DNA from: Microcaldota archaeon
GTDB taxonomy: Archaea; Micrarchaeota; Micrarchaeia; Micrarchaeales; Micrarchaeaceae
Length of the DNA stretch: 60,836 bases
Assembly (NCBI GenBank): GCA_021799475.1
Contig: JAJZAJ010000003.1
Coordinates: 1-60,836, forward strand
Direction of reading: 5' to 3'
Shown here: positions 1-60,836 of the stretch, piece after piece
Position numbering within the stretch: the stretch's first letter is position 1
Layout: every line of letters begins with the position of its first letter
Translations under genes and position numbers: made by a program
The notes under the pieces: generated by a model
What the model saw: the letters and a program-made list of their open reading frames with translations, nothing else
Told to the model about the DNA's origin: nothing
Databases searched by the model: none

Positions 1-330
1 CTTCGAGATTCTCTTCGCTGTGGCTGATTATTGGAGGACACTTCAGTATCAGTTCTATGAACCTTTTCTTGTCTAGTTCAAGGTACTTCCTCCTTTCTTC
101 GAGATTCTCTTCACTGTGGCTGACTATTGGAGGGAACTTGAGTATCAGTTCTATGAATTTCTTCTTGTCTAGTTCAAGATACTTCCTCTTTCCTTCGAGA
201 TTCTCTTCACTGTAGCAGACTATTTGAGGGAACTTGAGTATCAGTTCTATGAATTTCTTCTTGTCTAGTTCAAGATACTTCCTCTTTCCTTCGAGATTCT
301 CTTCACTGTAGCAGACTATTTGAGGAAACT
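1..330. repeat. 96-bp in-phase tandem repeat, about 3.4 copies
   Basis: The string CTTCGAGATTCTCTTC recurs at 1, 97, 193 and 289, an exact 96-bp spacing (32 codons). The units at 97, 193 and 289 differ at only a few bases and the unit at 1 at a few more. The copies stay in frame inside the minus-strand gene, so this is coding repeat expansion and not a CRISPR array. The near-identity suggests recent duplication or gene conversion. The repeat may extend left of the window. Confidence 0.95.
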
Positions 331-586
331 CATTTATCAATTTGATTATTTTACTTATGTCAAGATATTCAGATAGGTATAAAATGAACCTTGAAACAGT
401 CTGTGCTGTAGGTCTCGCTTTTTTAAGCCTGACTTTATCGACCCCTAGGCCAACGAGCAGTTCCCTTGCCGCTGCATATCTAGGTTCATCACTATCAGTT
501 GAATTTTCATCTATTTGCTTCGCTAAACCCAATACGGCATCCTGGTCGATTTGATCAATGTTTAATGCGGCTGTAAGCTGCTGCAA
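1..586 (-). CDS. mTERF-like 32-residue repeat protein (partial, runs off the left edge)
   Basis: This open frame runs leftward without a stop from a TGA at 608-610 to base 1 and continues outside the window. No ATG is present. A TTG at 586-584, preceded by AGAGGT, is the most plausible start. About 90 N-terminal residues are non-repetitive, followed by one divergent unit and then at least three near-identical 32-residue units. Each unit has a pattern like KYLELDKKKF, IELILKFPQIV, YSEENLEGKR: two helices with a conserved Pro and a Ser-Glu-Glu-Asn-Leu tail. That spacing and the hydrophobic-Phe-Pro-x-hydrophobic core match the mTERF motif of mitochondrial and plastid nucleic-acid-binding proteins. 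The repeat pattern is seen directly; the family name is recognised by eye. A nucleic-acid-binding role is inferred. A generic helical repeat protein is the alternative. Confidence 0.7.
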   Translation of the reverse strand, partial: MQQLTAALNIDQIDQDAVLGLAKQIDENSTDSDEPRYAAARELLVGLGVDKVRLKKARPTAQTVSRFILYLSEYLDISKIIKLINEFPQIVCYSEENLEGKRKYLELDKKKFIELILKFPQIVCYSEENLEGKRKYLELDKKKFIELILKFPPIVSHSEENLEERRKYLELDKKRFIELILKCPPIISHSEENLE

Positions 587-635
587 TAAAACCTCTGTTT
601 CCGTGATTCAATCACTGTAATGACAGAGTTCTACC

Positions 636-665
636 AGATATTTAAGCCTGCCGAAAGGCGGCAGG
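636..665 (-). promoter_or_regulatory. Promoter of the mTERF-like gene with an upstream hairpin
   Basis: On the minus strand, TTAAATATCTGG (around 644-633) resembles an archaeal TATA box about 25 bases before the coding region. Immediately upstream, 647-653 (CCTGCCG) and 659-665 (CGGCAGG) form a perfect 7-bp stem with a 5-base loop. The same AAATATCTGG string occurs twice upstream of the 896-residue gene, around 32847-32857 and 32938-32948. The hairpin could be an operator or the end of an upstream transcript. Confidence 0.5.
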
Positions 666-763
666 ACTGAGGAGAAGTTTGTTATTTCGTACCATCTCGT
701 CGATTTGTTGTCGTAAAACCCGTTCATTGCGTGGATTCCGCAAATGCAAATATTAGTTGCGTA

Positions 764-1312
764 TCACATGCTGCTGTGCCTTGCCGCAGAAAGCGCACCT
801 ATCACCGGCACGAGTATTATGACTATCAGTATCGGTATCGCTACGACATATATCAAGAATGTGGTAAGCGTCAGCACCATTAGGAAAGATGGAAGTATAT
901 AATACAATAACAGGTAGATTATGAATATCGCTACGGCGTATATCAGCGCGGCATATACTGCATTTATAAGGCCGACGGAAACTGCAGAGCCTACCTTGTT
1001 CCTCTTCGCCCCGACCCTTTCTCCTACCCAGATGGCAACTACGAGAGGAAGTATCAACGAACCAGGCAGGTACAGTATATATTGTCCCGCAGAGCTGGCA
1101 AGCACCCTTGCTGATGTGGCACCTATGCTGCCCATCAGCGGTGCGATAAACAGCTCCATCGCTATGCCTATGACCAGCATCACTACCCAGAAGCTTAACG
1201 GCCCTACGATGTCTATCTCTATGCCTCTCTTCACGGACGCCTCTTCCTGAACCTCTTCCTCGTCCGGCTCTTCTTCCGTGGGCTTCTTCTTCACTGCTTT
1301 AGCCTCTGCCAT
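764..1312 (-). CDS. Hypothetical polytopic membrane protein (182 aa)
   Basis: I do not recognise the family. The first 30 residues are highly charged (KKK, runs of Glu/Asp), which suggests a cytoplasmic tail. About four to five hydrophobic segments follow (roughly residues 38-58, 78-98, 105-128 and 130-175), the last two nearly continuous. ATG at 1312 is the first in-frame start. Its upstream region faces the Sec61-beta gene divergently, with TATA-like sequence (TATATAAAAA) in the shared 80-base spacer. A small membrane scaffold or transport component is possible, but nothing in the sequence shows a catalytic motif. Confidence 0.75.
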   Translation of the reverse strand: MAEAKAVKKKPTEEEPDEEEVQEEASVKRGIEIDIVGPLSFWVVMLVIGIAMELFIAPLMGSIGATSARVLASSAGQYILYLPGSLILPLVVAIWVGERVGAKRNKVGSAVSVGLINAVYAALIYAVAIFIIYLLLYYILPSFLMVLTLTTFLIYVVAIPILIVIILVPVIGALSAARHSSM

Positions 1313-1394
1313 CGCATCAACTTTGTTATCTTTGATGCATCATATATAAAAACACATAGCACCAATATGGTTGTGAAAATAGTGGTGTAAAGAG

Positions 1395-1550
1395 ATGCCG
1401 ATGCTTCAGTCACCGCAGTCGTCTGCCGGAATAGTCAATTTCTATGATGCTCCGACAAACGGGCCGCAGATTAACCCAAAGATAATTCTAATAGTGGTCA
1501 TGGTATTCGCAATCGCGATAATCGTTGTCGACCACTTCGCATATCTCTGA
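1395..1550 (+). CDS. Preprotein translocase subunit Sec61-beta (SecG-type, archaeal), 51 aa
   Basis: This short ORF has the archaeal Sec61-beta layout: a Ser/Gln-rich cytoplasmic N-terminus, the conserved SSAGIVNFYD block (compare SSAGLIRYFD in other archaea), then INPK and one C-terminal transmembrane helix rich in Ile/Val from about residue 28. It would be the small, non-essential subunit of the SecYE-beta channel, tail-anchored in the membrane. ATG at 1395 has a GGTG-like sequence about 9 bases upstream. Length fits the family (about 50-60 residues). It stands alone between two minus-strand genes, without secY or secE nearby. Confidence 0.88.
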   Translation: MPMLQSPQSSAGIVNFYDAPTNGPQINPKIILIVVMVFAIAIIVVDHFAYL

Positions 1551-1574
1551 TACCGTCAGCCATGTCTCGGGTAT

Positions 1575-2489
1575 TCAGAGCACTGCCTTGAAATAATCCC
1601 TTCTGGTTTCAGATACTTCTCCCGTTTCTGCAAGTATGTATAATATAGAGCGTATCCCGTCTTCTTCCATGCCTGTCCCTTTCGCTATATCCTGCACAGG
1701 CAGGCTCCTGCTGCTGATCATTGGCAGAATCCTCGATGCGTTCTTGAGAACATAGCTCTTCAATGCTATGTAGTATTTCTTGTTGAACGCTCTTGTGCCT
1801 ACTACAAGGCCTCTCCTTATGCTCTCCTCTACGGCAGCAGATACGTTGGCGGCATCGACTTCGTTGGAAAGGACGACGAACCCCCGGGTTTCCAGCTGCT
1901 GCACGTTGGTGTTGCCCTGCTCCAGCGTCTTCTCCCATTTCTTCGGCTGCGCCGGCACAGTGTCCTTTGCGGCGGTTTTTATAGTGTCCTTCTGCTGCTG
2001 CCGCTGCGGCAAAATCTTCTTCCTCATTATCAGCATATAGGCGCTTGGGGATATCCCGTACTTTGCCTCGGCTTCGTTCTGTTTCCTGTACAGGGACACT
2101 ACCTTTCTGTCAAGGAGCTTCTGAAGAAGCTGCTTTTCCGCATCGTTGAGCAGCACATCAACTTTCTCCATGGTCCTATTAGCATATTTTATGGTGTCGA
2201 GCTTTCTGAGAATAGAGAGCTCATCGGCAGACAGGTTTGGGGAGGACTGGGCTGCCAGATGCACAGCGGGCACCGGAGTGATCTCCACCTTCTGCTGCGG
2301 CTGCGCATCTTTCCCCTTCACTCTTTCCGAAATATCGCTAAGTGTCATGAATATGAAAGATTTCTCGTCATATGGCACAAAATCGACCAGGTCTCCATCC
2401 TTTAGGCCGAGCTTTTCTACCACGTTGCTCGGTATATAGAGGACGAGCTTGTCCTTTCCCTTTGTGCTCTTGTAAAGTTTTGATGGCAT
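1575..2489 (-). CDS. AbrB/MazE-fold protein with a C-terminal winged-helix-like region (304 aa)
   Basis: Residues about 8-50 have the swapped-hairpin AbrB pattern (LVLYIPSNVVEKLGLKDGDLVDF), a DNA-binding fold of archaeal and bacterial transition regulators and antitoxins. The middle is Gln/Lys-rich and probably helical or flexible. The C-terminal 100 residues contain what looks like a winged-helix segment (VQDIAKGTGMEEDGIRSILY, then a short wing). ATG at 2489 is well placed, with divergent nnrD starting 47 bases away. It is longer than a typical AbrB regulator. A role as a transcription or chromatin regulator is inferred from the two possible DNA-binding modules. Confidence 0.72.
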   Translation of the reverse strand: MPSKLYKSTKGKDKLVLYIPSNVVEKLGLKDGDLVDFVPYDEKSFIFMTLSDISERVKGKDAQPQQKVEITPVPAVHLAAQSSPNLSADELSILRKLDTIKYANRTMEKVDVLLNDAEKQLLQKLLDRKVVSLYRKQNEAEAKYGISPSAYMLIMRKKILPQRQQQKDTIKTAAKDTVPAQPKKWEKTLEQGNTNVQQLETRGFVVLSNEVDAANVSAAVEESIRRGLVVGTRAFNKKYYIALKSYVLKNASRILPMISSRSLPVQDIAKGTGMEEDGIRSILYILAETGEVSETRRDYFKAVL

Positions 2490-2536
2490 CGTACCGACCA
2501 GGATAGAGATTTAAGGCTGATCCGCTATATTAGCAC

Positions 2537-3436
2537 ATGCAAGAATTAAAAGGGTTGCCGAAAAGTATGCTGGCATCGGACAGGGATATCGCCGTTGCGT
2601 TGAAGCCGGTTGCAATGCATGCGAACAAATACACTCGCGGAAGCGTCCTTGTCATTTGCGATAGCTTTGACAGGCAAGGTGCACCGAAGATGGCAGCCCT
2701 TGCATCTGAAAGCGCCATAGCCGCACTTCGCTGTGCGAGCGGATACGTTACGATAGCCGCAAGAAGGAACGTGCTCGCGTATGCGGCATTGCGCTCTCCC
2801 GTATATATGCTGAAGCAGCTTACCGGCAAGCTGAATCAGGATCTGGATGTCATTGACGGAATAAGGCACGATTCCACGGTAGTGGGGCCGGGATTGCAGG
2901 ATGGGAAACAGGAGCGCATATTCCTTGGAAAAGTGGCAGAGATTGAGGCAAGAAAAGGCAATACGGTAGTCGTTGATGCCGCTGCGATAAAGATTATGCT
3001 TGAGGATGGGATAGCCGGCAGGGATAAGATGGTATTCACACCGCATTCCGGAGAGTTCCGAAATGCGGCCGGGATTGATGTCTCTCATAAGGATGTTGCG
3101 GCAAGGATAGATGCGGCAGGCGCATTCGTAGAGGAATATGGCGGTACACTTGTATTGAAAGGACATGAGACAATAATAGCCTCGCGCAAGAAAATAATGG
3201 TGAACGTGGCAAAAACCCCGGCTCTTGCAACAATGGGCTCCGGGGATGTTCTCTGCGGAATGATTGCCAGCCTGGCTGCACTGGGCAACGACCCGTTTAC
3301 CAGCGCTGTTGCGGCAGTCCGTGCGCACTCTCTTGCAGGAGACCTGCTTTTCAGCAGGAAGGGCATGCACGCAATCGCAACAGACATAATAGATGTGATT
3401 CCGGAAACATTAAAAAGATTTGATATTGTTAAGTAA
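2537..3436 (+). CDS. nnrD: ADP-dependent (S)-NAD(P)HX dehydratase
   Basis: The enzyme repairs hydrated NADH/NADPH (NADHX/NADPHX) using ADP as phosphate donor. It has the ribokinase-like YjeF C-terminal fold. Visible motifs are VVGPGL near residue 118, TPHSGEF (family TPHPGE) near 166, TLVLKGHETII near 212 and the nucleotide-binding MGSGDVLCG near 232 (family GGTGDVL). It lacks the fused N-terminal NAD(P)HX epimerase domain common in bacteria and archaea; no epimerase gene is seen in the window. Length (299) is normal for the stand-alone domain. The stop lies 58 bases before argS, which suggests co-transcription. Confidence 0.9.
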   Translation: MQELKGLPKSMLASDRDIAVALKPVAMHANKYTRGSVLVICDSFDRQGAPKMAALASESAIAALRCASGYVTIAARRNVLAYAALRSPVYMLKQLTGKLNQDLDVIDGIRHDSTVVGPGLQDGKQERIFLGKVAEIEARKGNTVVVDAAAIKIMLEDGIAGRDKMVFTPHSGEFRNAAGIDVSHKDVAARIDAAGAFVEEYGGTLVLKGHETIIASRKKIMVNVAKTPALATMGSGDVLCGMIASLAALGNDPFTSAVAAVRAHSLAGDLLFSRKGMHAIATDIIDVIPETLKRFDIVK

Positions 3437-3494
3437 ATGCTGTTCATGTATATTGAGCATATCGCGTATATTGACAAAATCAGGATTGGATAAT

Positions 3495-5372
3495 ATGGAA
3501 GAATCGCCTTTTGGCTATGTTATGAATCTGATTGCGGAGTGCGTAGCGCGGGCGGTGCCCGGACAGTCTGCAAAAGATGTCTCTAGTACTGTCGAGATAT
3601 CGCGCGGCATAGGTGACATAAGCTGTTCCATAGCATTCAGGCTTTCCAAACAGCTCAAGGCAAACCCCGTAAAGATTGCTGAAGAAATAGCTGGTAAATT
3701 TGAGAAAATAGATTATGTATCGAAGATAACCGCAGACGGAGGATACCTGAACTTCCATCTAGACAGACCTGCATTCTCGAGCTTTGCCATAAGGTTCGCG
3801 GACAGCATACCGGATGCAGGTCCAATATCGGATATCGGAAATAGGAAGAGAGTGATAATAGAATACCCTAGCGTGAATCCTAACAAGCCATGGCATGTTG
3901 GCCATCTGAGAAATGCGATTTTGGGGGATTCGATAGCAAATCTTTATGAGGCATGCGGGTACCTCCCGGAAAGGGAGGACTATATAGATGATCTTGGCAT
4001 GCAGGTAACAGAAAGCCTATGGGGCTATATGCACCTGGGAGACAAGCCCGAAGGGAAATTCGATACCTGGTTAGGCACTGAATACGTAAAGGTGCACATG
4101 AAAATCGAGCAGGATAAGGATGAGATGCGCAAGGAGATATCTTCCCTTATGAAGCTGATCGAGCAGGATGGTACTTATGAATCAAAGATAGCCAGGGAGA
4201 TATCAGAGGCCTGCGTGCTTGCACAGTACGTTACCGCCTTTAATTATAATATTTACCATGACGTGCTAATATGGGAGAGCGACATCCTTGCAAACAGGTT
4301 ACTAGATAGGTCGCTTGTGATGCTTGAGCAGCACAATGTGGCGACGAAGCCGAAGGACGGGGAATATAAGGGATGCACCGTAATAGACCTGCAGCATGTA
4401 AAAGAGCTGCCGAAGGAGCTGCAGGGACTCAAGGAAACTATCAAGGTGCTCATCAGGAGCGACGGCACTCCTACCTATGTTGCAAAAGACATAGCATTCC
4501 ACATGTGGAAGTTCGGACTTCTTGAAGATACGTTCACGTATTACACTTTTGTTGATAAACAACCGAATGGGAAACCGCTGCACAGCACCGGCAATAAGGG
4601 GGAAAAGATACCATTCGGACATGTCGACAGGGCGATAAACATAATAGACGTCAAGCAGAGCTTTGAGCAATCCATTCTGAAGCTCGCTTTCTCGCTTATG
4701 GGCAAAAATGAGGTAGCAGAAAATATAATCCACATGCCGTACGGAAGGGTAGAAATAGAAGGGGCAAGCCTTTCTGGAAGACTGGGCACATGGGAGGGAT
4801 ATACCGCAGACTTGCTCTTGGAGGAAGCGAAGGCAAAGGCAGCAATGCTCATAGGTTCGCGCTTCCGGATAGACGAGAATGAGAAGCAGAGGATAGCGGG
4901 AGCGGTGTCGCTGTCTGCAATAAGATTCGAATTCCTAAAGTTCTCTCCGGAAAAACAGATACTATTTTCATGGAACAGGGCACTCAATTTTGAGGGCAAT
5001 TCTGGCCCGTACTGCCAGTACATGTACGCGCGCGCGAAGCGCCTAATAAGCGATTCCGGAATAAAAGACGTTAACCATCTTTCTATAGACTATACTATCC
5101 TCTCGGATGAAAAAGAGTTTGAGCTCATTAAGATAATCGCACGGCTCAGGGACACTGTTGAAAAGGCTTGTGTGGAGATGCGCCCGAATGCTCTTGCGGA
5201 ATACGCCATAGAGCTCGCACTGTCGTTCAGCAGTTTCTATGAATCCTCCCCGATACTTAAGGGCTCAAAAGAAAAGGAGAAGCTGGCGAGACTGGCCCTT
5301 GTGGCCGCATTTGCGATAGTGATGAGGAAGGCGCTTATGCTGCTCGGTATACAGGTAGTCGACAGGATGTAA
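3495..5372 (+). CDS. argS: Arginyl-tRNA synthetase (625 aa)
   Basis: This class I synthetase charges tRNA-Arg. An N-terminal Add-1-like domain is followed by the HIGH-equivalent HVGH near residue 133 in NPNKPWHVGHLRNAILGD, then YIDDLGMQ. The region where KMSKS would sit reads ASLSGRLGTWEG near 424, a degenerate form common in ArgRS. The C-terminus is a helical DALR anticodon-binding domain with NSGPYCQYMYAR at about 513. An upstream in-frame ATG at 3420 overlaps nnrD and would add a hydrophobic, Cys-rich stretch, so ATG at 3495 is chosen. Confidence 0.95.
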   Translation: MEESPFGYVMNLIAECVARAVPGQSAKDVSSTVEISRGIGDISCSIAFRLSKQLKANPVKIAEEIAGKFEKIDYVSKITADGGYLNFHLDRPAFSSFAIRFADSIPDAGPISDIGNRKRVIIEYPSVNPNKPWHVGHLRNAILGDSIANLYEACGYLPEREDYIDDLGMQVTESLWGYMHLGDKPEGKFDTWLGTEYVKVHMKIEQDKDEMRKEISSLMKLIEQDGTYESKIAREISEACVLAQYVTAFNYNIYHDVLIWESDILANRLLDRSLVMLEQHNVATKPKDGEYKGCTVIDLQHVKELPKELQGLKETIKVLIRSDGTPTYVAKDIAFHMWKFGLLEDTFTYYTFVDKQPNGKPLHSTGNKGEKIPFGHVDRAINIIDVKQSFEQSILKLAFSLMGKNEVAENIIHMPYGRVEIEGASLSGRLGTWEGYTADLLLEEAKAKAAMLIGSRFRIDENEKQRIAGAVSLSAIRFEFLKFSPEKQILFSWNRALNFEGNSGPYCQYMYARAKRLISDSGIKDVNHLSIDYTILSDEKEFELIKIIARLRDTVEKACVEMRPNALAEYAIELALSFSSFYESSPILKGSKEKEKLARLALVAAFAIVMRKALMLLGIQVVDRM

Positions 5373-5420
5373 AGCAAAACTGATATATATTAATGCTTGA
5401 GCATATGAATTGCACTGAGT

Positions 5421-5492
5421 GGCCTCGGTAGTGTAATGGCGGCACGGAAGGCTGTGGACCTTCAAGACCGGGTCCGATTCCCGGCTGAGGCC
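5421..5492 (+). tRNA. tRNA-His (GTG)
   Basis: The acceptor arms 5422-5428 (GCCTCGG) and 5485-5491 (CTGAGGC) pair. The anticodon stem GAAGG/CCTTC encloses the loop CTGTGGA, giving anticodon GTG. The extra G at 5421 opposite C at 5492 is the histidine-specific G-1:C73 pair and is encoded in the DNA here. A TATA-like GATATATATTAA lies about 35 bases upstream and a T-run follows the 3' end. Confidence 0.95.
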
Positions 5493-5542
5493 TTTTAGAA
5501 AAGCAGCATCATTTGGAATGCGGACTGCAGGATCGGCTGTCA

Positions 5543-6040
5543 TCAGAGCTCTTTACGCTTTAGGAGATCAGCAGCAGAACGGGACTTTATATCTGACAGT
5601 CTTTCTTTCAACAGCTTTTCGTAAGAGTTCTTAACCGCGAGAGCTATATCTTCACCAACAATGCTTTTAGGATCAAGCTTATGTGATAGGAAGAACAGCG
5701 CCTGGCTTCGTGCGGCCTGGTTGGAAGCAAACCTATCAGCAGTATTCACCCCAAATTTTGTGATGCGCCATTGCTTTCCGAGAGCGTTATTTCTCAGCAA
5801 CCTCTGTTGCCTGTCAGCTGCCTCGATTAATTCGAAATCCTCAAAGTTCCTCAGTATGGCGCTCAGGTACACGCCTTTTATGCCTGTTGAGATATTAAGC
5901 GCCTCGGTGGTTATCTTGATTCTTTCATCATGCAGTCTCCTTAGTGTCATCAGGATTGCACCCTCACAAGCTCCAAGTCCCATGACGCTGTTTCCCACCT
6001 CCACATAAAGATATCTTTTGTTCTGCTGCATACGATCCAT
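5543..6040 (-). CDS. Hypothetical winged-helix-like protein (165 aa)
   Basis: I do not recognise the family. Residues about 22-85 read like a winged-helix domain: helices around EGAILMTLRRL, a turn, a helix around GVYLSAILRNFEDFELIEA, then a wing ending in WRITKFGVNTADRF, which resembles the end of PadR/MarR-type wings. The C-terminal 60 residues are charged and helical. It is transcribed away from the 6148 gene, sharing a 107-base divergent spacer with TATA-like motifs. A transcriptional regulator is the likely role, by inference only. Confidence 0.65.
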   Translation of the reverse strand: MDRMQQNKRYLYVEVGNSVMGLGACEGAILMTLRRLHDERIKITTEALNISTGIKGVYLSAILRNFEDFELIEAADRQQRLLRNNALGKQWRITKFGVNTADRFASNQAARSQALFFLSHKLDPKSIVGEDIALAVKNSYEKLLKERLSDIKSRSAADLLKRKEL

Positions 6041-6147
6041 CCCTATACTATCAAAGTATTGAAATATTTAAACTGCTCGAAGTGGCTTTCACCGTATTAT
6101 ACTTATAAATAACCAAGCGGCTAAGAGCTCTAGCAGGAAGTGATTGC

Positions 6148-6786
6148 ATGGCAATATCAAAGACAATAAGTCCGGATACTACATCAAAAGGCACTAAGAA
6201 CATAGTGTTCGAGGAGGGGATAGCTGGAGAAAAATACGTTGATGGGCGTTTAGGCATATGGAAGCCCTGCGTCGTATATGGCGATTCTGAGCTTGGGGTT
6301 GGCCTGCTTGATTATGACGGGCATCATAGTTATAGCTGGGGCCTTATGTCCCCAAAAGAGCCAATAACATGTTTCAGGGCAATGAAGCTTGCTGAACTCG
6401 CAATGCGGATAAATATCAACCCGGGGCTTGCCAACTTGTACAGGGCGGCTCGCCGTCTAAGCGCCGCTGAAACCGGAAAATCCCTGGAACTGCAGACGCC
6501 GGATATTATACAGAGCAGTGTTTCTGCAAGGGTGCTTGAGAGGTTGAAGTCACTAAATCGAAAAAGGGAAGCGAAGGAACAAAAGACCATCACGGTGGAA
6601 GAGCAAAATCCAATATCATTTATGCTACCCGGAGACCTCAACCATTATCTGGACATGCTACGCACTGAGGTGTTTTGGGGCGAAACTGCTGCTTTTGAGC
6701 TAAAACGAGAGATTGCTAGGGGGGTGCTGAGGGAAACCCCTGAAGTGAAGGCTTTCCTGGCATGGGCCAAAGAAGAACTGCAGTAA
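6148..6786 (+). CDS. Hypothetical protein (212 aa)
   Basis: I do not recognise this protein. The first 75 residues look beta-rich with Gly and aromatic residues (YVDGRLGIWKPCVVYGD, YDGHHSYSWGL); the rest is helical and charged. There is no signal peptide or membrane segment. ATG at 6148 is preceded by GGAAGTGATTGC, a weak Shine-Dalgarno-like sequence. TATA-like ACTTATAAATA lies about 45 bases before the start and would serve a short leader. No partner genes suggest a role. Confidence 0.7.
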   Translation: MAISKTISPDTTSKGTKNIVFEEGIAGEKYVDGRLGIWKPCVVYGDSELGVGLLDYDGHHSYSWGLMSPKEPITCFRAMKLAELAMRININPGLANLYRAARRLSAAETGKSLELQTPDIIQSSVSARVLERLKSLNRKREAKEQKTITVEEQNPISFMLPGDLNHYLDMLRTEVFWGETAAFELKREIARGVLRETPEVKAFLAWAKEELQ

Positions 6787-6826
6787 GGTTATCTTTTCGC
6801 TCTGCTGCACTGCATGCAGGTCAACC

Positions 6827-6985
6827 ATGAGCCGCCAGACTGCCAAGATGTTTATAATTGCCCTGTATTTGACCTTCGCTGGTCCCATTTGTATAATAAT
6901 CAGCGTACAAAGTGAGTGCTACTATTTACGCACCGTAAGCAGAATCACAGGGTTATATGGCGGTTTCGGTATTGCTTGGCGTTAA
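6827..6985 (+). CDS. Possible small single-span membrane protein (52 aa)
   Basis: ATG at 6827 opens a 52-codon frame ending in TAA. After a short positive N-terminus (MSRQTAKM), residues 9-26 are strongly hydrophobic (FIIALYLTFAGPICIIIS), followed by a soluble tail with Cys and Tyr. It fills the 208-base gap between a plus- and a minus-strand gene. No clear Shine-Dalgarno sequence or TATA box at the right distance is seen, so it may be spurious. Confidence 0.3.
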   Translation: MSRQTAKMFIIALYLTFAGPICIIISVQSECYYLRTVSRITGLYGGFGIAWR

Positions 6986-6994
6986 GCCAAGGAA

Positions 6995-8602
6995 CTAGAA
7001 AAGATTGACAGCCCACCATCTCATGAATCTGGTGGTAAACCTCTTGAAACCCCCGGTGTTCTTCTTTATATCCTTGAACATGCTTTTATAGAGGACTTTT
7101 TCTTCCGCATCCAGCTTTCCCTGTTTTATTATCTCCTGTTTCTTGCCGTCGACGATTTGAGTCTCGGTCTTGCTGATTACTTCCTTCTTGACCATCTGGT
7201 ACCACTCATCAAGCGAGCTGGAGTTTATATCCTTGTCCTTCAGCACAGCCATCATGTCGCTCATCTTCAGCTTTCTAGCCTGCTTCTTCTCGTGTTCATG
7301 GAGCAGAGGGCGCATGACCGCCTTGTCGACTATCCTCTCTATGTCTGCCTGGGAGTATCCGGATAGCGCCCTTGCTATCCTTCCATAATTCAGCCTGCCG
7401 CTCGGCGTGTTCCTAATGAAGTATTTGACAAGCTTTTTCCTGTCTTTATAATTTGGTGGTGTAAGGTATATTCTGTCCCCGAACCTTCCTGATCTCTTTA
7501 ACGCCGGGTCAATATCCCATACGTTATTGGTCGCACCTATAACAAATATGCCTTCGGGGTTTTCCTCTACGCCGTTCATCTCTACAAGAAACTGGTTTAC
7601 CGCTAGTTTTATCGCAGAGCTTTCGCCGCCTTCCTGCCCTCCGCCCCCTCTCTTTGTGCCCAATCCATCCAGCTCATCGAAAAATATTATACACGGCGTA
7701 TTCTTCCTCGCCTGCTCGAATATTGCATGCAGATTCTTTTCCGTGTTTCCGGTGTACATGTCAACGATCTGGTTTATCCTTGCGATTATGACATTTGCAC
7801 CGGCCTCTCCGGCTATCGCATTCACTATGTGTGTCTTTCCTGTTCCGGGTGGTCCATACAATATCACACCCAAGCCAAGCTTTTTGCCGTACTTCTTGAA
7901 CAAAGCCGGTTCCTGTATCGCGAGTATTATGTTCTCCCTTAAGTATCTTTTGACCTTCTCAAGGCCAATGACCTGATCGAACTTTATATTAGACTTGAAA
8001 AATGCGACTTTTTTAATCTGTCCTTCTTCAATCTTATCGCCCTCCTTTGTCCCCGGGGTGATTGATTTGGTGTCGTATTTCTGCAGTTCCATCTGCTGCG
8101 TCTTACTATTCTTTCCGTATGTTGCATCGACATGTATAAGCGAGTCTATGTGTTCAAGCCTGTTTTTCGCCTCGGGATAATCAGGATTTAACGATAGAGA
8201 CTTTTCATACCAATACCTTGCACCAAGGAGATCGTTGTTGCTCTCCGCCATATCTCCTATGAGAAGGGGAGCATCAGGGCTTTTTGGCTGCAGCTCCATC
8301 ACGACTTCTAGGTCTTTCTTCGCAAGATCGAAATTATTCATTATCCTGTGTGTAAGCGCCCTGTTAAAGTAAGCATCAGCGTATTTGCTGTCGATCTTCA
8401 GCGCCTCGTTGTATTCATCTATAGCATCGGCAAACTTGCTCTCCTCGAAAAGCGAATTTCCCTTCTTCCAGTGGTCTTTTGCAATCGGATTTGCCTGTGG
8501 CGGGGCAGGCGGCGTAGGCTTCGCTGGACTATCTGGGCTTTTGCCGCCATTAGCATTTTTGCCGCTTTCGGGCTTTGCGTTTTTGTCGTCGCTGGCTGCC
8601 AC
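6995..8602 (-). CDS. TPR-AAA+ ATPase fusion (535 aa)
   Basis: After a disordered Pro/Ala/Lys-rich N-terminus (residues 1-40), three TPR-like units span about 42-160 (HWKKGNSLFEESKFADAIDEY and following). A classic AAA domain follows: Walker A GPPGTGKT near 250, Walker B IIFFDELD near 302, sensor ATNN, and arginine finger RSGRFGD near 370. The lid and C-terminus resemble the Vps4/katanin/Cdc48 clade. The C-terminus ends in aromatic and basic residues (RFMRWWAVNLF), which may touch membrane. In Vps4 the N-terminal adaptor is a MIT domain; here TPRs occupy that position. Substrate remodelling with TPR-selected clients is inferred. TATA-like ATATATATTTAAAG lies upstream. Confidence 0.9.
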   Translation of the reverse strand: MAASDDKNAKPESGKNANGGKSPDSPAKPTPPAPPQANPIAKDHWKKGNSLFEESKFADAIDEYNEALKIDSKYADAYFNRALTHRIMNNFDLAKKDLEVVMELQPKSPDAPLLIGDMAESNNDLLGARYWYEKSLSLNPDYPEAKNRLEHIDSLIHVDATYGKNSKTQQMELQKYDTKSITPGTKEGDKIEEGQIKKVAFFKSNIKFDQVIGLEKVKRYLRENIILAIQEPALFKKYGKKLGLGVILYGPPGTGKTHIVNAIAGEAGANVIIARINQIVDMYTGNTEKNLHAIFEQARKNTPCIIFFDELDGLGTKRGGGGQEGGESSAIKLAVNQFLVEMNGVEENPEGIFVIGATNNVWDIDPALKRSGRFGDRIYLTPPNYKDRKKLVKYFIRNTPSGRLNYGRIARALSGYSQADIERIVDKAVMRPLLHEHEKKQARKLKMSDMMAVLKDKDINSSSLDEWYQMVKKEVISKTETQIVDGKKQEIIKQGKLDAEEKVLYKSMFKDIKKNTGGFKRFTTRFMRWWAVNLF

Positions 8603-8649
8603 TGTATCACTTAATTTTAACTATCTCTCTTTAAATATATATACCCTTT

Positions 8650-9060
8650 TCAGCTGCGGGTTTTGCGTTGTTCTCGAATATATCCGATTATTGTACTGTT
8701 GTCGGAAACCTGCACTGCCTTCTCTTCAGGTATCACCATATCAGGCACAATTTTTGCCTCGACTCTTAGGATTCCCGTAACAGTGTACTTTATCTTTGAT
8801 TTCGTTAGGCGGGGATCGCCGCTCAACCCGCTTTTTCCTTTTGGGAGGCCAAGTCTGGTTATTGTGCACGTTTCATCGTGTATGTCCTTAGCAGGCTTGT
8901 CAATACTTCTTATTATTGCTTCGAGCACCATACTATCGATGTCGGGGGATTTGCGCATGAAGTAGCCTGTGCCATACGTCTCGTCATGTCCCAAATTGCC
9001 GACTCCTGCCATATCTACTTGGACTATGCATCCTTTTTCCTTGTTCTTTTTTGCCGTCAT
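8650..9060 (-). CDS. Hypothetical protein (136 aa)
   Basis: I do not recognise the family. It starts with Lys-rich MTAKKNKEKG, then a mixed alpha/beta domain with GVGNLGHDETYGTGYF and a basic central loop (LTKSKIKYT). No membrane segment is seen. It sits between the TPR-AAA ATPase and RNase HI genes, all on the minus strand with short spacers (about 47-50 bases), so co-transcription is possible. Confidence 0.65.
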   Translation of the reverse strand: MTAKKNKEKGCIVQVDMAGVGNLGHDETYGTGYFMRKSPDIDSMVLEAIIRSIDKPAKDIHDETCTITRLGLPKGKSGLSGDPRLTKSKIKYTVTGILRVEAKIVPDMVIPEEKAVQVSDNSTIIGYIREQRKTRS

Positions 9061-9109
9061 GCAACCACTAACAGTGTTTTCCGTACGACCTTATAAGGTT
9101 GTCCATTTC

Positions 9110-9541
9110 CTATTCGCGATTATAAATCTCATCGAGCAACCGGTTTAACCCCCTGTCTACCTCAGCTATGTGCTCGTCCTCTCTTGGAAGGTTATGGAAA
9201 GATATGCTTTTGAACTTTGGTATCAGCTCCTTGACGCTTTCGTTTAGCAGCAGCATCGCTTTGTTCTTTATTTTATATTCTCCTGTCAGCTGCCTCACGA
9301 TCAACTCGCTGTCGGAATAGAGCAGTATTTCCGCCTCATTTGGATTCTGCAAGTTGTCAGCGCACCATTCCAACGCCCTTATAACAGCAGTGTATTCGGC
9401 AAAATTATTTGTCCTTTTCCCATTATAGTGGGACCTCGCATGAATCTTTTTCCCTGAAGAGTCATATACTGAGAACCCGGATGCGCTAGCGCCCGGATTT
9501 CCTCGCGCGGCCCCATCGGTATAGATTGTGAATTTTGCCAT
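9110..9541 (-). CDS. rnhA: Ribonuclease HI (143 aa)
   Basis: The enzyme cleaves RNA in RNA:DNA hybrids. The four carboxylates of the RNase H fold are visible: D9 in YTDGAARGNPG, E49 in TNNFAEYTA, D77 in YSDSELIVRQL and D129 in EVDRGLNRLLDE. Length and motif spacing match the archaeal and bacterial RNase HI-like class (halobacterial and RnhA-type short forms without the basic protrusion). ATG at 9541; the frame extends a little further upstream in another reading frame only. Confidence 0.92.
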   Translation of the reverse strand: MAKFTIYTDGAARGNPGASASGFSVYDSSGKKIHARSHYNGKRTNNFAEYTAVIRALEWCADNLQNPNEAEILLYSDSELIVRQLTGEYKIKNKAMLLLNESVKELIPKFKSISFHNLPREDEHIAEVDRGLNRLLDEIYNRE

Positions 9542-9630
9542 ACGACCATCGAATCATTTATATATTTCAAAAGACTTCGAAAGGTTAATAATATATATTA
9601 TCACTTCCTGATTAGAAATGATACAGATGG

Positions 9631-10236
9631 GTGTTAAATTTGGCAGTAGTGTCGAAAGATGAAGGTAGTGTTTTAGTGAAGGCAGCGCGAGCAAGCATCG
9701 AGTTATCTATAAAGAGCCCGAAGTTCAAGAAAGACATGGTGAAAGATACGATAGCGCACATGAAGCAGTTCAATTCATTCCAGCTTAGGCTTATACATCA
9801 GCCCACAGGAACCGTAAGAGGTTCATACATATCAACAGAGGTTAAGCCCCTGACACATGCGATAATAGATGCCGCAATTTCCGCTTCTGCCGAACAATCA
9901 AAACCGATAAGCATTGGGGAGCTCGGTGAAACCGTAGTAGAATTGCATATGCTTACTCCGCCGCTGCGGATTTCCGGATCTGCCGAAGCCAGGAAGAAAT
10001 CGATAACGCTGGGGAAGGACGGAGTCATAGTCAAATACGGTGATAGGTTCAGTATTATGATGCCATATGAGGCAAGAAGCAAGCAGTGGGAGAAGGAGGC
10101 TTTCCTGCAAGAAGCTTGCATAAGGGCGGGACTGCCTAAGAACCATTGGATGCAGCCCAATGTAGATGTATACAAGTTTGAAACACAGGTTTTCGCTGAA
10201 AAGGAGCCGGATGGAAGTGTGCAGGAAGTTTATTGA
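9631..10236 (+). CDS. AMMECR1-domain protein (about 200 aa)
   Basis: The C-terminal two thirds match the AMMECR1 family: VVELHMLTPPLRISG, ITLGKDGVIVKYGDRFSIMMP, AFLQEACIRAGLP and VYKFETQVFAE. The biochemical role of the family is unresolved. The family hallmark LRGCIG near residue 55 is replaced by VRGSYIST, so the conserved Cys is absent. The start is uncertain: GTG at 9631 gives MLNLAVV, but TTG at 9640, with GGGTG 6-10 bases upstream, is equally plausible. Confidence 0.85.
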   Translation: MLNLAVVSKDEGSVLVKAARASIELSIKSPKFKKDMVKDTIAHMKQFNSFQLRLIHQPTGTVRGSYISTEVKPLTHAIIDAAISASAEQSKPISIGELGETVVELHMLTPPLRISGSAEARKKSITLGKDGVIVKYGDRFSIMMPYEARSKQWEKEAFLQEACIRAGLPKNHWMQPNVDVYKFETQVFAEKEPDGSVQEVY

Positions 10237-10353
10237 CAGCAGGCAGAACAATCATAGCGGGTATCGCTCTATAAGGTATATAATGTATAGACTTCATTGT
10301 CTTATTTATGCATTATTGACTGAATTCTGAATCAATGGCTGTATGGTGTACTG

Positions 10354-11769
10354 ATGCATAAGGATTTACGCGATTATATAAGATATCTGTATAAGAAGGG
10401 CAGGATTATAGAGATAAATGATACAGTAAAACCAGATCTCGAAATAACCGCATACACCGATGCTGCATCAAGAGAAGGAACGGGAAAGACGCTCCTTTTC
10501 AATAATGTTGAGGGAAGCAGGATGCCGGTAGTTACCAACCTTTTTGCATCGGCTTCTTCTCTAGAAGAGCTTTTCGGAGGAACATACGCGACAGAGCTGC
10601 TGTCTAAGGCATCCAGGATAAAATCCCAGTCGGCAAAGATATCCATGATCAAAGGAGCCAAAATGCTGCTTGATTCTAAACCAAAGATAGTGGCATCTCA
10701 GTTGCGGAAATACAAGAAACTGAAAAGCTTGCATGATTTGCCTGTGCTTAAGATATGGCCGAAAGATGCCGGCAAGTTCGTAACATTGCCGCTGGTCATA
10801 ACAAAAAGCCCTATAGACCAGACAGTCAATGTCGGAGTATACAGGATGCAAGTGTATGACGGAAGCACGACAGGTATGCACTGGCAGGCTCAAAAAGGAG
10901 GAGCGGTGCATGCAAGCGAAGCGCTGGAGATGAAGAAGGATCTTAAAGTCAGCGTTATTATTGGAACTGACCCGCACAACATACTTTCTGCTGTAGCGCC
11001 TCTGCCAGTGGGCTTCAACGAATTTGCCTTTTCGGGCGTTGCGAGGGGGGCACATACAATACTAATGTCGAATGGCAGATACCCTGAAGTACCGGCAAAT
11101 TCCGAGATAATAATCAACGGTTACGTGGATCCGACTGAGAAAAGGGTAGAGGGACCTTTTGGAGACCATACCGGCTATTATTCAGTGCCCGAAGAATATC
11201 CCGTGTTCCACATAGAAGAGATATATGCGAAGCCCGGCGCAATATATTCTGCCAGTGTGGTCGGCAGTTCGTGGCATGAAGATACAGTGATAGCGCAGTT
11301 CCTCTTTGGTTTATTTAAGCCTATTATAAAAGCCATGAATGAGAGCATCATTGATATTTACCTGCCGCCCGAAGGGATATTTACAAACATGTGCTTTCTC
11401 TCGGTAAAAAAAAGATTCCCTGGAGAGGCAAAGAAGGCGATGTTTTCAATATTGGGCAGCGGACAGCTCTCATTCGCCAAGATAGTAGTCGCGTTCGATG
11501 ATGATATAGATATAAAGGACAAGAGCAGCGTCCTGTGGGCTCTCGCAACAAGAGTAGAGCCGCAGCGCGACGTGCAGATAATAACAGGCACAACCGCAGA
11601 TTCGCTCGACCATACTACAAATATCCCTTCGTTAGGAAGCAAGATGTTGATAGATGCGACAAAAAAAACAAGGAACGAAGGCTACACTAGAGAATGGCCT
11701 GATACCATAGCATTACCAAAAGAACTCAAGGAAGAGGTTGATAGGAAATGGGCATCGCTCAAAAAATAG
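10354..11769 (+). CDS. ubiD: UbiD-family prenylated-FMN decarboxylase (471 aa)
   Basis: UbiD enzymes (de)carboxylate aromatic or unsaturated acids using prenylated FMN. The family core is present: VGVYRMQVYDGSTTGMHWQ near residue 155, the EGPFGDHTGYY block near 265 with its catalytic Glu region, VSVKKRFPG and SLDHTT. The next gene is a UbiA-type prenyltransferase overlapping by 22 bases, the arrangement seen in quinone pathways (UbiA/UbiD, MqnP/MqnL). The other archaeal role of this family is trans-anhydromevalonate-phosphate decarboxylase in the modified mevalonate pathway. No UbiX flavin prenyltransferase is visible in the window. Confidence 0.92.
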   Translation: MHKDLRDYIRYLYKKGRIIEINDTVKPDLEITAYTDAASREGTGKTLLFNNVEGSRMPVVTNLFASASSLEELFGGTYATELLSKASRIKSQSAKISMIKGAKMLLDSKPKIVASQLRKYKKLKSLHDLPVLKIWPKDAGKFVTLPLVITKSPIDQTVNVGVYRMQVYDGSTTGMHWQAQKGGAVHASEALEMKKDLKVSVIIGTDPHNILSAVAPLPVGFNEFAFSGVARGAHTILMSNGRYPEVPANSEIIINGYVDPTEKRVEGPFGDHTGYYSVPEEYPVFHIEEIYAKPGAIYSASVVGSSWHEDTVIAQFLFGLFKPIIKAMNESIIDIYLPPEGIFTNMCFLSVKKRFPGEAKKAMFSILGSGQLSFAKIVVAFDDDIDIKDKSSVLWALATRVEPQRDVQIITGTTADSLDHTTNIPSLGSKMLIDATKKTRNEGYTREWPDTIALPKELKEEVDRKWASLKK

Positions 11770-12605
11770 CAAGAATACCAGAGCTTGTCAAACTTGAGAA
11801 CTCGATTTTTGTCCTGCCGTTTACCTATATAGGAATGTTTTTCGCAGGCACTTTTACAATAGTCCAGTTCTTATTTATAACGTTGGCGCTGATAGCCGCA
11901 AGGGGTGCTGCGTTCGCAGCCAATAGATATTTAGGGCTGAAGTATGATAGAAAAAACCCGAAAAAAACAGGATGGAGCAGCGTCAGCCTTTATTCAAAAC
12001 AGGATATTGCTGTAATATTCGTTGCATTTGCCATATTATTCATGGCCAGCGCTCTTGCTCTAAACCTACTTGCGTTCTTACTATCTCCTATAATACTTGC
12101 CATAGTCGCCTTTGAACCGTTTCTAAAGAAGCGTACCGCACATAGGCACATGATAATGGGCTTTGTTATAGGCTTGGGGATAATAGGAGGTTATATTGGC
12201 ATCGCAGGGTCGTTCCCCACATCCCCAGAGTTATATATCCTGCTCCTCGGATACATGTGCTTCTCTGCATCCAATGACATTGTCTACTCTATGTCCCACG
12301 TCGCATTCGACAGATCGCACGGGCTTAAGACGTATCCTACTGTTTATGGGATAAATAAGGCAAAACGCATATCGTTGTACCTGCACCTCTGGTCTTCAGC
12401 CTTGTTCATAGAGTTTGGATCGCTTACCGGCTCTACCATCGTAGTACTGTTCGCAGCGCTGACGATACCTGTCTTCATTATTGAAGATAAGAGCCTAAGC
12501 AACGCAAGCGACAAAAGCATAGGCTCTGTTTTCTTCAAGTATAATGCAGTAGTTTCGTTGATGATGCTGGTTTCCGTTGCGTTTCTCGTGCTGCTGCACC
12601 TTTAA
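11748..12605 (+). CDS. UbiA-family prenyltransferase homologue with altered Asp motifs (285 aa)
   Basis: Seven to eight hydrophobic segments and two loop motifs place this in the UbiA membrane prenyltransferase superfamily. The first motif reads NRYLGLKYD at 59-67, where the family has NRxxDxxxD: Gly63 replaces the first Asp. The second reads DIVYSMSHVAFDRSHGLKTYP near 177, where the family has D-x-x-Y-x-x-Q-D-x-x-FD: His replaces an Asp. These aspartates bind Mg-pyrophosphate in UbiA enzymes, so activity may be changed or lost. ATG at 11748 overlaps ubiD by 22 bases, which suggests translational coupling. Confidence 0.85.
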   Translation: MGIAQKIARIPELVKLENSIFVLPFTYIGMFFAGTFTIVQFLFITLALIAARGAAFAANRYLGLKYDRKNPKKTGWSSVSLYSKQDIAVIFVAFAILFMASALALNLLAFLLSPIILAIVAFEPFLKKRTAHRHMIMGFVIGLGIIGGYIGIAGSFPTSPELYILLLGYMCFSASNDIVYSMSHVAFDRSHGLKTYPTVYGINKAKRISLYLHLWSSALFIEFGSLTGSTIVVLFAALTIPVFIIEDKSLSNASDKSIGSVFFKYNAVVSLMMLVSVAFLVLLHL

Positions 12606-12686
12606 CAGTGTATATGTGGGATTCCTGGCTTTCAGGGGTGGGCAAATGTCACATGTTATATATCTTTTCAGCAGCATATTCAAGCA

Positions 12687-12761
12687 GGGCCCGTAGCTCA
12701 GCTTGGATAGAGCGGCAGACTTCTAATCTGAAGGTCGCGGGTTCAAATCCCGCCGGGCCCG
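12687..12761 (+). tRNA. tRNA-Arg (TCT)
   Basis: Acceptor arms GGGCCCG (12687-12693) and CGGGCCC (12754-12760) pair, with G73 at 12761. The T arm is GCGGG-TTCAAAT-CCCGC. The anticodon loop CTTCTAA gives TCT. One G-A mismatch closes the top of the anticodon stem. A TATA-like GTTATATATC lies about 30 bases upstream. It marks the left border of an AT-rich accessory region. Confidence 0.92.
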
Positions 12762-13111
12762 CATAAAGCTTAAGAGAGAAAATGTCGGGTTCGTTTTAGA
12801 GCAAGTTTTAGAGCAAGTAGACCAGTCAAGCAGGCAGTTCTCGAAAGGTCAGATCGAGCATCTGAGAATAGTAGAGAAATAGTGCCTAAGTGCCTCTGGC
12901 TTCTCCATGTACCTGCTACTCACCACCACGTAATCGACATCCTCGAGCACGCGCACAAGCGTGATGCTCACGAACCGCATACGCAACGATACCATATATA
13001 TAAACGGGGAGAGGCACAGGCTTGGCACCGTGAAGGGCGGGAAGTTCCTCTGCGCGGAGAGGCGATAGCTACTAGGCGAGTCGGGCGGCGAGAAACTTTG
13101 GATTGCACCAT
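12762..13111. other. Intergenic region beside tRNA-Arg with gene debris
   Basis: This 350-base stretch has no convincing intact gene. On the plus strand a fragment ending at TAG 12879-12881 reads VLEQVLEQVDQSSRQFSKGQ followed by IEHLRIVEK, which looks like the tail of a lost gene. On the minus strand 12849-12995 encodes a 48-residue ORF (MVSLRMRFVSITLVRVLEDV...) directly after TATATATA, without a proper leader. Position beside a tRNA fits decayed integrated DNA. Confidence 0.5.
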
Positions 13112-14428
13112 TTATGACAGCAGATAGAGGAATATCGATATTGGTATTGATGCTCTTTTTCCTTCTAGGGTTGGTGCACTGGACTTGGTAAGCACATATC
13201 CTTTTTCGGCGTTCAGGTCCGAAATCTTCCCGTTTCCGTATTTTACTTCTATGCCCACTCCGTTTACAATGAAATCCACCTCTTTGTCCTGCTTCGTGTG
13301 CAGATAGTTCAATCTGTCTGAATATCTCCTGCTCAGCATGGATCCGACCACTCCTTCCACTATCTTCGGCTTGTCGCTTTCCGATATAGCATTTGCACCG
13401 GTTGAATAGAAGCGCATCACCCTGTAAATGAAAGGGTCAACGAAGTAACTCTTTTTGTTGCTTCTATACATCACTTTTTTATCCTGTATCTTGTAGATTG
13501 TATTCAGTATGAAGAGCTTGCCCATTGCTTCGATATACGCTTCGACGGTCTTGTGGGACCCGATTGAGGTGCGTTTTGCTATGCTGTTTGATGAATAACG
13601 CGAGCCGTAGCTTTCGAATATGCCGTACAGAGTCTCTTTGAATGTGGTTTCGCTAAGCCCAGTCTTGAAAAGGTCGCTCAAAAGCGCATCCTTGTACACT
13701 TCACTGTATACATCGAAGGGGTCCCTTTTCATGTTGAAGAACATGTATGACGTTGAAAGTAATCCTCCAGTGATAAACGAGTAGCTTTCGAACAGCCTAT
13801 TCATTTCTGATAGATATGGCATCAGATTTATAGACGCTTTATGCGTCTCTTCTACATCGTTGATATCGATAATTTTGGTATTCTTTATCTTCCCACGGAA
13901 CAGATCAACGTACTCCCTGAAGTTCAATGGATAAAAATACTTCTTCTTTATGTTCCTGCCTGGCAGCGTTTCCCTCTGCAGAGACATAGATGAAGAGCCT
14001 GTTACCCAGATAGTCTTATCCTTTAGGTAATCGGAGTTGAACAGGGCCAACAGTGCGACGTTCCAGTCTTTCACAAATGTGATTTCGTCGAGGAAAATGT
14101 AGCGCTTCGAGGCTTTATCGCTTATGCTGTCGAAATATTGCACAAGCTCTATGATGTCCTGCTTCTCGGAAAGTGCATCGCAGGAAAAGAACAACACGTT
14201 TTTTGGATCTACGTGGTTTTTCTCGAGAAGCTCAAGAACGGCTAGCTTCAGATAAGTGGTTTTGCCCACTTGCCTGGGTCCCAGTATTATCAGATTTTCA
14301 TCAGTAGGGAAGTCATACTCCCTGCCTGGCTTATTGGCAATGGCTGCCTTTACCTTTTCATCTTTCTCTATCGTGTGGTAGTCGATCCACCAAGGGTTCT
14401 GCTCATTAACGAAATTTGTATTTAACAT
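13112..14428 (-). CDS. AAA_14/DUF4143-type ATPase (438 aa)
   Basis: The N-terminal ATPase domain has Walker A GPRQVGKTT near residue 50 and Walker B RYIFLDEI near 110, followed by WVTGSSS (sensor). The C-terminal half has the DUF4143 layout ending in a nuclease-like signature, DKEVDFIVNGVGIEVKYG near 400 (D...ExK). These proteins are common, variable accessory ATPases of archaea and bacteria; their function is not established. ATG at 14428 follows a 2-bp spacer from an 18-bp palindrome, and the TATA box sits on the far side of it, so the promoter is probably autoregulated. Confidence 0.9.
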   Translation of the reverse strand: MLNTNFVNEQNPWWIDYHTIEKDEKVKAAIANKPGREYDFPTDENLIILGPRQVGKTTYLKLAVLELLEKNHVDPKNVLFFSCDALSEKQDIIELVQYFDSISDKASKRYIFLDEITFVKDWNVALLALFNSDYLKDKTIWVTGSSSMSLQRETLPGRNIKKKYFYPLNFREYVDLFRGKIKNTKIIDINDVEETHKASINLMPYLSEMNRLFESYSFITGGLLSTSYMFFNMKRDPFDVYSEVYKDALLSDLFKTGLSETTFKETLYGIFESYGSRYSSNSIAKRTSIGSHKTVEAYIEAMGKLFILNTIYKIQDKKVMYRSNKKSYFVDPFIYRVMRFYSTGANAISESDKPKIVEGVVGSMLSRRYSDRLNYLHTKQDKEVDFIVNGVGIEVKYGNGKISDLNAEKGYVLTKSSAPTLEGKRASIPISIFLYLLS

Positions 14429-14430
14429 AT

Positions 14431-14482
14431 TTGGTATTTGAATACCAAGATATAAATACTTTTGGGTATTCTATTACCAAAA
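14431..14482 (-). promoter_or_regulatory. Twin palindromic operator flanking a TATA box
   Basis: TTGGTATTTGAATACCAA (14431-14448) is an 18-bp perfect inverted repeat (TTGGTATT/AATACCAA, 2-base centre). A second, imperfect copy, TTTGGGTATTCTATTACCAAA, covers about 14461-14481. The TATA element (plus-strand TATAAATA, 14451-14458) lies between them. Both copies sit where a bound protein would block transcription start of the ATPase gene. Confidence 0.7.
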
Positions 14483-14498
14483 TGTGCTCTCCTCGAGC

Positions 14499-14519
14499 AC
14501 CTCTATTTTAGGTGAAATC
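14499..14519 (-). repeat. 21-bp dispersed repeat, copy 1
   Basis: The minus strand reads GATTTCACCTAAAATAGAGG plus T, identical over 21 bases to 39513-39533 on the plus strand. With flanks the match is about 30 of 34 positions. Read in one frame both copies would encode ISPKIEVL, so they may be relics of the same gene, or a shared regulatory element with ACCT/AGGT arms. Confidence 0.75.
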
Positions 14520-14596
14520 CCTTTCGATATCAATTAATAGCAATTGATATACTCCACTTCCGATAGACTTCGCGTCAATCGATGTGAACTGATAGG

Positions 14597-15334
14597 CTAA
14601 GCTTTCTCCGCGCTTATTAAGATAACCCTAGGTATGTCTTTGAGCTGCGCGTATATCGGGCATGCCTTCAAAAGTTTGGAATTTGTGGATAATTCTCTTA
14701 CTTCCCTTATAATCAGCCCGTTCTTCACCATGAGATTGATAAGCTCCTCTACCCTATGATTGTAGAACGGCGTTGTCCTTCTTGCCATGGTCAGTATGTA
14801 TCCTCCTTTATAGTTTCTGAAATAGCCCTTTACGTTCCTTATCTTGTTGTTCCGCTTGCCTGTAAACTTTTCGTATAGGAAATAGTTTAGCGGGAAGAAC
14901 GGATGAGTTGTCATTAGATAGAACCTTCCTTTCCTCTTCAGCACTCTGGATACTTCCTTTAATATCGAATCAAGGTTATTTGTTTCATTGAACACAAAGG
15001 TACAGTACGCCATGTCAAAATGTCTTGATCTGATGGGCAATCTCCTCCTTATGTCGGATTTCAGGAACCTTACGCGCTTGTCGCTTATATTATTTTTTGC
15101 GAACTTCAGGAACTGATCGTTGGAGTCAAGGCCGTAGATTTCTTTCGGTTTGTACTTTAGCAGTTTTACTATCAAGCTGCCGTTTCCGCAGCCAAGATCG
15201 ATTATTGACTTGCCCTTGATGGGCAGTGATGTCTTCAGCAGGAGCGGAAAAAGCAAAAACTCCCTGTTTGGATCTTTGTTCACCCCATAAACGACGTTCC
15301 ATTGCTGCTGCCAAGTCTTTTTCATGTTAATCAT
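14597..15334 (-). CDS. Class I SAM-dependent methyltransferase (245 aa)
   Basis: Motif I IIDLGCGNGSLIVKLL near residue 44 binds S-adenosylmethionine, followed by the acidic end of beta-2 (IYGLDSND), motif II-like DIRRRLPIRSRHFDMAYC and LKEVSRVLKRKGRFYLMTTHP. This is the Methyltransf_11/25 layout of small-molecule methyltransferases. The substrate cannot be read from the sequence. Its ATG overlaps the TGA of an upstream small ORF (ATGA), which suggests translational coupling. It lies in the AT-rich island. Confidence 0.88.
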   Translation of the reverse strand: MINMKKTWQQQWNVVYGVNKDPNREFLLFPLLLKTSLPIKGKSIIDLGCGNGSLIVKLLKYKPKEIYGLDSNDQFLKFAKNNISDKRVRFLKSDIRRRLPIRSRHFDMAYCTFVFNETNNLDSILKEVSRVLKRKGRFYLMTTHPFFPLNYFLYEKFTGKRNNKIRNVKGYFRNYKGGYILTMARRTTPFYNHRVEELINLMVKNGLIIREVRELSTNSKLLKACPIYAQLKDIPRVILISAEKA

Positions 15335-15489
15335 TTCTTTATTAGTACTGACATAGTGTTATCACATTTATCCCAGGCTGTCTTTAAATGTTTTAGGCTT
15401 ACCTTAAATCCCTTCCAACATATGCCCATTGCTGGGTCGTTGACCATAAACTTATGTTTCTGTAACCAACGATTACAACCCTCTTCCAA
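15331..15489 (-). CDS. Small ORF coupled to the methyltransferase gene (about 52 aa)
   Basis: The frame ends in TGA at 15333-15331, overlapping the methyltransferase ATG by the classic ATGA arrangement. Reading back gives a protein-like sequence (EEGCNRWLQKHKFMVNDPAM, GICWKGFKVSLKHLKTAWDK) with Trp, Cys and basic residues. No ATG is available before an internal one at 15447; TTG at 15489 is the longest likely start. Upstream in the same frame, ATG at 15582 opens a short hydrophobic segment ended by an in-frame TGA at 15511-15513, so this may be an interrupted gene. Family unknown. Confidence 0.4.
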   Translation of the reverse strand: MEEGCNRWLQKHKFMVNDPAMGICWKGFKVSLKHLKTAWDKCDNTMSVLIKK

Positions 15490-15598
15490 GAGCAGACTCA
15501 GTTGCTTCTGTCAGAGCGATGCGAGGGCTTGTGCTGAGGCGGTCACCAACAGATGTAACATGTTGATAGTTCTTATATTCATCTTGTAAAATAGGGCT

Positions 15599-16525
15599 AT
15601 GGCATCGAAATGGGAGCAGAAGAAAACAGCGATAATGAAAGATTATGCCGCAATCACCGATAAGATACTGGCTCTTAACGGCCTTAAGGGCGCTAGATTA
15701 AGACCATTGAAAGGCGGTTACGTAAATATAGTATTGCTGGCTACGAAAGGGAGCACAAAGCGTGTTATAAAGATATCAGTCGATGACAAACTGCAAAATG
15801 AAGTTTATTGGTACGCAGAAGCGAAGAAGGCAAATGTAAGCACGCCCAGACTGATAACGTATAATTTATCCGAAAAGACCGTACCGTACAAATACATGAT
15901 TTCCAGCTACATAGATGGAAAACCGCCAAGTTGGGATTCCAGAGAGCTTCAATATCGCGCTGGAATCTTTACAGGTAAAGCGTTAAGAAAATTACACGGG
16001 AGGCGCGTTAATGGATTCGGTAGCTTAAACCCGGATAATAAATGGAGCAATAAGACCTGGATTGAAACGCTCAGGTATATCAGGGGTTTCGCCATAGATG
16101 ATAGAGCCGCTTTGAGGGTGCTGAAACCAAGGCAGATAGAGCTAATCGACAACCTCACCATTTATAACAAAGAACTTGAAGTCAAGAGCGCAAGATTGCT
16201 ACACGGCGACCTTTATAGCCAGAACCTCCTTTATGAAAATAAACTGGATAGATTCTTCATAATTGATCCTTCGTACTATGTGATTGCCGGGGATCCGATG
16301 TATGACGTCTCGTATTCTATGGTTGAGAGGGGGAAAGGCTTCAATGCTGGGGTGAGGCATGGCTATGACATAGAGAGCCTTGCCGAAAAAGAGCTATACA
16401 GGCTTAAAATGCTCGGCATTTTCCAGACGTTCAAAGATATGACATGGTACGTTTCGAATAACGATTCTAAGGTGGAGATTAAGAAACTCCATAAAAGTCT
16501 CCTTGAGGGGCTATCCTCAATTTGA
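15599..16525 (+). CDS. Aminoglycoside phosphotransferase-like kinase (308 aa)
   Basis: The protein-kinase-like APH/choline kinase fold is indicated by an N-lobe with VIKISVDD (ATP-binding Lys), the Brenner catalytic loop LLHGDLYSQNLLY near residue 200 (HGDxxxxN) and the metal-binding IIDPSYYVIAGDPMYDVSY near 221 (D...GDP...D). Substrates in this family include aminoglycosides, choline, sugars and small metabolites; none can be chosen here. Archaea do not normally meet aminoglycosides, so metabolite phosphorylation is more likely. ATG at 15599. The gene lies in the accessory island. Confidence 0.85.
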   Translation: MASKWEQKKTAIMKDYAAITDKILALNGLKGARLRPLKGGYVNIVLLATKGSTKRVIKISVDDKLQNEVYWYAEAKKANVSTPRLITYNLSEKTVPYKYMISSYIDGKPPSWDSRELQYRAGIFTGKALRKLHGRRVNGFGSLNPDNKWSNKTWIETLRYIRGFAIDDRAALRVLKPRQIELIDNLTIYNKELEVKSARLLHGDLYSQNLLYENKLDRFFIIDPSYYVIAGDPMYDVSYSMVERGKGFNAGVRHGYDIESLAEKELYRLKMLGIFQTFKDMTWYVSNNDSKVEIKKLHKSLLEGLSSI

Positions 16526-16584
16526 CATCTTAAATTTACTGCAGCAGCAAGGCGGTCGCTGCGAGCGAGCCTTAACATTAGTTT

Positions 16585-16800
16585 ATGGGCAAGTCGGGCA
16601 AGCTTCAATTCAATGTGCCAGAGTTCGAGATAAAGCGAGAGGATAACACGGACATTCGCAATAAGGTGCTTAGCCTAACGCCAGAAGACCGCAAGAGGTT
16701 AGGTATAAATAAGTCAACTCTGTGGTATATGCAGAAACACATAAAAGAGGGCAAGAGAATCAAGGTTTATGGCAAGGTTATGGGTAAAATAAGTGAATAA
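16585..16800 (+). pseudogene. Cas1-like C-terminal remnant (71 codons)
   Basis: The sequence GKSGKLQFNVPEFEIKRED, then RNKVLSLTPEDRKRLGINKS and TLWYMQKHIKEGKRIKVYGK, resembles from memory the C-terminal extension of some archaeal Cas1 proteins (the helix-turn-helix-like tail). Only about 70 residues are present; the catalytic Cas1 body is absent upstream. It could instead be a small HTH protein in its own right. Part of it recurs at 17305-17401. It overlaps the next ORF start by 8 bases. Confidence 0.45.
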
Positions 16801-17302
16801 GATGAATAATCACAAAAACATTAGAATATATTTTTCTGATGGTAAATATGTTGATATTTCCGAGGATAAAGAAGAACAAAACAATTTATTTTCGGGATTT
16901 AATGAGTGGATAAAACCTAAATTAATAAAAGAATTTAGAGAAAACGGTGGCGAACAACTATCAAAATCTGAAATAGAATTATTAAAAAAAATAGATAAGT
17001 TACAAAAAAAGATTGACCCTAAATTATTTTATAAATCTACTGGAATTATGATTGATGTTAAAAAAGCAAATAAAAATATTGATAAATTAAATTTAGAAGA
17101 TAGGATCAATTATAAGTTATATAAGGATGAAATAGACAAATTAATAAAAAATAACTATATAAGAAAAATCGGACTGATCCCAAAAAGTTATGAGATTACT
17201 GAGAAAGGATATAAAATACTAAGATTGATTCTCTTTTGCCAAAAAGTCAATAAAAATGAGGAAGTAATAAGCAGGGATCCAAAATATATAAGCAATAAAT
17301 GA
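16793..17302 (+). CDS. Hypothetical AT-rich protein (169 aa)
   Basis: I do not recognise the family. The codons are very AT-rich, with far more AAA/AAT/ATA than neighbouring core genes, which points to acquired DNA. The protein is Lys/Asn/Ile-rich. The last third (LIKNNYIRKIGLIPKSYEIT, EKGYKILRL) looks like the end of a winged helix. The gene lies between two copies of a Cas1-like tail, so it may have come in by insertion or duplication at that point. Confidence 0.6.
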   Translation: MNKMNNHKNIRIYFSDGKYVDISEDKEEQNNLFSGFNEWIKPKLIKEFRENGGEQLSKSEIELLKKIDKLQKKIDPKLFYKSTGIMIDVKKANKNIDKLNLEDRINYKLYKDEIDKLIKNNYIRKIGLIPKSYEITEKGYKILRLILFCQKVNKNEEVISRDPKYISNK

Positions 17303-17304
17303 AG

Positions 17305-17401
17305 ATAACCTGAGAACTATAACGCCAGAAGACCTCAAGAGGTTAGGTATAAATAAGTCAACGTTGTGGTATATGCAGAAGCACGTAAGAGAAGGAAAGT
17401 G
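17305..17401 (+). repeat. Second, truncated copy of the Cas1-like tail
   Basis: Translated in frame, this reads EDNLRTITPEDLKRLGINKS then TLWYMQKHVREGK and stop. It matches 16639-16763 with an internal deletion of about 18 bases and a handful of substitutions. The pair are direct repeats about 0.65 kb apart. The copy fuses out of frame into a methylase-like fragment. Confidence 0.75.
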
Positions 17402-17575
17402 AGTCGTTTGTTAGAACTCGGTAGTAAGTGTAGCTCAGAAGATAAACTAACTGATAAAACTGAGAAACTGAAAGACGAGATAAACACATTAGAAAACGAA
17501 ATTGATAATCAAATCTACAAAATTTATAGGATAACAGAAGAGGAAAAGAAAGTAATTGAAGAGAGCCTGAAGTAG
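17400..17575 (+). pseudogene. C-terminal fragment of a type II N6-adenine DNA methyltransferase
   Basis: The frame encodes SRLLELGSKCSSEDKLTDKT, a coiled segment, then EIDNQIYKIYRITEEEKKVI and EESLK. The ending (IDxxVYxLYxLTEEE) is the typical tail of Eco57I-like or BREX-like restriction-modification methylases. The catalytic region (NPPY) is absent, so this is a remnant. A GTG at 17366 would open the frame through the preceding Cas1-like repeat in another phase. It ends 8 bases before the nuclease-like gene. Confidence 0.6.
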
Positions 17576-17583
17576 GTGGTATT

Positions 17584-18066
17584 ATGTTTGAAGGAGACAA
17601 TAATCTAAGAACTCTTAAATCCCATGTCAATACAGCATTAGGGTTATTGAAAGCAGATGAAGAACTTTTTAGTTTTGATGCTGATAGCTCAAGAAGTCAT
17701 AATCCAGAACGAGCTATAGCACATAGATTAGGATGTTATTTACAATTGCTATTCAAAGATTTAAAAGTAGACTGTGAGTATAATAAGCACGTGAATGATC
17801 CAAAAAAAGATGGAAACGACAAGATAATAATTCCCGATATTGTAGTACATCGGAGAAAAGTAGATATGGGTAATTTATTAGTTATAGAAGTTAAAACAAC
17901 TAACGATGAATCGGGAATAGAAAATGACAAAAATAAACTTGTGGAATTAACTCGTGGGATACAAACGACACAAGGATTAATGAAATATGATTACGGTTTG
18001 TTCATTCTTTTTAATTCATCAAAACCATCACTCAAATGGTTCAAAGATGGCAACCCTATTGATTAG
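17584..18066 (+). CDS. PD-(D/E)XK-like nuclease (160 aa)
   Basis: The core IIPDIVVHRRKVDMGNLLVI followed by EVKTTN (residues about 81-106) gives the PD...(D/E)xK arrangement of restriction-endonuclease-like folds. Further support is the N-terminal basic helix and GIQTTQGLMKYDYGLFILFN as the late beta-alpha unit. ATG at 17584 has GGTGGT 5-10 bases upstream. It follows a methylase fragment and is AT-rich, so it may be the surviving nuclease of a broken defence locus. An anti-phage or restriction role is inference. Confidence 0.7.
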   Translation: MFEGDNNLRTLKSHVNTALGLLKADEELFSFDADSSRSHNPERAIAHRLGCYLQLLFKDLKVDCEYNKHVNDPKKDGNDKIIIPDIVVHRRKVDMGNLLVIEVKTTNDESGIENDKNKLVELTRGIQTTQGLMKYDYGLFILFNSSKPSLKWFKDGNPID

Positions 18067-18177
18067 CATTGTAGGTTAATGTGTGCAATCCCTCTCTTTC
18101 TCAGCCCTTCTCCATGCTAAAACTATGTTAGAGAAGGGGGACATTTGAGGGACTTATATATAACCCCCAATACCATA

Positions 18178-18252
18178 TGCTCCCCTCGGGATTTGAACCC
18201 GAGTTTCGGCCTTGAGAGGGCCGTGTCCTTGACCAGGCTAGACGAGGGGAGC
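18178..18252 (-). tRNA. tRNA-Glu (CTC)
   Basis: On the minus strand the acceptor GCTCCCC (18252-18246) pairs with GGGGAGC, A73 at 18178. The T arm is TCGGG-TTCAAAT-CCCGA, the anticodon stem CGGCC/GGCCG, and the loop CTCTCAA gives CTC. A TATA-like TTTTATAGG lies about 30 bases upstream. It closes the right border of the accessory island. A degenerate copy lies at about 38632-38682. Confidence 0.94.
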
Positions 18253-18374
18253 GACTAAGGCAAACAGATATTATTGGCACTATGCCTATAAAACTTCGCT
18301 ATCGCGCGACATGCCTGACAATCAAGCCGCACTATACTGCATGCGCTTCTGTGAGTATTATACAGATTGGGACA

Positions 18375-19166
18375 TTAGCGTCTCTGTATCCTGTTCGCAA
18401 CTTTGCTGTTGAAGGTGTTAGGCATCACCTTCTCGCTTATGAATTCAGCTATCTTCATGTCTGTGTTGTTCGACATATGTATCGCTTCCGTTACGAACAT
18501 ATTCTTGAGCATCTCATCCTCTATTGGGTTTATCCTCCCGTTATCTATTTCTTTCATCTTCTTCTCCATTCTGTCAAGTACTGATGAGAAGCGTTTGACC
18601 ATGTGGTCTGGTGCTGTCTTTATCCCCATCGCCTGCTCAAACAGCTCGATATGCATCGCAGCCTTGCTTGAGTGGTAGAGTACCCTGAAAGGCACCTTAT
18701 ACATATTCCTCGTCAGATATGCTGCGACCTCTGATTTATCCTCGCCCTGCGATGCCATTACCGCCGGTATCAGCAGAAGGTTTTGCTCCTTCTTCATGCG
18801 CTTGGATGGACCGTTCGCATTCTCTACGTATGCATCCCTGGTGCTATGCTCCAGCGCATAGAAGAGACCTACGTAGGCGGCTATTGAATGCTTCATCGAC
18901 TGGTATAGCGCAATGCTGCTGACATCTTTTGCACCTTGCAGGTCATTCGCAAGTTTCATCAGTTCCTTCAGTTGCTTTGATACCTTTTGCATCGATGCTG
19001 CAACCTCGCTGCTCCTTGACCTGCTTACATGATCGTTGATTACGGCATACGCCATTGCGAATATCAGCCCTTTTACCGGAAGCAGGTTAGCTCCAGAGCG
19101 TATGGCTTTTGGAGTTATGGAGCTCACGCTCTTGCTTTTTTCTACTTTTGTTTTGAGTTTTTGCAA
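18375..19166 (-). CDS. Hypothetical helical protein (263 aa)
   Basis: I do not recognise the family. The protein is predicted to be almost all helical, with many Met, Ala and Lys residues and a short hydrophobic patch near residues 28-45 (LLPVKGLIFAMAYAVI). There is no catalytic motif. The first 25 residues are basic (KLKTKVEKSKS). It lies alone between tRNA-Glu and the PH-domain gene and is transcribed away from the latter. Confidence 0.65.
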   Translation of the reverse strand: MQKLKTKVEKSKSVSSITPKAIRSGANLLPVKGLIFAMAYAVINDHVSRSRSSEVAASMQKVSKQLKELMKLANDLQGAKDVSSIALYQSMKHSIAAYVGLFYALEHSTRDAYVENANGPSKRMKKEQNLLLIPAVMASQGEDKSEVAAYLTRNMYKVPFRVLYHSSKAAMHIELFEQAMGIKTAPDHMVKRFSSVLDRMEKKMKEIDNGRINPIEDEMLKNMFVTEAIHMSNNTDMKIAEFISEKVMPNTFNSKVANRIQRR

Positions 19167-19279
19167 GAAACAACCCCCGGCCGCAGAGGTCGTAAAAGCG
19201 GCGCTCTATAATTGAGATAGTAGTTTTTAAAAACCCCTCTGCAATCACTACAATTTAATACCTTGCCTGCGTTATTGCT

Positions 19280-19852
19280 ATGATTATCATGGCTGTCTAC
19301 CAGAACGATGTCAATGTTGTAAAGAATGCTCTATGGGGTGACGAGAAGGTCATGGTCACTGCCACGCAGCGGAAGAACCCGGCGTTGGGCGGCTCCGTCA
19401 TCAACCCTACGACAGTGGTCGCAACAGATAAGAGAATAATAATAGTCAACAGGCAGACAGCAGGAATACGCAAGGACATAGAGACCATACCATATAACAG
19501 GATAGCCAGCGTCAGGCTCGAGAAAGGAGTCGTATCAAGTTCTGTTTATCTTAGAGTGGGAGGCTTTTCCGGAGGCGATGAAAAAGGGTTCTTGAAGAAA
19601 GGGGAGGAAGAGGGGGAGATAGCAGGTCTCAGGAGGAGCGACGCTAAAGCGCTAGCGGATTTCGTAAATCAGATGATAGTCTCTCTGGGCGCGCCATCGG
19701 TAACCATAGGCAACTTTGCTTCTGGCGGACCACAAAGCAAGCAACAAAAAGCATCAGCATCGAGCGGAGCATCATCTTTCTGCCCCAAATGCGGAGCACA
19801 GAATGATATATCATCAAAATTCTGTACGTCTTGCGGCGCAAAACTGAGATAG
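19280..19852 (+). CDS. PH-like domain protein with C-terminal zinc ribbon (190 aa)
   Basis: Residues about 10-130 have the bacterial/archaeal PH-like pattern (VVATDKRIIIVNRQ, IPYNRIASVRLEKGVV, FVNQMI), as in SHOCT/YokE-type proteins. A Ser/Gln/Ala-rich linker is followed by a zinc ribbon CPKCGAQN...FCTSCGAKL at 170-190. TATA-like TTTAATACC lies about 25 bases before ATG 19280, so the mRNA is probably leaderless. Role unknown; membrane or protein binding is inferred. Confidence 0.85.
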   Translation: MIIMAVYQNDVNVVKNALWGDEKVMVTATQRKNPALGGSVINPTTVVATDKRIIIVNRQTAGIRKDIETIPYNRIASVRLEKGVVSSSVYLRVGGFSGGDEKGFLKKGEEEGEIAGLRRSDAKALADFVNQMIVSLGAPSVTIGNFASGGPQSKQQKASASSGASSFCPKCGAQNDISSKFCTSCGAKLR

Positions 19853-19867
19853 TCAGATAGTCATGCT

Positions 19868-20341
19868 TCATGGCCTGTTTGCTGTTTTGCCGGTTATCGC
19901 TTCGTTTATCGAGTAGTGCGCCATTACTTTTGAGCATATCTCATCTATATTCTGGAGTTTCATCTCCCTCGCTATGCGCGCTGCCTGGTTTATCTTGTTT
20001 GCATGGGAGTTATATGCTTTTACCGCAGCTGCGCACGCATCCCTCTCATGGGGATTCCTTATGCCAAACGGTTCAGCAGCCCGCATCTTATCCGATACGC
20101 TTATCTCGGTTTTCGGATATGATATAGGAACATCGAATATTGCAGAGAGTTTTCTTGGCATGCTCCCAGGCTCCTTGTCGCACGCGATTATAGAAGGAGT
20201 GCCTGCTCTCCTTATCTGCTCTATAAACCAGGCCATGCCGGCAAAAGTCTTGTGCGTCGAGAGCACCAGTTTGCCTTCCAATGAGAGGCACACTACGGCA
20301 GAGGTCTTTCCCGGATCAACTCCAACTATTATAGATGCCAG
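19868..20341 (-). CDS. RNase H-fold protein, DUF460-like (about 157 aa), non-ATG start
   Basis: The N-terminus SIIVGVDPGKTSAVVCLSLE carries the first catalytic Asp of the RNase H/RuvC fold and must be included. The only methionine-type start in frame (GTG at 20293) falls after it. Upstream the frame reaches CTG at 20341 right after the TGA of the previous gene (20344-20342), in the same frame. The middle (SIIACDKEPGSMPRKLSAIF) and the end (PHERDACAAAVKAY) match the archaeal DUF460 nuclease-like proteins, which are usually longer. Start at CTG or ATA, or readthrough of the TGA, are the options. Confidence 0.75.
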   Translation of the reverse strand: MASIIVGVDPGKTSAVVCLSLEGKLVLSTHKTFAGMAWFIEQIRRAGTPSIIACDKEPGSMPRKLSAIFDVPISYPKTEISVSDKMRAAEPFGIRNPHERDACAAAVKAYNSHANKINQAARIAREMKLQNIDEICSKVMAHYSINEAITGKTANRP

Positions 20342-21397
20342 TCAACCACTGTTGTTCAGCATATAGCCATATGCACTATCCACCTGCTCTGGCAGAGTCT
20401 GGAACTTGCAGTTAAGCACGAACAACGGGGTAGTAGTGATGTTGTAGAACGTTGCCTGCAATGCCATGCCGTTTAGCATTGCTGCGGAATTCTGCATGCA
20501 TTCTCCGAACTGTGTCCTGTTTAGATCTGATGAGATGACTACGTTTTGCAATGTGATGTTACTCAGCGGAATGCCTGTGAATATGGTGCTTAGGTTGCTG
20601 ATGAACCATGGGAAATTTTTCTGCTTCGATGCACAGGCGAGATATGCGCCAAGGTTCTGTGTTTGCAGCACCCCGTAGTTGGCATAGTGGCTCTCAGCAT
20701 ATGTGGTAAATATCATCTTGTAAGTTGTGTTTAGCATGCTGCTATGTTCTTTTGTGAAGTTTATCGCATTGCCTATTGCTATCATAGATCCCGGGGCATA
20801 CGGATCTATAAATACATACGTCTGATACGGAGGTTTGGAGCTGCAAGGCACCTTGCCAGCCAGGCTTACCACCCCATACGCGACTGTCTGGTCATTTGTC
20901 TTAAGCAATGGAGAGAATATCTGCAGGAACGGCTGCGCAAGAGAAAGATTGCTATCATACAGAAGTAAACTGAAGTTGCCTAGCCTATCGCCTGCAGTAG
21001 GATCCCTGTACGGGATTCTAACGAACCATTCGCGTTGCTGAGGCAGGAACGTGGCATTCGCCATATTTGGCAATGAATAATATGGAAGCAGCACTATCGA
21101 ACTGTTCGCCAGCTGATATCCCGCTATTACGCTCTCCGCTGCTGCCAGAGCCTGAGAGGCGTTATGCACCGGAGGCGTGCATATGGCGTTCGATGTTCCG
21201 AAACAACTCTGCACCACAGGGCTTTGGAAATTCACAAGGGCAAACACAAGCGCAACAAGGATTATTACAAGCACTATGAGCGAAACATGGAGCATATCAA
21301 GACCGAGCATCCGCGATGCCGGTTTAACTATGAACATCGGCTGCTTCGCATTCTTCAGTGCATTCTTCGCCTCTTTATTCAATCCGTCTTTTGCCAT
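20342..21397 (-). CDS. Membrane-anchored DsbA/thioredoxin-like protein without the CxxC (351 aa)
   Basis: A basic cytoplasmic tail of about 35 residues is followed by one membrane helix (residues about 38-60, LIVLVIILVALVFALV) and a large extracytoplasmic domain. YQTYVFIDPYAPGSMIAIGN near 193 sits where DsbA-like proteins have xDPYCPxC; both cysteines are missing. Later segments (GVLQTQNLGAYLACASKQKN, a helical insert, then TTTPLFVLNCKF with a cis-Pro-like TP) agree with a DsbA fold. Several other Cys are present. A non-redox chaperone or binding role is inferred. Confidence 0.65.
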   Translation of the reverse strand: MAKDGLNKEAKNALKNAKQPMFIVKPASRMLGLDMLHVSLIVLVIILVALVFALVNFQSPVVQSCFGTSNAICTPPVHNASQALAAAESVIAGYQLANSSIVLLPYYSLPNMANATFLPQQREWFVRIPYRDPTAGDRLGNFSLLLYDSNLSLAQPFLQIFSPLLKTNDQTVAYGVVSLAGKVPCSSKPPYQTYVFIDPYAPGSMIAIGNAINFTKEHSSMLNTTYKMIFTTYAESHYANYGVLQTQNLGAYLACASKQKNFPWFISNLSTIFTGIPLSNITLQNVVISSDLNRTQFGECMQNSAAMLNGMALQATFYNITTTPLFVLNCKFQTLPEQVDSAYGYMLNNSG

Positions 21398-21464
21398 TTA
21401 TCAACACCTGGTTAAGTATGATTAAAGTATAGATGTGCATCGATACAGACAACTTCATTCTCAT

Positions 21465-21578
21465 TCAGCAGTAGCCGCATCCGCACTCAGTTTTCTTTTT
21501 TCCGCGGCAAGCACAGCAGGCACAGCACTTCATGCAGCAACTATCTGTCTTTGATGGATTTCCTGTTTTTCTCTTCAT
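21465..21578 (-). CDS. Tiny cysteine-rich protein (37 aa, ten Cys)
   Basis: ATG at 21578 opens a 37-codon frame with ten cysteines, clustered as CC-x2-CC-x-CC-x-C in the middle and CGCGYC at the end; the N-terminus is basic (MKRKTGNPSK). A TATA box (TTTATAAA, 21599-21606) is centred about 25 bases upstream, the expected distance for a leaderless archaeal mRNA. The pattern suggests metal binding (metallothionein-like) or a Cys-rich membrane-proximal tail. No family is recognised. Confidence 0.7.
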   Translation of the reverse strand: MKRKTGNPSKTDSCCMKCCACCACRGKKKTECGCGYC

Positions 21579-21722
21579 TACAGTATGCTATACTTATGTT
21601 TATAAAGATTTTGCCCTAAAGCATCATGCCCATATTGGTAGTTAGTGGAGCAAAATGCCAGTTTATAGCTTTCGATAAAATAAATCGCACAGCTTGTTTA
21701 TATTCTTTCTTTGCGATTTAAT

Positions 21723-22151
21723 ATGGGCGATAGTATGGAGTTCAAGATGGGAAGGACGACGGTTTCTTTGGGAGAAGAGGTGGTGAGCAGGTTTATCACG
21801 ACGAGAATTGTAGATAGGGCAGATGTGCCGAACATGCGCAGGGTGCTTGAGACGGCTCTGGGATCCATCCTCAAGGCCGAAAAGGTCATGGATGACAATG
21901 ACATGAAGATGCTTGCTGAGCACGCGCTCGTCTATGCTGAGAATTCCGCACTGTATAAGTATCTGGGGAGGCTCGATATGAAACTGTGCGGCTCTGCCGA
22001 AGACGGTATGTTCGAGAGCCTAGGTGTGCTCATGGTCCTCAGGGAGCTGAACTCCAGGGCAAAGAACGGGAACGACAGGGGCGCGACCTCTGAGCTGCTG
22101 CTGTTGCTGATGAAAAAGGGGTATTTTAAAGGGATAGATAGGTGCATCTGA
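21723..22151 (+). CDS. Hypothetical protein (142 aa)
   Basis: I do not recognise it. The sequence is helical and Leu/Met-rich (VLMVLRELNSRAKNG, TSELLLLLMKKGYFKG). TATA-like TTTATATT at about 21697-21704 is centred some 22-25 bases before ATG 21723, which suggests a leaderless mRNA; an in-frame TTG at 21711 would add four residues but lies inside the promoter spacing. There is no membrane segment. Confidence 0.65.
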   Translation: MGDSMEFKMGRTTVSLGEEVVSRFITTRIVDRADVPNMRRVLETALGSILKAEKVMDDNDMKMLAEHALVYAENSALYKYLGRLDMKLCGSAEDGMFESLGVLMVLRELNSRAKNGNDRGATSELLLLLMKKGYFKGIDRCI

Positions 22152-22333
22152 ATCTTCGATTTTCCTGCTTTGTCCTTTTCCAAGCCATAATGCCCGCATA
22201 GCGGACTTCAACGAGATGTGCCAGATTCCAAGAATGGCAGCGCCGGACATTCTGGCCGCGAAGCTGATTTTCCACACCGTCTGCATCGCTTTCAAAAAGT
22301 AATCCTTATATAACCAGGAAGCGATAGAAGCTT

Positions 22334-23125
22334 ATGCTGTTCGTAGGTTTGGATTTGGCGTGGTCCACTAAGAACTCCAGCGGAATCGCTATCATCGATG
22401 GGAACAAGAAGAAAGGCGAAGTCGTCTCTTTCGGCCTTGTCGGCTCCGACGACGAGATAATCGAGACCATAACGAAAACAGTCGGTAACCGCAATGCTTT
22501 CATAGCGATAGATGCACCACTGATTGTTCCGAACGAGGAAGGAAGAAGGATTGCGGAAACCATAACTGGTGACCTCTTTAGGAAGTACAACGCTGGAGCC
22601 CACCCTGCAAACAGAAGCCATCTCGCATCTTGGACTGGAACGATAAGAGGTGAGGAGATAGCAAAGAAACTTCAGAAGAAGGGCTTTGCGCACAGCCCAT
22701 TCATAGCGCAGTACGAGGAGGACAGAAGATTCTTCGAGGTTTATCCGCACCCGTCCATGATTGTTCTCTTCAATCTGAAAACCGTCATCCCATACAAGAA
22801 CAAACCGAACAGAGATTACGAATCAAGATGGGGCGCCTTCAAAGAATACCAGCAGCACATGAAGGAGCTGAAGGGTGCTGCTCCGCCGGTCTCTATACCG
22901 AGGGAAGTTCTTTCAATGAAGATAGAGAACCTGAAAGCCCAGAAGCTGAAGGATTACGAGGATGTCCTAGACGGGATATTCTGCGCTTACATCGCTTATT
23001 ACTGCTGGGCAAATCCTGACAAATGTGCGGTGCTTGGAGATATGGACAGAGGATATATCATGACCCCTATTTTCGACAGCATGAGAAACGCTCTTAAGAT
23101 CGACCAGATGCAGAAAAAGTTATGA
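22334..23125 (+). CDS. DUF429-family RNase H-fold protein (263 aa)
   Basis: The N-terminus LFVGLDLAWSTKNSSGIAII, the block AFIAIDAPLIVPNEEGRR with its invariant Asp, FFEVYPHPSMIVLF and the late DYEDVLDGIFCAYIAYY match DUF429, a predicted nuclease family with an RNase H-like fold. Asp7, the IDAPL Asp and the late Asp would form the active site. Function in cells is not established. ATG at 22334 is close to TATA-like CCTTATATAACC about 25 bases upstream, so the mRNA is probably leaderless. Confidence 0.85.
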   Translation: MLFVGLDLAWSTKNSSGIAIIDGNKKKGEVVSFGLVGSDDEIIETITKTVGNRNAFIAIDAPLIVPNEEGRRIAETITGDLFRKYNAGAHPANRSHLASWTGTIRGEEIAKKLQKKGFAHSPFIAQYEEDRRFFEVYPHPSMIVLFNLKTVIPYKNKPNRDYESRWGAFKEYQQHMKELKGAAPPVSIPREVLSMKIENLKAQKLKDYEDVLDGIFCAYIAYYCWANPDKCAVLGDMDRGYIMTPIFDSMRNALKIDQMQKKL

Positions 23126-23133
23126 ACTCTATA

Positions 23134-23256
23134 TTAACATTGGCAGCAAGAACCCGATTGTAACTCCGCTGCGTAGGAATATTGCAGGTTGTGCAGTAAC
23201 AGGCATGACCGGAGGTCTTTGCATCTATTCGCTTTCGCTTTGGTCATGTTTGGCAT
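23134..23256 (-). CDS. Small protein with a Cys-rich tail and strong Shine-Dalgarno site (40 aa)
   Basis: ATG at 23256 is preceded by GGAGGTGAT four bases upstream, the strongest ribosome-binding site seen in the window. The 40-residue product starts with basic MPNMTKAKANRCKD and ends SGSCCQC; five Cys in all. The leader of at least 80 bases includes a 6-bp hairpin (CTTCGC/GCGAAG). The same frame extends upstream to GTG 23340, but the Shine-Dalgarno site decides for 23256. Family not recognised. Confidence 0.55.
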   Translation of the reverse strand: MPNMTKAKANRCKDLRSCLLLHNLQYSYAAELQSGSCCQC

Positions 23257-23375
23257 GGTATCACCTCCCTTTATCCCTCTTCGCAAATGCCGGCGAAGCC
23301 AATGATAGGGTTGGTACGTTAATTCCTTTGAATTCGACACACCGTGTGGCTATTCTTGGTTTATGAAAATAAGTA

Positions 23376-23447
23376 TGGGCCCGAAGGGAATCGAACCCCT
23401 GATCTTCACGTTGTCAACGTGACGTCTTACCATTCGACTACGAGCCC
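23376..23447 (-). tRNA. tRNA-Val (GAC)
   Basis: On the minus strand the acceptor GGGCTCG pairs with CGGGCCC, A73 at 23376. The anticodon stem TCACG/CGTGA has loop TTGACAA, anticodon GAC. The T arm is AGGGG-TTCGATT-CCCTT. A second tRNA-Val with anticodon CAC is at 40734. Confidence 0.93.
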
Positions 23448-23473
23448 TTATATAGGAACAATGCTGTTTGTTT

Positions 23474-24370
23474 TTACAGGCTGACCTGCATTCCATCCTT
23501 TGAAACTTCTGTGTTATTAAATATTTGTCTGGCTTCCTTGAGCAATGGTGTGGCATCCTTGTATCTAGCACTCATGTGGAAGAGGAACAGCCTCTTGCAC
23601 CTTGCCTTTTTCGCCACCTGCGCCGCCTCTTCTGCCGTTGAGTGGTAGCGCTCCTTGGCATGAGACAGAAGATCCTTTGAGAAAGATGTCTCGTGTATCA
23701 GGATGTCTGCGCCGGTTGAGGCCTTCACGGTGCTTGCAGTCGGCCTGGTATCTGTTGCATACACCACACAGCGGCCCTTCTTTATGCTTGTCACTTCCTT
23801 GAGCTTGACCGTCTTATTCCCTATCTTTACCATTCCTTTCTTCTCTATTTCTTTGAACATCATTCCCTCGAGTCCGAGAGCGCTGCTCTTCGCCTTGTTG
23901 AACTTGAGCTTGTCTGTTTCCCTGAATGCGTATCCTAAAGTAGGTATTGAGTGATTGAGCCTGAATGCTTCTATGCTAAAATCCTTCCCTTTGTATACTG
24001 TGCCCGTGCCGATGCCAACTATTTCTATGCCATACTGTATAAGTGCCCTGTCGAATGTTATCAGCACTTTTATCTTGCTCTCTTCCCCTTTTGGCACATA
24101 GATGCAAAGCGGGGCAGTCCTCTTATATAGAGCCATGGTCCTGAGCAAACCCGCTATCCCTATTATGTGATCCCCATGGGTGTGCGTTACGAATATCGCC
24201 TTTATCCTTGATATGTTGACGCCGTAATTCATCATCTGGCGCTGCGCCCCTTCGCCACAGTCGAAAAGGAATATCTCTCCATCATGCTCCAGCGCAACGC
24301 TCGGCATGCCCCGCTCCTTTGTGGGTGTGCTACCCGATGTCCCTAAGAACGTGATTTTCATGCTTATCAA
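23474..24370 (-). CDS. rnz: Ribonuclease Z (tRNA 3'-processing endonuclease)
   Basis: A short-form RNase Z that removes the 3' trailer of pre-tRNAs. The metallo-beta-lactamase motif HTHGDH is at residues 63-68 of the longest frame; other metal ligands are in VYATDTRPT, ILIHETSF and LFLFHMSARY. Length (about 295) matches the family. ATG at 24361 (fourth residue) is the more usual start because MKITFLGTSGSTPT is the family N-terminus. The tRNA-Val gene lies just downstream. Confidence 0.94.
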   Translation of the reverse strand: MISMKITFLGTSGSTPTKERGMPSVALEHDGEIFLFDCGEGAQRQMMNYGVNISRIKAIFVTHTHGDHIIGIAGLLRTMALYKRTAPLCIYVPKGEESKIKVLITFDRALIQYGIEIVGIGTGTVYKGKDFSIEAFRLNHSIPTLGYAFRETDKLKFNKAKSSALGLEGMMFKEIEKKGMVKIGNKTVKLKEVTSIKKGRCVVYATDTRPTASTVKASTGADILIHETSFSKDLLSHAKERYHSTAEEAAQVAKKARCKRLFLFHMSARYKDATPLLKEARQIFNNTEVSKDGMQVSL

Positions 24371-24557
24371 TTTATAATGTGTCTAGCTTTTCTATCAGCG
24401 TACACATTTCATCTTATTTTCTTATAGATGTAACGCAACTCTGGCGTGGTTATGCGCCTTCCTGCCGTTATAATCCCTGACATGCCCCGGGTTTTTCGCG
24501 TTTCTCATAACCCACCCCGTCCTGTCTACCGCTTTGAGCTTTTAAAAATCTTCATAA

Positions 24558-25472
24558 TCAAACCTCTATTTCCAATGTCTTCTCTTTCAGGTCAATGCTT
24601 AATACCTTTACCTTTGGAAACATCTTCTGAAGTTCCTCTTTCGTTATCCTCCTGTTCTCCTGTGCTGCCTTAATGATCCTGTTTATCATCTCCATGTTCT
24701 CCATTATCCTGTTTCCCGTATACTGCGCGGAATCGATTCCCTCCTGCATCCCTTTCAGGATTCCCTCCTGCCTTTTTATGCTTTTTTCCAGCTCCTCTGC
24801 TTCCGGGTTTTTAGGTTCTGTGCCCATTAGTTCCATTTCCTTCCTGTAATAAAATTCATCGAGAGCCTGCCCCAGCGATGGGAACTGCTGCGATGATGCT
24901 CCATTGTGCTTCTCGCTTGCTCCGAGTGAATAATCTATGGCTTTTCCTTCATTATCAATATAGATAAATGAAGTATGGTCTGCAGGCACTGCTGCCTCTT
25001 TCGTCATTGTGCTTTTCGGCGGCCTGTACTCGATACCCTTCCTTACCTGCCTATCGTTGAAAACCTGCTGATAGTATGCCAGCTGTATTTCCATTTTTCC
25101 ATCGGTAATTATGAAATTGCCCTTCCCAAACATCTCGATTATTATGTTTGCCTTCTCATCCATTTTCGCAAGCTTTATTATAACTATCCTGTCTTTGTTG
25201 TACTGCTCTATGCCTTCAACAGTGAATCCTTCTGTGCGGTTTCTTACAGCCATGGCGAAGCTGGTAGGCGTTTCTATCTTTTCCACATAATTTGTCTTGT
25301 TTATAGTCTTCGATAGTATGCATTGAATATTGTACTGTACGCCTCTCTTTGCGAGCCTTATGCGGAATTTCCCTTCTCTGTCCTCATAGAATTTGTCGAC
25401 CTTTAAACCGATAATCTCGCCTCTGAGTTCGTCAACAAGCGTTATCAGCTCCAGGTTTGAGATATCCCTCAT
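24558..25472 (-). CDS. RqcH/NEMF homologue reduced to the NFACT-N domain and a helical arm (304 aa)
   Basis: The N-terminal 190 residues match NFACT-N (RDISNLELITLVDELRGEII, the arginine segment MAVRNRTEG, DRIVIIKL, FGKGNFIIT). Residues 215-290 are a coiled coil as in NEMF/Rqc2, which binds 60S/50S with stalled peptidyl-tRNA and adds Ala tails. Full-length archaeal RqcH is about 650 residues; the NFACT-R (DUF814) domain is missing and the frame ends cleanly at 24558 with nothing resembling NFACT-R downstream. The gene ends 3 bases after the GGGPS-gene stop order; both are read leftward. Confidence 0.82.
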   Translation of the reverse strand: MRDISNLELITLVDELRGEIIGLKVDKFYEDREGKFRIRLAKRGVQYNIQCILSKTINKTNYVEKIETPTSFAMAVRNRTEGFTVEGIEQYNKDRIVIIKLAKMDEKANIIIEMFGKGNFIITDGKMEIQLAYYQQVFNDRQVRKGIEYRPPKSTMTKEAAVPADHTSFIYIDNEGKAIDYSLGASEKHNGASSQQFPSLGQALDEFYYRKEMELMGTEPKNPEAEELEKSIKRQEGILKGMQEGIDSAQYTGNRIMENMEMINRIIKAAQENRRITKEELQKMFPKVKVLSIDLKEKTLEIEV

Positions 25473-25475
25473 GGC

Positions 25476-26270
25476 TCATGCCTTCTTTACTTTCTTGAGT
25501 CCCTCTTCCTTAGCCACGGATGAGAAGAGCTTCGCGGCCCTGAACGCCTTTTCAGGGCTTTCCTCGAATGCGGTGCCTATGTGGACGCAGTCTCCACCGT
25601 ATGCAAATGCATCTTTAAGCTGTTCTGTGTTCTTTATCCCTCCAGAAACCACATAAGGAACGGTTATCACGCTCCTCACCATCCGTATCATATCTTTTGG
25701 TATCGGGCCTTCGCCATATGCACCTGGATTTGATCCCGTGTCCGTTATTATGATCCTGTTTCCCATGTATTCTCCGGCGAGCGCAAGAGCAGCGGCTATC
25801 TTTGGATTTTCCCTCGGGACAACGTTGGCATCGCCCACCCAGCCCGCTGTGCCTCCTGGGGATACCATTATATATCCTACCGGCAGAGGCTCGACGCGCG
25901 CAGCCCTGACTATCGGAGCCGCAAGCATCTGCGCCTGCGTTATCCAGTATGCGTTCCTTGCATTTAGCATGGACATGAAATATATTGCATCGGCGTGCTT
26001 CGTTACCGTAGCCATGTTTCCGGGAAATAGGACAAGAGGCACATCTATGACCTCCTTTACTTTTTTTGCGGTGCTGTCGAGAAGCGTGCCCTGGACGCCT
26101 GTGCTGCCTCCAAGCATTACCACGTCTATGCCGCCATCTACGATAGCCTTTGCCGTCTTGACCAACCTGTCTTCATCCTTGTAATCCATCGGGTCGAGAA
26201 GCCCGAATATCATAGCCCCTTTTACCTTAAGCATCTCGTTTATGTATATCTCGACTTTTCCATGTTTCAT
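25476..26270 (-). CDS. Geranylgeranylglyceryl phosphate synthase
   Basis: It makes the first ether bond of archaeal membrane lipids from sn-glycerol-1-phosphate and geranylgeranyl diphosphate. The PcrB/GGGPS TIM-barrel motifs are visible: GGSTGVQ, LFPGN, FMSMLNARNAYWI, YIMVSPGGTAGWVGDA, TDTGSNPGAYGEGP, YVVSGGIK and HIGTAFEE. Length (264) is normal for the archaeal group. ATG at 26270. Its stop is 3 bases from the RqcH-like start, so both genes are probably co-transcribed. It is strong evidence for an archaeal host. Confidence 0.95.
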   Translation of the reverse strand: MKHGKVEIYINEMLKVKGAMIFGLLDPMDYKDEDRLVKTAKAIVDGGIDVVMLGGSTGVQGTLLDSTAKKVKEVIDVPLVLFPGNMATVTKHADAIYFMSMLNARNAYWITQAQMLAAPIVRAARVEPLPVGYIMVSPGGTAGWVGDANVVPRENPKIAAALALAGEYMGNRIIITDTGSNPGAYGEGPIPKDMIRMVRSVITVPYVVSGGIKNTEQLKDAFAYGGDCVHIGTAFEESPEKAFRAAKLFSSVAKEEGLKKVKKA

Positions 26271-26351
26271 TGAATCAACTTTTTCTATTTGATATTGGAT
26301 GTGAAGGGATAAAAACCCGAGCAGGCAGCATCTTTTCTGACGAAATGCGCA

Positions 26352-27431
26352 TCATTTCCTGTAATGGGACAGGAAATCCCTTGCCATCTCTATTCCTTCT
26401 TTGTCGATACTCCTTTTTGGAGAGAATCCGAGCTCCTTCTTCGCCTTGCTGATGCTTATTATCCTGTCGCTGGTGAGGAAATCGAATTCGTCCTTGTTCG
26501 CGTTAGTAGCCTTTACGATGGCCCTTGCAACCATCGGGTTGACTGATTTGTCTGGAGGCGGCACGTCCATCGCTTTGCATGCCTTCTCGAATAGCTCTCT
26601 TACAGTATAGCTGCTGCCATCTGTTACATTATAAGTGTTTGAATATGCTGAAGGATTTAATATAGAGGAAACCAGCACATCAACAACATCGTCGACATGG
26701 ACCAGTGCGAGGTGATTGCTTCCGTCCCCTATATACTTCATGCGGCGTTCCTTGAGCATCCTGAACACCTTGAAGAAATATGGTTTTTCATATCCGTGGC
26801 CGTACATCTGTGTCAGCCTAAAGATAGTGTAATTTATGCTCTTTGGGACGCATGATTCTGTGCACGCCTTGATTACCTGCTCCGCCATAAGCTTTGACCT
26901 CCCGTATGGACCTAAAGGCTTTGGCTGCGACTCCTCCGTAAGCACCTCGCCACGCCTTACTCTGCCGTATACCCTTACGCTGCTTATGTAGATGAAGTGC
27001 ACCGGCTTATCACCGTTTGCCTTTAGACATGCATTTAGGAGATTTTCCGTGCCTATAACATTCACATTAAGGAAAGTATCGAGGCTTGTCTGATGCTCAT
27101 ATGTCAGCCCCGCAAGGTGGAATATGACATCAACACCCCTGCATGCATCCTCTATCAACCTCTCGTCACCTGGCGATTTGAGCGTAAGATCGGCGATATA
27201 CGGTATTGTGCCTGCTGCGACTCTGTGCCAGAAATCGCCTTCGGAACTTTGCCTTCGCACGCCTACCCTTACAATATATCCATCCTCAACCAGCCTTTTT
27301 GCGAGATGTGAGCCAAGCGCCGATGTCGCCCCGGTTATCAAGATGGTCTTTTTAGCCTTTTTATCAGTCTTGTCATGGCTGGATTTTTTTACGCTTCTGC
27401 CATCAGAGCTCCTGTCCCGCATAAAAACCAT
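26352..27431 (-). CDS. NAD-dependent epimerase/dehydratase, extended SDR (359 aa)
   Basis: The Rossmann motif ILITGATSALGSHLAKRL (TGxxxxxG) lies near residue 30, followed by FHLAGLTYEHQ, YISSVRVYG and the catalytic YGRSKLMAEQ (YxxxK) near 188. The rest (RLTQMYGHGYEKPYFFK, LALVHVDDVVDVLV, YNVTDGSSYTVREL) is typical of sugar-nucleotide epimerases and dehydratases or 3-beta-HSD-like enzymes. The N-terminal 25 residues are charged and Lys/Ser-rich. The gene follows the proline-dehydrogenase-like gene with an 8-base gap, so the two are probably one unit. Confidence 0.88.
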   Translation of the reverse strand: MVFMRDRSSDGRSVKKSSHDKTDKKAKKTILITGATSALGSHLAKRLVEDGYIVRVGVRRQSSEGDFWHRVAAGTIPYIADLTLKSPGDERLIEDACRGVDVIFHLAGLTYEHQTSLDTFLNVNVIGTENLLNACLKANGDKPVHFIYISSVRVYGRVRRGEVLTEESQPKPLGPYGRSKLMAEQVIKACTESCVPKSINYTIFRLTQMYGHGYEKPYFFKVFRMLKERRMKYIGDGSNHLALVHVDDVVDVLVSSILNPSAYSNTYNVTDGSSYTVRELFEKACKAMDVPPPDKSVNPMVARAIVKATNANKDEFDFLTSDRIISISKAKKELGFSPKRSIDKEGIEMARDFLSHYRK

Positions 27432-27438
27432 CCTTGTT

Positions 27439-28386
27439 TTAACCTTCCGATAACACCTTCACTGCAAGGTCCCTCACCCTGCCATCGACAAGCTTGTTCA
27501 CAACATACGGCGACCAGTCTTTGCCGTAAGGCAGGTAAACGCCTATGCGAACCCTTGTGGCAATAAGTTTCCTTGCCTTCCTCTCGTTGAATCCTAAAGG
27601 TAACTCGAATATTAATTCCTTCCTATACTCCTTTGAGAAAGAGGCTATTTTTGATATCAGCCCTTCATCAGGTTCAAGCACGCTTACTTTTGCTCCGGAC
27701 TGGAGCAACCTTCCTATTTTTGCTATATATTTTTCGTATGTTCCGCCTGTTGATATTTCTTCGTATTTCTCGCTCTCGTTTGCCCTGTTTTTTATGATTG
27801 ACTTCCTGCTCTTTACTGGCGAGCTCCCGTTGGCGAAAGAATAAGAAACAAGCTTTATGTTGTCTCCTTTCCTTACCATCGACCTTATAGTCTCGGCATC
27901 GACGGGATACATGACAGGCAGCTCAGCACCCAGGCTGGGGCACCTTGTCTTGTATTTCCTGTATATTCCGAACAGTTTATCCAGGGATATCCCTTTCTCA
28001 TATTCCAGCCAGACCGGGACGCCCCTGCCGCACGCCTCGTCTAATACCGTAGATACGGACTTGTCGAGTACCTGCCCATTAATGCCGTATCCAAGCTGGC
28101 TAAGTCTTATCGAGCAGCTGGCATTGAGCCGCAGCCTGGACATCTGCCTGATGAACTGAAGATAGGAATTCGTGTTATAGCGTGCCTTGTTGGCATCATC
28201 AACATGTTCGTTGAGCAGCGTGACTGTGGTGTGCATGCCGTTGCTGCTGTTCTTCCTCACGTTCTCTAGCACAGCACTCATCGTGCTTCCGGCTATATGT
28301 TTCTTAACGAGCCGGAAAACTAGCTTTTTTATTATTCCGTGCTTCCCTTTATCTTCCTTTTCCTCTTTCTCGCCTCTATCGAACAT
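27439..28386 (-). CDS. Proline dehydrogenase-superfamily protein with altered substrate site (315 aa)
   Basis: The PRODH barrel pattern is visible: TTVTLLNEHV, ASCSIRLSQLGYGINGQVL, LGAELPVMY, NIKLVSYSF (family RLVKGAY) and YLPYGKDWSPYVVNKLVDGR. In proline dehydrogenase the last block ends YxxRRLxE; here the Arg pair that binds the proline carboxylate is Asn-Lys. The Lys of KGAY is also missing. Length fits monofunctional PRODH (about 300). It probably keeps the FAD barrel but not proline oxidation. The SDR gene follows 8 bases later. Confidence 0.72.
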   Translation of the reverse strand: MFDRGEKEEKEDKGKHGIIKKLVFRLVKKHIAGSTMSAVLENVRKNSSNGMHTTVTLLNEHVDDANKARYNTNSYLQFIRQMSRLRLNASCSIRLSQLGYGINGQVLDKSVSTVLDEACGRGVPVWLEYEKGISLDKLFGIYRKYKTRCPSLGAELPVMYPVDAETIRSMVRKGDNIKLVSYSFANGSSPVKSRKSIIKNRANESEKYEEISTGGTYEKYIAKIGRLLQSGAKVSVLEPDEGLISKIASFSKEYRKELIFELPLGFNERKARKLIATRVRIGVYLPYGKDWSPYVVNKLVDGRVRDLAVKVLSEG

Positions 28387-28555
28387 GATTATACCTACTA
28401 GACAGCAATGAAGTTCAGCAGATATCTGTGTGAGAAACTATAAATAGAGTCTTGGACATGCGATAAGGTTTTAATACCATATAGGCGCGCCTTGGTTTGG
28501 CTCTGCCTACGCTTCGGTTTTTGTCAAGGCAGTTTCTGATGCGTTTTTGGTCTTG

Positions 28556-30031
28556 TTATCTTTTTATGCCAGATATCGCCTGTTTCGCTGAGTTCTCGAT
28601 ATCCCTGGCGTTTTTAATTTCGTTGTCTAAAATCCCTGTGAACTTGTCTATATCCCCTTCTGACGAAATAATCGCATGTGTTATAAGGTCTCCTCCTGTT
28701 ATATCATCGCGGCCGAACATTGTGCCTTGGACTTTTGTTTGCAAAGCCCATTCAGTTAATTCCTTCCTTGTTTCCGGAGCCAACCAGCCGAATACTCTTA
28801 TACCGAAAACGCTACTGATGCGATACAAATAAAAATTTTCTGGTGTGTGTTCGAGATTCGAAAACTTAGTCAAGCTTTTTTCGATCATGGATTTCCACGC
28901 TTCAAGCAATTCTACCTGGTCGTCTGTCAGATCCAATCTAAAGCAAGCACAGACAATATAATCTAGCTGTATGAAAAATGCATACACTGAAGATCTGTTT
29001 ATAATATATTCGTCGTATCCGTTTATAATAGATCTGTAGTTTGACATGATTGACTCTACAAACCGGCTAAGTAAAATTTTTAACTTTTCGTCTTTCAATC
29101 CGTCCGTTATATCTTTGTATGCGGAAATGGAGACAGATGCTGCTATTTCTCTTTTTCCCTCTTTCGGTAATTCTTTCAAAAGTTGGTCTATCGTTTGTGA
29201 GACGGCTTCCTTTACTGCCTGATGATAAAAGGTTTTGGAATCTTGTGCTAAGCCATTGACTTCATAAATTTTTTTTGATATTATATCTCTCAATTCCCCC
29301 AATATCTCTCTTGCTTGCAGAAGGCTGCTATTTGCCAAATCACTCAGTAGAAATAATTCAGATAGTTCCTCCCGATTAAGCGTATTGATCTTTAAGTAGG
29401 CATTAACAACTTTTTTGATGAGCTCATTTGTATGTTCGTTTATATGTCCGGTAAAAATATTCTTGGGAGCTTCTTCATCATCAAAAAAGAGATAATCAAG
29501 TATTGCTAATTTTTGTATTAAATTTTCTGGTTGCTCTCGCAGTAAGTTAATTCCTAACAGAAACTGATTTTTTATAATTTCAGCGCCGTTTTTACTATGT
29601 TGGCGAGAAGGACTATTCTCATAAAAAGCCGCCTTTTCGCATATTAGTTTCACGAACTCCTGATCGTCCTGTGGTAAGAGAGCAAGAAGTTTGCTCTCTG
29701 TTTCTCCGAGCTTCTGCTCTGGTGTTTTTTTCATAGTAGTAACCGCAGAAGCTTCCGGCATATTTTGCTGTTCTGTGGCTGGTTGGGCAGCATCCGGCTT
29801 AGACGCAGAATTTTCAGTAGTTATCCCTGTAGTTCGCATCTGTCCATTAATGCCCCGTTCTGATGCATCGGGATGGGTTTTTGCGGGATCTTTGTTATCC
29901 ATTATCGTTTTCTCGGCAAGTGCTAGTACTTCGTTTGATGCTGCGATGGCATCGTCATTTGCGCTGGAAGAAAGACCCAGCTGTTCTCTATTCTGGGCCT
30001 CTGGAAGTTTTCTTTTTGATTTATCTCCCAT
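28556..30031 (-). CDS. Large hypothetical helical protein (491 aa)
   Basis: I do not recognise the family. Residues 1-115 are low-complexity and polar (Ser, Asn, Ala, Glu, Gln) and probably disordered; residues 120-490 are nearly all helical, with many charged and aromatic residues and no membrane segment or nucleotide-binding motif. It ends 54 bases after the start region of the block order and lies just downstream of the 896-residue gene (spacer 54 bases), so the two may be co-transcribed. AT content is higher than in core genes. Confidence 0.72.
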   Translation of the reverse strand: MGDKSKRKLPEAQNREQLGLSSSANDDAIAASNEVLALAEKTIMDNKDPAKTHPDASERGINGQMRTTGITTENSASKPDAAQPATEQQNMPEASAVTTMKKTPEQKLGETESKLLALLPQDDQEFVKLICEKAAFYENSPSRQHSKNGAEIIKNQFLLGINLLREQPENLIQKLAILDYLFFDDEEAPKNIFTGHINEHTNELIKKVVNAYLKINTLNREELSELFLLSDLANSSLLQAREILGELRDIISKKIYEVNGLAQDSKTFYHQAVKEAVSQTIDQLLKELPKEGKREIAASVSISAYKDITDGLKDEKLKILLSRFVESIMSNYRSIINGYDEYIINRSSVYAFFIQLDYIVCACFRLDLTDDQVELLEAWKSMIEKSLTKFSNLEHTPENFYLYRISSVFGIRVFGWLAPETRKELTEWALQTKVQGTMFGRDDITGGDLITHAIISSEGDIDKFTGILDNEIKNARDIENSAKQAISGIKR

Positions 30032-30085
30032 AACGCATCCACTTATAAAATATTAATACTTGTATCTATCATACGGTACATTTAT

Positions 30086-32776
30086 TCAGTTGCGCTTCTT
30101 GATAAGAGGAGGTGTCTTTATGCCTTTATTAGTGTCGGCTACTTTTGTCGTTTCGTTTTCTTTGTCTTTTGGTTTTTGTTCCTCCTCCTGAGGCTGCTGT
30201 ACTGCGCTGCCCTGATTTTCTGCACTGCTGTTCGGCGCTGCCTTGTTGTCTGCCACGGAAGTTGCGGATTTACCTCCCTCTTCTTTCTCGTCTTCTTCGT
30301 CATCCTCTCTATAGTCAACATCTACCTGCTTGCGCGGCTGCTGCTCTTGAGGCAGATTTCCTGTTCCGATTGGTTTGGCATCAATTGATAGCGAAGAGGA
30401 GGAAGAGTGCGAGGTCTTACGTTGTTCAGTCTGAAGTTGTTTAGTCAGTTTATTTATCAAGAATGTTTTTGCCTGGTTTTCATCGATATTGGATCCGCAC
30501 ATAGCATTTACACACTCTGCCAGGATTGCGGCATTCTCGTTTATTTCATCCTTTTTATCTAGGTTTAAATCGTCTAATTTCAGTGAATAAAAGCTAGATT
30601 CCAGCGCTTCTTTCACATCAGCATTCAGCTCATGTCGAATCGTGAACTTGCTGATTGTAGCAGCATATTTTTTCTGATTCGTATATGGTTGACTTATTTG
30701 TGTCTGCGATGCTGGTGATGATGGCATTCCGACCTTCTTCTGTCCTACCTGTACAGCATCGCCTCTTATTAAAGATATTGTTTCAACTGGAATTCCTGTT
30801 ACACTGTAAATAGTATGTGGATCCCAGTTATTATACAGCAGATCCCTTATCATCTTACGCGTGTCAGCTGAAATCGGTATATGGCTTTGGGTCTGCACCG
30901 GTGTTTGATCTTCGTGCCTCTTGATTTTTTCTATATACCATACTCTTTTACTATTGATATTTCTTTTCCATTCTTCAACAATGGCGCGCGGCTTGTTTGC
31001 CTTCTCCTGCATCCTCTTGAGTTCGATATCTATTGTAGTATATGGATTGATACTTCTTTCCTGGTCAATCTCATCGGTTGGTGTTTGTGGTTGTGCAGGT
31101 ATTGTAGGTTCAGGCAGCTGTTTCTTCGATATTGATACGGAAATTAATGGAGGGAATGGCAGTATCAGGAATCTCCTATCAATTTTTACCATATCAGGAT
31201 CTATCCTGTCAAGCATGCCTGGATTAAGCTCTACGCCGATATGGGCCCGGTTCAGTGTATCTATCAGGCCTTCATATTCTGTATCTGAGAGTTTTCTCGT
31301 CTGCCTCTTTTTCTTTGAATCCTTATCAATCTCCTCAAATATATTTACATAATCTGTCAACGAGTCTGCAAGCTTCTGGTCTGTTTCAGAGACACATAAT
31401 GCATAATATGAGAGGTTGCTCCTCACCTTGTCATTCAGCATGAATGTCAGCAGGCTAGCTTTTATAGCTGAGTTGATTTCCTCAATCCCGTATGCTTGGA
31501 TGTCTGACCATCTTATAGTTGTATCAGGCATGTGCTGCTGTGCCTCGGCTCTCCTGTAATATACCGCTCCCCTGCCAACTACGTTTTCCAGCCTTGCTAT
31601 CGCGCCGTTATAGCTCAATATGTGGATATACAGTTCGATAGTTTTTTCGGCGTTTATCTGCCCTCCCACATGCGCTTCGTCATAAACTGTGCACATGTCT
31701 GAATATCTTGGATCGTTCCTCCATGTCTGCCATAATGATAGCCCCTGCTGGGACTTCTGGAACCATTCCATACTCAGGTATTCTTTGAGTTTGCTAGCAA
31801 ATATCGGATCGTCTATTATCAATACCTCGTTTGGAGTCGCTGACTTCCTGCTTCTTTCTGTAATCACTCCATGCGGAACAGGTCTTGGAGCTACGGCCTT
31901 TGGTGTTTCGGTAGCCTGTTTTTGGGAATTTAATATTATATCCGGGTTATCCTTTACATCACTCAGCCATTTCTGTAGACCTCCGACACCGATCGACCTA
32001 AGCATGACCTGTGCCTGCCTTGCAAACTCATAGAATGCAAATTCATTGACCATCTTGTCGAAAAGAGATGACCCCCAGAGGTCGGTGACATTGAGCAACC
32101 TTTTCTCCAGGATCGTGATCTTATCTTGAAGTTTGTCGACTGATGCTTTCGGCTTCTTCCTGCCTTCCCAGCTTTTCCTGTATCTGATTAGGTTGTTTGA
32201 CAGCCTATTTAGCGTCTTAAGCTCGTTTTTGTATTTTATCCTTCCTTCGGCTCCATTTACAACAGCATTGTTTTTAATGCGCAGATGCTCAACAAAATCC
32301 CTTACCGACTTTAGATCCGTTTCATCTACAACAGGCTTGCTATCCTTTATTTTAATCCCTGCAAGTCCGTTTGCATAGTGTTTAGCATTTTCTCTTATGA
32401 ATAGCCTTGCGTATCCCGGCAATTTACCCTCATTTAACCTGTTGAGCGCCTTTTCACTGTGAATCATATAAGCGTCTAGAGTGTCGATCATCTTCTTGTT
32501 CTCTATAAACCTATTGCTAGATTCGCTGTCCTGGAACCCCTGTCTTAGAGTATTCACGCCATATCTTACGGTTTTGATGAGCTGCTTCCAATATATCAGT
32601 GACATCCATACCGTTTCGCTCTCGTCTCTGTATTTTTTGTCCTGTTTTATTGCATCCCTTGTAGTATGTGCGTTGATATTCTGGAGCGCCATGGGCGGTA
32701 TTCTGTGTATGAGAGGATTTCGCTGGCCTTGATCACTCGTTGTTTGCAGTTTTGCAGTATTTGACGCCATATTCAC
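30086..32776 (-). CDS. Very large hypothetical protein with HTH-like segment (896 aa)
   Basis: I do not recognise the family; it is one of the longest genes here. Residues about 50-300 are helical and basic. Two Pro/Gln-rich linkers are visible (about 305-320 and 555-580). Near 635-672 a helix-turn-helix-like segment reads TRKMIRDLLYNNWDPHTIYS then VTGIPVETISLIRGD. Residues 790-896 are Glu/Lys/Gln/Ser-rich and disordered. Two TTTAAATATCTGG-like promoters lie upstream at about 32850 and 32938. A DNA-associated structural protein is one possibility, by inference. Confidence 0.72.
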   Translation of the reverse strand: MNMASNTAKLQTTSDQGQRNPLIHRIPPMALQNINAHTTRDAIKQDKKYRDESETVWMSLIYWKQLIKTVRYGVNTLRQGFQDSESSNRFIENKKMIDTLDAYMIHSEKALNRLNEGKLPGYARLFIRENAKHYANGLAGIKIKDSKPVVDETDLKSVRDFVEHLRIKNNAVVNGAEGRIKYKNELKTLNRLSNNLIRYRKSWEGRKKPKASVDKLQDKITILEKRLLNVTDLWGSSLFDKMVNEFAFYEFARQAQVMLRSIGVGGLQKWLSDVKDNPDIILNSQKQATETPKAVAPRPVPHGVITERSRKSATPNEVLIIDDPIFASKLKEYLSMEWFQKSQQGLSLWQTWRNDPRYSDMCTVYDEAHVGGQINAEKTIELYIHILSYNGAIARLENVVGRGAVYYRRAEAQQHMPDTTIRWSDIQAYGIEEINSAIKASLLTFMLNDKVRSNLSYYALCVSETDQKLADSLTDYVNIFEEIDKDSKKKRQTRKLSDTEYEGLIDTLNRAHIGVELNPGMLDRIDPDMVKIDRRFLILPFPPLISVSISKKQLPEPTIPAQPQTPTDEIDQERSINPYTTIDIELKRMQEKANKPRAIVEEWKRNINSKRVWYIEKIKRHEDQTPVQTQSHIPISADTRKMIRDLLYNNWDPHTIYSVTGIPVETISLIRGDAVQVGQKKVGMPSSPASQTQISQPYTNQKKYAATISKFTIRHELNADVKEALESSFYSLKLDDLNLDKKDEINENAAILAECVNAMCGSNIDENQAKTFLINKLTKQLQTEQRKTSHSSSSSLSIDAKPIGTGNLPQEQQPRKQVDVDYREDDEEDEKEEGGKSATSVADNKAAPNSSAENQGSAVQQPQEEEQKPKDKENETTKVADTNKGIKTPPLIKKRN

Positions 32777-33090
32777 ACCATTTTTATTATTTTATTGTTT
32801 TTGTTGGTTATTGTTATTTACCGGTGAATCTATGCAGCGTGTCCAGATATTTAAACACTGTGCTTGCAGTAATTATTGTAAGATACTGTCATGATTTTGT
32901 AAAGGCCATTATCATACATGATTCCATCGGTTCGTCCAGATATTTATATATATCGAGGAGTCGGTTTTGCATAAAAGGCATAAAGCAGTACAGGTTGTGA
33001 GCTTTGGTAGGCTATTGCAGTGATACTGTACTGCTGAGAATATGATGTGTTGCCTTCGGAATATGGCAAGCTATCTTAAGGTTTTAGGGT
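32777..33090. other. Intergenic region with two similar promoter elements
   Basis: No gene is seen in these 314 bases. The minus strand has two TATA-type elements sharing AAATATCTGGA: GTTTAAATATCTGGACACG (about 32840-32860) and TATATAAATATCTGGACGAA (about 32933-32953). They would give two start sites for the 896-residue gene, one about 65 and one about 155 bases before its ATG. Confidence 0.55.
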
Positions 33091-34119
33091 TTAATTATCC
33101 GGGGATATTTCAGATATACCTCCATTGTCGGTTTCCTCCACTGCGCTTTCTTCCTCGTTATTTGCAGTTGGTTGGGCTGCGGCGTCTGTCGGTGATTTTT
33201 CCTGTTGATCCTTGCCATCGGCATTAGGTTTGGCTGTCTCGGACCGCTTTAAGTTGGTTAATGCAGTGATTGCGCTTTTTATTGTCGTGTCCAATTCCTC
33301 CAAATCAGGTTTGTTGGGAGAAGAACCGCCGCCGAACTCTACATCATTTATGGCATCGATCAACGCAGTCACGTTGGTGACCATTTTACCTATATCCTCT
33401 CTCTTTTTGCTGAGTCTCGTGTTCAGCTCCTTTAAAGCTGATTCATATATCTCTAGCGCTGCTTCTCTCTCGCTTATGTGCTTTTGTAATTCAGCAAGGG
33501 TTTCCTTCTGTCTGGCAACTGAATCGTTGTTTGTTTTCAGAGAATTCTCTATTTCCTGCTTCTCTTCTGCGATAGAGGCTTTCAGCGTTGACATCGTATT
33601 GTCGTGTTCCTCCTGCAGGGATTTCCTCTTATTCTCAAATTCCTCCGTAAGCGCTTTCTTACTTGCTTCCGTTCTTTCTGCTACCATCTCAGATACTTTA
33701 CGCTCAAGCGCATTCCTCTCCTCAGTTAGCTTATCCCTTTCCGTTTTTAATTCATTCTCGAGTACTTCTATACCTTTGAATTTTACTGTTAATTCAGTCT
33801 CTTTCCTTTTGAGCTCTGTCAATCTTTCATTGAATACTGTTACTGCATGAACCACATCGCCATCTTTGCCGCCAAGCTCCCCCAACCCCTGTAAGAGCAA
33901 TTCCGTTTTTCTTTTTATTTCTGCCTCGCGTACATCCAAGTCTTGGCCGCGGTTTTGCAACAGAAGCGCCAATGCCTTCATTTTTTGTACTTCTTTGGCA
34001 AACTCTTCCGGCGTAATCGTTTTCTCGTCCTCAACATTAATAACTTGGTTGTTATTGTCTTCCGTCTTAGGTTCTTTTCTTGATGGTGCTGTTTTTGTGC
34101 CTGCTGACATGATTCTCAC
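33091..34119 (-). CDS. Long coiled-coil protein (342 aa)
   Basis: After a polar N-terminus (about 40 residues), residues 45-245 form an almost continuous Glu/Lys-rich heptad coiled coil (for example KRKETELTVKFKGIEVLENE). The C-terminal 70 residues are Asn/Gln/Glu-rich and disordered. No catalytic motif or membrane segment is seen. It is upstream of the 896- and 491-residue genes in the same direction. TATA-like CTATATATATTTGG lies about 25-35 bases before the ATG. The start may be the second Met (MSAGTK). Confidence 0.75.
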   Translation of the reverse strand: MRIMSAGTKTAPSRKEPKTEDNNNQVINVEDEKTITPEEFAKEVQKMKALALLLQNRGQDLDVREAEIKRKTELLLQGLGELGGKDGDVVHAVTVFNERLTELKRKETELTVKFKGIEVLENELKTERDKLTEERNALERKVSEMVAERTEASKKALTEEFENKRKSLQEEHDNTMSTLKASIAEEKQEIENSLKTNNDSVARQKETLAELQKHISEREAALEIYESALKELNTRLSKKREDIGKMVTNVTALIDAINDVEFGGGSSPNKPDLEELDTTIKSAITALTNLKRSETAKPNADGKDQQEKSPTDAAAQPTANNEEESAVEETDNGGISEISPDN

Positions 34120-34201
34120 AAAAAACTATCGCCGCTCCAAATATATATAGCTTACTGGTAGGCGTATCGAGGAAGTTGCAGAGAGCTATCCAAGAGATGA
34201 A

Positions 34202-34669
34202 TCATACCTTCAGCTCTCCGCTCGCTAATTTTTTTATCGCGGTTCTTGGATCGTCGCCGTCAATTTTGACGCCCATGCTCTTGCAAGTCCCTAGCACCTG
34301 CTTGACTCTGTCTGCCATAGTATTTCCATACAGAGACCCCTCTTTCGACTTGGCGATTTTTACCGCCTGCTCTATTGAGAGGCTGCCGATTACCTCGTCT
34401 TTTGTTTTCGCGCCTGCCGCTACTCCTAGCTCTTTCAATATCAGAGCGCTGGTCGGCGGGTTTCCTACTTCTATCTTGAAGCTCTTGGTATCAGGATTGA
34501 CGATTACCTTTACAGGTATCTTTATCCCTTCGAATGCCTTTGTCTTTGCATTTATCTCTGAGATTATCGCATTTATGTTAACTCCCAGAGGACCAAGTGC
34601 AGGTCCGAAAGGAGGCCCTCCAGTAGCTTTACCTCCTTCTATCAGTCCTGATATCGTAACGTCAGCCAT
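34202..34669 (-). CDS. rpl11: 50S ribosomal protein uL11
   Basis: The N-terminal domain has VTISGLIEGGKATGGPPFGP and LGPLGVNINAIISEIN; the C-terminal rRNA-binding domain has VGNPPTSALILKELGVAAGA and QVLGTCKSMGVKIDGDDPRT. It forms the GTPase-associated centre stalk base. Length (155) is typical for archaea. It follows spt5 on the minus strand at 70 bases, the common archaeal neighbourhood (spt5-rpl11); L1/L10 genes do not follow here. Confidence 0.97.
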   Translation of the reverse strand: MADVTISGLIEGGKATGGPPFGPALGPLGVNINAIISEINAKTKAFEGIKIPVKVIVNPDTKSFKIEVGNPPTSALILKELGVAAGAKTKDEVIGSLSIEQAVKIAKSKEGSLYGNTMADRVKQVLGTCKSMGVKIDGDDPRTAIKKLASGELKV

Positions 34670-34739
34670 TTTTACACCGTTCTATATTCTATATTTGAAC
34701 ATATTGATATGTTATTGTGTTCTTGGATTATGCATTGCT

Positions 34740-35195
34740 CTATCCGCTTGCTGGTTTCTCTGCTTTCTGTATTACCTTTGCCGTGCTCATTTTAGTAGTT
34801 ATCGGTATAGGCACCACGACATCCATCAGCTCCACAGTTATATCATCCTTGAGCTCGTCCACCTTCAACACTTTCGCCTTGTATCCCTTGAACGGCCCAG
34901 TCGAGAATTCAACGGTGTCCCCCTTTTCTATGTCCTGTGCAAACGTCTTGACTTCTACTAGCTTGTTTATGTCATCTTCTGATAGCGGTTTTGACAGCAT
35001 TCCTTTTACATTGTGCTCTTTTGTTATGAACTGCCTGCAGGAAAGTTCGTCTTCCGCCTCTATTATGATGTAGCCGCGCATTCCTTCGATTACCATTATC
35101 GAATATATTGGCAAGTCGGATTTTGTTGATTTGCTCTGCAGAACCGTAGCCGCAATCCTCTCCTGTCCTGATACGACCTTTATCACAAAATACAT
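34740..35195 (-). CDS. spt5: Transcription elongation factor Spt5 (NusG-like)
   Basis: Residues 1-85 are the NGN domain (FVIKVVSGQERIAATVLQSK, GYIIIEAE) that clamps the RNA polymerase coiled coil with Spt4. Residues 90-145 are the KOW domain (IEKGDTVEFSTGPFKGYKAK). Length (151) is typical of archaeal Spt5. ATG at 35195 lies in a divergent spacer shared with the Trm5-like gene. Spt4 is not in the window. Confidence 0.95.
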   Translation of the reverse strand: MYFVIKVVSGQERIAATVLQSKSTKSDLPIYSIMVIEGMRGYIIIEAEDELSCRQFITKEHNVKGMLSKPLSEDDINKLVEVKTFAQDIEKGDTVEFSTGPFKGYKAKVLKVDELKDDITVELMDVVVPIPITTKMSTAKVIQKAEKPASG

Positions 35196-35342
35196 TCCAT
35201 CACTTCATTTGTAAATTTGTAAATGCTTGATATATAGCATAGTTATGCAAGAAGCATATAGCCCAAGCTAACTCTATTCTACAATAAGGATTAATACATT
35301 AAGCATTAAAATACTTCCTGTCTGCTGCACATGTGAGAAAAT

Positions 35343-36179
35343 ATGGTACTGCAAAAACACGATCCTACCTTGCCAGTTGTAAAACCAGCTCCAGGTAAAA
35401 GGGAGAGAATTGCAAAAGGCTATGATATAATAGGGAACATCGCCGTCATAGATATGCCGGAGGCTGGTAAAAGGGATGAAGCCATGGCAAAGGAGCTTAT
35501 GTCAGTACATCCAAAAGTAAAAACCGTCGTGGCAAAAGCGGGAGCCGTAACCGGCAAGTACAGGAGAAGGAGATTCCGGCACGTTTTAGGAGAGCATAGC
35601 TTCATCGCCGACTACAGGGAGAACGGCTGCATCTTCCGTTTTGACATAAGGAAAAGCTTCTTCTCAAACCGTCTTTCTTTCGAGCGCTCAAGAATAATTA
35701 ACGAGGTAAAAGGAGGGGAGCATGTGCTCGTCCTGTTTGCGGGAGTGGGTCCTTTTGCAATCGAGATAGCGAAAGCCCATCCAGATACTACAGTGATAGG
35801 AGTCGAACTTAATAATGAAGCGTACAGGAGCATGGAAGAGAATATAAAGCTGAACAGGCTGCGCAATATCTCGGCATTGAACGCTGACGCAGCAAAGCTG
35901 CCTGTCAAATTAAAGGAGTTTGCCGACAGGATAATAGTACCTATGCCTACAGCAAGCACTAAATTCCTCGAAAGCATATTGTTCGCGGCAAACAAGAGAT
36001 GCGTGGTGCATCTGTACGCATTCTGCAAGAAGGATAGTGCATTCGATGGAATATACAATAAGATAAAGGAACATGCAAAGGAGAAAGGATACAGGACAAA
36101 ACTGCTTTTCGGCAGGCAGGTCAGGACCTATTCCCACAGCGATATAGAAGCAGTGATAGACTACCTGATAGTCAGATGA
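35343..36179 (+). CDS. tRNA (guanine-N1)-methyltransferase, Trm5/Taw2 family (278 aa)
   Basis: The class I methyltransferase of the Trm5/Tyw2 group. Visible are GNIAVIDMP, the RNA-binding VVAKAGAVTGKYRRRRFRHV, FFSNRLSFERSRI (family FSxRLxxER), motif I VLVLFAGVGPFAIEIAKAHP and GVELNNEAYRSMEENIKLNR. The catalytic-like loop reads VPMPTAST where Trm5 has NLPxxA. It methylates G37 of tRNAs with G at position 37, or in the Taw2 branch transfers the aminocarboxypropyl group to wyosine precursors. At 278 residues it is the short (aTrm5a/c) form. Confidence 0.85.
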   Translation: MVLQKHDPTLPVVKPAPGKRERIAKGYDIIGNIAVIDMPEAGKRDEAMAKELMSVHPKVKTVVAKAGAVTGKYRRRRFRHVLGEHSFIADYRENGCIFRFDIRKSFFSNRLSFERSRIINEVKGGEHVLVLFAGVGPFAIEIAKAHPDTTVIGVELNNEAYRSMEENIKLNRLRNISALNADAAKLPVKLKEFADRIIVPMPTASTKFLESILFAANKRCVVHLYAFCKKDSAFDGIYNKIKEHAKEKGYRTKLLFGRQVRTYSHSDIEAVIDYLIVR

Positions 36180-36227
36180 TGGTCTGCACAAGGATCATGG
36201 AAAATCAAGGAATTGTGCGGAACGAAT

Positions 36228-37217
36228 TCACATGCCCTTTTTTATTTTTGCGAGGAACAGTATCCGCTTGTGCGCCGGAGGATGTGTCGCGAACAGACTT
36301 GATATGCCGAATCCCGCTTTCTCTGCCTTCACGCGCTCTATGAATGCGTCGATATCTATATTCGGCAGAAGCTTCCTGATGTCATCCTTGTGGTTTTCTA
36401 TCTCTTGCACCTCTGTTTTAGAAGCGGTGCCATCGACAAAATAGAAGTTCTTTGCTATAGTCTGGGACTGGGCGACCTGCTGCTGGGTTGCGACTGCGTT
36501 TGCGCCAGTGATCTTCAGAAGAGAGGAGGCGAGGTGCTCCGGGTGCTTTGTGCTCACTGCAGAGTATTCGTCCGCGTACGTCTCCCTCAGCCTTGAGAGG
36601 GATAATATCAAGAGTTGCGAAAGGAAGTATACTATGAAACCTGCCATCCCCAGCGCTATGAGCGTTGATGTGTTGTTCCTGTTGCCGAACATTCCCCCGA
36701 AGAAGAGATTCTGCGCGAGCATCCATCCTATCATAGGTATGAATGCCACGAAAGTCATGACCCATACGTCATTGTGCTTCAGATGTCCGATCTCATGCGC
36801 CAGCACAGACCTAAGCTCGTTATCGTTCAGCATGTTGAGAAGGCCCTCGTGCACGACAAGAGTCGCGCTGCGCAGGGATCTGCCGAATACGAACGCATTC
36901 GGTATTGTAGTTGGTGCTATCGCAATCCTCGGGACCGGCACGCCAGCCTCCTTGGCCAGTTCATTCACCATATTATGAAGCTTTGGATACTCGTTATCCT
37001 TTATGTAGCGCAGCTTTGCTGTAGCTTTCAGAATTGCGGGAGACAGATACCACTGCAGAAGGAAGAACATGATGGCAAGGGGCAGTATTACGTATAAGCC
37101 AAAGCCAAAATAGAACATTATGGCATATATAACGCCGAAGCCTATTGAAAAGACAATGGCAAGCGTCAGGTACATCCGCAGATGTAGGTCTAATATTGAC
37201 ATAATGCAATATCGCAC
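36228..37217 (-). CDS. htpX: HtpX-type membrane metalloprotease (M48)
   Basis: Zinc-binding motif HEIGH near residue 140 (SVLAHEIGHLKHND) and the third ligand in RETYADEYSA mark M48B. Two N-terminal membrane segments (residues 14-55) and one or two after the motif (about 155-205) fit HtpX. It degrades misfolded membrane proteins. Two starts are possible, ATG 37217 and ATG 37202; the second (MSILDLHLRM) fits family length (about 324). Confidence 0.93.
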   Translation of the reverse strand: MRYCIMSILDLHLRMYLTLAIVFSIGFGVIYAIMFYFGFGLYVILPLAIMFFLLQWYLSPAILKATAKLRYIKDNEYPKLHNMVNELAKEAGVPVPRIAIAPTTIPNAFVFGRSLRSATLVVHEGLLNMLNDNELRSVLAHEIGHLKHNDVWVMTFVAFIPMIGWMLAQNLFFGGMFGNRNNTSTLIALGMAGFIVYFLSQLLILSLSRLRETYADEYSAVSTKHPEHLASSLLKITGANAVATQQQVAQSQTIAKNFYFVDGTASKTEVQEIENHKDDIRKLLPNIDIDAFIERVKAEKAGFGISSLFATHPPAHKRILFLAKIKKGM

Positions 37218-37374
37218 TTAAAGGATATAATGCTTGTGTTTTGCCTCTATTTTCCCATTCCTTTTCGTTTTATGCAACCGGTAAGGGATTGACTGCATAG
37301 TGCGGCATGACGGATTTCCCGTCATGAAGTGTTAAATACTTATCTTTCGTTATAAAAACGCGACTGGTGGCTCC

Positions 37375-38094
37375 ATGGCGGAAATGGAAACAGTTACTGT
37401 GCTGTATAATGAAGAGCAGGTGAAGAACCTTGATCTCCAAGAGCTTGTCAGGGAGACCACCTGGAAGGAGCTGCTTACCCAGCTTGTGGATAGCAACAGG
37501 CTTAACCCTTGGGACATAGACATATCGAAGCTTGTTGACAGCTATGTGTCCGCGGTAAAGAGGATGAAGGTGCTTGACCTCCATGTCCCGGCAAATATCA
37601 TACTAGCGGCATCGGTCCTGCTCAGGATGAAGAGCGAAACCCTCACGATATTCGAGATAGAGGAAGAGCTGCAGGCAGCAGAGCCGGTTGAAGGACAGCA
37701 GAGGATATATCCTGAAGTCCCTGTTCTCGTTCCTAGGATAAGGCTGCAGCCCAGGAGAAAGATAACGCTGGTAGAACTAATGCAGGCGCTCGAGGAGGCG
37801 CTCAGGATGAAGGAAAGGAGAGATATTGAATCGAATGCGCCGATGCCGACCATGAATTTCATGGTAAACCTTGAAGATATCGATGAAAAGGCAAATTCCA
37901 TTTATGATTTCATAAAGGAGAATGTTGATTCTGACAAGGCAACGACGTTCACGATACTGGCTGACAGGTTCAAGAACAGTGATAGCATACTGCTTGACCT
38001 GTTTATACCGTTGCTCTTCCTTGCGCATAAGACAAGGGTTTATGTGTATCAGGAGAGATTCTTTGATGAGATAATAGTTCGTTTAGCAGGATAA
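37375..38094 (+). CDS. scpA: Segregation and condensation protein ScpA (kleisin)
   Basis: Kleisin of the SMC-ScpAB complex. The N-terminal half has WKELLTQLVDSNRLNPWDIDI and the family helix VPANIILAASVLLRMKSETL; the C-terminus is a winged helix (ATTFTILADRFKNSDSILLD, LFIPLLFLAHKTRVYVYQER). Length (239) is normal. TATA-like TTATAAAAACG lies about 25-30 bases before ATG 37375. scpB follows after 10 bases; smc itself is outside the window. Confidence 0.93.
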   Translation: MAEMETVTVLYNEEQVKNLDLQELVRETTWKELLTQLVDSNRLNPWDIDISKLVDSYVSAVKRMKVLDLHVPANIILAASVLLRMKSETLTIFEIEEELQAAEPVEGQQRIYPEVPVLVPRIRLQPRRKITLVELMQALEEALRMKERRDIESNAPMPTMNFMVNLEDIDEKANSIYDFIKENVDSDKATTFTILADRFKNSDSILLDLFIPLLFLAHKTRVYVYQERFFDEIIVRLAG

Positions 38095-38104
38095 CGCTGA
38101 TTGG

Positions 38105-38584
38105 ATGCCGGACAATTCGGAATACAGGAAAATGGCCGAGGCTGCACTCTTCGTATCAAGCAAGGCAATGAGCGTATCAGAGATAGCAGAAGCGGCAGGG
38201 ATCGCTTCCGTTGGAACGATACAAGGCGTGATTGACCAGCTCGTAAAGGAATATGAGAGCAAGGACAGCGCACTGGGAATATTCAAGGTGGGCGACAAAT
38301 ATATACTGAGTTTGAAAGAGCCTTATGCCAGCAGGGTCAACAGCCTCGCCGGGGAACCTGAGATATCAAAAAGCTCCCTGAGGATACTTGCCTTCATAAG
38401 CAAGAACGAGCCGGTAATGCAGAGCGCGGTTGTAAGGGCTTTCGGCTCGTCCACTTATGATCACATGAAGGAGCTGCTGGAAAAGGAGTTCGTAGTCACT
38501 AAGAAGATGGGCAGGAGCAAGCGTATCGAGACGACCCAGAAGTTCAAGGAGTACTTTGGAGTAGCAGAGCAGGCTTCTCAATAA
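38105..38584 (+). CDS. scpB: Segregation and condensation protein ScpB
   Basis: Tandem winged-helix protein that binds ScpA as a dimer. Residues 1-75 (RKMAEAALFVSSKAMSVSEI, LVKEYESKDSALGIFKVGDK) and 85-150 (SKSSLRILAFISKNEPVMQS, VVRAFGSSTYDHMKELLEKE) are the two wings. Ten bases separate it from scpA, so translation is probably coupled. The gene is followed by a 200-base spacer with a tRNA-Glu relic. Confidence 0.92.
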   Translation: MPDNSEYRKMAEAALFVSSKAMSVSEIAEAAGIASVGTIQGVIDQLVKEYESKDSALGIFKVGDKYILSLKEPYASRVNSLAGEPEISKSSLRILAFISKNEPVMQSAVVRAFGSSTYDHMKELLEKEFVVTKKMGRSKRIETTQKFKEYFGVAEQASQ

Positions 38585-38631
38585 GGCTAGCACAAAAGGA
38601 CCACTCTCTACGACGAAAAGCTCGGTCAAGG

Positions 38632-38682
38632 ACATAGCCCTCTCAAGGCTAAAACATTAGTTCAAATCCCGAGGGGAGCGTC
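38632..38682 (+). pseudogene. tRNA-Glu-derived relic
   Basis: From GGTCAAGGACA to GGGGAGC this stretch follows the tRNA-Glu gene at 18252-18178 (other strand) nearly base for base. The anticodon loop CTCTCAA and the 3' end (GTTCAAATCCCGAGGGGAGC) are identical. The anticodon stem is TAGCC/GGCTA instead of CGGCC/GGCCG, two compensating pair changes. The 5' T-stem strand (ATTAG) no longer pairs and the 5' acceptor is lost. A relic of a second tRNA gene or a former attachment site fits. Confidence 0.75.
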
Positions 38683-38737
38683 AAGGAAATTATGACGATA
38701 AATCGATGGTAGAATGTTACGTACACGATAGAAAAGT

Positions 38738-38768
38738 ATTTATAATAATTCCTTATAATATTATTATA
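38738..38768 (+). promoter_or_regulatory. Promoter/operator of the toxin-antitoxin pair
   Basis: TATAATAAT (38741-38749) and ATTATTATA (38760-38768) form a perfect 9-bp inverted repeat overlapping a TATA box (TATTTATAAT). RelB-type antitoxins usually repress their own operon through such palindromes. The GTG start follows 18 bases later, after AAAGGTGAT as Shine-Dalgarno. Confidence 0.65.
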
Positions 38769-38785
38769 GATTAAAAGGTGATTTT

Positions 38786-39022
38786 GTGAGCAATATAAAC
38801 ATAGAACTCAAAGGCTACACTGCAGATATAATAGACAAAATGCTTGACGACGGCTATGCAAAAACCAAAACAGAGGCTATACGGCTTGCGCTCTTTGAAT
38901 TCGACCAGATCCATAAGTTAACCGAAGAGGAGCTTTACGCCAAGGCGGCCCAAAGGATATTGAAGGACATAAGGTCTGGCAAAGAGAAGACATCCAAATA
39001 TGAGGTAAAAGCCATGGTCTGA
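38786..39022 (+). CDS. RelB/ribbon-helix-helix-type antitoxin (78 aa)
   Basis: The N-terminus NINIELKGYTADIIDKMLDD, then GYAKTKTEAIRLALFEF, is a ribbon-helix-helix DNA-binding domain; the C-terminal 35 residues are Lys/Glu-rich and would wrap the toxin. GTG at 38786 has AAAGGTGAT 5-10 bases upstream. The toxin-like gene begins 4 bases after the stop. The relic tRNA and direct context mark an accessory module. Confidence 0.85.
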   Translation: MSNINIELKGYTADIIDKMLDDGYAKTKTEAIRLALFEFDQIHKLTEEELYAKAAQRILKDIRSGKEKTSKYEVKAMV

Positions 39023-39026
39023 TTCT

Positions 39027-39284
39027 ATGCGAATAGAGCAGACCGGGGAGTTCGAGAAAGATACTAAAAAGATCACCGGAAAGCAGAAACAGAGGCTGGA
39101 CGAGATAATAAGGATGTTGGCTAATTCAGAAAAACCAGGCAAACAATTGCATCATTTGAAGGAGGTATACTCAGTTTACATAGAAAATAAAAGGCTTGTT
39201 TATCAGTTTAATGAAAATGAAAATAAGGTAGTGCTATTGCTTTTCAAGAGCAGGGAGGGCGTCTACGACTATTTAGGAAGATGA
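39027..39284 (+). CDS. RelE/ParE-superfamily toxin (85 aa)
   Basis: The fold pattern is two N-terminal helices (FEKDTKKITGKQKQRLDEII) followed by a four-strand sheet (HHLKEVYSVYIENKRLVYQF, KVVLLLFKSREGVYDYLGR). RelE toxins cut mRNA in the ribosome A site; ParE members inhibit gyrase. The HLKxxYSxYIxxKRLVYQ pattern favours the RelE/YoeB/Txe side. Length is normal for the family. Four bases from the antitoxin gene. Confidence 0.83.
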   Translation: MRIEQTGEFEKDTKKITGKQKQRLDEIIRMLANSEKPGKQLHHLKEVYSVYIENKRLVYQFNENENKVVLLLFKSREGVYDYLGR

Positions 39285-39289
39285 TAAGC

Positions 39290-39427
39290 ATGCCGAAAAA
39301 TGCATTGCCAAAGAAATTCACTATAAACCTAAGAGAGGCTGGCTGGATAGAGGCAGTCCATTTTCGAAAGAATACTATCTGTTTTCATCCACCTGCTGGT
39401 AAAAGCCGATTTGGCGAATCGGTTTAG
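39290..39427 (+). CDS. Possible third small ORF of the toxin-antitoxin operon (45 aa)
   Basis: ATG at 39290 lies 5 bases after the toxin stop (ATGATAAGCATG). The product is basic and Pro/Phe/His-containing (MPKNALPKKFTINLREAGWI, EAVHFRKNT). No family is recognised. It may be a degraded tail of another gene. Bases 39428-39625 hold no gene that I can support. Confidence 0.3.
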   Translation: MPKNALPKKFTINLREAGWIEAVHFRKNTICFHPPAGKSRFGESV

Positions 39428-39512
39428 AGAAAGAGGTTAGAGACTGCGCTACCCAAGTGGCGAGGTTAAGTTGTAAGGCTTTCAAGGTCTGCTATAATTT
39501 ATTATTGAGAGA

Positions 39513-39533
39513 GATTTCACCTAAAATAGAGGT
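39513..39533 (+). repeat. 21-bp dispersed repeat, copy 2
   Basis: This stretch is identical over 21 bases to the minus strand at 14499-14519; flanks are similar (about 30 of 34). It lies in the spacer between the toxin-antitoxin pair and the 39626 gene. In one plus frame it reads EISPKIEVLKGAPKIF, the most protein-like version. Confidence 0.75.
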
Positions 39534-39625
39534 ACTCAAGGGGGCACCGAAGATCTTCCAACATATCTTTAATGAGGGTCAAATTAATTCAAAACCGTTA
39601 AATAGCCTTATGTTACAGTCTTTGT

Positions 39626-40096
39626 ATGGAGACATCTACAACGATAAGACGACCCAGAGAGCAACCGCAACAATGGCTCAGGGATCTTAAAGAAATAATG
39701 TATACTCCGGATGTCTGTATATTTTGCAGACACGTGGCTGCAAGACTGACGCTTGACGGCTTCGTTTTGCCTGATTGGTATAATGACAGATATTGGCATG
39801 AATTCATCTTTGATATGCATAAAGAGCCGGATGCCTTTGAGGAGTTGAAGAAGGAGTTCTTCGAAGCTGACGCTCCCTATTTAAAATCGGCAACCTTCAG
39901 AGATCATTCTACCGTATTCTTCGGCATGTATGTGCATAACATAACAGGCGCTCCGGTCTCAACCATGGAAATGGCCTTTGCAAAACTACAACAGGAGGAA
40001 ATAGCAAAGTATCCGGAATCATATCAAGAATTCCTCGGTAAGGCCATAGAACGGGCAAAGACGAAGTTTGTACCGCTTCAAAAATGGAAATGGTAA
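39626..40096 (+). CDS. Hypothetical protein (156 aa)
   Basis: I do not recognise it. The protein is acidic and aromatic, with a CxxC pair early (VCIFCRHVAARL near residue 30) and several His, Asp and Glu, and ends FVPLQKWKW. A metal-binding enzyme or binding protein is possible. TATA-like CCGTTAAATAGCC is centred about 25 bases before ATG 39626, so the mRNA is probably leaderless. Confidence 0.6.
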   Translation: METSTTIRRPREQPQQWLRDLKEIMYTPDVCIFCRHVAARLTLDGFVLPDWYNDRYWHEFIFDMHKEPDAFEELKKEFFEADAPYLKSATFRDHSTVFFGMYVHNITGAPVSTMEMAFAKLQQEEIAKYPESYQEFLGKAIERAKTKFVPLQKWKW

Positions 40097-40131
40097 ATAC
40101 CTATATGGCGGCTCTGAATGAGGCTCGGACG

Positions 40132-40677
40132 TTAATAAACAGGGTTCTGCTCCTCTATACCTTCCTTCCTGTTCATAACAAGAGCAGCAACAAAAAGGAA
40201 AGAGGAGAGCCTGTTCAGGTATGCTAATATGTGCGGGCTTATCTTCCTCTCCTTTGACAGCGCGACCATACTCCTCTCTGTCCTTCTTGCAACCGACCTG
40301 GCAAGGTGCAAGTACGACGCCGATGTGGAACCTCCAGGTAGCACGAACTTCTTCGTTTCGGGCAGCTCCGCGGCAAACCCGTCAATGTGCTTCTCCAATT
40401 CCTCTACGTCCTTGCAGCCAACCCTTCCCCTCAGCTTTGTCAACATCTTTTCTGATGACATGATCTCTGCGCCTATTGCGAACAGCCTGTCCTGCACGAC
40501 CTTCAGCATCTCCGCAATGTGCATGTCCTCAAGGTTCGCGATTGCGACTCCGAGTGCGCTGTTCAATTCATCAATGTCTCCTATCGCCCTTGCGGTGGCG
40601 GAATCCTTGCTGATTCTTGACATACCCATAGTATCAGTCTCGCCCAGATCGCCTCTGCCCGTGAAGAAAACGCTCAT
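40132..40677 (-). CDS. Cob(I)alamin adenosyltransferase, PduO/MMAB type (181 aa)
   Basis: It transfers the 5'-deoxyadenosyl group of ATP to cob(I)alamin. The PduO-type motifs are visible: TGRGDLGETDTM at the N-terminus (ATP-binding TGxGDxGxT), GDIDELNSALG near 33, KFVLPGGS near 110, ARSVARRTER near 127 and AYLNRLSSFLFV near 152. Five-helix bundle length is normal. Other cobalamin genes are not in the window, so it may salvage B12. Confidence 0.93.
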   Translation of the reverse strand: MSVFFTGRGDLGETDTMGMSRISKDSATARAIGDIDELNSALGVAIANLEDMHIAEMLKVVQDRLFAIGAEIMSSEKMLTKLRGRVGCKDVEELEKHIDGFAAELPETKKFVLPGGSTSASYLHLARSVARRTERSMVALSKERKISPHILAYLNRLSSFLFVAALVMNRKEGIEEQNPVY

Positions 40678-40733
40678 GCTTTATTTTGTGTGTATGGTAT
40701 TTTAATCTGTGCGATGAAAAGGTATTGTTTTCT

Positions 40734-40805
40734 GGGCCCGTAGTCGAGTGGTAAGACGTTCCCTTCACACGGGAAAGATCCGGGGTTCGATTCCCTGCGG
40801 GCTCA
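40734..40805 (+). tRNA. tRNA-Val (CAC)
   Basis: Acceptor GGGCCCG (40734-40740) pairs with CGGGCTC (40798-40804, one G-T), A73 at 40805. The anticodon stem TTCCC/GGGAA has loop TTCACAC, anticodon CAC. The T arm is CGGGG-TTCGATT-CCCTG. A TATA-like TATTTTAATC lies about 30-35 bases upstream. Confidence 0.93.
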
Positions 40806-40903
40806 TTAGAGAAGCTGAAAGACGCTGCGGTGCCTGCGCCACTCTTTATCCTGACGAACCCGCAAGGTTCCTTTAAATATTTCCAACGCTGCGATAGCTA
40901 CAT

Positions 40904-41581
40904 ATGACGACCGGAAAGATAGGCAGGCCAAGGATAAGGCCCGCTAATCAGAATGATTTCAAGCCAGTAGGCGCGATGCTCGACAATGAGGGGCTGTCAT
41001 GGCACGGAGTGCCTGAACTCAATACCCTATACGGCAGGCAGTATTTCGGGCACATGCTAAGAAAAGGAAAGGGTATGGAAAATGTAAATGATGGGAAGAA
41101 GATTGGCTTCGTTGCTGAAATCAATGGGAAAGTAGTTGGTGCGGTGCTGATTGACCTGCTGCAGGGATCGCGCGGAGAGGAGATAGCGCTTATCGACAGG
41201 CTGGTCGTAAGCCGCAATAGAAGGAAAATCGGAATAGGCACAATGCTTAGGGAGCATGCTGAAAAAATATGCACAGAAAATGGTTCTACTGAAATTAGGG
41301 CTGAAATCAGCGTATGCAACACAGATGTATTATCGATGTTCGGTTCTGCTGGTTATGAGATATTGCAGGCACGCGGAATCTTAGACGGGTTCACGATGCT
41401 TGCGAGAAAGATGATGGCGCAGAGGAATACGATGAATATCGCTATGAATGCCTATGGGTGCACGCATGGCACACCTGCGGTTTCCAATGCAGCTTCCAAT
41501 AATCTGCAGATTCAGGCAGGATATACTGCGGTAAAGCCGGTTGACCTGGTTGACTGCAGCAAACTGCATCTGCATAAATAA
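40904..41581 (+). CDS. GNAT-family N-acetyltransferase (225 aa)
   Basis: Acetyl-CoA motif A reads LVVSRNRRKIGIGTMLREHA near residue 104 (RxxGxG variant KxGIG). The N-terminus RIRPANQNDFKPVGAML and the late FGSAGYEILQARG fit the GNAT fold. The last 55 residues (after LARKMMA) are an Asn/Ala-rich tail outside the GNAT domain. ATG at 40904 lies 20-25 bases after TTTAAATATTTCC, so the mRNA is probably leaderless. Substrate unknown. Confidence 0.82.
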   Translation: MTTGKIGRPRIRPANQNDFKPVGAMLDNEGLSWHGVPELNTLYGRQYFGHMLRKGKGMENVNDGKKIGFVAEINGKVVGAVLIDLLQGSRGEEIALIDRLVVSRNRRKIGIGTMLREHAEKICTENGSTEIRAEISVCNTDVLSMFGSAGYEILQARGILDGFTMLARKMMAQRNTMNIAMNAYGCTHGTPAVSNAASNNLQIQAGYTAVKPVDLVDCSKLHLHK

Positions 41582-41588
41582 GCGGAAT

Positions 41589-42458
41589 TCACGGCTTGAA
41601 AGCGGCGCAGATTGTATGGAGTATCAGTTTAGCAGCCAGCACATTCGGAGCCGCCATTCCCGGAATAGGACATAATTCATTGAAGTCTGCACCGAGCAGG
41701 CGCTTTTTCTCCAGAACCATTGACAGTATATCCTTGAGGTCGTTGTAGCGCATGCCCCCCGGTTCCGGAGTGCCGGTAGCTGGAAACTCACCTGTGTCCA
41801 AAACATCCAAGTCTATAGTCATGTAGATTTTTTTCCTTGTCCTCTTTACTATCATGTCTGCAATCTGCTTTTTGTCCATCTTCAATATATCCTTCATGTA
41901 TAATATGTCCTTCAGCTCCTTTGCGCTCCGCTCGTCTATGCTTCTTACCCCGACGCTCACACAGCTATCGCACATCTCGCGTATCCTTGACATTACGCAC
42001 GCATGGCAGTACTTCGTGCCGTAAAGCTCGTCCCTTGAATCAGAATGTGCGTCGAAGTGTATGACTGAAAAATCCTTCTCAGCTTTTGACAGGGCCTTGA
42101 CAGCACCTACCGCGATCGTATGCTCGCCGCCGAGAAGCACTGGCATCTTCCCGTCATCAAGTATTATCGATGTCTCCTTCGCTATCCTGTCCACCATCGC
42201 TTTTGGTCCGCTGAAATCGGGAGCGAGTTCTTCCGTGGTGTAAACCCCTATCGTGCTTACGTCAATGCCGAATTCCTCATCATATAGCTCCAGGTTCCTG
42301 CTTGCCTCTATGATGGCCCTTGGGCCTTCTCTGGAACCGATTTTGTATGTGGATGTCGAATCATACGGTACGGGAAGCGCCACTACCTTGGCCTTTCCGT
42401 AATCCTGTTCCTCAAGCCCAAAGAGGTTGTATGGCGGCATCGCATTCAATATCTTCAT
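41589..42458 (-). CDS. Agmatinase/arginase-family ureohydrolase (289 aa)
   Basis: The Mn2 motifs of ureohydrolases are present: LLGGEHT near residue 110, HFDAHSDSRDE near 133 (DxHxD), and IDLDVLDTGEFPATGTPEPG near 217 (DxDxxD). The sequence is closest in look to archaeal SpeB (agmatine to putrescine and urea). In most agmatinases the third block reads DIDxxDPxxAPGTGTPEPGG; here Asp-Thr-Gly-Glu-Phe-Pro-Ala is a common variant. It is needed for polyamine synthesis if agmatinase. Confidence 0.9.
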   Translation of the reverse strand: MKILNAMPPYNLFGLEEQDYGKAKVVALPVPYDSTSTYKIGSREGPRAIIEASRNLELYDEEFGIDVSTIGVYTTEELAPDFSGPKAMVDRIAKETSIILDDGKMPVLLGGEHTIAVGAVKALSKAEKDFSVIHFDAHSDSRDELYGTKYCHACVMSRIREMCDSCVSVGVRSIDERSAKELKDILYMKDILKMDKKQIADMIVKRTRKKIYMTIDLDVLDTGEFPATGTPEPGGMRYNDLKDILSMVLEKKRLLGADFNELCPIPGMAAPNVLAAKLILHTICAAFKP

Positions 42459-42600
42459 GATTTGTCACGATTATTTTATCCGCTTCGTCTCAGCAAACCG
42501 GCATAATATCTTTACCACCCATCTTTATATGCGTTGCAGTGGGACGGACTTATACCGATCTTTGCAGAGTGTGGTTTTACTCCGATGTGCATAAAGAAGA

Positions 42601-42655
42601 GAGACAAAAAGAAAAATAAAAAAGAATAAAAAATAAAAAAAAATAAAAGATGATG
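42601..42655 (-). terminator. T-rich transcription terminator
   Basis: The minus strand carries runs of T interrupted by single A (TTTTATTTTTTTTTATTTTT and following) right after the stop of the 42662 gene. Archaeal RNA polymerase ends transcription at such oligo-T stretches. No hairpin is needed or seen. Confidence 0.75.
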
Positions 42656-42661
42656 CAGATA

Positions 42662-43036
42662 TTACATCATCATTTCCCAGATGCCTCCTATGTAGGTCAG
42701 AACGAGTCCGACAACCACATACCAGAAGTATTGGGTCCCTCCTGAGACTATGAGCAGCATAAGTGCTCCCCACATTATCAGCTTCCACAGCGGTCCGTCC
42801 TTCTTGCTGTCCATCTTACCCGCTATAGCGCCGATGCTCATGAAGAACAGGGCTATAGAGCTGAAGATGGCCGCCGCGATTACGAATGGGGTCAGGAATT
42901 GGGCTGATGCCAGCCACGATCCTGTCGTCACAGTGCCGCTCGTACCGTACCACGTGAAAATCACGTAGAGGTATATCAGCGATCCTAGAAACACTAGGAT
43001 TCCTCCTGCTGCACCTGCAGATTTTTTTGTCGCCAT
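42662..43036 (-). CDS. Small four-span membrane protein (124 aa)
   Basis: Four hydrophobic segments (about 12-30, 47-68, 84-98 and 102-120) separated by short charged loops (KMDSKKDGPL); the N-terminus is basic and Ala/Gly-rich. The family is not recognised. It is followed by a long T-rich terminator, which suggests a well expressed single-gene transcript. ATG at 43036 sits behind TATA-like sequence (TTTAAAAAGC). Confidence 0.72.
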   Translation of the reverse strand: MATKKSAGAAGGILVFLGSLIYLYVIFTWYGTSGTVTTGSWLASAQFLTPFVIAAAIFSSIALFFMSIGAIAGKMDSKKDGPLWKLIMWGALMLLIVSGGTQYFWYVVVGLVLTYIGGIWEMMM

Positions 43037-43212
43037 TTATATCACTTTGATTCAACAATAAAAACCAAGCTTTTTAAAGCTTGCTTCGGCATACGCCATA
43101 GTAGGTAGATATTGCAGTCATCATCACTTTCAAAATAATGGTTCATCTGCTTTACGCTCGCATGCTATAGCAATAAAAATATGCATTTCCTCATCTCTGT
43201 TTGAGTGATGCA

Positions 43213-43491
43213 ATGGCAGATAAGATCAGGTGCGCGCATATACTTGTGGAAAAGCAGTCTGTTGCGCTTGAAATCATAGCAAAGCTGAAGAAAGGGGATA
43301 GCTTCGCGAAGCTGGCGGAGCAGTACGGGATGGACAGCACGAGGAAGAGGGGAGGTGACTTGGGATTCTTCGGCAGAGGTATGATGGTCAAGGAATTTGA
43401 GAACGCGGCATTTGCGCTGCAGCCAGGGCAGATAACAGAGCAGCCTGTCAGGACGCAGTTCGGATATCACGTCATAAAAAGGCTTGAGTGA
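43213..43491 (+). CDS. Parvulin-type peptidyl-prolyl isomerase (92 aa)
   Basis: Single PpiC-type domain: IRCAHILVEKQSVALEIIAK, GDSFAKLAEQYGMDST, KRGGDLGFFGRGMMVKEFEN and FALQPGQITEQPVRTQFGYH followed by VIKRL. The conserved His of AHILV and of FGYHVI are present. It catalyses prolyl cis-trans isomerisation in the cytoplasm (no signal peptide). ATG at 43213 gives MADKIRC; a TTG at 43201 would add four residues. It overlaps the alternative TTG start of the FkbM gene. Confidence 0.93.
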   Translation: MADKIRCAHILVEKQSVALEIIAKLKKGDSFAKLAEQYGMDSTRKRGGDLGFFGRGMMVKEFENAAFALQPGQITEQPVRTQFGYHVIKRLE

Positions 43492-43507
43492 ACTGATTGG
43501 TGCATGT

Positions 43508-44161
43508 ATGAGGCTATCTCATGTATTCCATCCATTCAGGACCAAGAGACAGGTAGAGCGCTCTTTGGCGTGCTGGGATGCCGCGGAGGACGTGTTCATA
43601 ACTCAACAATACAACTGGCTGGCATCAAGACTAAAGGCAAACACGACAGTCATAGATCTGGGCGCGAATATGGGAGATACTGCGATATATTTCGCCCAGT
43701 TCAAAGAAAGCACCGTTGTGATGGCGTATGAACCAGGTCCTGTCCCGTACAAGATGATGCTGGAGAATTTGGGGAAATGCAGTATAGGGGCAAAGGTGCG
43801 ACCGTACAACTACGCAATCGGTGAAAAAGAAGGCACGCTGTTGTTGAAGGATAAGTTGCACACAAGAAGTTCTTCTGCCGAAGCTATGGTTGCGGCAAAA
43901 GGCACACCGGTAAAAGTCGTGACTCTGAGTTCGGTTCTGGATGGGCTTACAAATGTAGTCATCAAATGTGATATTGAGGGTGCTGAGGAAACAATATTTG
44001 ATGGAGTAGATCTTTCAATGGCTTATGCCATCCAGCTGGAATGGCACAGTCAAAAAGCAAAGGAAAAGGCAGTCAATAATTTAACAGAGGCAGGGTTCAC
44101 GCTAGATTATATAAAACAAGATACAGAGTCGCACACCGGGATGATTGGCGCTTACAAATAA
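43508..44161 (+). CDS. FkbM-family methyltransferase (217 aa)
   Basis: Motif I VIDLGANMGDTAIYFAQF near residue 50 and AYEPGPVPYKMMLENL are typical of FkbM O-methyltransferases acting on sugars or lipid-linked glycans. The late VVIKCDIEGAEETIFDG (DxEGxE) is the family signature. TTG at 43484 would give 225 residues; ATG 43508, with GGTG upstream, is preferred. It opens the glycan locus. Confidence 0.87.
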   Translation: MRLSHVFHPFRTKRQVERSLACWDAAEDVFITQQYNWLASRLKANTTVIDLGANMGDTAIYFAQFKESTVVMAYEPGPVPYKMMLENLGKCSIGAKVRPYNYAIGEKEGTLLLKDKLHTRSSSAEAMVAAKGTPVKVVTLSSVLDGLTNVVIKCDIEGAEETIFDGVDLSMAYAIQLEWHSQKAKEKAVNNLTEAGFTLDYIKQDTESHTGMIGAYK

Positions 44162-44319
44162 AAGGCAAGGAATGAAAGTGCAATGGAGAGGACACCATAT
44201 TAGCAACGCCAGTCTAATCAATATTGTCCCAAAGCCGCATGCACCGAAACGTAGAAATATTATATCATACACCAGACTGCTGTACTGTTGCGCATAATGT
44301 GCTGTTTTGTTGTGATAGA

Positions 44320-45135
44320 ATGACAAAAGTAAAGACCTGCGTTATACCCGCGGCGGGGCTGGGCAAAAGATTCCTTCCTATGACGAGGTCGATGCCGAAG
44401 GAGATGCTCCCGTTGGTCGACAAGCCGATCATACAGTATGTAGTAGAAGAAGCCGCAGCCAGCGGACTCGAGACGATACTTATTGTGATAGGAAAAGGAA
44501 AGGACGCCATAATAGACTATTTTGACAGCAACAGATCAGATGGAAATAATGAGAACAGCTGGCTTGATAGCTTGCCGAATATTTTTTTCGTAAGGCAGAA
44601 TGAGCCGAGAGGGCTTGCAGACGCAGTCGGATGCGCGAAGTCTTTCGTGAATGATGAACCTTTCGCGGTGCTGCTTGGCGACACGGTATATACCAGCGAT
44701 TCCGGAGTTCCCGTAACGGCGCAGCTCCTTCGTACATATGAGCATATCGGAGCGCCCGTCATAGCCGTTGAGAAGGTGAGAAGGGAAAAGATAAGGGATT
44801 ACGGGATAATAGCGGGAAAGATGGTAGCCAAACAGTTATGGAAGATTTTTGGCATGGTGGAGAAGCCGGAGCCATCGCAGGCACCAAGCAACATAGGAAT
44901 TACCGGCACTTATATACTTGAACCTGAGATATTCAAATACATAGAAAAACTCCTGCCCGGGAAGAACGGCGAGCTGCAGCTTACCGAAGCTTTGTGCAAT
45001 ATGCTGCATGACTACGACATATACGGTGCTGGCTTTAATGGCAAACGGTATGATATAGGGACAAAGGAGCTTTGGATATCAGCCAACCAGGAGTTCCTTC
45101 GCAAGGACAGGAGATTCTCCTGTTTGCTCCGATAA
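44320..45135 (+). CDS. galU: UTP-glucose-1-phosphate uridylyltransferase (272 aa)
   Basis: It makes UDP-glucose for the neighbouring glycosyltransferases. GalU motifs are VIPAAGLGKRFLPMTRSMPK at the N-terminus (nucleotide-binding), EMLPLVDKPIIQYVVEEA, FVRQNEPRGLADAVGCAK, LLGDTVY and VEKPEPSQAPSNIGITGTYI. ATG at 44320 begins the normal N-terminus (MTKVKTCVIPAAG); an upstream in-frame ATG at 44224 would add 32 Cys/His-rich residues that do not fit the family. Confidence 0.94.
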   Translation: MTKVKTCVIPAAGLGKRFLPMTRSMPKEMLPLVDKPIIQYVVEEAAASGLETILIVIGKGKDAIIDYFDSNRSDGNNENSWLDSLPNIFFVRQNEPRGLADAVGCAKSFVNDEPFAVLLGDTVYTSDSGVPVTAQLLRTYEHIGAPVIAVEKVRREKIRDYGIIAGKMVAKQLWKIFGMVEKPEPSQAPSNIGITGTYILEPEIFKYIEKLLPGKNGELQLTEALCNMLHDYDIYGAGFNGKRYDIGTKELWISANQEFLRKDRRFSCLLR

Positions 45136-45138
45136 TTC

Positions 45139-46275
45139 CTACCTGCCATTTGGGCGCAGCCTGCTGAAGAGCCGTTCATAGAACCTGTTGATTCCGGATA
45201 TCTCGAATTCAGACAGGTTTTCCCTGTTCTTTATATATTTGGAATGCCTCTGGCTGCGCAATATCTCTGCCAGCTTTTCCGGTATGCTCTCTTCGCTCTC
45301 AACAAGGCACATGTCCCTGACCTCTTTCGGTATAGGAGTATAAGACGGAAGAACAACAGGAATGCCAAGGGCGATGCTCTCCAGCACTACCAGCCCCAGC
45401 CCTTCCCTCTCTGACATATGGAGCAGCACCGCGCACGAGCCTATCTGCTCCCAAAGCTCCTCCCTCTTCACGATAGGCCGTCTTATCTTTATAATGTTCT
45501 GCAGACGTTCCTTCTTTATGATGCCGCGTATCTCTTTTTCCTCCGGTCCATCCCCTATTATAAGCCCTCTTGCACCTTTTACTTTTCGCTGCGCCTCTTT
45601 TACTGCCAATATCCATTTATCAAGCCGCTTCTCCTTTATCAGCCTGCCCCAATAAACTATCGTGTTCCTCTTGCCCTCTTTGCTTATGAACGGCTTGAGC
45701 TCATTATCATTCAGTATAGGGGCGAAAACGCTTATCTTGCTTCTCAGTATCCCTATTTTCTCGAGCTTTTGCGCTGTCACGGAGGAATTTGCTATATACG
45801 CATCTGCCATCTTCACAAAAAGGGAAGCTGCTGCACCGCCCAGCCACGCAAAAAGGGGGTTTTTCAAATATTCTTTCCAGTAGTTCCTATCCCATACCTC
45901 TACAACGTCAAGCACGAGCTTGCAGCCGAAAAGCTTGCAATACAGCCTGAGAACAGGTATATGCAATATAGGGAACATGTTGCACTCTATTACGGAAAAC
46001 CTGAATCTGAAGATGTTGATTGTGCTTGCCGCGAACTTCAGCGCAGCTCTTATCGACCTCCTGCCATGCCTGTAGAATCGTTCCGAGCTGGTTTTCCCCA
46101 GAGTATGGTATTGTATTCTTTTATCAGTAAATTCATGCTCCATCCCTGGCCACTGCATCGAAAAGAAATGCACTTCGTGTATCTTGGCAAGCTCCTCGGC
46201 TTCGGCCCTTTCAACAGCCTCTATACCTCCCATGTGCCAGGGGAAAGCCGCATCTGACACGAAAGCAATTCTCAT
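45139..46275 (-). CDS. GT4-family glycosyltransferase (378 aa)
   Basis: GT-B fold: N-terminal RIAFVSDAAFPWHMGGIEAV (Gly-rich acceptor loop), C-terminal IVYWGRLIKEKRLDKWILAV, GLIIGDGPEEKE and SEREGLGLVVLESIALGIPV with the donor-binding E-x7-E. It is the only minus-strand gene of the left part of the locus, converging on galU with a 3-base gap between stops. Acceptor unknown. Confidence 0.9.
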   Translation of the reverse strand: MRIAFVSDAAFPWHMGGIEAVERAEAEELAKIHEVHFFSMQWPGMEHEFTDKRIQYHTLGKTSSERFYRHGRRSIRAALKFAASTINIFRFRFSVIECNMFPILHIPVLRLYCKLFGCKLVLDVVEVWDRNYWKEYLKNPLFAWLGGAAASLFVKMADAYIANSSVTAQKLEKIGILRSKISVFAPILNDNELKPFISKEGKRNTIVYWGRLIKEKRLDKWILAVKEAQRKVKGARGLIIGDGPEEKEIRGIIKKERLQNIIKIRRPIVKREELWEQIGSCAVLLHMSEREGLGLVVLESIALGIPVVLPSYTPIPKEVRDMCLVESEESIPEKLAEILRSQRHSKYIKNRENLSEFEISGINRFYERLFSRLRPNGR

Positions 46276-46400
46276 GAAGACACACTCTCACTTGCCAATC
46301 AAGATTTAAAAGGCTTGAAAAACAGATATTAATAAGGTGATGTGTTCCAAAGAAAAAGCATTTAGATTAGGTAATATCAATATTCAGTATTGGTAATGTA

Positions 46401-48092
46401 GTGGTGAGATTGAAAAAGATATCGAGGAAGAGGAGGGTGGCAAAAGCCGGCGCAGCAGTAAAGCAACCGCTCGTCGCCATAGTGATACCGAATTATAACG
46501 GGCAGGTTGTACAGTATAACGGGAAAGGAATACTGGAAAACTTGCTGGAATCGCTGATGGCAACGTCATACAGGAACATGAAAGTGATTGTCAGTGACGA
46601 CAGTTCTCCGTCTCCCGATGCTAGCGCGGGGATAGCGGCGAAATACAACGTTAAATTCATTGTGAATAAGCCGAATGGAGGTTTTGCGAAGAATGCGAAC
46701 TTCGGCGCAAAATACGCAATAGATGAATATGATCCGGACTATATCCTCTGGCTGAACAACGATATAATAATAACTGATCCGGATTGGCTAACAAAGCTTG
46801 TTGAGACGGCGGAATCGGATCCAAAAATAGGGATGGTGGGATGCAAGCTGCTGTATCCTGACGGAAAGATACAAAGGGGCTATTCTCCGGATGAGCGCAA
46901 CCAGCAGGACAGTGAAAAGTTCGATTACGTAAGGCATTCTGAGTCAGTTGATGGGGCTATGTTTTTTGCAAAGAGAGCAGTCATAGATAGAGTCGGGCTC
47001 TTTGATGAGATGTTCCTCTTTGGCTGGGAGGATGCGGATTACTGCATGAGAGTAAGGGATGCCGGATTCAAGTTCGTCTACAACGGAAAAGTAAAGCTTA
47101 TGCATCTTGAAGGAGCGACCTCCACCGCGGCTGCAAGGAACAATGGCAGATACAAGAGATCGTATAACGACATGGTCAGCTTCATAAGATTTATGTGGAA
47201 GCATAACTCTAAGTTCACCTTATCATACAAACTTCACAGTGTGCTGAACATGGCAGCAAGCGTCTTTGTCACGACAAACGAGAGCGTAAAGACCGGATTC
47301 AAACTGGGAAAGTACAGGTTCAATCCCGATCCGCTGACAAAAATACGCGCTTACTACAGGGCAACGATGGATGTCGTATCACCGCACATGATGTTTTACC
47401 GATTTCTGGTAAATCACGGGCTGGGGCGCCTGTTAATAAACGGAGCAGTAAGAAAACTGCAGGAAGAGGCAAAGGCCTGCAGGAACATAGAGGACATAGT
47501 AAACCTTGCATACGCATTTGATTATCATGGAATCACGATAGGCCCATTTCAGATAAAAGAAGAAATAATGAAATTCGCGGAGGACCTATCAAACAAGCAG
47601 CCGCAGGAAATACTGGAGATAGGCACTGCAAAGGGAGGTACTTTATTCATAATAGCGCAATGCGCTCCTGACAATGCACATATAATTAGCCTCGACCTTC
47701 CTAACGGGAAATTTGGGGGAGGATACCCTTCGTGGAAAATCCCATTGTATAGATCATTTGTAAAAAAAGGGCAAATGCTTGAACTTGTAAGGGAAAACTC
47801 TCATGATATCGGAACATTCGAAACTGTGCGAAAGCTGTTAAATGATAAGAAACTCGATCTCCTTTTCATTGACGCGGATCGTAGTTATGATGGCGTGAAA
47901 CATGACTTCAATATGTATTCTGTGCTTGTTAAAGAATCAGGAACGATAGCGATGCATGATATATCAAAGACACCAAACCCTGAGATAAGCGTTCAGCCGT
48001 TCTGGGATGAGATAAAGAAAAAACACAGGACAAAGGAGATAATAGAGAATCCTATGCAGGGCTATGGCATTGGTATAATAAATATGAAATGA
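46401..48092 (+). CDS. Fusion of a GT2 glycosyltransferase and a class I methyltransferase (563 aa)
   Basis: Residues about 20-300 are a GT-A/GT2 domain of rhamnosyltransferase type: VAIVIPNYNG, DDSSPSPDAS, NGGFAKNANFG, LWLNNDI (DxD position) and FGWEDADYCMRVRDAGF. Residues about 395-560 are a Methyltransf_24/CmcI-like domain: EILEIGTAKGGTLFIIAQ, DLLFIDADRSYDGVKHDF, GTIAMHDI. GTG at 46401 or 46404 are the starts. It may add and O-methylate the same sugar. The next gene begins 4 bases before its stop. Confidence 0.9.
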   Translation: MVRLKKISRKRRVAKAGAAVKQPLVAIVIPNYNGQVVQYNGKGILENLLESLMATSYRNMKVIVSDDSSPSPDASAGIAAKYNVKFIVNKPNGGFAKNANFGAKYAIDEYDPDYILWLNNDIIITDPDWLTKLVETAESDPKIGMVGCKLLYPDGKIQRGYSPDERNQQDSEKFDYVRHSESVDGAMFFAKRAVIDRVGLFDEMFLFGWEDADYCMRVRDAGFKFVYNGKVKLMHLEGATSTAAARNNGRYKRSYNDMVSFIRFMWKHNSKFTLSYKLHSVLNMAASVFVTTNESVKTGFKLGKYRFNPDPLTKIRAYYRATMDVVSPHMMFYRFLVNHGLGRLLINGAVRKLQEEAKACRNIEDIVNLAYAFDYHGITIGPFQIKEEIMKFAEDLSNKQPQEILEIGTAKGGTLFIIAQCAPDNAHIISLDLPNGKFGGGYPSWKIPLYRSFVKKGQMLELVRENSHDIGTFETVRKLLNDKKLDLLFIDADRSYDGVKHDFNMYSVLVKESGTIAMHDISKTPNPEISVQPFWDEIKKKHRTKEIIENPMQGYGIGIINMK

Positions 48093-49147
48093 TGCGCATG
48101 TCAAAGACAGGGCTAAGTCTGTTGATCTTTTCTAGAGGAGATACTAAGCAGGCTTTAGATTTGATATCCGATATGTACGACCTTGTAGATGAAGTCGTGG
48201 TTATAGATTCGAGCAGCAGAGAAGAGCATAAATCACTCAAGGAACAGAAAAGGAGATTTCAAAAAATGAAGGTATACTATGTAATTGCCCTTGGATATGC
48301 AGACCCGATGAGAATGTATGCGCTAAAGAAATGTACTTATCAGTGGGTATTGCTTGTCGACACTGATGAAAGGTTGAGTGTTGTGCTCAAGAGCCGGTTA
48401 AGAGAGCTTGTTGGCAACCCTCAAACCGACGCATATGCAATAAGGAGGTATGAGAATACGGAAGGTATAAAGAAGAATAAATTCTGGACTTGGCAGATTC
48501 GTCTGTTTAAGAAGGATGTTGCAACTTATAATGGAGTAATACACGAACAGCCATCTATATCAGGAATCGTAAACGGTCTCTACGATAGAGAAGCATATCT
48601 AGCACATTTGTACTCGATGAAAGGTAAATCCTGGGATGAATATGGAATTATGCAGCAGTTCAACAGGATGGACTACAAAACATATAATGAAAAAATAAAT
48701 GATTACTTATACAAGTTCAGATTTCCAAAGAAGCCAGATAAATCAAAATTTTCAAGAGTCGTGGTCAATATCATAAGAGCATATCAAAAATTAAAACGCA
48801 GTAAACCTGATGATGAAGTTACGTTGCTCGATTATCTATGGTTTTATATATTCATTGATATTGGTTATTTCATAAAGCAAAGAGATCTCTTTAATTTACC
48901 GAATATTATATCAAATCGGATAAGATCTATTAGAGAACTCAAATGGAATATGACCCAGGAAGATGCCAATGAAATATTTGAGATATCGAAAAGGATAAAC
49001 AGCATCGGAATAATAAAATATTTGGGGCTTGATTCAGAAAAAAAAGTGAAAGAGTTGAACAGAAAATATATTGACAAACAACAGGGTGTAGGATTACTGA
49101 TCAAGTTGTTGAAGGAACAGTACTATAGAGAGAGTGATTCCGGGTGA
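48089..49147 (+). CDS. GT2-family glycosyltransferase (352 aa)
   Basis: GT-A fold of the WaaE/KdtX-like type: LSLLIFSRGDTKQALDLISD, DEVVVIDSSSREEH, WVLLVDTDERLS (metal-binding DTDE) and WTWQIRLFKKDVATYNGVIH. The C-terminal 150 residues are helical and AT-rich. ATGATGCG start overlaps the preceding stop by 4 bases (ATGA), and the next gene overlaps its end by 4 bases, so the cluster is one translationally coupled operon. Confidence 0.87.
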   Translation: MMRMSKTGLSLLIFSRGDTKQALDLISDMYDLVDEVVVIDSSSREEHKSLKEQKRRFQKMKVYYVIALGYADPMRMYALKKCTYQWVLLVDTDERLSVVLKSRLRELVGNPQTDAYAIRRYENTEGIKKNKFWTWQIRLFKKDVATYNGVIHEQPSISGIVNGLYDREAYLAHLYSMKGKSWDEYGIMQQFNRMDYKTYNEKINDYLYKFRFPKKPDKSKFSRVVVNIIRAYQKLKRSKPDDEVTLLDYLWFYIFIDIGYFIKQRDLFNLPNIISNRIRSIRELKWNMTQEDANEIFEISKRINSIGIIKYLGLDSEKKVKELNRKYIDKQQGVGLLIKLLKEQYYRESDSG

Positions 49148-50202
49148 AAGTAGGAATATTGAGTTTAAAGGGCAATTTCAATAGAGGTATAGGCCAGGGG
49201 GTCCAGAAGTATATATATGAAATCTGGAACAACACAAATAGATTGGCCAAGACCAGAGGGGACTCGGTAGATAAGATAGAGTTTGGTTATGGCAACAGCT
49301 ATATGCTCAGGAAAGTGTCTTTTACCCTGATGCTCGGGATAAAATCATTCAATGGTTACGATATACTGCATATCCCTGCACCTATAATGTTCAATCCGAG
49401 GCACGGGAAGGAAACTAAAGTAGTAACAACGCTTCACGAATTTGCCTTGATACGCAAAGACAGCCCTATTTACACAGAGCCTAGACGGGAAGGAATGTTT
49501 TCCGGTTATATTGGCAGGAAGATACGTGAGCAAGTGATAAACTCTGATTACATAATACCGAATTCTACACAAACAGAGCAAGAGGCTATACAGATAGGAT
49601 GTGATAGAAACAAGATTGAAGTGGTGCCGCACGCAATAGATGACAAATTCATATATACACCTGTGCCAGAGCGCAAACAGAATAAGAGGTTCAGGTTGGG
49701 CTTCATAGGAAGGATAGGCAGCAGGAAGAACGTCAAGTTTGCAATTGACTCCTTCAAATCAATAGAAAACCAGAAGATAGATTTTGAGATATGGGGCAAT
49801 GTAGTGCCGGATTACGCACATGCTGTAAAAATACCTGAAGGTGAAGACAGGATTCAGTTGAAAGGATTTGCACCAGAGGAATCAATAGTCAAAATATTCG
49901 ATAGTTTTGATGCATTCGCCTTTCCTAGTCTGTACGAAGGATTTGGGATGGAGATACTTGAGGCACAGGCTAGGGGGCTTCCAGTAATAACGTATGCCAA
50001 GGCGCAAATCCCGGATGAGATTAAAAAATATTGCATAGAGGCGAAAGATGAAAGAGATATGGCAACTATAATAATGGACCTTAAGGAAAATGGATATGCT
50101 CAAAGGACACGGAAAGAGGCAATGGAATATGCGGCACAGTTCAATTGGAACAACTGCGCTAAAAGGACTATGATCGCATATAAGAATGCAATGAAATTGT
50201 GA
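49144..50202 (+). CDS. GT4-family glycosyltransferase, first duplicated copy (352 aa)
   Basis: GT-B fold: KVGILSLKGNFNRGIGQGVQ at the N-terminus, RLGFIGRIGSRKNVKFAIDS at the linker, and the donor site AFPSLYEGFGMEILEAQARG (E-x7-E). It is a close relative of the gene at 51252 (FDSFDAFAFPSLYEGFG versus YDSFDAFVFPSLYEGFG). GTG start overlaps the previous gene by 4 bases. Confidence 0.9.
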   Translation: MKVGILSLKGNFNRGIGQGVQKYIYEIWNNTNRLAKTRGDSVDKIEFGYGNSYMLRKVSFTLMLGIKSFNGYDILHIPAPIMFNPRHGKETKVVTTLHEFALIRKDSPIYTEPRREGMFSGYIGRKIREQVINSDYIIPNSTQTEQEAIQIGCDRNKIEVVPHAIDDKFIYTPVPERKQNKRFRLGFIGRIGSRKNVKFAIDSFKSIENQKIDFEIWGNVVPDYAHAVKIPEGEDRIQLKGFAPEESIVKIFDSFDAFAFPSLYEGFGMEILEAQARGLPVITYAKAQIPDEIKKYCIEAKDERDMATIIMDLKENGYAQRTRKEAMEYAAQFNWNNCAKRTMIAYKNAMKL

Positions 50203-50206
50203 GGAT

Positions 50207-51247
50207 ATGAAAGTGCTTCTGCATGGACTGTATCTTGATAGTAAGGCCTACGCTGATTATGTCAGCAGAGGTTTTGAGGAGAATGTCGGGATAAGGAATG
50301 TATCGGTAATGGTTCCGAACATATACAAGCGGGATGCTGAAGGATCAAGATTTTCCGATAGGCTTGTCGATATTGGAGAAATAGACAAGTTTGATTTGAT
50401 AGTCTTATCATATCATTCATTGTTCGATACAAAACTTACTGAAGTGCTGAACAGCAATACAAGCGCTACGAAAATTTACATAGACCAGGAAGACAACTTC
50501 TTTATAAAAAATATAGCGAACCATAAGGAGATAAAATACTACTTTAAGAGAGAGCTTTACCAAAGTATGAGCGCACTACATAAATTAGAGTGGACTATCA
50601 GATATGTTTATGGCAACTATTGGGTAACGTATAAGGGCAATAGACACAGAATGAAGATTAAACATTTTATCAGTCCTCTTTTCCAACCTTGCGGTTATGC
50701 AGTGCAAGGCAGAAATCAAAAAGTAAAGCCGTTCCCGCTTGCGTATACACCAACAGTTAAAAGCCCACCAAAGGTAAACAGCAACAGGAAATACGACCTC
50801 AGCTTAATTGCAAATCCACAGAATATTGGCGAACGTAAAAAAGTTTATAGATTCGCTCTTGGTCTAAAGGATAGTTTTCCAGAAAGCGATTTCCTGATAA
50901 GCAAGGGAGGTTATTCAAAAGAAGAATATTTGAATATACTTGCCGATTCAAAATCTAGCGTATCTGTTAGAGGTTATGGGTATGACACTTATAGGTATTG
51001 GGAAATCGCGTATCATGGTGCGATGCTCATATCACAGAGATTGCCTATAGTGATACCAGACAATTTTATAGATGATACATCAGCTATATTTTTCAGCAGG
51101 ATAGATGAGCTCAGAGAAAAGTTCAAGAAAACAGTGGTTGACTCAAATGAATGGCAGGAAATAGCAAGAAGTGCGCAGAAGAGATACTTAAAATATCATA
51201 CAGCTAAAGCAAGGATAAAAAACCAGATACTGAAGTACATAAAGTGA
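50207..51247 (+). CDS. Predicted glycosyltransferase (CgeB/GT-B-like), first duplicated copy (346 aa)
   Basis: The family is not certain. The N-terminal half looks Rossmann-like (KVLLHGLYLDSKAYADYVSR, FDLIVLSYHSLFD); the C-terminus SVRGYGYDTYRYWEIAYHGA then MLISQRLPIVIPDNF resembles exostosin/CgeB-type glycosyltransferases. The gene at 52333 is a paralogue (FRGVNADTYRYWEIPYYRSA). Spacer to its neighbours is 4-5 bases. It pairs with a GT4 gene upstream, as does its paralogue. Confidence 0.75.
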   Translation: MKVLLHGLYLDSKAYADYVSRGFEENVGIRNVSVMVPNIYKRDAEGSRFSDRLVDIGEIDKFDLIVLSYHSLFDTKLTEVLNSNTSATKIYIDQEDNFFIKNIANHKEIKYYFKRELYQSMSALHKLEWTIRYVYGNYWVTYKGNRHRMKIKHFISPLFQPCGYAVQGRNQKVKPFPLAYTPTVKSPPKVNSNRKYDLSLIANPQNIGERKKVYRFALGLKDSFPESDFLISKGGYSKEEYLNILADSKSSVSVRGYGYDTYRYWEIAYHGAMLISQRLPIVIPDNFIDDTSAIFFSRIDELREKFKKTVVDSNEWQEIARSAQKRYLKYHTAKARIKNQILKYIK

Positions 51248-51251
51248 AAAT

Positions 51252-52328
51252 ATGAAGGTATTGATGATCAACATAATAAAACCCATAAAGGGAAGTGGTG
51301 ATGGCACCACAGAATACAGTTATCAACTGTATCAGAAACTTAAGAGCAAGGGAAAGGCATCAGTATCTATAGAATATTTTCTGGATAAAGCAAAACGCAA
51401 TAATACTATTGGTCTTATGCATGTATACTCGCAGATGGCACACAAAGCAGCGATGATAGCAAGGCAGAATTATGATATAATACACATAATGAGCCACGAG
51501 ATAGGCAGCATGGCAAAGTTGTTAAAGCAGAATGGTACGCAAGCCAGGATAATAACTACCGTACATGACACCACGAGGCTGGAGAAAGGACTGCATAAAG
51601 GTCTGCTCCAGAAAAGCTACAATCTCATAGTGAAAAATAATGTTTCTGATGCATTGAGATATTCGGATGCTATAATATTTGTGTCAGAGAGGGCAAGAAG
51701 AGAAACGTTAAAGAAGCTCGGACCATTGAAGGTCAAGAGCTATGTGATAATGCACGGGTTGAGAGAAGAGCTTTTCACTGCCCCAATACCAAAAAAGAGA
51801 AAAGGAGAATTTCTCACTGTAGGTTATATAGGTTCCATGGCACACCACAAGAACGTCATAATGATTCTGAAAGCCGCGCGGATCGCAAAGGAGAAAGGCC
51901 TGAAAGCGCGCTTTTTGATTTATGGCACTGGATTCGAGTCAGAGAACTTGCAGAAATTCAAGAAGAGATATAATCTCGATAACGTTTCCTTCAGGGGGTT
52001 CGCGCCAGAAGACGAAATAGTTGGTATATATGACAGCTTCGACGCGTTCGTGTTTCCGAGCCTTTATGAAGGATTTGGCTTCCATATTCTAGAGGCGCAG
52101 TCGCGAGGGCTTCCTGTAATAATCTTGAAGAATACAATAATCCCGGAAGAAGTAAAAAAATATGCGATAGAGGTTGCGGATGAAAAAGAGCTTATTGATA
52201 AGTTAAAAGATATACAAAAAAATGAATACAAGAAATGGAAACAGGCTGCAATGGCATATGCAAAAAAATTTACATGGCGTAAAACCGCCCTATCAATTGA
52301 ACGGGCGTATAGAAAGTATACTGGGTGA
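51252..52328 (+). CDS. GT4-family glycosyltransferase, second duplicated copy (358 aa)
   Basis: GT-B fold: KVLMINIIKPIKGSGDGTTE at the N-terminus, TVGYIGSMAHHKNVIMILKA, and donor site VFPSLYEGFGFHILEAQSRG. Compared with 49144 the C-terminal half is well conserved and the acceptor-binding N-terminal half diverged, as expected for new acceptor specificity after duplication. ATG at 51252 follows the preceding stop by 4 bases. Confidence 0.9.
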   Translation: MKVLMINIIKPIKGSGDGTTEYSYQLYQKLKSKGKASVSIEYFLDKAKRNNTIGLMHVYSQMAHKAAMIARQNYDIIHIMSHEIGSMAKLLKQNGTQARIITTVHDTTRLEKGLHKGLLQKSYNLIVKNNVSDALRYSDAIIFVSERARRETLKKLGPLKVKSYVIMHGLREELFTAPIPKKRKGEFLTVGYIGSMAHHKNVIMILKAARIAKEKGLKARFLIYGTGFESENLQKFKKRYNLDNVSFRGFAPEDEIVGIYDSFDAFVFPSLYEGFGFHILEAQSRGLPVIILKNTIIPEEVKKYAIEVADEKELIDKLKDIQKNEYKKWKQAAMAYAKKFTWRKTALSIERAYRKYTG

Positions 52329-52332
52329 TATA

Positions 52333-53367
52333 ATGAAAGTGTTGCTTTTTACCAACCATCGCAGTGCTTTTCTTGAACGGATAACGTATGAAGGACTTGT
52401 AGACAACATTGGAGGTAACAATGTTAAGATATTTAAGCCAAATAATATACCGGTGCATCAGTCGATGGTAGAGTATAGCTCAACCAACAACATTATTTAT
52501 GAGAATGAGATGTTACAAAGAATAGATGAGTTTGACAGCATAATTCTCTTCAACAGCGCATATATGAATCCTATATTTGATAAAGTGCTGGAGAAGAGTG
52601 ATGCAAAAATGTTCTTCGTAGATGGCAATGACGATTTTTTCTTGCGTCATATCCGCAACAATCCTAAAATTATCCTCTATCTAAAAAGTAATGTACTTAC
52701 TACGCTTTACCCAGGCTATTCGATTGAGTGGTCCATTAGATATTTATATGAAATACTTAAGTCGACAGCCATTGAGATGCGAAGTGGGAGAAAATATGCA
52801 TCGAAGTGGGGTATCCCAATTAGTATTGCGGTTAAAGGCCAAGACAAACTTGTACCATTTCCTTTAACAGCTTCGAAGAGAAAAGTTGTAAGAGCTGAGA
52901 CAAGAAAGGATATAGATCTGTCATTTATTGGGACTCTTAACGTGCCAGATAGAAAACGATATTTTATCGATCTACTACGATTAAAGAATGAGAAGAAGGA
53001 TAGAAGTTTGTATTTAAGCAGTCATAAAATAACTTTTCAAAAATACATAAACATAATAAAAAGGTCTAAACTCGCTTTATCATTTAGGGGTGTGAATGCC
53101 GACACGTACAGGTATTGGGAGATACCATACTATAGATCTGCACTCTTTGCTCAGCGCACGCCTTTGGCAATACCTAATGATTTTGTTGACCAGAAATCAG
53201 CTTTGTTCTTCAGCTCTATTGATGAGCTTAGAAAAAAATTTGATAGATACGTTTTGAAAACAGAAGAATGGAAAGAAATAACAAAGTCGTGTAGGAGGCA
53301 CTTTGTAAGATACCATACTCCAAAAATGCGGGTAAAGAACTTTCTTCTGCCATTTATGAATGAGTGA
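52333..53367 (+). CDS. Predicted glycosyltransferase (CgeB/GT-B-like), second duplicated copy (344 aa)
   Basis: ATG at 52333 (MKVLLFTNHRSAFLE) has GGGTGATA upstream and lies 4 bases after the GT4 stop; an ORF start at 52222 inside the GT4 gene is not needed. The C-terminal block SFRGVNADTYRYWEIPYYRS, ALFAQRTPLAIPNDFVDQKS, ALFFSSIDELRKKFD parallels the paralogue at 50207. The exact fold is inferred. Confidence 0.75.
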   Translation: MKVLLFTNHRSAFLERITYEGLVDNIGGNNVKIFKPNNIPVHQSMVEYSSTNNIIYENEMLQRIDEFDSIILFNSAYMNPIFDKVLEKSDAKMFFVDGNDDFFLRHIRNNPKIILYLKSNVLTTLYPGYSIEWSIRYLYEILKSTAIEMRSGRKYASKWGIPISIAVKGQDKLVPFPLTASKRKVVRAETRKDIDLSFIGTLNVPDRKRYFIDLLRLKNEKKDRSLYLSSHKITFQKYINIIKRSKLALSFRGVNADTYRYWEIPYYRSALFAQRTPLAIPNDFVDQKSALFFSSIDELRKKFDRYVLKTEEWKEITKSCRRHFVRYHTPKMRVKNFLLPFMNE

Positions 53368-54550
53368 TTTAATGAATGAATATGATTTCTGTTTTGTAAT
53401 GGGCGGTTTCCCGCTGAAATGGCCAAATGGTGGGGAGATAATCATATTTAAACTTGCAGAACTGCTTTCGAAGGACAACTATAAAACAGCAATATTATTT
53501 CAGCCGCATCCAAATTTGGAATTATACCTAAGAGAGCGTGATTCAGAATTACTTAAAGTCATTGGTGTTGGAACTATACTGATTATAGCAATGGAGCGGG
53601 TTAAATGGATGGCGCATGCAATAATCGCCATAATGCAGATACTGCTGCTCCGAAAATACAGAAAGATCAAGAAATCCAAATTCGATACAAATCAATATTA
53701 TAACTTTTCTTCTATGGAAAAAGTCGATATTTTGTTCACTAAAAAGATAGTTGATGCTAACATCAGTGCTAAGTATATGCTAGTAGTGCCCTGGCAGGCA
53801 GCATATTTTTCTAATGAGCTAAAATCTAAGTGCAAGAACCTTTATCAGCTTGTGCAGAATGACGAGGTTAACCCATTATTTAGCGGTGCGTTGTCAAAGT
53901 ATGCAAAACATGCTTATGAGCCTACCAAAGATATAAAGAAAATAGTAATAAGTGAAAAACTACGAATGCTGTTCCTCAATGAACATCCTACGATTTTCCA
54001 CATTGGTTTTGACAGCGAAATGTTTAAAAAACAAGCAGAAATCAAGAGAGAATCTAACACAGTGTTGATTATTTTGAGGAAAGGAAATGATAAAGGTGCC
54101 AGCTATGCGATTGAAGCCGCAGAACACATAAAAAGACAGATGCCTACGACTAAAATATATGCATACGGTAACTATGATGGCGATATTTCTAATGCTATTA
54201 ATTTTCTTGGAGCAGTAGATAACAAGAAATTGGTAGAACTTTACAACAAAAACACCATATTTGTTCTACCAAGTCTTCTCGAAGGTATGTCTGTGGCCCC
54301 AATGCAGGCAATGGCTTGCGGATGCACAGTCGTAGTAACAGACTGTGGAGGGGTAGAAGAGTACATTGTAAACGGAAGCAACGGGATAATTGTACCTGTT
54401 AAAGATAGCAAAGCTATCGCTGATGCTGTATGTAAAATACTCAATGATGATAAGCTTATGAATAAGCTTCAGGCTGAAGGTGAAGCAACAGCTAAAAAAT
54501 ACACATACTCTGCAATGTATAAGGGATTCAAAATTGCCATAGGGCTTTAA
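53360..54550 (+). CDS. GT4-family glycosyltransferase (396 aa)
   Basis: GT-B fold with FCFVMGGFPLKWPNGGEIII at the N-terminus and the donor-binding VLPSLLEGMSVAPMQAMACG followed by VTDCGGVEEYIVNGSNGIIV. A hydrophobic patch (residues 75-95, LIIAMERVKWMAHAIIAIMQ) may touch the membrane. ATG at 53360 overlaps the preceding gene by 8 bases; ATG 53372 is an alternative. Confidence 0.88.
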   Translation: MSDLMNEYDFCFVMGGFPLKWPNGGEIIIFKLAELLSKDNYKTAILFQPHPNLELYLRERDSELLKVIGVGTILIIAMERVKWMAHAIIAIMQILLLRKYRKIKKSKFDTNQYYNFSSMEKVDILFTKKIVDANISAKYMLVVPWQAAYFSNELKSKCKNLYQLVQNDEVNPLFSGALSKYAKHAYEPTKDIKKIVISEKLRMLFLNEHPTIFHIGFDSEMFKKQAEIKRESNTVLIILRKGNDKGASYAIEAAEHIKRQMPTTKIYAYGNYDGDISNAINFLGAVDNKKLVELYNKNTIFVLPSLLEGMSVAPMQAMACGCTVVVTDCGGVEEYIVNGSNGIIVPVKDSKAIADAVCKILNDDKLMNKLQAEGEATAKKYTYSAMYKGFKIAIGL

Positions 54551-54607
54551 TAGACTTAACTTGTAATAACCAATAGTTACTACACCACAATCATATAGGT
54601 AGTTTTA

Positions 54608-55336
54608 GTGCGCGGTTTAACATTAAAATTCTTAAAAGCAGTGAGGAAAACAATAGTTTTGGTCAATTATATTGTTAGCCTGTTTACACATAAGTTTCTG
54701 TTCATAGAAACGGTAAGGGCATCGAGCCCTCTTAAGAGTGCATGGATAAGAAAATTCAAGCAGAACTCTGATGATTTAGGTTTTGTGTATTTCGACGTCT
54801 ATCCAAATACACTTAATGTGAAGAGCATCGGGCAGAATTCGTATTCTTCCAATGCAATAGTCGCAATAATGCAACCGGAAACGACTATAGAAATAGGAAA
54901 ATGGGTTGTAATGTCCAGAGATATAAAATTTATTCAGACAAACACACATAAAATATCGAACGTTTCTACTCATCCAAAGCTATATAGTGGAGCAATATGC
55001 TCAAACATCAAGATAGGGAATGATGTATTCATTGGGTATGGCGCAATCTTGATGTTTGGCGAAAAGGGGCTTAGTGTAGGAGACGGTGCAGTGATAGGTG
55101 CCGGTTCTATTGTCACGCATGACATTGAGCCATATGCAATATATGCAGGAGCACCAGCAAAATTTATCAAATGGAGATTCGACAAAAAAACAAGAGAAAC
55201 ATTACTAAAAATTAGATGGTGGGACATGCCAGATAAATTGATCATGAAAAACAAACATCTTTTCTCCGATCCAAAGGAATTTTGCAAGGAATTTAAGGAC
55301 ATTCGGACTGAAGAAACCAGTCGACGGGGAAGTTGA
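54608..55336 (+). CDS. Hexapeptide-repeat (left-handed beta-helix) acyltransferase (242 aa)
   Basis: Residues about 95-195 contain the isoleucine-rich hexapeptide pattern (IEIGKWVVMSRDIKFIQTNT, IKIGNDVFIGYGAILMFGEK, LSVGDGAVIGAGSIVTHDIE) and the GAPAKFIKWR end, as in WbbJ/VatD-type O-acetyltransferases. The catalytic His is probably in NTHKI. It would acetylate a sugar of the glycan. The GTG start at 54608 has no strong ribosome site. Confidence 0.88.
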   Translation: MRGLTLKFLKAVRKTIVLVNYIVSLFTHKFLFIETVRASSPLKSAWIRKFKQNSDDLGFVYFDVYPNTLNVKSIGQNSYSSNAIVAIMQPETTIEIGKWVVMSRDIKFIQTNTHKISNVSTHPKLYSGAICSNIKIGNDVFIGYGAILMFGEKGLSVGDGAVIGAGSIVTHDIEPYAIYAGAPAKFIKWRFDKKTRETLLKIRWWDMPDKLIMKNKHLFSDPKEFCKEFKDIRTEETSRRGS

Positions 55337-55479
55337 GCTCATTATTGAATTCGTAGGAGAGAACGCCTATAACCTGAAGCCTATGGATCAGATGGCAAGT
55401 TGGATCTAACCAGATATGGATAAACTCGGCATTGGTGCTATTATCTTACTGATGCATATATTGTTCAGCGCTATAGAGC

Positions 55480-56445
55480 CTAGAGAACGCCGCCATGGAG
55501 CTTTACAGCATCAAGCTCTTTCCTGTACTTATAGTTGAAATATATCTTGTTTGCAATAGCCCTTAGATTGTTCATTTCTCCTTTTCCAAGAGACGCGCTG
55601 TCCTTGTGCCCGATCTTGAAGGTTATGAATGCATAGTCTTTATGAGACTTGGAAATGTTGTAAAACAGGTCGATGTCCTCATAGCTATTGATATACGCCT
55701 CGTCATATACTTTTCCGCCGCTCTGCCTTGCGAAATCGGCCCTTAAGATAGTAAAAGGACCTTGCATTACAAACTTTCTCCTGTAACCCAGAAGCGTGGC
55801 GATCAGCCGCATCTTTTGTTCCTCGAATCTTGATTCCTGTCTTAGAGGATCTAAGGTATAGGCTGCGTATTTCACGCCTAGCTGCTTTGCCAACTGGTTG
55901 GCTCTTTTTTCCGCATTCGTGCGCCTCATCAGCAGTCCTACTAGAGGATTGGTTGAATTGACCAGCATACAGTTGAAAGCAGGGATTCCATGTGTATGTT
56001 TTGTGTAAACCATCTTGACGTTTCTGTCTACGCCATCCAAAGCATGGCTCAGAACATCCAATCCATCTATCTTCCGGAGGTCGTCGTTGGCCACGATTAC
56101 CCATTCCGGGTTTCTTTCCAATGCTTTTGCTATCCCGAGATTGCAGCTCCTAGCAAAATTGAAATTTGGGCCTTTGCTTTCCACAAAAACAGTATAGACG
56201 CCACTGAACATTGTTTTGGAATCGTTTGCCAGCTTTCCATTTATATCGGCAGTAGGAATTACTACCGATATCTTGCTATTTCCTTCCTGCTCATACAGAT
56301 TCATATTTTCCGAGGGTCTTGCCTTCATCCATGCAACAACCTCCTCCTGCAGCTTAAACGAACCGTAGAACTTTAGCAAATCCTCTGGGTCGGTGCTTGT
56401 ATAAAGCTTATTTAGCTCATCGTTGCTCATTACTAATCCCGGCAT
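55480..56445 (-). CDS. GT2-like glycosyltransferase (321 aa)
   Basis: GT-A fold pattern: KISVVIPTADINGKL near residue 57, PNFNFARSCNLGIAKALERN, WVIVANDDLRKI (DxD position NDD) and YINSYEDIDLFYNISKSHKD (ED motif). It closes the glycan locus on the opposite strand. The first 50 residues are helical. ATG at 56445; ATG 56430 (MSNDEL) is an alternative. Confidence 0.82.
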   Translation of the reverse strand: MPGLVMSNDELNKLYTSTDPEDLLKFYGSFKLQEEVVAWMKARPSENMNLYEQEGNSKISVVIPTADINGKLANDSKTMFSGVYTVFVESKGPNFNFARSCNLGIAKALERNPEWVIVANDDLRKIDGLDVLSHALDGVDRNVKMVYTKHTHGIPAFNCMLVNSTNPLVGLLMRRTNAEKRANQLAKQLGVKYAAYTLDPLRQESRFEEQKMRLIATLLGYRRKFVMQGPFTILRADFARQSGGKVYDEAYINSYEDIDLFYNISKSHKDYAFITFKIGHKDSASLGKGEMNNLRAIANKIYFNYKYRKELDAVKLHGGVL

Positions 56446-56517
56446 TTTGTCTCACGGCGCTGGCGGCTACCATATATTCGCACGCCGTTTATAAGCTTTT
56501 ACTCTCAAGTATCTGTG

Positions 56518-58077
56518 ATGGACATAAAAATTGCTGATGGGTTGGGGCTTGACGCACAGACCATTGCGACTGGAAGGGGCTGCGTGATAGGCCAGAGCGG
56601 CTCAGGCAAATCCTACCTTGTAGGAGTCATTGCAGAGGAACTCTGCGAGAACTCGCTGCCATTCGTAATAATAGACACGGAAGGAGAGTATGCATCGCTC
56701 AGGCAGCTCTACGAGGTGCTAATTGTCGGCGATGAGGGCAGCTCTGACATAAGCACCGATGTAAACATGCAGAAATTGTTTTTGGGTGCAGTATCGAACG
56801 GAATATCGATAGTGCTTGACGTATCAAACGTGCTCGACAAGCAGAAATATGTACAGGATGCGCTTCAGTCCCTGTACATGGTTGAGGACAAGGCAAGGAA
56901 GCCTTATCTTGTTATCATAGAGGAAGCGGACAAGTTCGCGCCAAACGTAATAACAAGGAAAAACGTCAACATGATTGAAGAGATAGCAGTAAGGGGAAGG
57001 AAGAGAGGCATCGGGCTGCTAGTAGCCACGCAGAGGCCGGCCAACATCAGCAAGAACGTCCTTTCGCAGTGCTCCTACGGCTTCGTAGGGAAACTCAGCA
57101 TAGAGAACGACATCAGGGCTGTCAGCATACTGTTCAATGACAGGAGCAGGCTTAACCAGATAACGCGCCTGATGCCGGGGAATTTCATGAGCTTCGGGCT
57201 TGGCAAGGACAGCGCAGTAAAGGTAAGGAGAAGGAAGGTCGAGCACATGGGCGGTGCTCCACAAGTGCCGTCGATGCAAAACCATCCCAATATAAGAGGG
57301 CTGGTCAAGATGCTGAAATCAGGTGTCCAGGCCGCGCAGCAAGTGGCGCAGAAGGGAGCGAAGCAGGGACAGACGCATGTAGAGAGATCGATAGAGAAGA
57401 AGGTAGACAGCGATACTGCGAGAGCAGTAATAACAAAGATGCTAAAGAAGCAGTTCGGCATATTCGGAAGGACATCAGAGACGATAGAGAGCCTGGATCT
57501 CAAGTATATCGAAGCGGATATCTTCAACATAAGGATACCGACAAGAAGGAAATCAGAATACATGCAGAAGGTGGCGATACTCAAGGGTTCGTACATTCTT
57601 GAAATAGACGGTAGGATAAAGCTCAAGGACTCGGGAATAGAGAAACCTATCGCGCTGAACAGTGTTACCGATTCGATATTTTCTGTCCTGTCAAAAAAGC
57701 ACAAGGCGCACGAAGAAACGATAGCCAAGGAGAGCGGGCAGTCTTTTGCCTCCGTGTCAAGAGAGTTGAAAAGGCTTCTCGATGCAGAGATACTGCAGCA
57801 GAAGAACGATACGATAATCTACAAGGACAACTCAAAGCTGTTTCCTGACATTGTTCCTGCCACAGTAGAGGAACATGTGGACCAGAATTCGCTCCTGAAG
57901 ATCAGGAGGCTTGAGGGGGTTTCATCGAAACAGGTGCTTATGAATGTTCTGCCAACCGCACAGATAATAGACCAGGGCAAAATCCTGGTGCCGGTTTATG
58001 AGGCAGTGCTGCGCCAGGAGAGCAGGGTGCGGATACTCCATGTTGACGCAGTATCTGGCAGGCTGCTGGAGATATGA
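56518..58077 (+). CDS. HerA-like ATPase (519 aa)
   Basis: FtsK/HerA superfamily: Walker A GQSGSGKS at residues 25-32, Walker B YLVIIEEADKFAPN near 140, the arginine/sensor block GRKRGIGLLVATQRPANISK and the later NFMSFGLGK. HerA works with NurA in DNA end resection; this protein lacks the N-terminal HAS-barrel and carries a C-terminal Lys-rich, winged-helix-like region (HEETIAKESGQSFASVSREL), so it is a HerA-like DUF87 helicase and not classic HerA. GTG at 56515 is an alternative start. Confidence 0.87.
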   Translation: MDIKIADGLGLDAQTIATGRGCVIGQSGSGKSYLVGVIAEELCENSLPFVIIDTEGEYASLRQLYEVLIVGDEGSSDISTDVNMQKLFLGAVSNGISIVLDVSNVLDKQKYVQDALQSLYMVEDKARKPYLVIIEEADKFAPNVITRKNVNMIEEIAVRGRKRGIGLLVATQRPANISKNVLSQCSYGFVGKLSIENDIRAVSILFNDRSRLNQITRLMPGNFMSFGLGKDSAVKVRRRKVEHMGGAPQVPSMQNHPNIRGLVKMLKSGVQAAQQVAQKGAKQGQTHVERSIEKKVDSDTARAVITKMLKKQFGIFGRTSETIESLDLKYIEADIFNIRIPTRRKSEYMQKVAILKGSYILEIDGRIKLKDSGIEKPIALNSVTDSIFSVLSKKHKAHEETIAKESGQSFASVSRELKRLLDAEILQQKNDTIIYKDNSKLFPDIVPATVEEHVDQNSLLKIRRLEGVSSKQVLMNVLPTAQIIDQGKILVPVYEAVLRQESRVRILHVDAVSGRLLEI

Positions 58078-58139
58078 AATGATGGTGTGGCACATGTCGT
58101 TTTAAAAAGGCTTTCAACTTAATATTAAGTGGCGAGGAG

Positions 58140-60668
58140 ATGGAGGAAGGGCATGAAACGCTCGGTAGGGATGTCATACCTGTTCACTATGCATTAAAGC
58201 TGCAGCCCGACCTAAAGGCTTTCAGTTATACCGGCACTGTGATAATAAAGCTGTCGATAAGGAAGATGGTTTCTGATATACTGCTCAATGCCGGAAACAT
58301 AAAGATAAGGAAGGCGATACTCTACCAGAAAACGCTCAAACACCGCATGTCGGTATCGCATGACAGGAAAAAAGGACTGCTTGAGCTAAGGCTTCCGAAG
58401 CGCGTCAGGGGCAGTTGTGAGCTAGCGATAGAATTCTCAGGAAAGAACAATGACAGCATGTACGGATTCTACAGGACAATGTACATGACGGGAAAGAAGA
58501 AGAGATATAACCTGACGACCCATTTCGAGCCTGCCGATGCGCGTCAGATGATGCCGTGCTTCGACGAACCGGAGCTCAAGGCCACATTCGCCGTTTCGCT
58601 CGTTGTTGACAGGGAGATGGAAACGGTATCAAACATGCCGATCAAGGGGACTAATACTCTGCAGAAGGGAAAGAAGCTGGTGGTGTTTGAGACAACTCCC
58701 AGGATGTCGAGCTACCTCCTTTACATAGGGGTTGGAAAATATGATATTGTAGAAGGAAAATACCATAGCGTAAGGCTAAGAGTGCTTACGACGCCGGGCA
58801 AGAGACGGCTTGCCCTGCTGCCAATGAACTACCTGAAAAAATTCCTTGAGTTCCAGGAACGCTATTTCGGAATAAAGTATGTGCTGCCAAAACTTGACCT
58901 GATAGCGGTACCGGACTTTTCCCACGGAGCGATGGAGAACTGGGGCGCGATAGCGTTCAGGGAAACTGCATTGCTGGATGACATCAAGACTGCTTCTAGA
59001 TCCTCCAGGTTAAGGATCGCGGAGGTTATAGCGCACGAGCTGGCTCACCAGTGGTTCGGCGACCTTGTTACTATGAGGTGGTGGGACGAGATATGGCTCA
59101 ACGAGAGCTTTGCTGACTTCATAGAAAATAAGAGCGTAGATAAGGTATTCCCGCAATGGCAGACTAAGAAGAGGTATAAACTGTCCGTTATCGGATCAGC
59201 TATGGCTGCGGACCAGCTGAAGTCCACACATCCGATTTACGTGAAGATCAATACGCCGGAAGAAGTCAATTCCGTTTTCGATGCGATAAGCTATGGCAAG
59301 GGAAGCAGCGTACTCACCATGCTCGAGGCGTTTGTAGGCGAAAACATATTCAGGAAAGGACTGCATGCTTACCTGTCAAGCAACAGGTTCAGCAATGCGG
59401 AAGGAAGAGACCTGTGGGAATCGGTACAGAATGCTGCGAACGCATCGGGAAAGAAATTGCCGGTTTCCGGAATGATGGAAGCATGGATCAACAAGCCCGG
59501 TTTTCCGGTAATCGATGTGAAAAAGGAAAGCGACAGGTTCATAGTCTCGCAGAAGAGGTTCACGGTATTGAAGGAGTACAAAGATAGCATATGGCCTATC
59601 CCTCTGCAGTATATGACTGAGAAAGGAGAGGGCAAAATGATGCTGAACAGCAGCAGAGGAGCCATAGCTGACGGCTCGCCGTGGATAAAGCTCAATCATG
59701 GGCAGGCAGGCTTCTACAGGATTAGGTACAGCGCTGACCTGCTAAGGGAGCTCGGTCCGAGGATAAGAGAAAATGAGATAGACAGCATAGATGCATGGGG
59801 AGTGATAAACGATCTGTTCACTTTCGTGCGTTCCGGCAGAGAATCCCTTGATTCGTACATCGACTTCGTGAACACTTACTGCCTCTCATGCGGCTTCCCG
59901 GCAAATTCCGCAATCATGCTGCACCTTGAGTGGCTGAACAGGATCTCTTACAGCAAACCTTTCATTTATAAGATAAGAAGGAGCATGCTGTCATTTGATA
60001 GGAGGATCATGGACGATCTCGGATGGGAAGTCAGGAAAGGAGATGACCTGGTAACAATAAGCATCAGGAATGCCGCTATGGTCGGGCTCGGTAACGCGGG
60101 CGACAGGGAAGCGATTGAAAAAGGAGGAAGAATGCTGTCGGATCATTTTTCGGGAAAGAAGCGGCTCGATCCGAATATGATAATGCCAGTATACTCGCTT
60201 GCGGCTATCAACGGGGACAGAAAACTCTTTGACAGGTTCCTTGGCATATACGAAAAGGCGAAGATACCGGTTGAGAAGATATACGGACTGCAGGCGCTAG
60301 GCATGTTCAACGACAGGGAACTTGCTGAAAGGGCGCTGCAGATAAGCATGAGCGGCGCGGTGAGGCTTCAGGATAAGATATTCGTGGCGGCGCAGGTGGC
60401 CGCCAACCCAATGATGAAAGACCTGTTCTGGGACTGGGAGAAAGAGAACTGGAAGAAATTGATGGGCATCTTCGGCGCCGGCACTGGTATGCTCGATGAT
60501 TACGTTATGTTCAGCGCTATCAAGTGCGATGAAAAGGATAGGGATGGTTTTGCATCGTTCTTCAGGGAAAAAGGAAATAAAAGAGGAGATATAAACAGGG
60601 CGATAGCACAGGCATCAGAAATGATAGAGGCGAACATCGCATTTATTAACAAGAATGCGCGGGAGTGA
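58140..60668 (+). CDS. M1-family aminopeptidase, tricorn-factor F2/F3 type (842 aa)
   Basis: Zinc aminopeptidase acting on short peptides from the proteasome or tricorn. Exopeptidase motif GAMENWGAI near residue 263, zinc motif HELAHQWFGDLV near 299 with the third ligand in NESFADF near 321, and the catalytic Tyr region DAISYGKGSSVLTMLEAFVG. The C-terminal ERAP1-like helical domain is complete. ATG at 58140 follows GCGAGGAG, a reasonable ribosome site. Cytoplasmic, no signal peptide. Confidence 0.95.
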   Translation: MEEGHETLGRDVIPVHYALKLQPDLKAFSYTGTVIIKLSIRKMVSDILLNAGNIKIRKAILYQKTLKHRMSVSHDRKKGLLELRLPKRVRGSCELAIEFSGKNNDSMYGFYRTMYMTGKKKRYNLTTHFEPADARQMMPCFDEPELKATFAVSLVVDREMETVSNMPIKGTNTLQKGKKLVVFETTPRMSSYLLYIGVGKYDIVEGKYHSVRLRVLTTPGKRRLALLPMNYLKKFLEFQERYFGIKYVLPKLDLIAVPDFSHGAMENWGAIAFRETALLDDIKTASRSSRLRIAEVIAHELAHQWFGDLVTMRWWDEIWLNESFADFIENKSVDKVFPQWQTKKRYKLSVIGSAMAADQLKSTHPIYVKINTPEEVNSVFDAISYGKGSSVLTMLEAFVGENIFRKGLHAYLSSNRFSNAEGRDLWESVQNAANASGKKLPVSGMMEAWINKPGFPVIDVKKESDRFIVSQKRFTVLKEYKDSIWPIPLQYMTEKGEGKMMLNSSRGAIADGSPWIKLNHGQAGFYRIRYSADLLRELGPRIRENEIDSIDAWGVINDLFTFVRSGRESLDSYIDFVNTYCLSCGFPANSAIMLHLEWLNRISYSKPFIYKIRRSMLSFDRRIMDDLGWEVRKGDDLVTISIRNAAMVGLGNAGDREAIEKGGRMLSDHFSGKKRLDPNMIMPVYSLAAINGDRKLFDRFLGIYEKAKIPVEKIYGLQALGMFNDRELAERALQISMSGAVRLQDKIFVAAQVAANPMMKDLFWDWEKENWKKLMGIFGAGTGMLDDYVMFSAIKCDEKDRDGFASFFREKGNKRGDINRAIAQASEMIEANIAFINKNARE

Positions 60669-60693
60669 CCAGCGCATGAACGGCATGCGGCCT

Positions 60694-60722
60694 ACGCAAA
60701 GCCGTATGCTACGGCTTTGTGT
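60694..60722 (+). terminator. Strong hairpin after the aminopeptidase gene
   Basis: CAAAGCCGTA (60697-60706) and TACGGCTTTG (60710-60719) form a perfect 10-bp stem with a 3-base loop TGC, extendable by three more pairs (one G-T). It starts 26 bases after the M1 aminopeptidase stop and ends within the TGTGTAAAAA arm of a second inverted repeat. It may be a terminator, an mRNA-stabilising end, or part of the leader of the next ORF. Confidence 0.6.
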
Positions 60723-60775
60723 AAAAAGGTGTGAAAAATGACGACTTCTTACACAATAAAGGGTGTTTTTACACA
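60718..60775 (+). promoter_or_regulatory. Inverted repeat enclosing the start of the last ORF
   Basis: TGTGTAAAAA (60718-60727) and TTTTTACACA (60766-60775) are perfect 10-bp complements 38 bases apart. The Shine-Dalgarno-like GGTGTGA and ATG 60738 lie in the loop. The first arm shares bases with the hairpin at 60694-60722, so the two structures exclude each other. A protein operator is an alternative. Confidence 0.5.
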
Positions 60776-60836
60776 GAAGAGTATTTTTTATTTCTTTAAT
60801 ACTTCTAATACAAATAATACAAACCTTTTTAATAAT
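60738..60836 (+). CDS. Truncated ORF at the right edge
   Basis: ATG at 60738 has GGTGTGA 3-10 bases upstream. The visible 33 codons (MTTSYTIKGVFTQKSIFYFF then an Asn/Thr-rich stretch) have no stop before the window ends. The sequence is AT-rich. It may be the N-terminus of an accessory gene or not a gene at all. Confidence 0.3.
   Translation, partial: MTTSYTIKGVFTQKSIFYFFNTSNTNNTNLFNN

Follow-up and report, generated by a model that had tools for sequence, protein, structure and literature searches.

A tandem-repeat member of the mTERF family encoded by an archaeon

The window analysed here, a stretch of 60,836 bases, is the entire contig C2 of an 814-kb archaeal genome assembled in three contigs. 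At its left edge lies a minus-strand frame that starts with TTG at position 586 and remains open to position 2, where the contig ends; it encodes 195 aa. A Shine-Dalgarno-like AGAGG (592-596, minus strand) is located 5 nt upstream of the start codon, and further upstream is a TATA-box-like CTTAAATAT (638-646, minus strand), which recurs upstream of a second copy of the gene (copy B) and for which a promoter role is inferred. Residues 1-85 (332-586, minus strand) form an N-terminal helical domain common to the archaeal relatives of the protein (alignment A1); its helices span residues 2-8, 15-28, 35-46 and 61-72 in the AlphaFold2 model, and no Pfam family matched this domain in a Pfam scan. The remainder is repetitive: Tandem Repeats Finder reports a 96-bp array at positions 1-330 (3.4 copies, 93% matches, 0% indels, score 534), the units of which translate as 32-aa tandem units. 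Three of these are complete, namely unit 1 (EFPQIVCYSEENLEGKRKYLELDKKKFIELIL; 236-331), unit 2 (KFPQIVCYS...; 140-235) and unit 3 (KFPPIVSHS...; 44-139), while only the first 14 residues of unit 4 (KCPPIISHSEENLE; 2-43) precede the contig edge, all on the minus strand. The 32-residue units with Phe-Pro-x-hydrophobic and S-E-E-N-L spacing described in the initial annotation are indeed present in this frame. The neighbouring genes, also on the minus strand, encode a membrane protein without a Pfam family (764-1312) and a protein with a weak AbrB/MazE-type N-terminus (1575-2489).

When the window is reverse-complemented, its last 127 bases (window positions 1-127) coincide base for base with the start of contig C1 (k-mer overlap); exact overlaps of this kind are left where a repeat interrupts an assembly graph, and here it was the array that broke the assembly. 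Joining C2 to C1, where the rest of the gene lies (L001:128-726, plus strand), yields a 394-aa protein composed of the N-terminal domain, seven units (the last one partial) and a C-terminal cap; the full gene was thus recovered from the neighbouring contig, where the initial annotation had placed it. In the related genome G020, the same 127-bp overlap joins both ends of a single contig within its own mTERF gene. The join is independently supported by synteny in sister genomes, for which the block containing the AbrB/MazE-type gene was used. The membrane-protein gene abuts a YGR210-type GTPase gene in G007 and G002, with no mTERF gene between them, and is separated from it by one other gene in G013, G009 and G003; in the joined C2-C1 sequence, the interval between the same two neighbours holds the mTERF gene plus one further gene. 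An assembly artefact can be ruled out, as copy B lies complete in the interior of a 315-kb contig (L002) and the join of the copy described above (copy A) rests on both overlap and synteny. Eukaryotic contamination is likewise ruled out, since the neighbouring genes are archaeal and other Micrarchaeota genomes hold relatives. A few kb downstream of copy A, overlapping small genes (L061, 4212-4843; G000:C1) were found which, by eye, resemble an antitoxin and a PIN-domain toxin.

Affiliation of the protein with the mTERF family, proposed by eye in the initial annotation, was borne out by profile and fold comparisons. The part encoded in the window matches PF02536 with 45.5 bits (E = 6.4e-12) and the joined 394-aa protein with 92.3 bits (E = 3.6e-26), both highly significant and far above the cut-off of 23.1. 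Repetition is known to inflate profile scores, and a spurious match to PF20882 (Sos7) also reaches its cut-off here. This doubt is removed by less repetitive archaeal relatives, which score 68 bits (MAG FK3.bin85) to 135 bits (a 620-aa protein in G265, MAG TL2-1.bin31), and by the fold comparison. Conversely, an HMM built from five archaeal proteins retrieved from the PDB 13 mTERF chains, including MTERF3 (E 5e-11), MTERF4 and MTERF1, and one chance match at E = 0.64; the MTERF4 alignment runs through the C-terminal segment. Every one of the 12 complete units in copies A and B carries proline at unit position 3; in the partial unit that closes copy B, Ser stands there instead. A C-terminal segment (SYSLxxRIxPRxxY ... 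FLxRL) is present as well, reading FSYSLNQRIIPRYEYM...FLARL in the relative from G197 and, outside the window, a diverged LSCSFYTRILLRVKYA...FLKML in copy A.

The AlphaFold2 model of the window part (pLDDT 88.4, pTM 0.81) folds each unit into two helices and a short third one (pattern 109-118, 120-124, 127-136). In a Foldseek search against the PDB, the best 18 matches were all mTERF (MTERF1, MTERF3, MTERF4 and mitoribosomal chains; 3m66 at E 1.5e-4, 3mva at TM 0.64), and the next structural class appeared only at E 0.77 or worse. Among the mitoribosomal chains we count the Tetrahymena and Polytomella ribosome entries, which we take to be mTERF chains, the match table naming them only as mitoribosomes. 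The structure thus predicted is the three-helix mTERF motif and not a Sel1, ARM or leucine-rich repeat solenoid, the outcomes that would have refuted the initial annotation. Weak additional support comes from the 620-aa relative, whose model is of low confidence (pLDDT 63.5) and whose top 13 fold matches are only mTERF; the long superhelix has been modelled solely at this low confidence. Taken together, the PF02536 scores, the mTERF chains found with the archaeal profile and the matching fold place the encoded protein firmly in the mTERF family, as an archaeal member. The protein does not qualify as an organelle-targeted eukaryotic protein, as it is encoded on an archaeal chromosome among conserved archaeal neighbours. 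This does not exclude mTERF membership, because an organellar location only reflects where the family has been described so far and is no structural criterion.

The host is archaeal: each of the three organisms that the family search named is a Candidatus Micrarchaeota MAG, and one of them (G020) comes from the family to which the window's genome belongs. Among 301 Micrarchaeota genomes, 24 have PF02536 matches above the cut-off, as do 1 of about 94 other archaeal genomes that were sampled as relatives and 3 of 156 genomes of the second archaeal phylum to which that one belongs; none were found in 34 genomes of a third archaeal phylum or in 14 control genomes, which are not a survey of Bacteria. 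The absences are partly assembly losses. In G002, from the window's genus, the C-terminal segment alone (95.5% identical) stands at a contig end, accompanied by a decayed N-terminal copy, and a further mTERF fragment stands at a contig end in G265. Carriage by a virus or plasmid is ruled out: searches of viral contigs, phages and plasmids yielded no match to the mTERF genes, and a fold comparison gave no significant viral match. The 620-aa relative keeps the 32-aa register over 13 diverged units, and the protein from G197, a genome from a different family of the order, has the same architecture as copies A and B. The G197 gene (L044, G197:C4; minus strand, array at 4523-5608) comprises the N-terminal domain, seven units and a cap with canonical SYSLNQRIIPRYEY; an in-frame TAG in its unit 2 may reflect a recent pseudogene, a sequencing error or readthrough. 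A peptidase-like neighbour is common to G230 and G197, being near but not adjacent to the gene in the latter.

The genome holds at least two copies of the gene. Copy B, intact and also 394 aa long (C1:80.6-81.7 kb), shares 91.5% nucleotide identity with copy A in the coding region, as well as about 104 bp of upstream and 72 bp of downstream sequence. A stretch upstream of and extending into copy B matches the upstream sequence of copy A at 98% over 84 bases and is also found at a copy in G002. The dN/dS values between the copies are about 0.46 in the N-terminal domain, 0.14 in the repeats and 0.27 in the cap; the reading frame is intact and evolves under purifying selection. In most cases, the unit of copy B nearest to a given unit of copy A does not have the same rank in the array, and synonymous divergence reaches 0.47 in the repeats vs 0.05 in the cap, from which we conclude that the repeat arrays have been reshuffled faster than their flanks. 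The upstream palindrome GTGATTGAATCAC, found together with its flank only before the two mTERF copies, was considered as a candidate for a dedicated operator or an RNA switch and rejected, its predicted RNA fold being no better than that of shuffled sequences (z -0.76). Since, in addition, a promoter-like stretch 78% identical to the mTERF upstream sequence lies ahead of a gene encoding another, unrelated solenoid-like repeat protein (G013:C8, L114, 78948-79001), GTGATTGAATCAC is probably ordinary promoter sequence of the genus.

The units are nearly identical in protein sequence, their codons differing silently, and what variation exists is unevenly placed. Across the 12 complete units of the two copies, 11 of the 32 positions carry amino-acid changes, and 8 of these 11 fall within unit positions 1-9 (hypergeometric p = 1.3e-4). 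Variation is largest at positions 2 (F/Y/C), 4 (P/Q), 7 (G/S/C/N) and 8 (Y/H/L), while positions 10-14, 17-25 and 27-32 show no amino-acid change at all and several silent ones; position 12 is an invariant Asn. A minimal-change count gives 12 non-silent and 6 silent changes in positions 1-9 vs 4 and 11 elsewhere (Fisher p = 0.025), a value that is indicative only, the units being related and non-independent. Positions 2, 4 and 8 vary again in the G197 array, and positions 2, 4, 7 and 8 in the core units of G020, in both cases among others.

The structure of MTERF1 bound to DNA offers a possible interpretation of this pattern. The conserved motif prolines of MTERF1 line the DNA major groove, and R162, R202, R251, R350 and R387 read bases directly (PMC4705650). 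With the MTERF1 residue numbers anchored on the substitutions present in PDB entries 5crj and 5crk, and with R162 and P277 as a check, we found that R162, R202, R251 and R350 map to unit positions 1, 4, 12 and 4, respectively (the proline being position 3), with R387 beyond the aligned stretch, and that F243 and F322, which are substituted in MTERF1-DNA structures, map to positions 4 and 7. The archaeal variation is accordingly situated in the loop that, in MTERF1, is turned towards DNA; this location suggests, without proving, unit-wise recognition. We favour, with a probability of about 0.72 and in the absence of binding, expression or phenotype data, the reading that the archaeal mTERF is a superhelix of seven motifs held between the N-terminal domain and the C-terminal segment and acts as a modular nucleic-acid binder. 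The superhelix would wrap nucleic acid in the way MTERF1 wraps DNA, with the loop around the proline of each motif running along the major groove or along an RNA strand. By inference, such a sequence-selective binder could block or pause RNA polymerase or stabilise a transcript, and altered loop residues might alter the target, which would make recognition modular.

A more specific version, which we advance only tentatively and consider doubtful at present, is that the mTERF fold here supports a natural modular system of recognition, in which positions 2, 4, 7 and 8 would set the nucleotide preference of each unit and targets would be re-programmed by shuffling of units between copies. Such a system would be analogous, though unrelated, to TALEs and PPRs. 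TALEs, too, consist of near-identical tandem repeats in which variation is limited to a few residues per unit, their cipher positions being 12/13 vs positions 2, 4, 7 and 8 in the archaeal units. The likeness to TAL effectors and TALE-likes (PF03377) is no more than an analogy: a Pfam scan of the joined 394-aa protein gave no match to PF03377, and the TALE dHax3 appeared at chance level (E 2.3) in the fold search of the window model. A TALE-like code is possible but unproven. Several features count against the favoured reading of a nucleic-acid binder: the units are no more than weakly basic (7 K/R vs 6 D/E in unit 2), MTERF1 reads bases with arginines, whereas archaeal positions 4, 7 and 8 offer P/Q, G/S/C/N and Y/H/L, and the position 12 from which R251 reads a base is occupied by the invariant Asn.

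The mTERF fold by itself does not imply DNA binding, because MTERF4 acts in a complex of protein and rRNA. The superhelix could be real and yet serve as an MTERF4-like scaffold that binds protein or the ribosome, in rRNA processing or ribosome assembly, the loop variation reflecting no sequence code and only relaxed constraint on exposed residues. We regard this as unlikely, even though it is MTERF4, a component of mitoribosome assembly complexes, that the archaeal profile matches through the C-terminal segment, and the variable residues are a limited set that is not arginine-rich. Exposure alone fails to explain the sites of variation, because other charged, solvent-type positions (E10, E11, N12, E14, K18, E21, D23, K24 and K25) are invariant in the protein, some of them despite silent codon changes, and the patchy presence of the gene (24/301 genomes) would be odd for a ribosome factor.

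It is less probable still that the gene is a fast-turnover accessory element, cassette-like or phase-variable, which expands its repeats and has little conserved function beyond being copied. The flanking sequence shared by the two copies, the decayed copy in G002, the contig-end fragment in G265 and the occupation of copy A's spot by other genes or none in sister genomes would fit such a history. However, dN/dS stays below 1 in the N-terminal domain, repeats and cap, the 32-aa register is fixed across the 13 diverged units of the 620-aa relative, the architecture recurs in a different family of the order (G197), and viral contigs, phages and plasmids yielded zero matches. Finally, a convergent alpha-solenoid (ARM, Sel1, TALE or designed-like) unrelated to mTERF is scarcely credible, since the inflation of profile scores by low-complexity-like repetition, exemplified by PF20882, cannot account for the 68-135 bits of diverged relatives, for a profile match that includes the MTERF4 C-terminal segment, or for a fold search with mTERF first and the next class at E 0.77 or worse.

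As an mTERF and putative modular binder, the archaeal protein shares with the members of PF02536 (MTERF1, MTERF3, MTERF4 and plant mTERFs) the Pro-capped central helix, the short third helix, the superhelical fold and the C-terminal segment. It differs from eukaryotic mTERFs, whose motifs are described as degenerate (PMC4005652), by its strict 32-aa register and units almost identical within one protein, by an N-terminal domain found in archaeal relatives only, and by 7 to about 13 repeats in reshuffled order. A review labels the mTERF family eukaryotic, and our literature search found no description of an archaeal mTERF; an mTERF outside eukaryotes, with homogeneous units, appears to be new. 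That mTERFs occur in two archaeal phyla, Micrarchaeota and one other, raises anew the question of the fold's origin. The near-identical units also constitute a clean natural experiment on unit-by-unit sequence reading, which is hard to address with degenerate eukaryotic repeats; if such reading were confirmed, they would provide a new programmable nucleic-acid-binding scaffold.

Other arrays related to PF02536 were encountered as well. Micrarchaeotal arrays of the GLSEEKIATYAQLLGRDPETIQRNY type are also tandem and match PF02536 (e.g. with 61.7 bits), but have a period of 31 and not 32 aa and lack the FP-x-hydrophobic step, and form a separate group; they were seen at L007, L023, L026, L030, L033, L035 and L090, both within the phylum and outside it (G503). 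One gene of this 31-aa type (L057, G213:C5) adjoins the same AbrB-like/hydratase/ArgS block as copy A does in the window. A third kind of mTERF-like array, with the unit ...hPxFAGhDHxKxL..., is present at L019, L024, L027, L031 and L036, with a period of 33 in L019, L027 and L031. In G326, from another archaeal phylum, a protein with a 39-aa period and 67% self-identity (L088, 4292-5071) includes a PF02536 match of 34.1 bits, and a further mTERF match of 78.8 bits lies on a different contig of the same genome.
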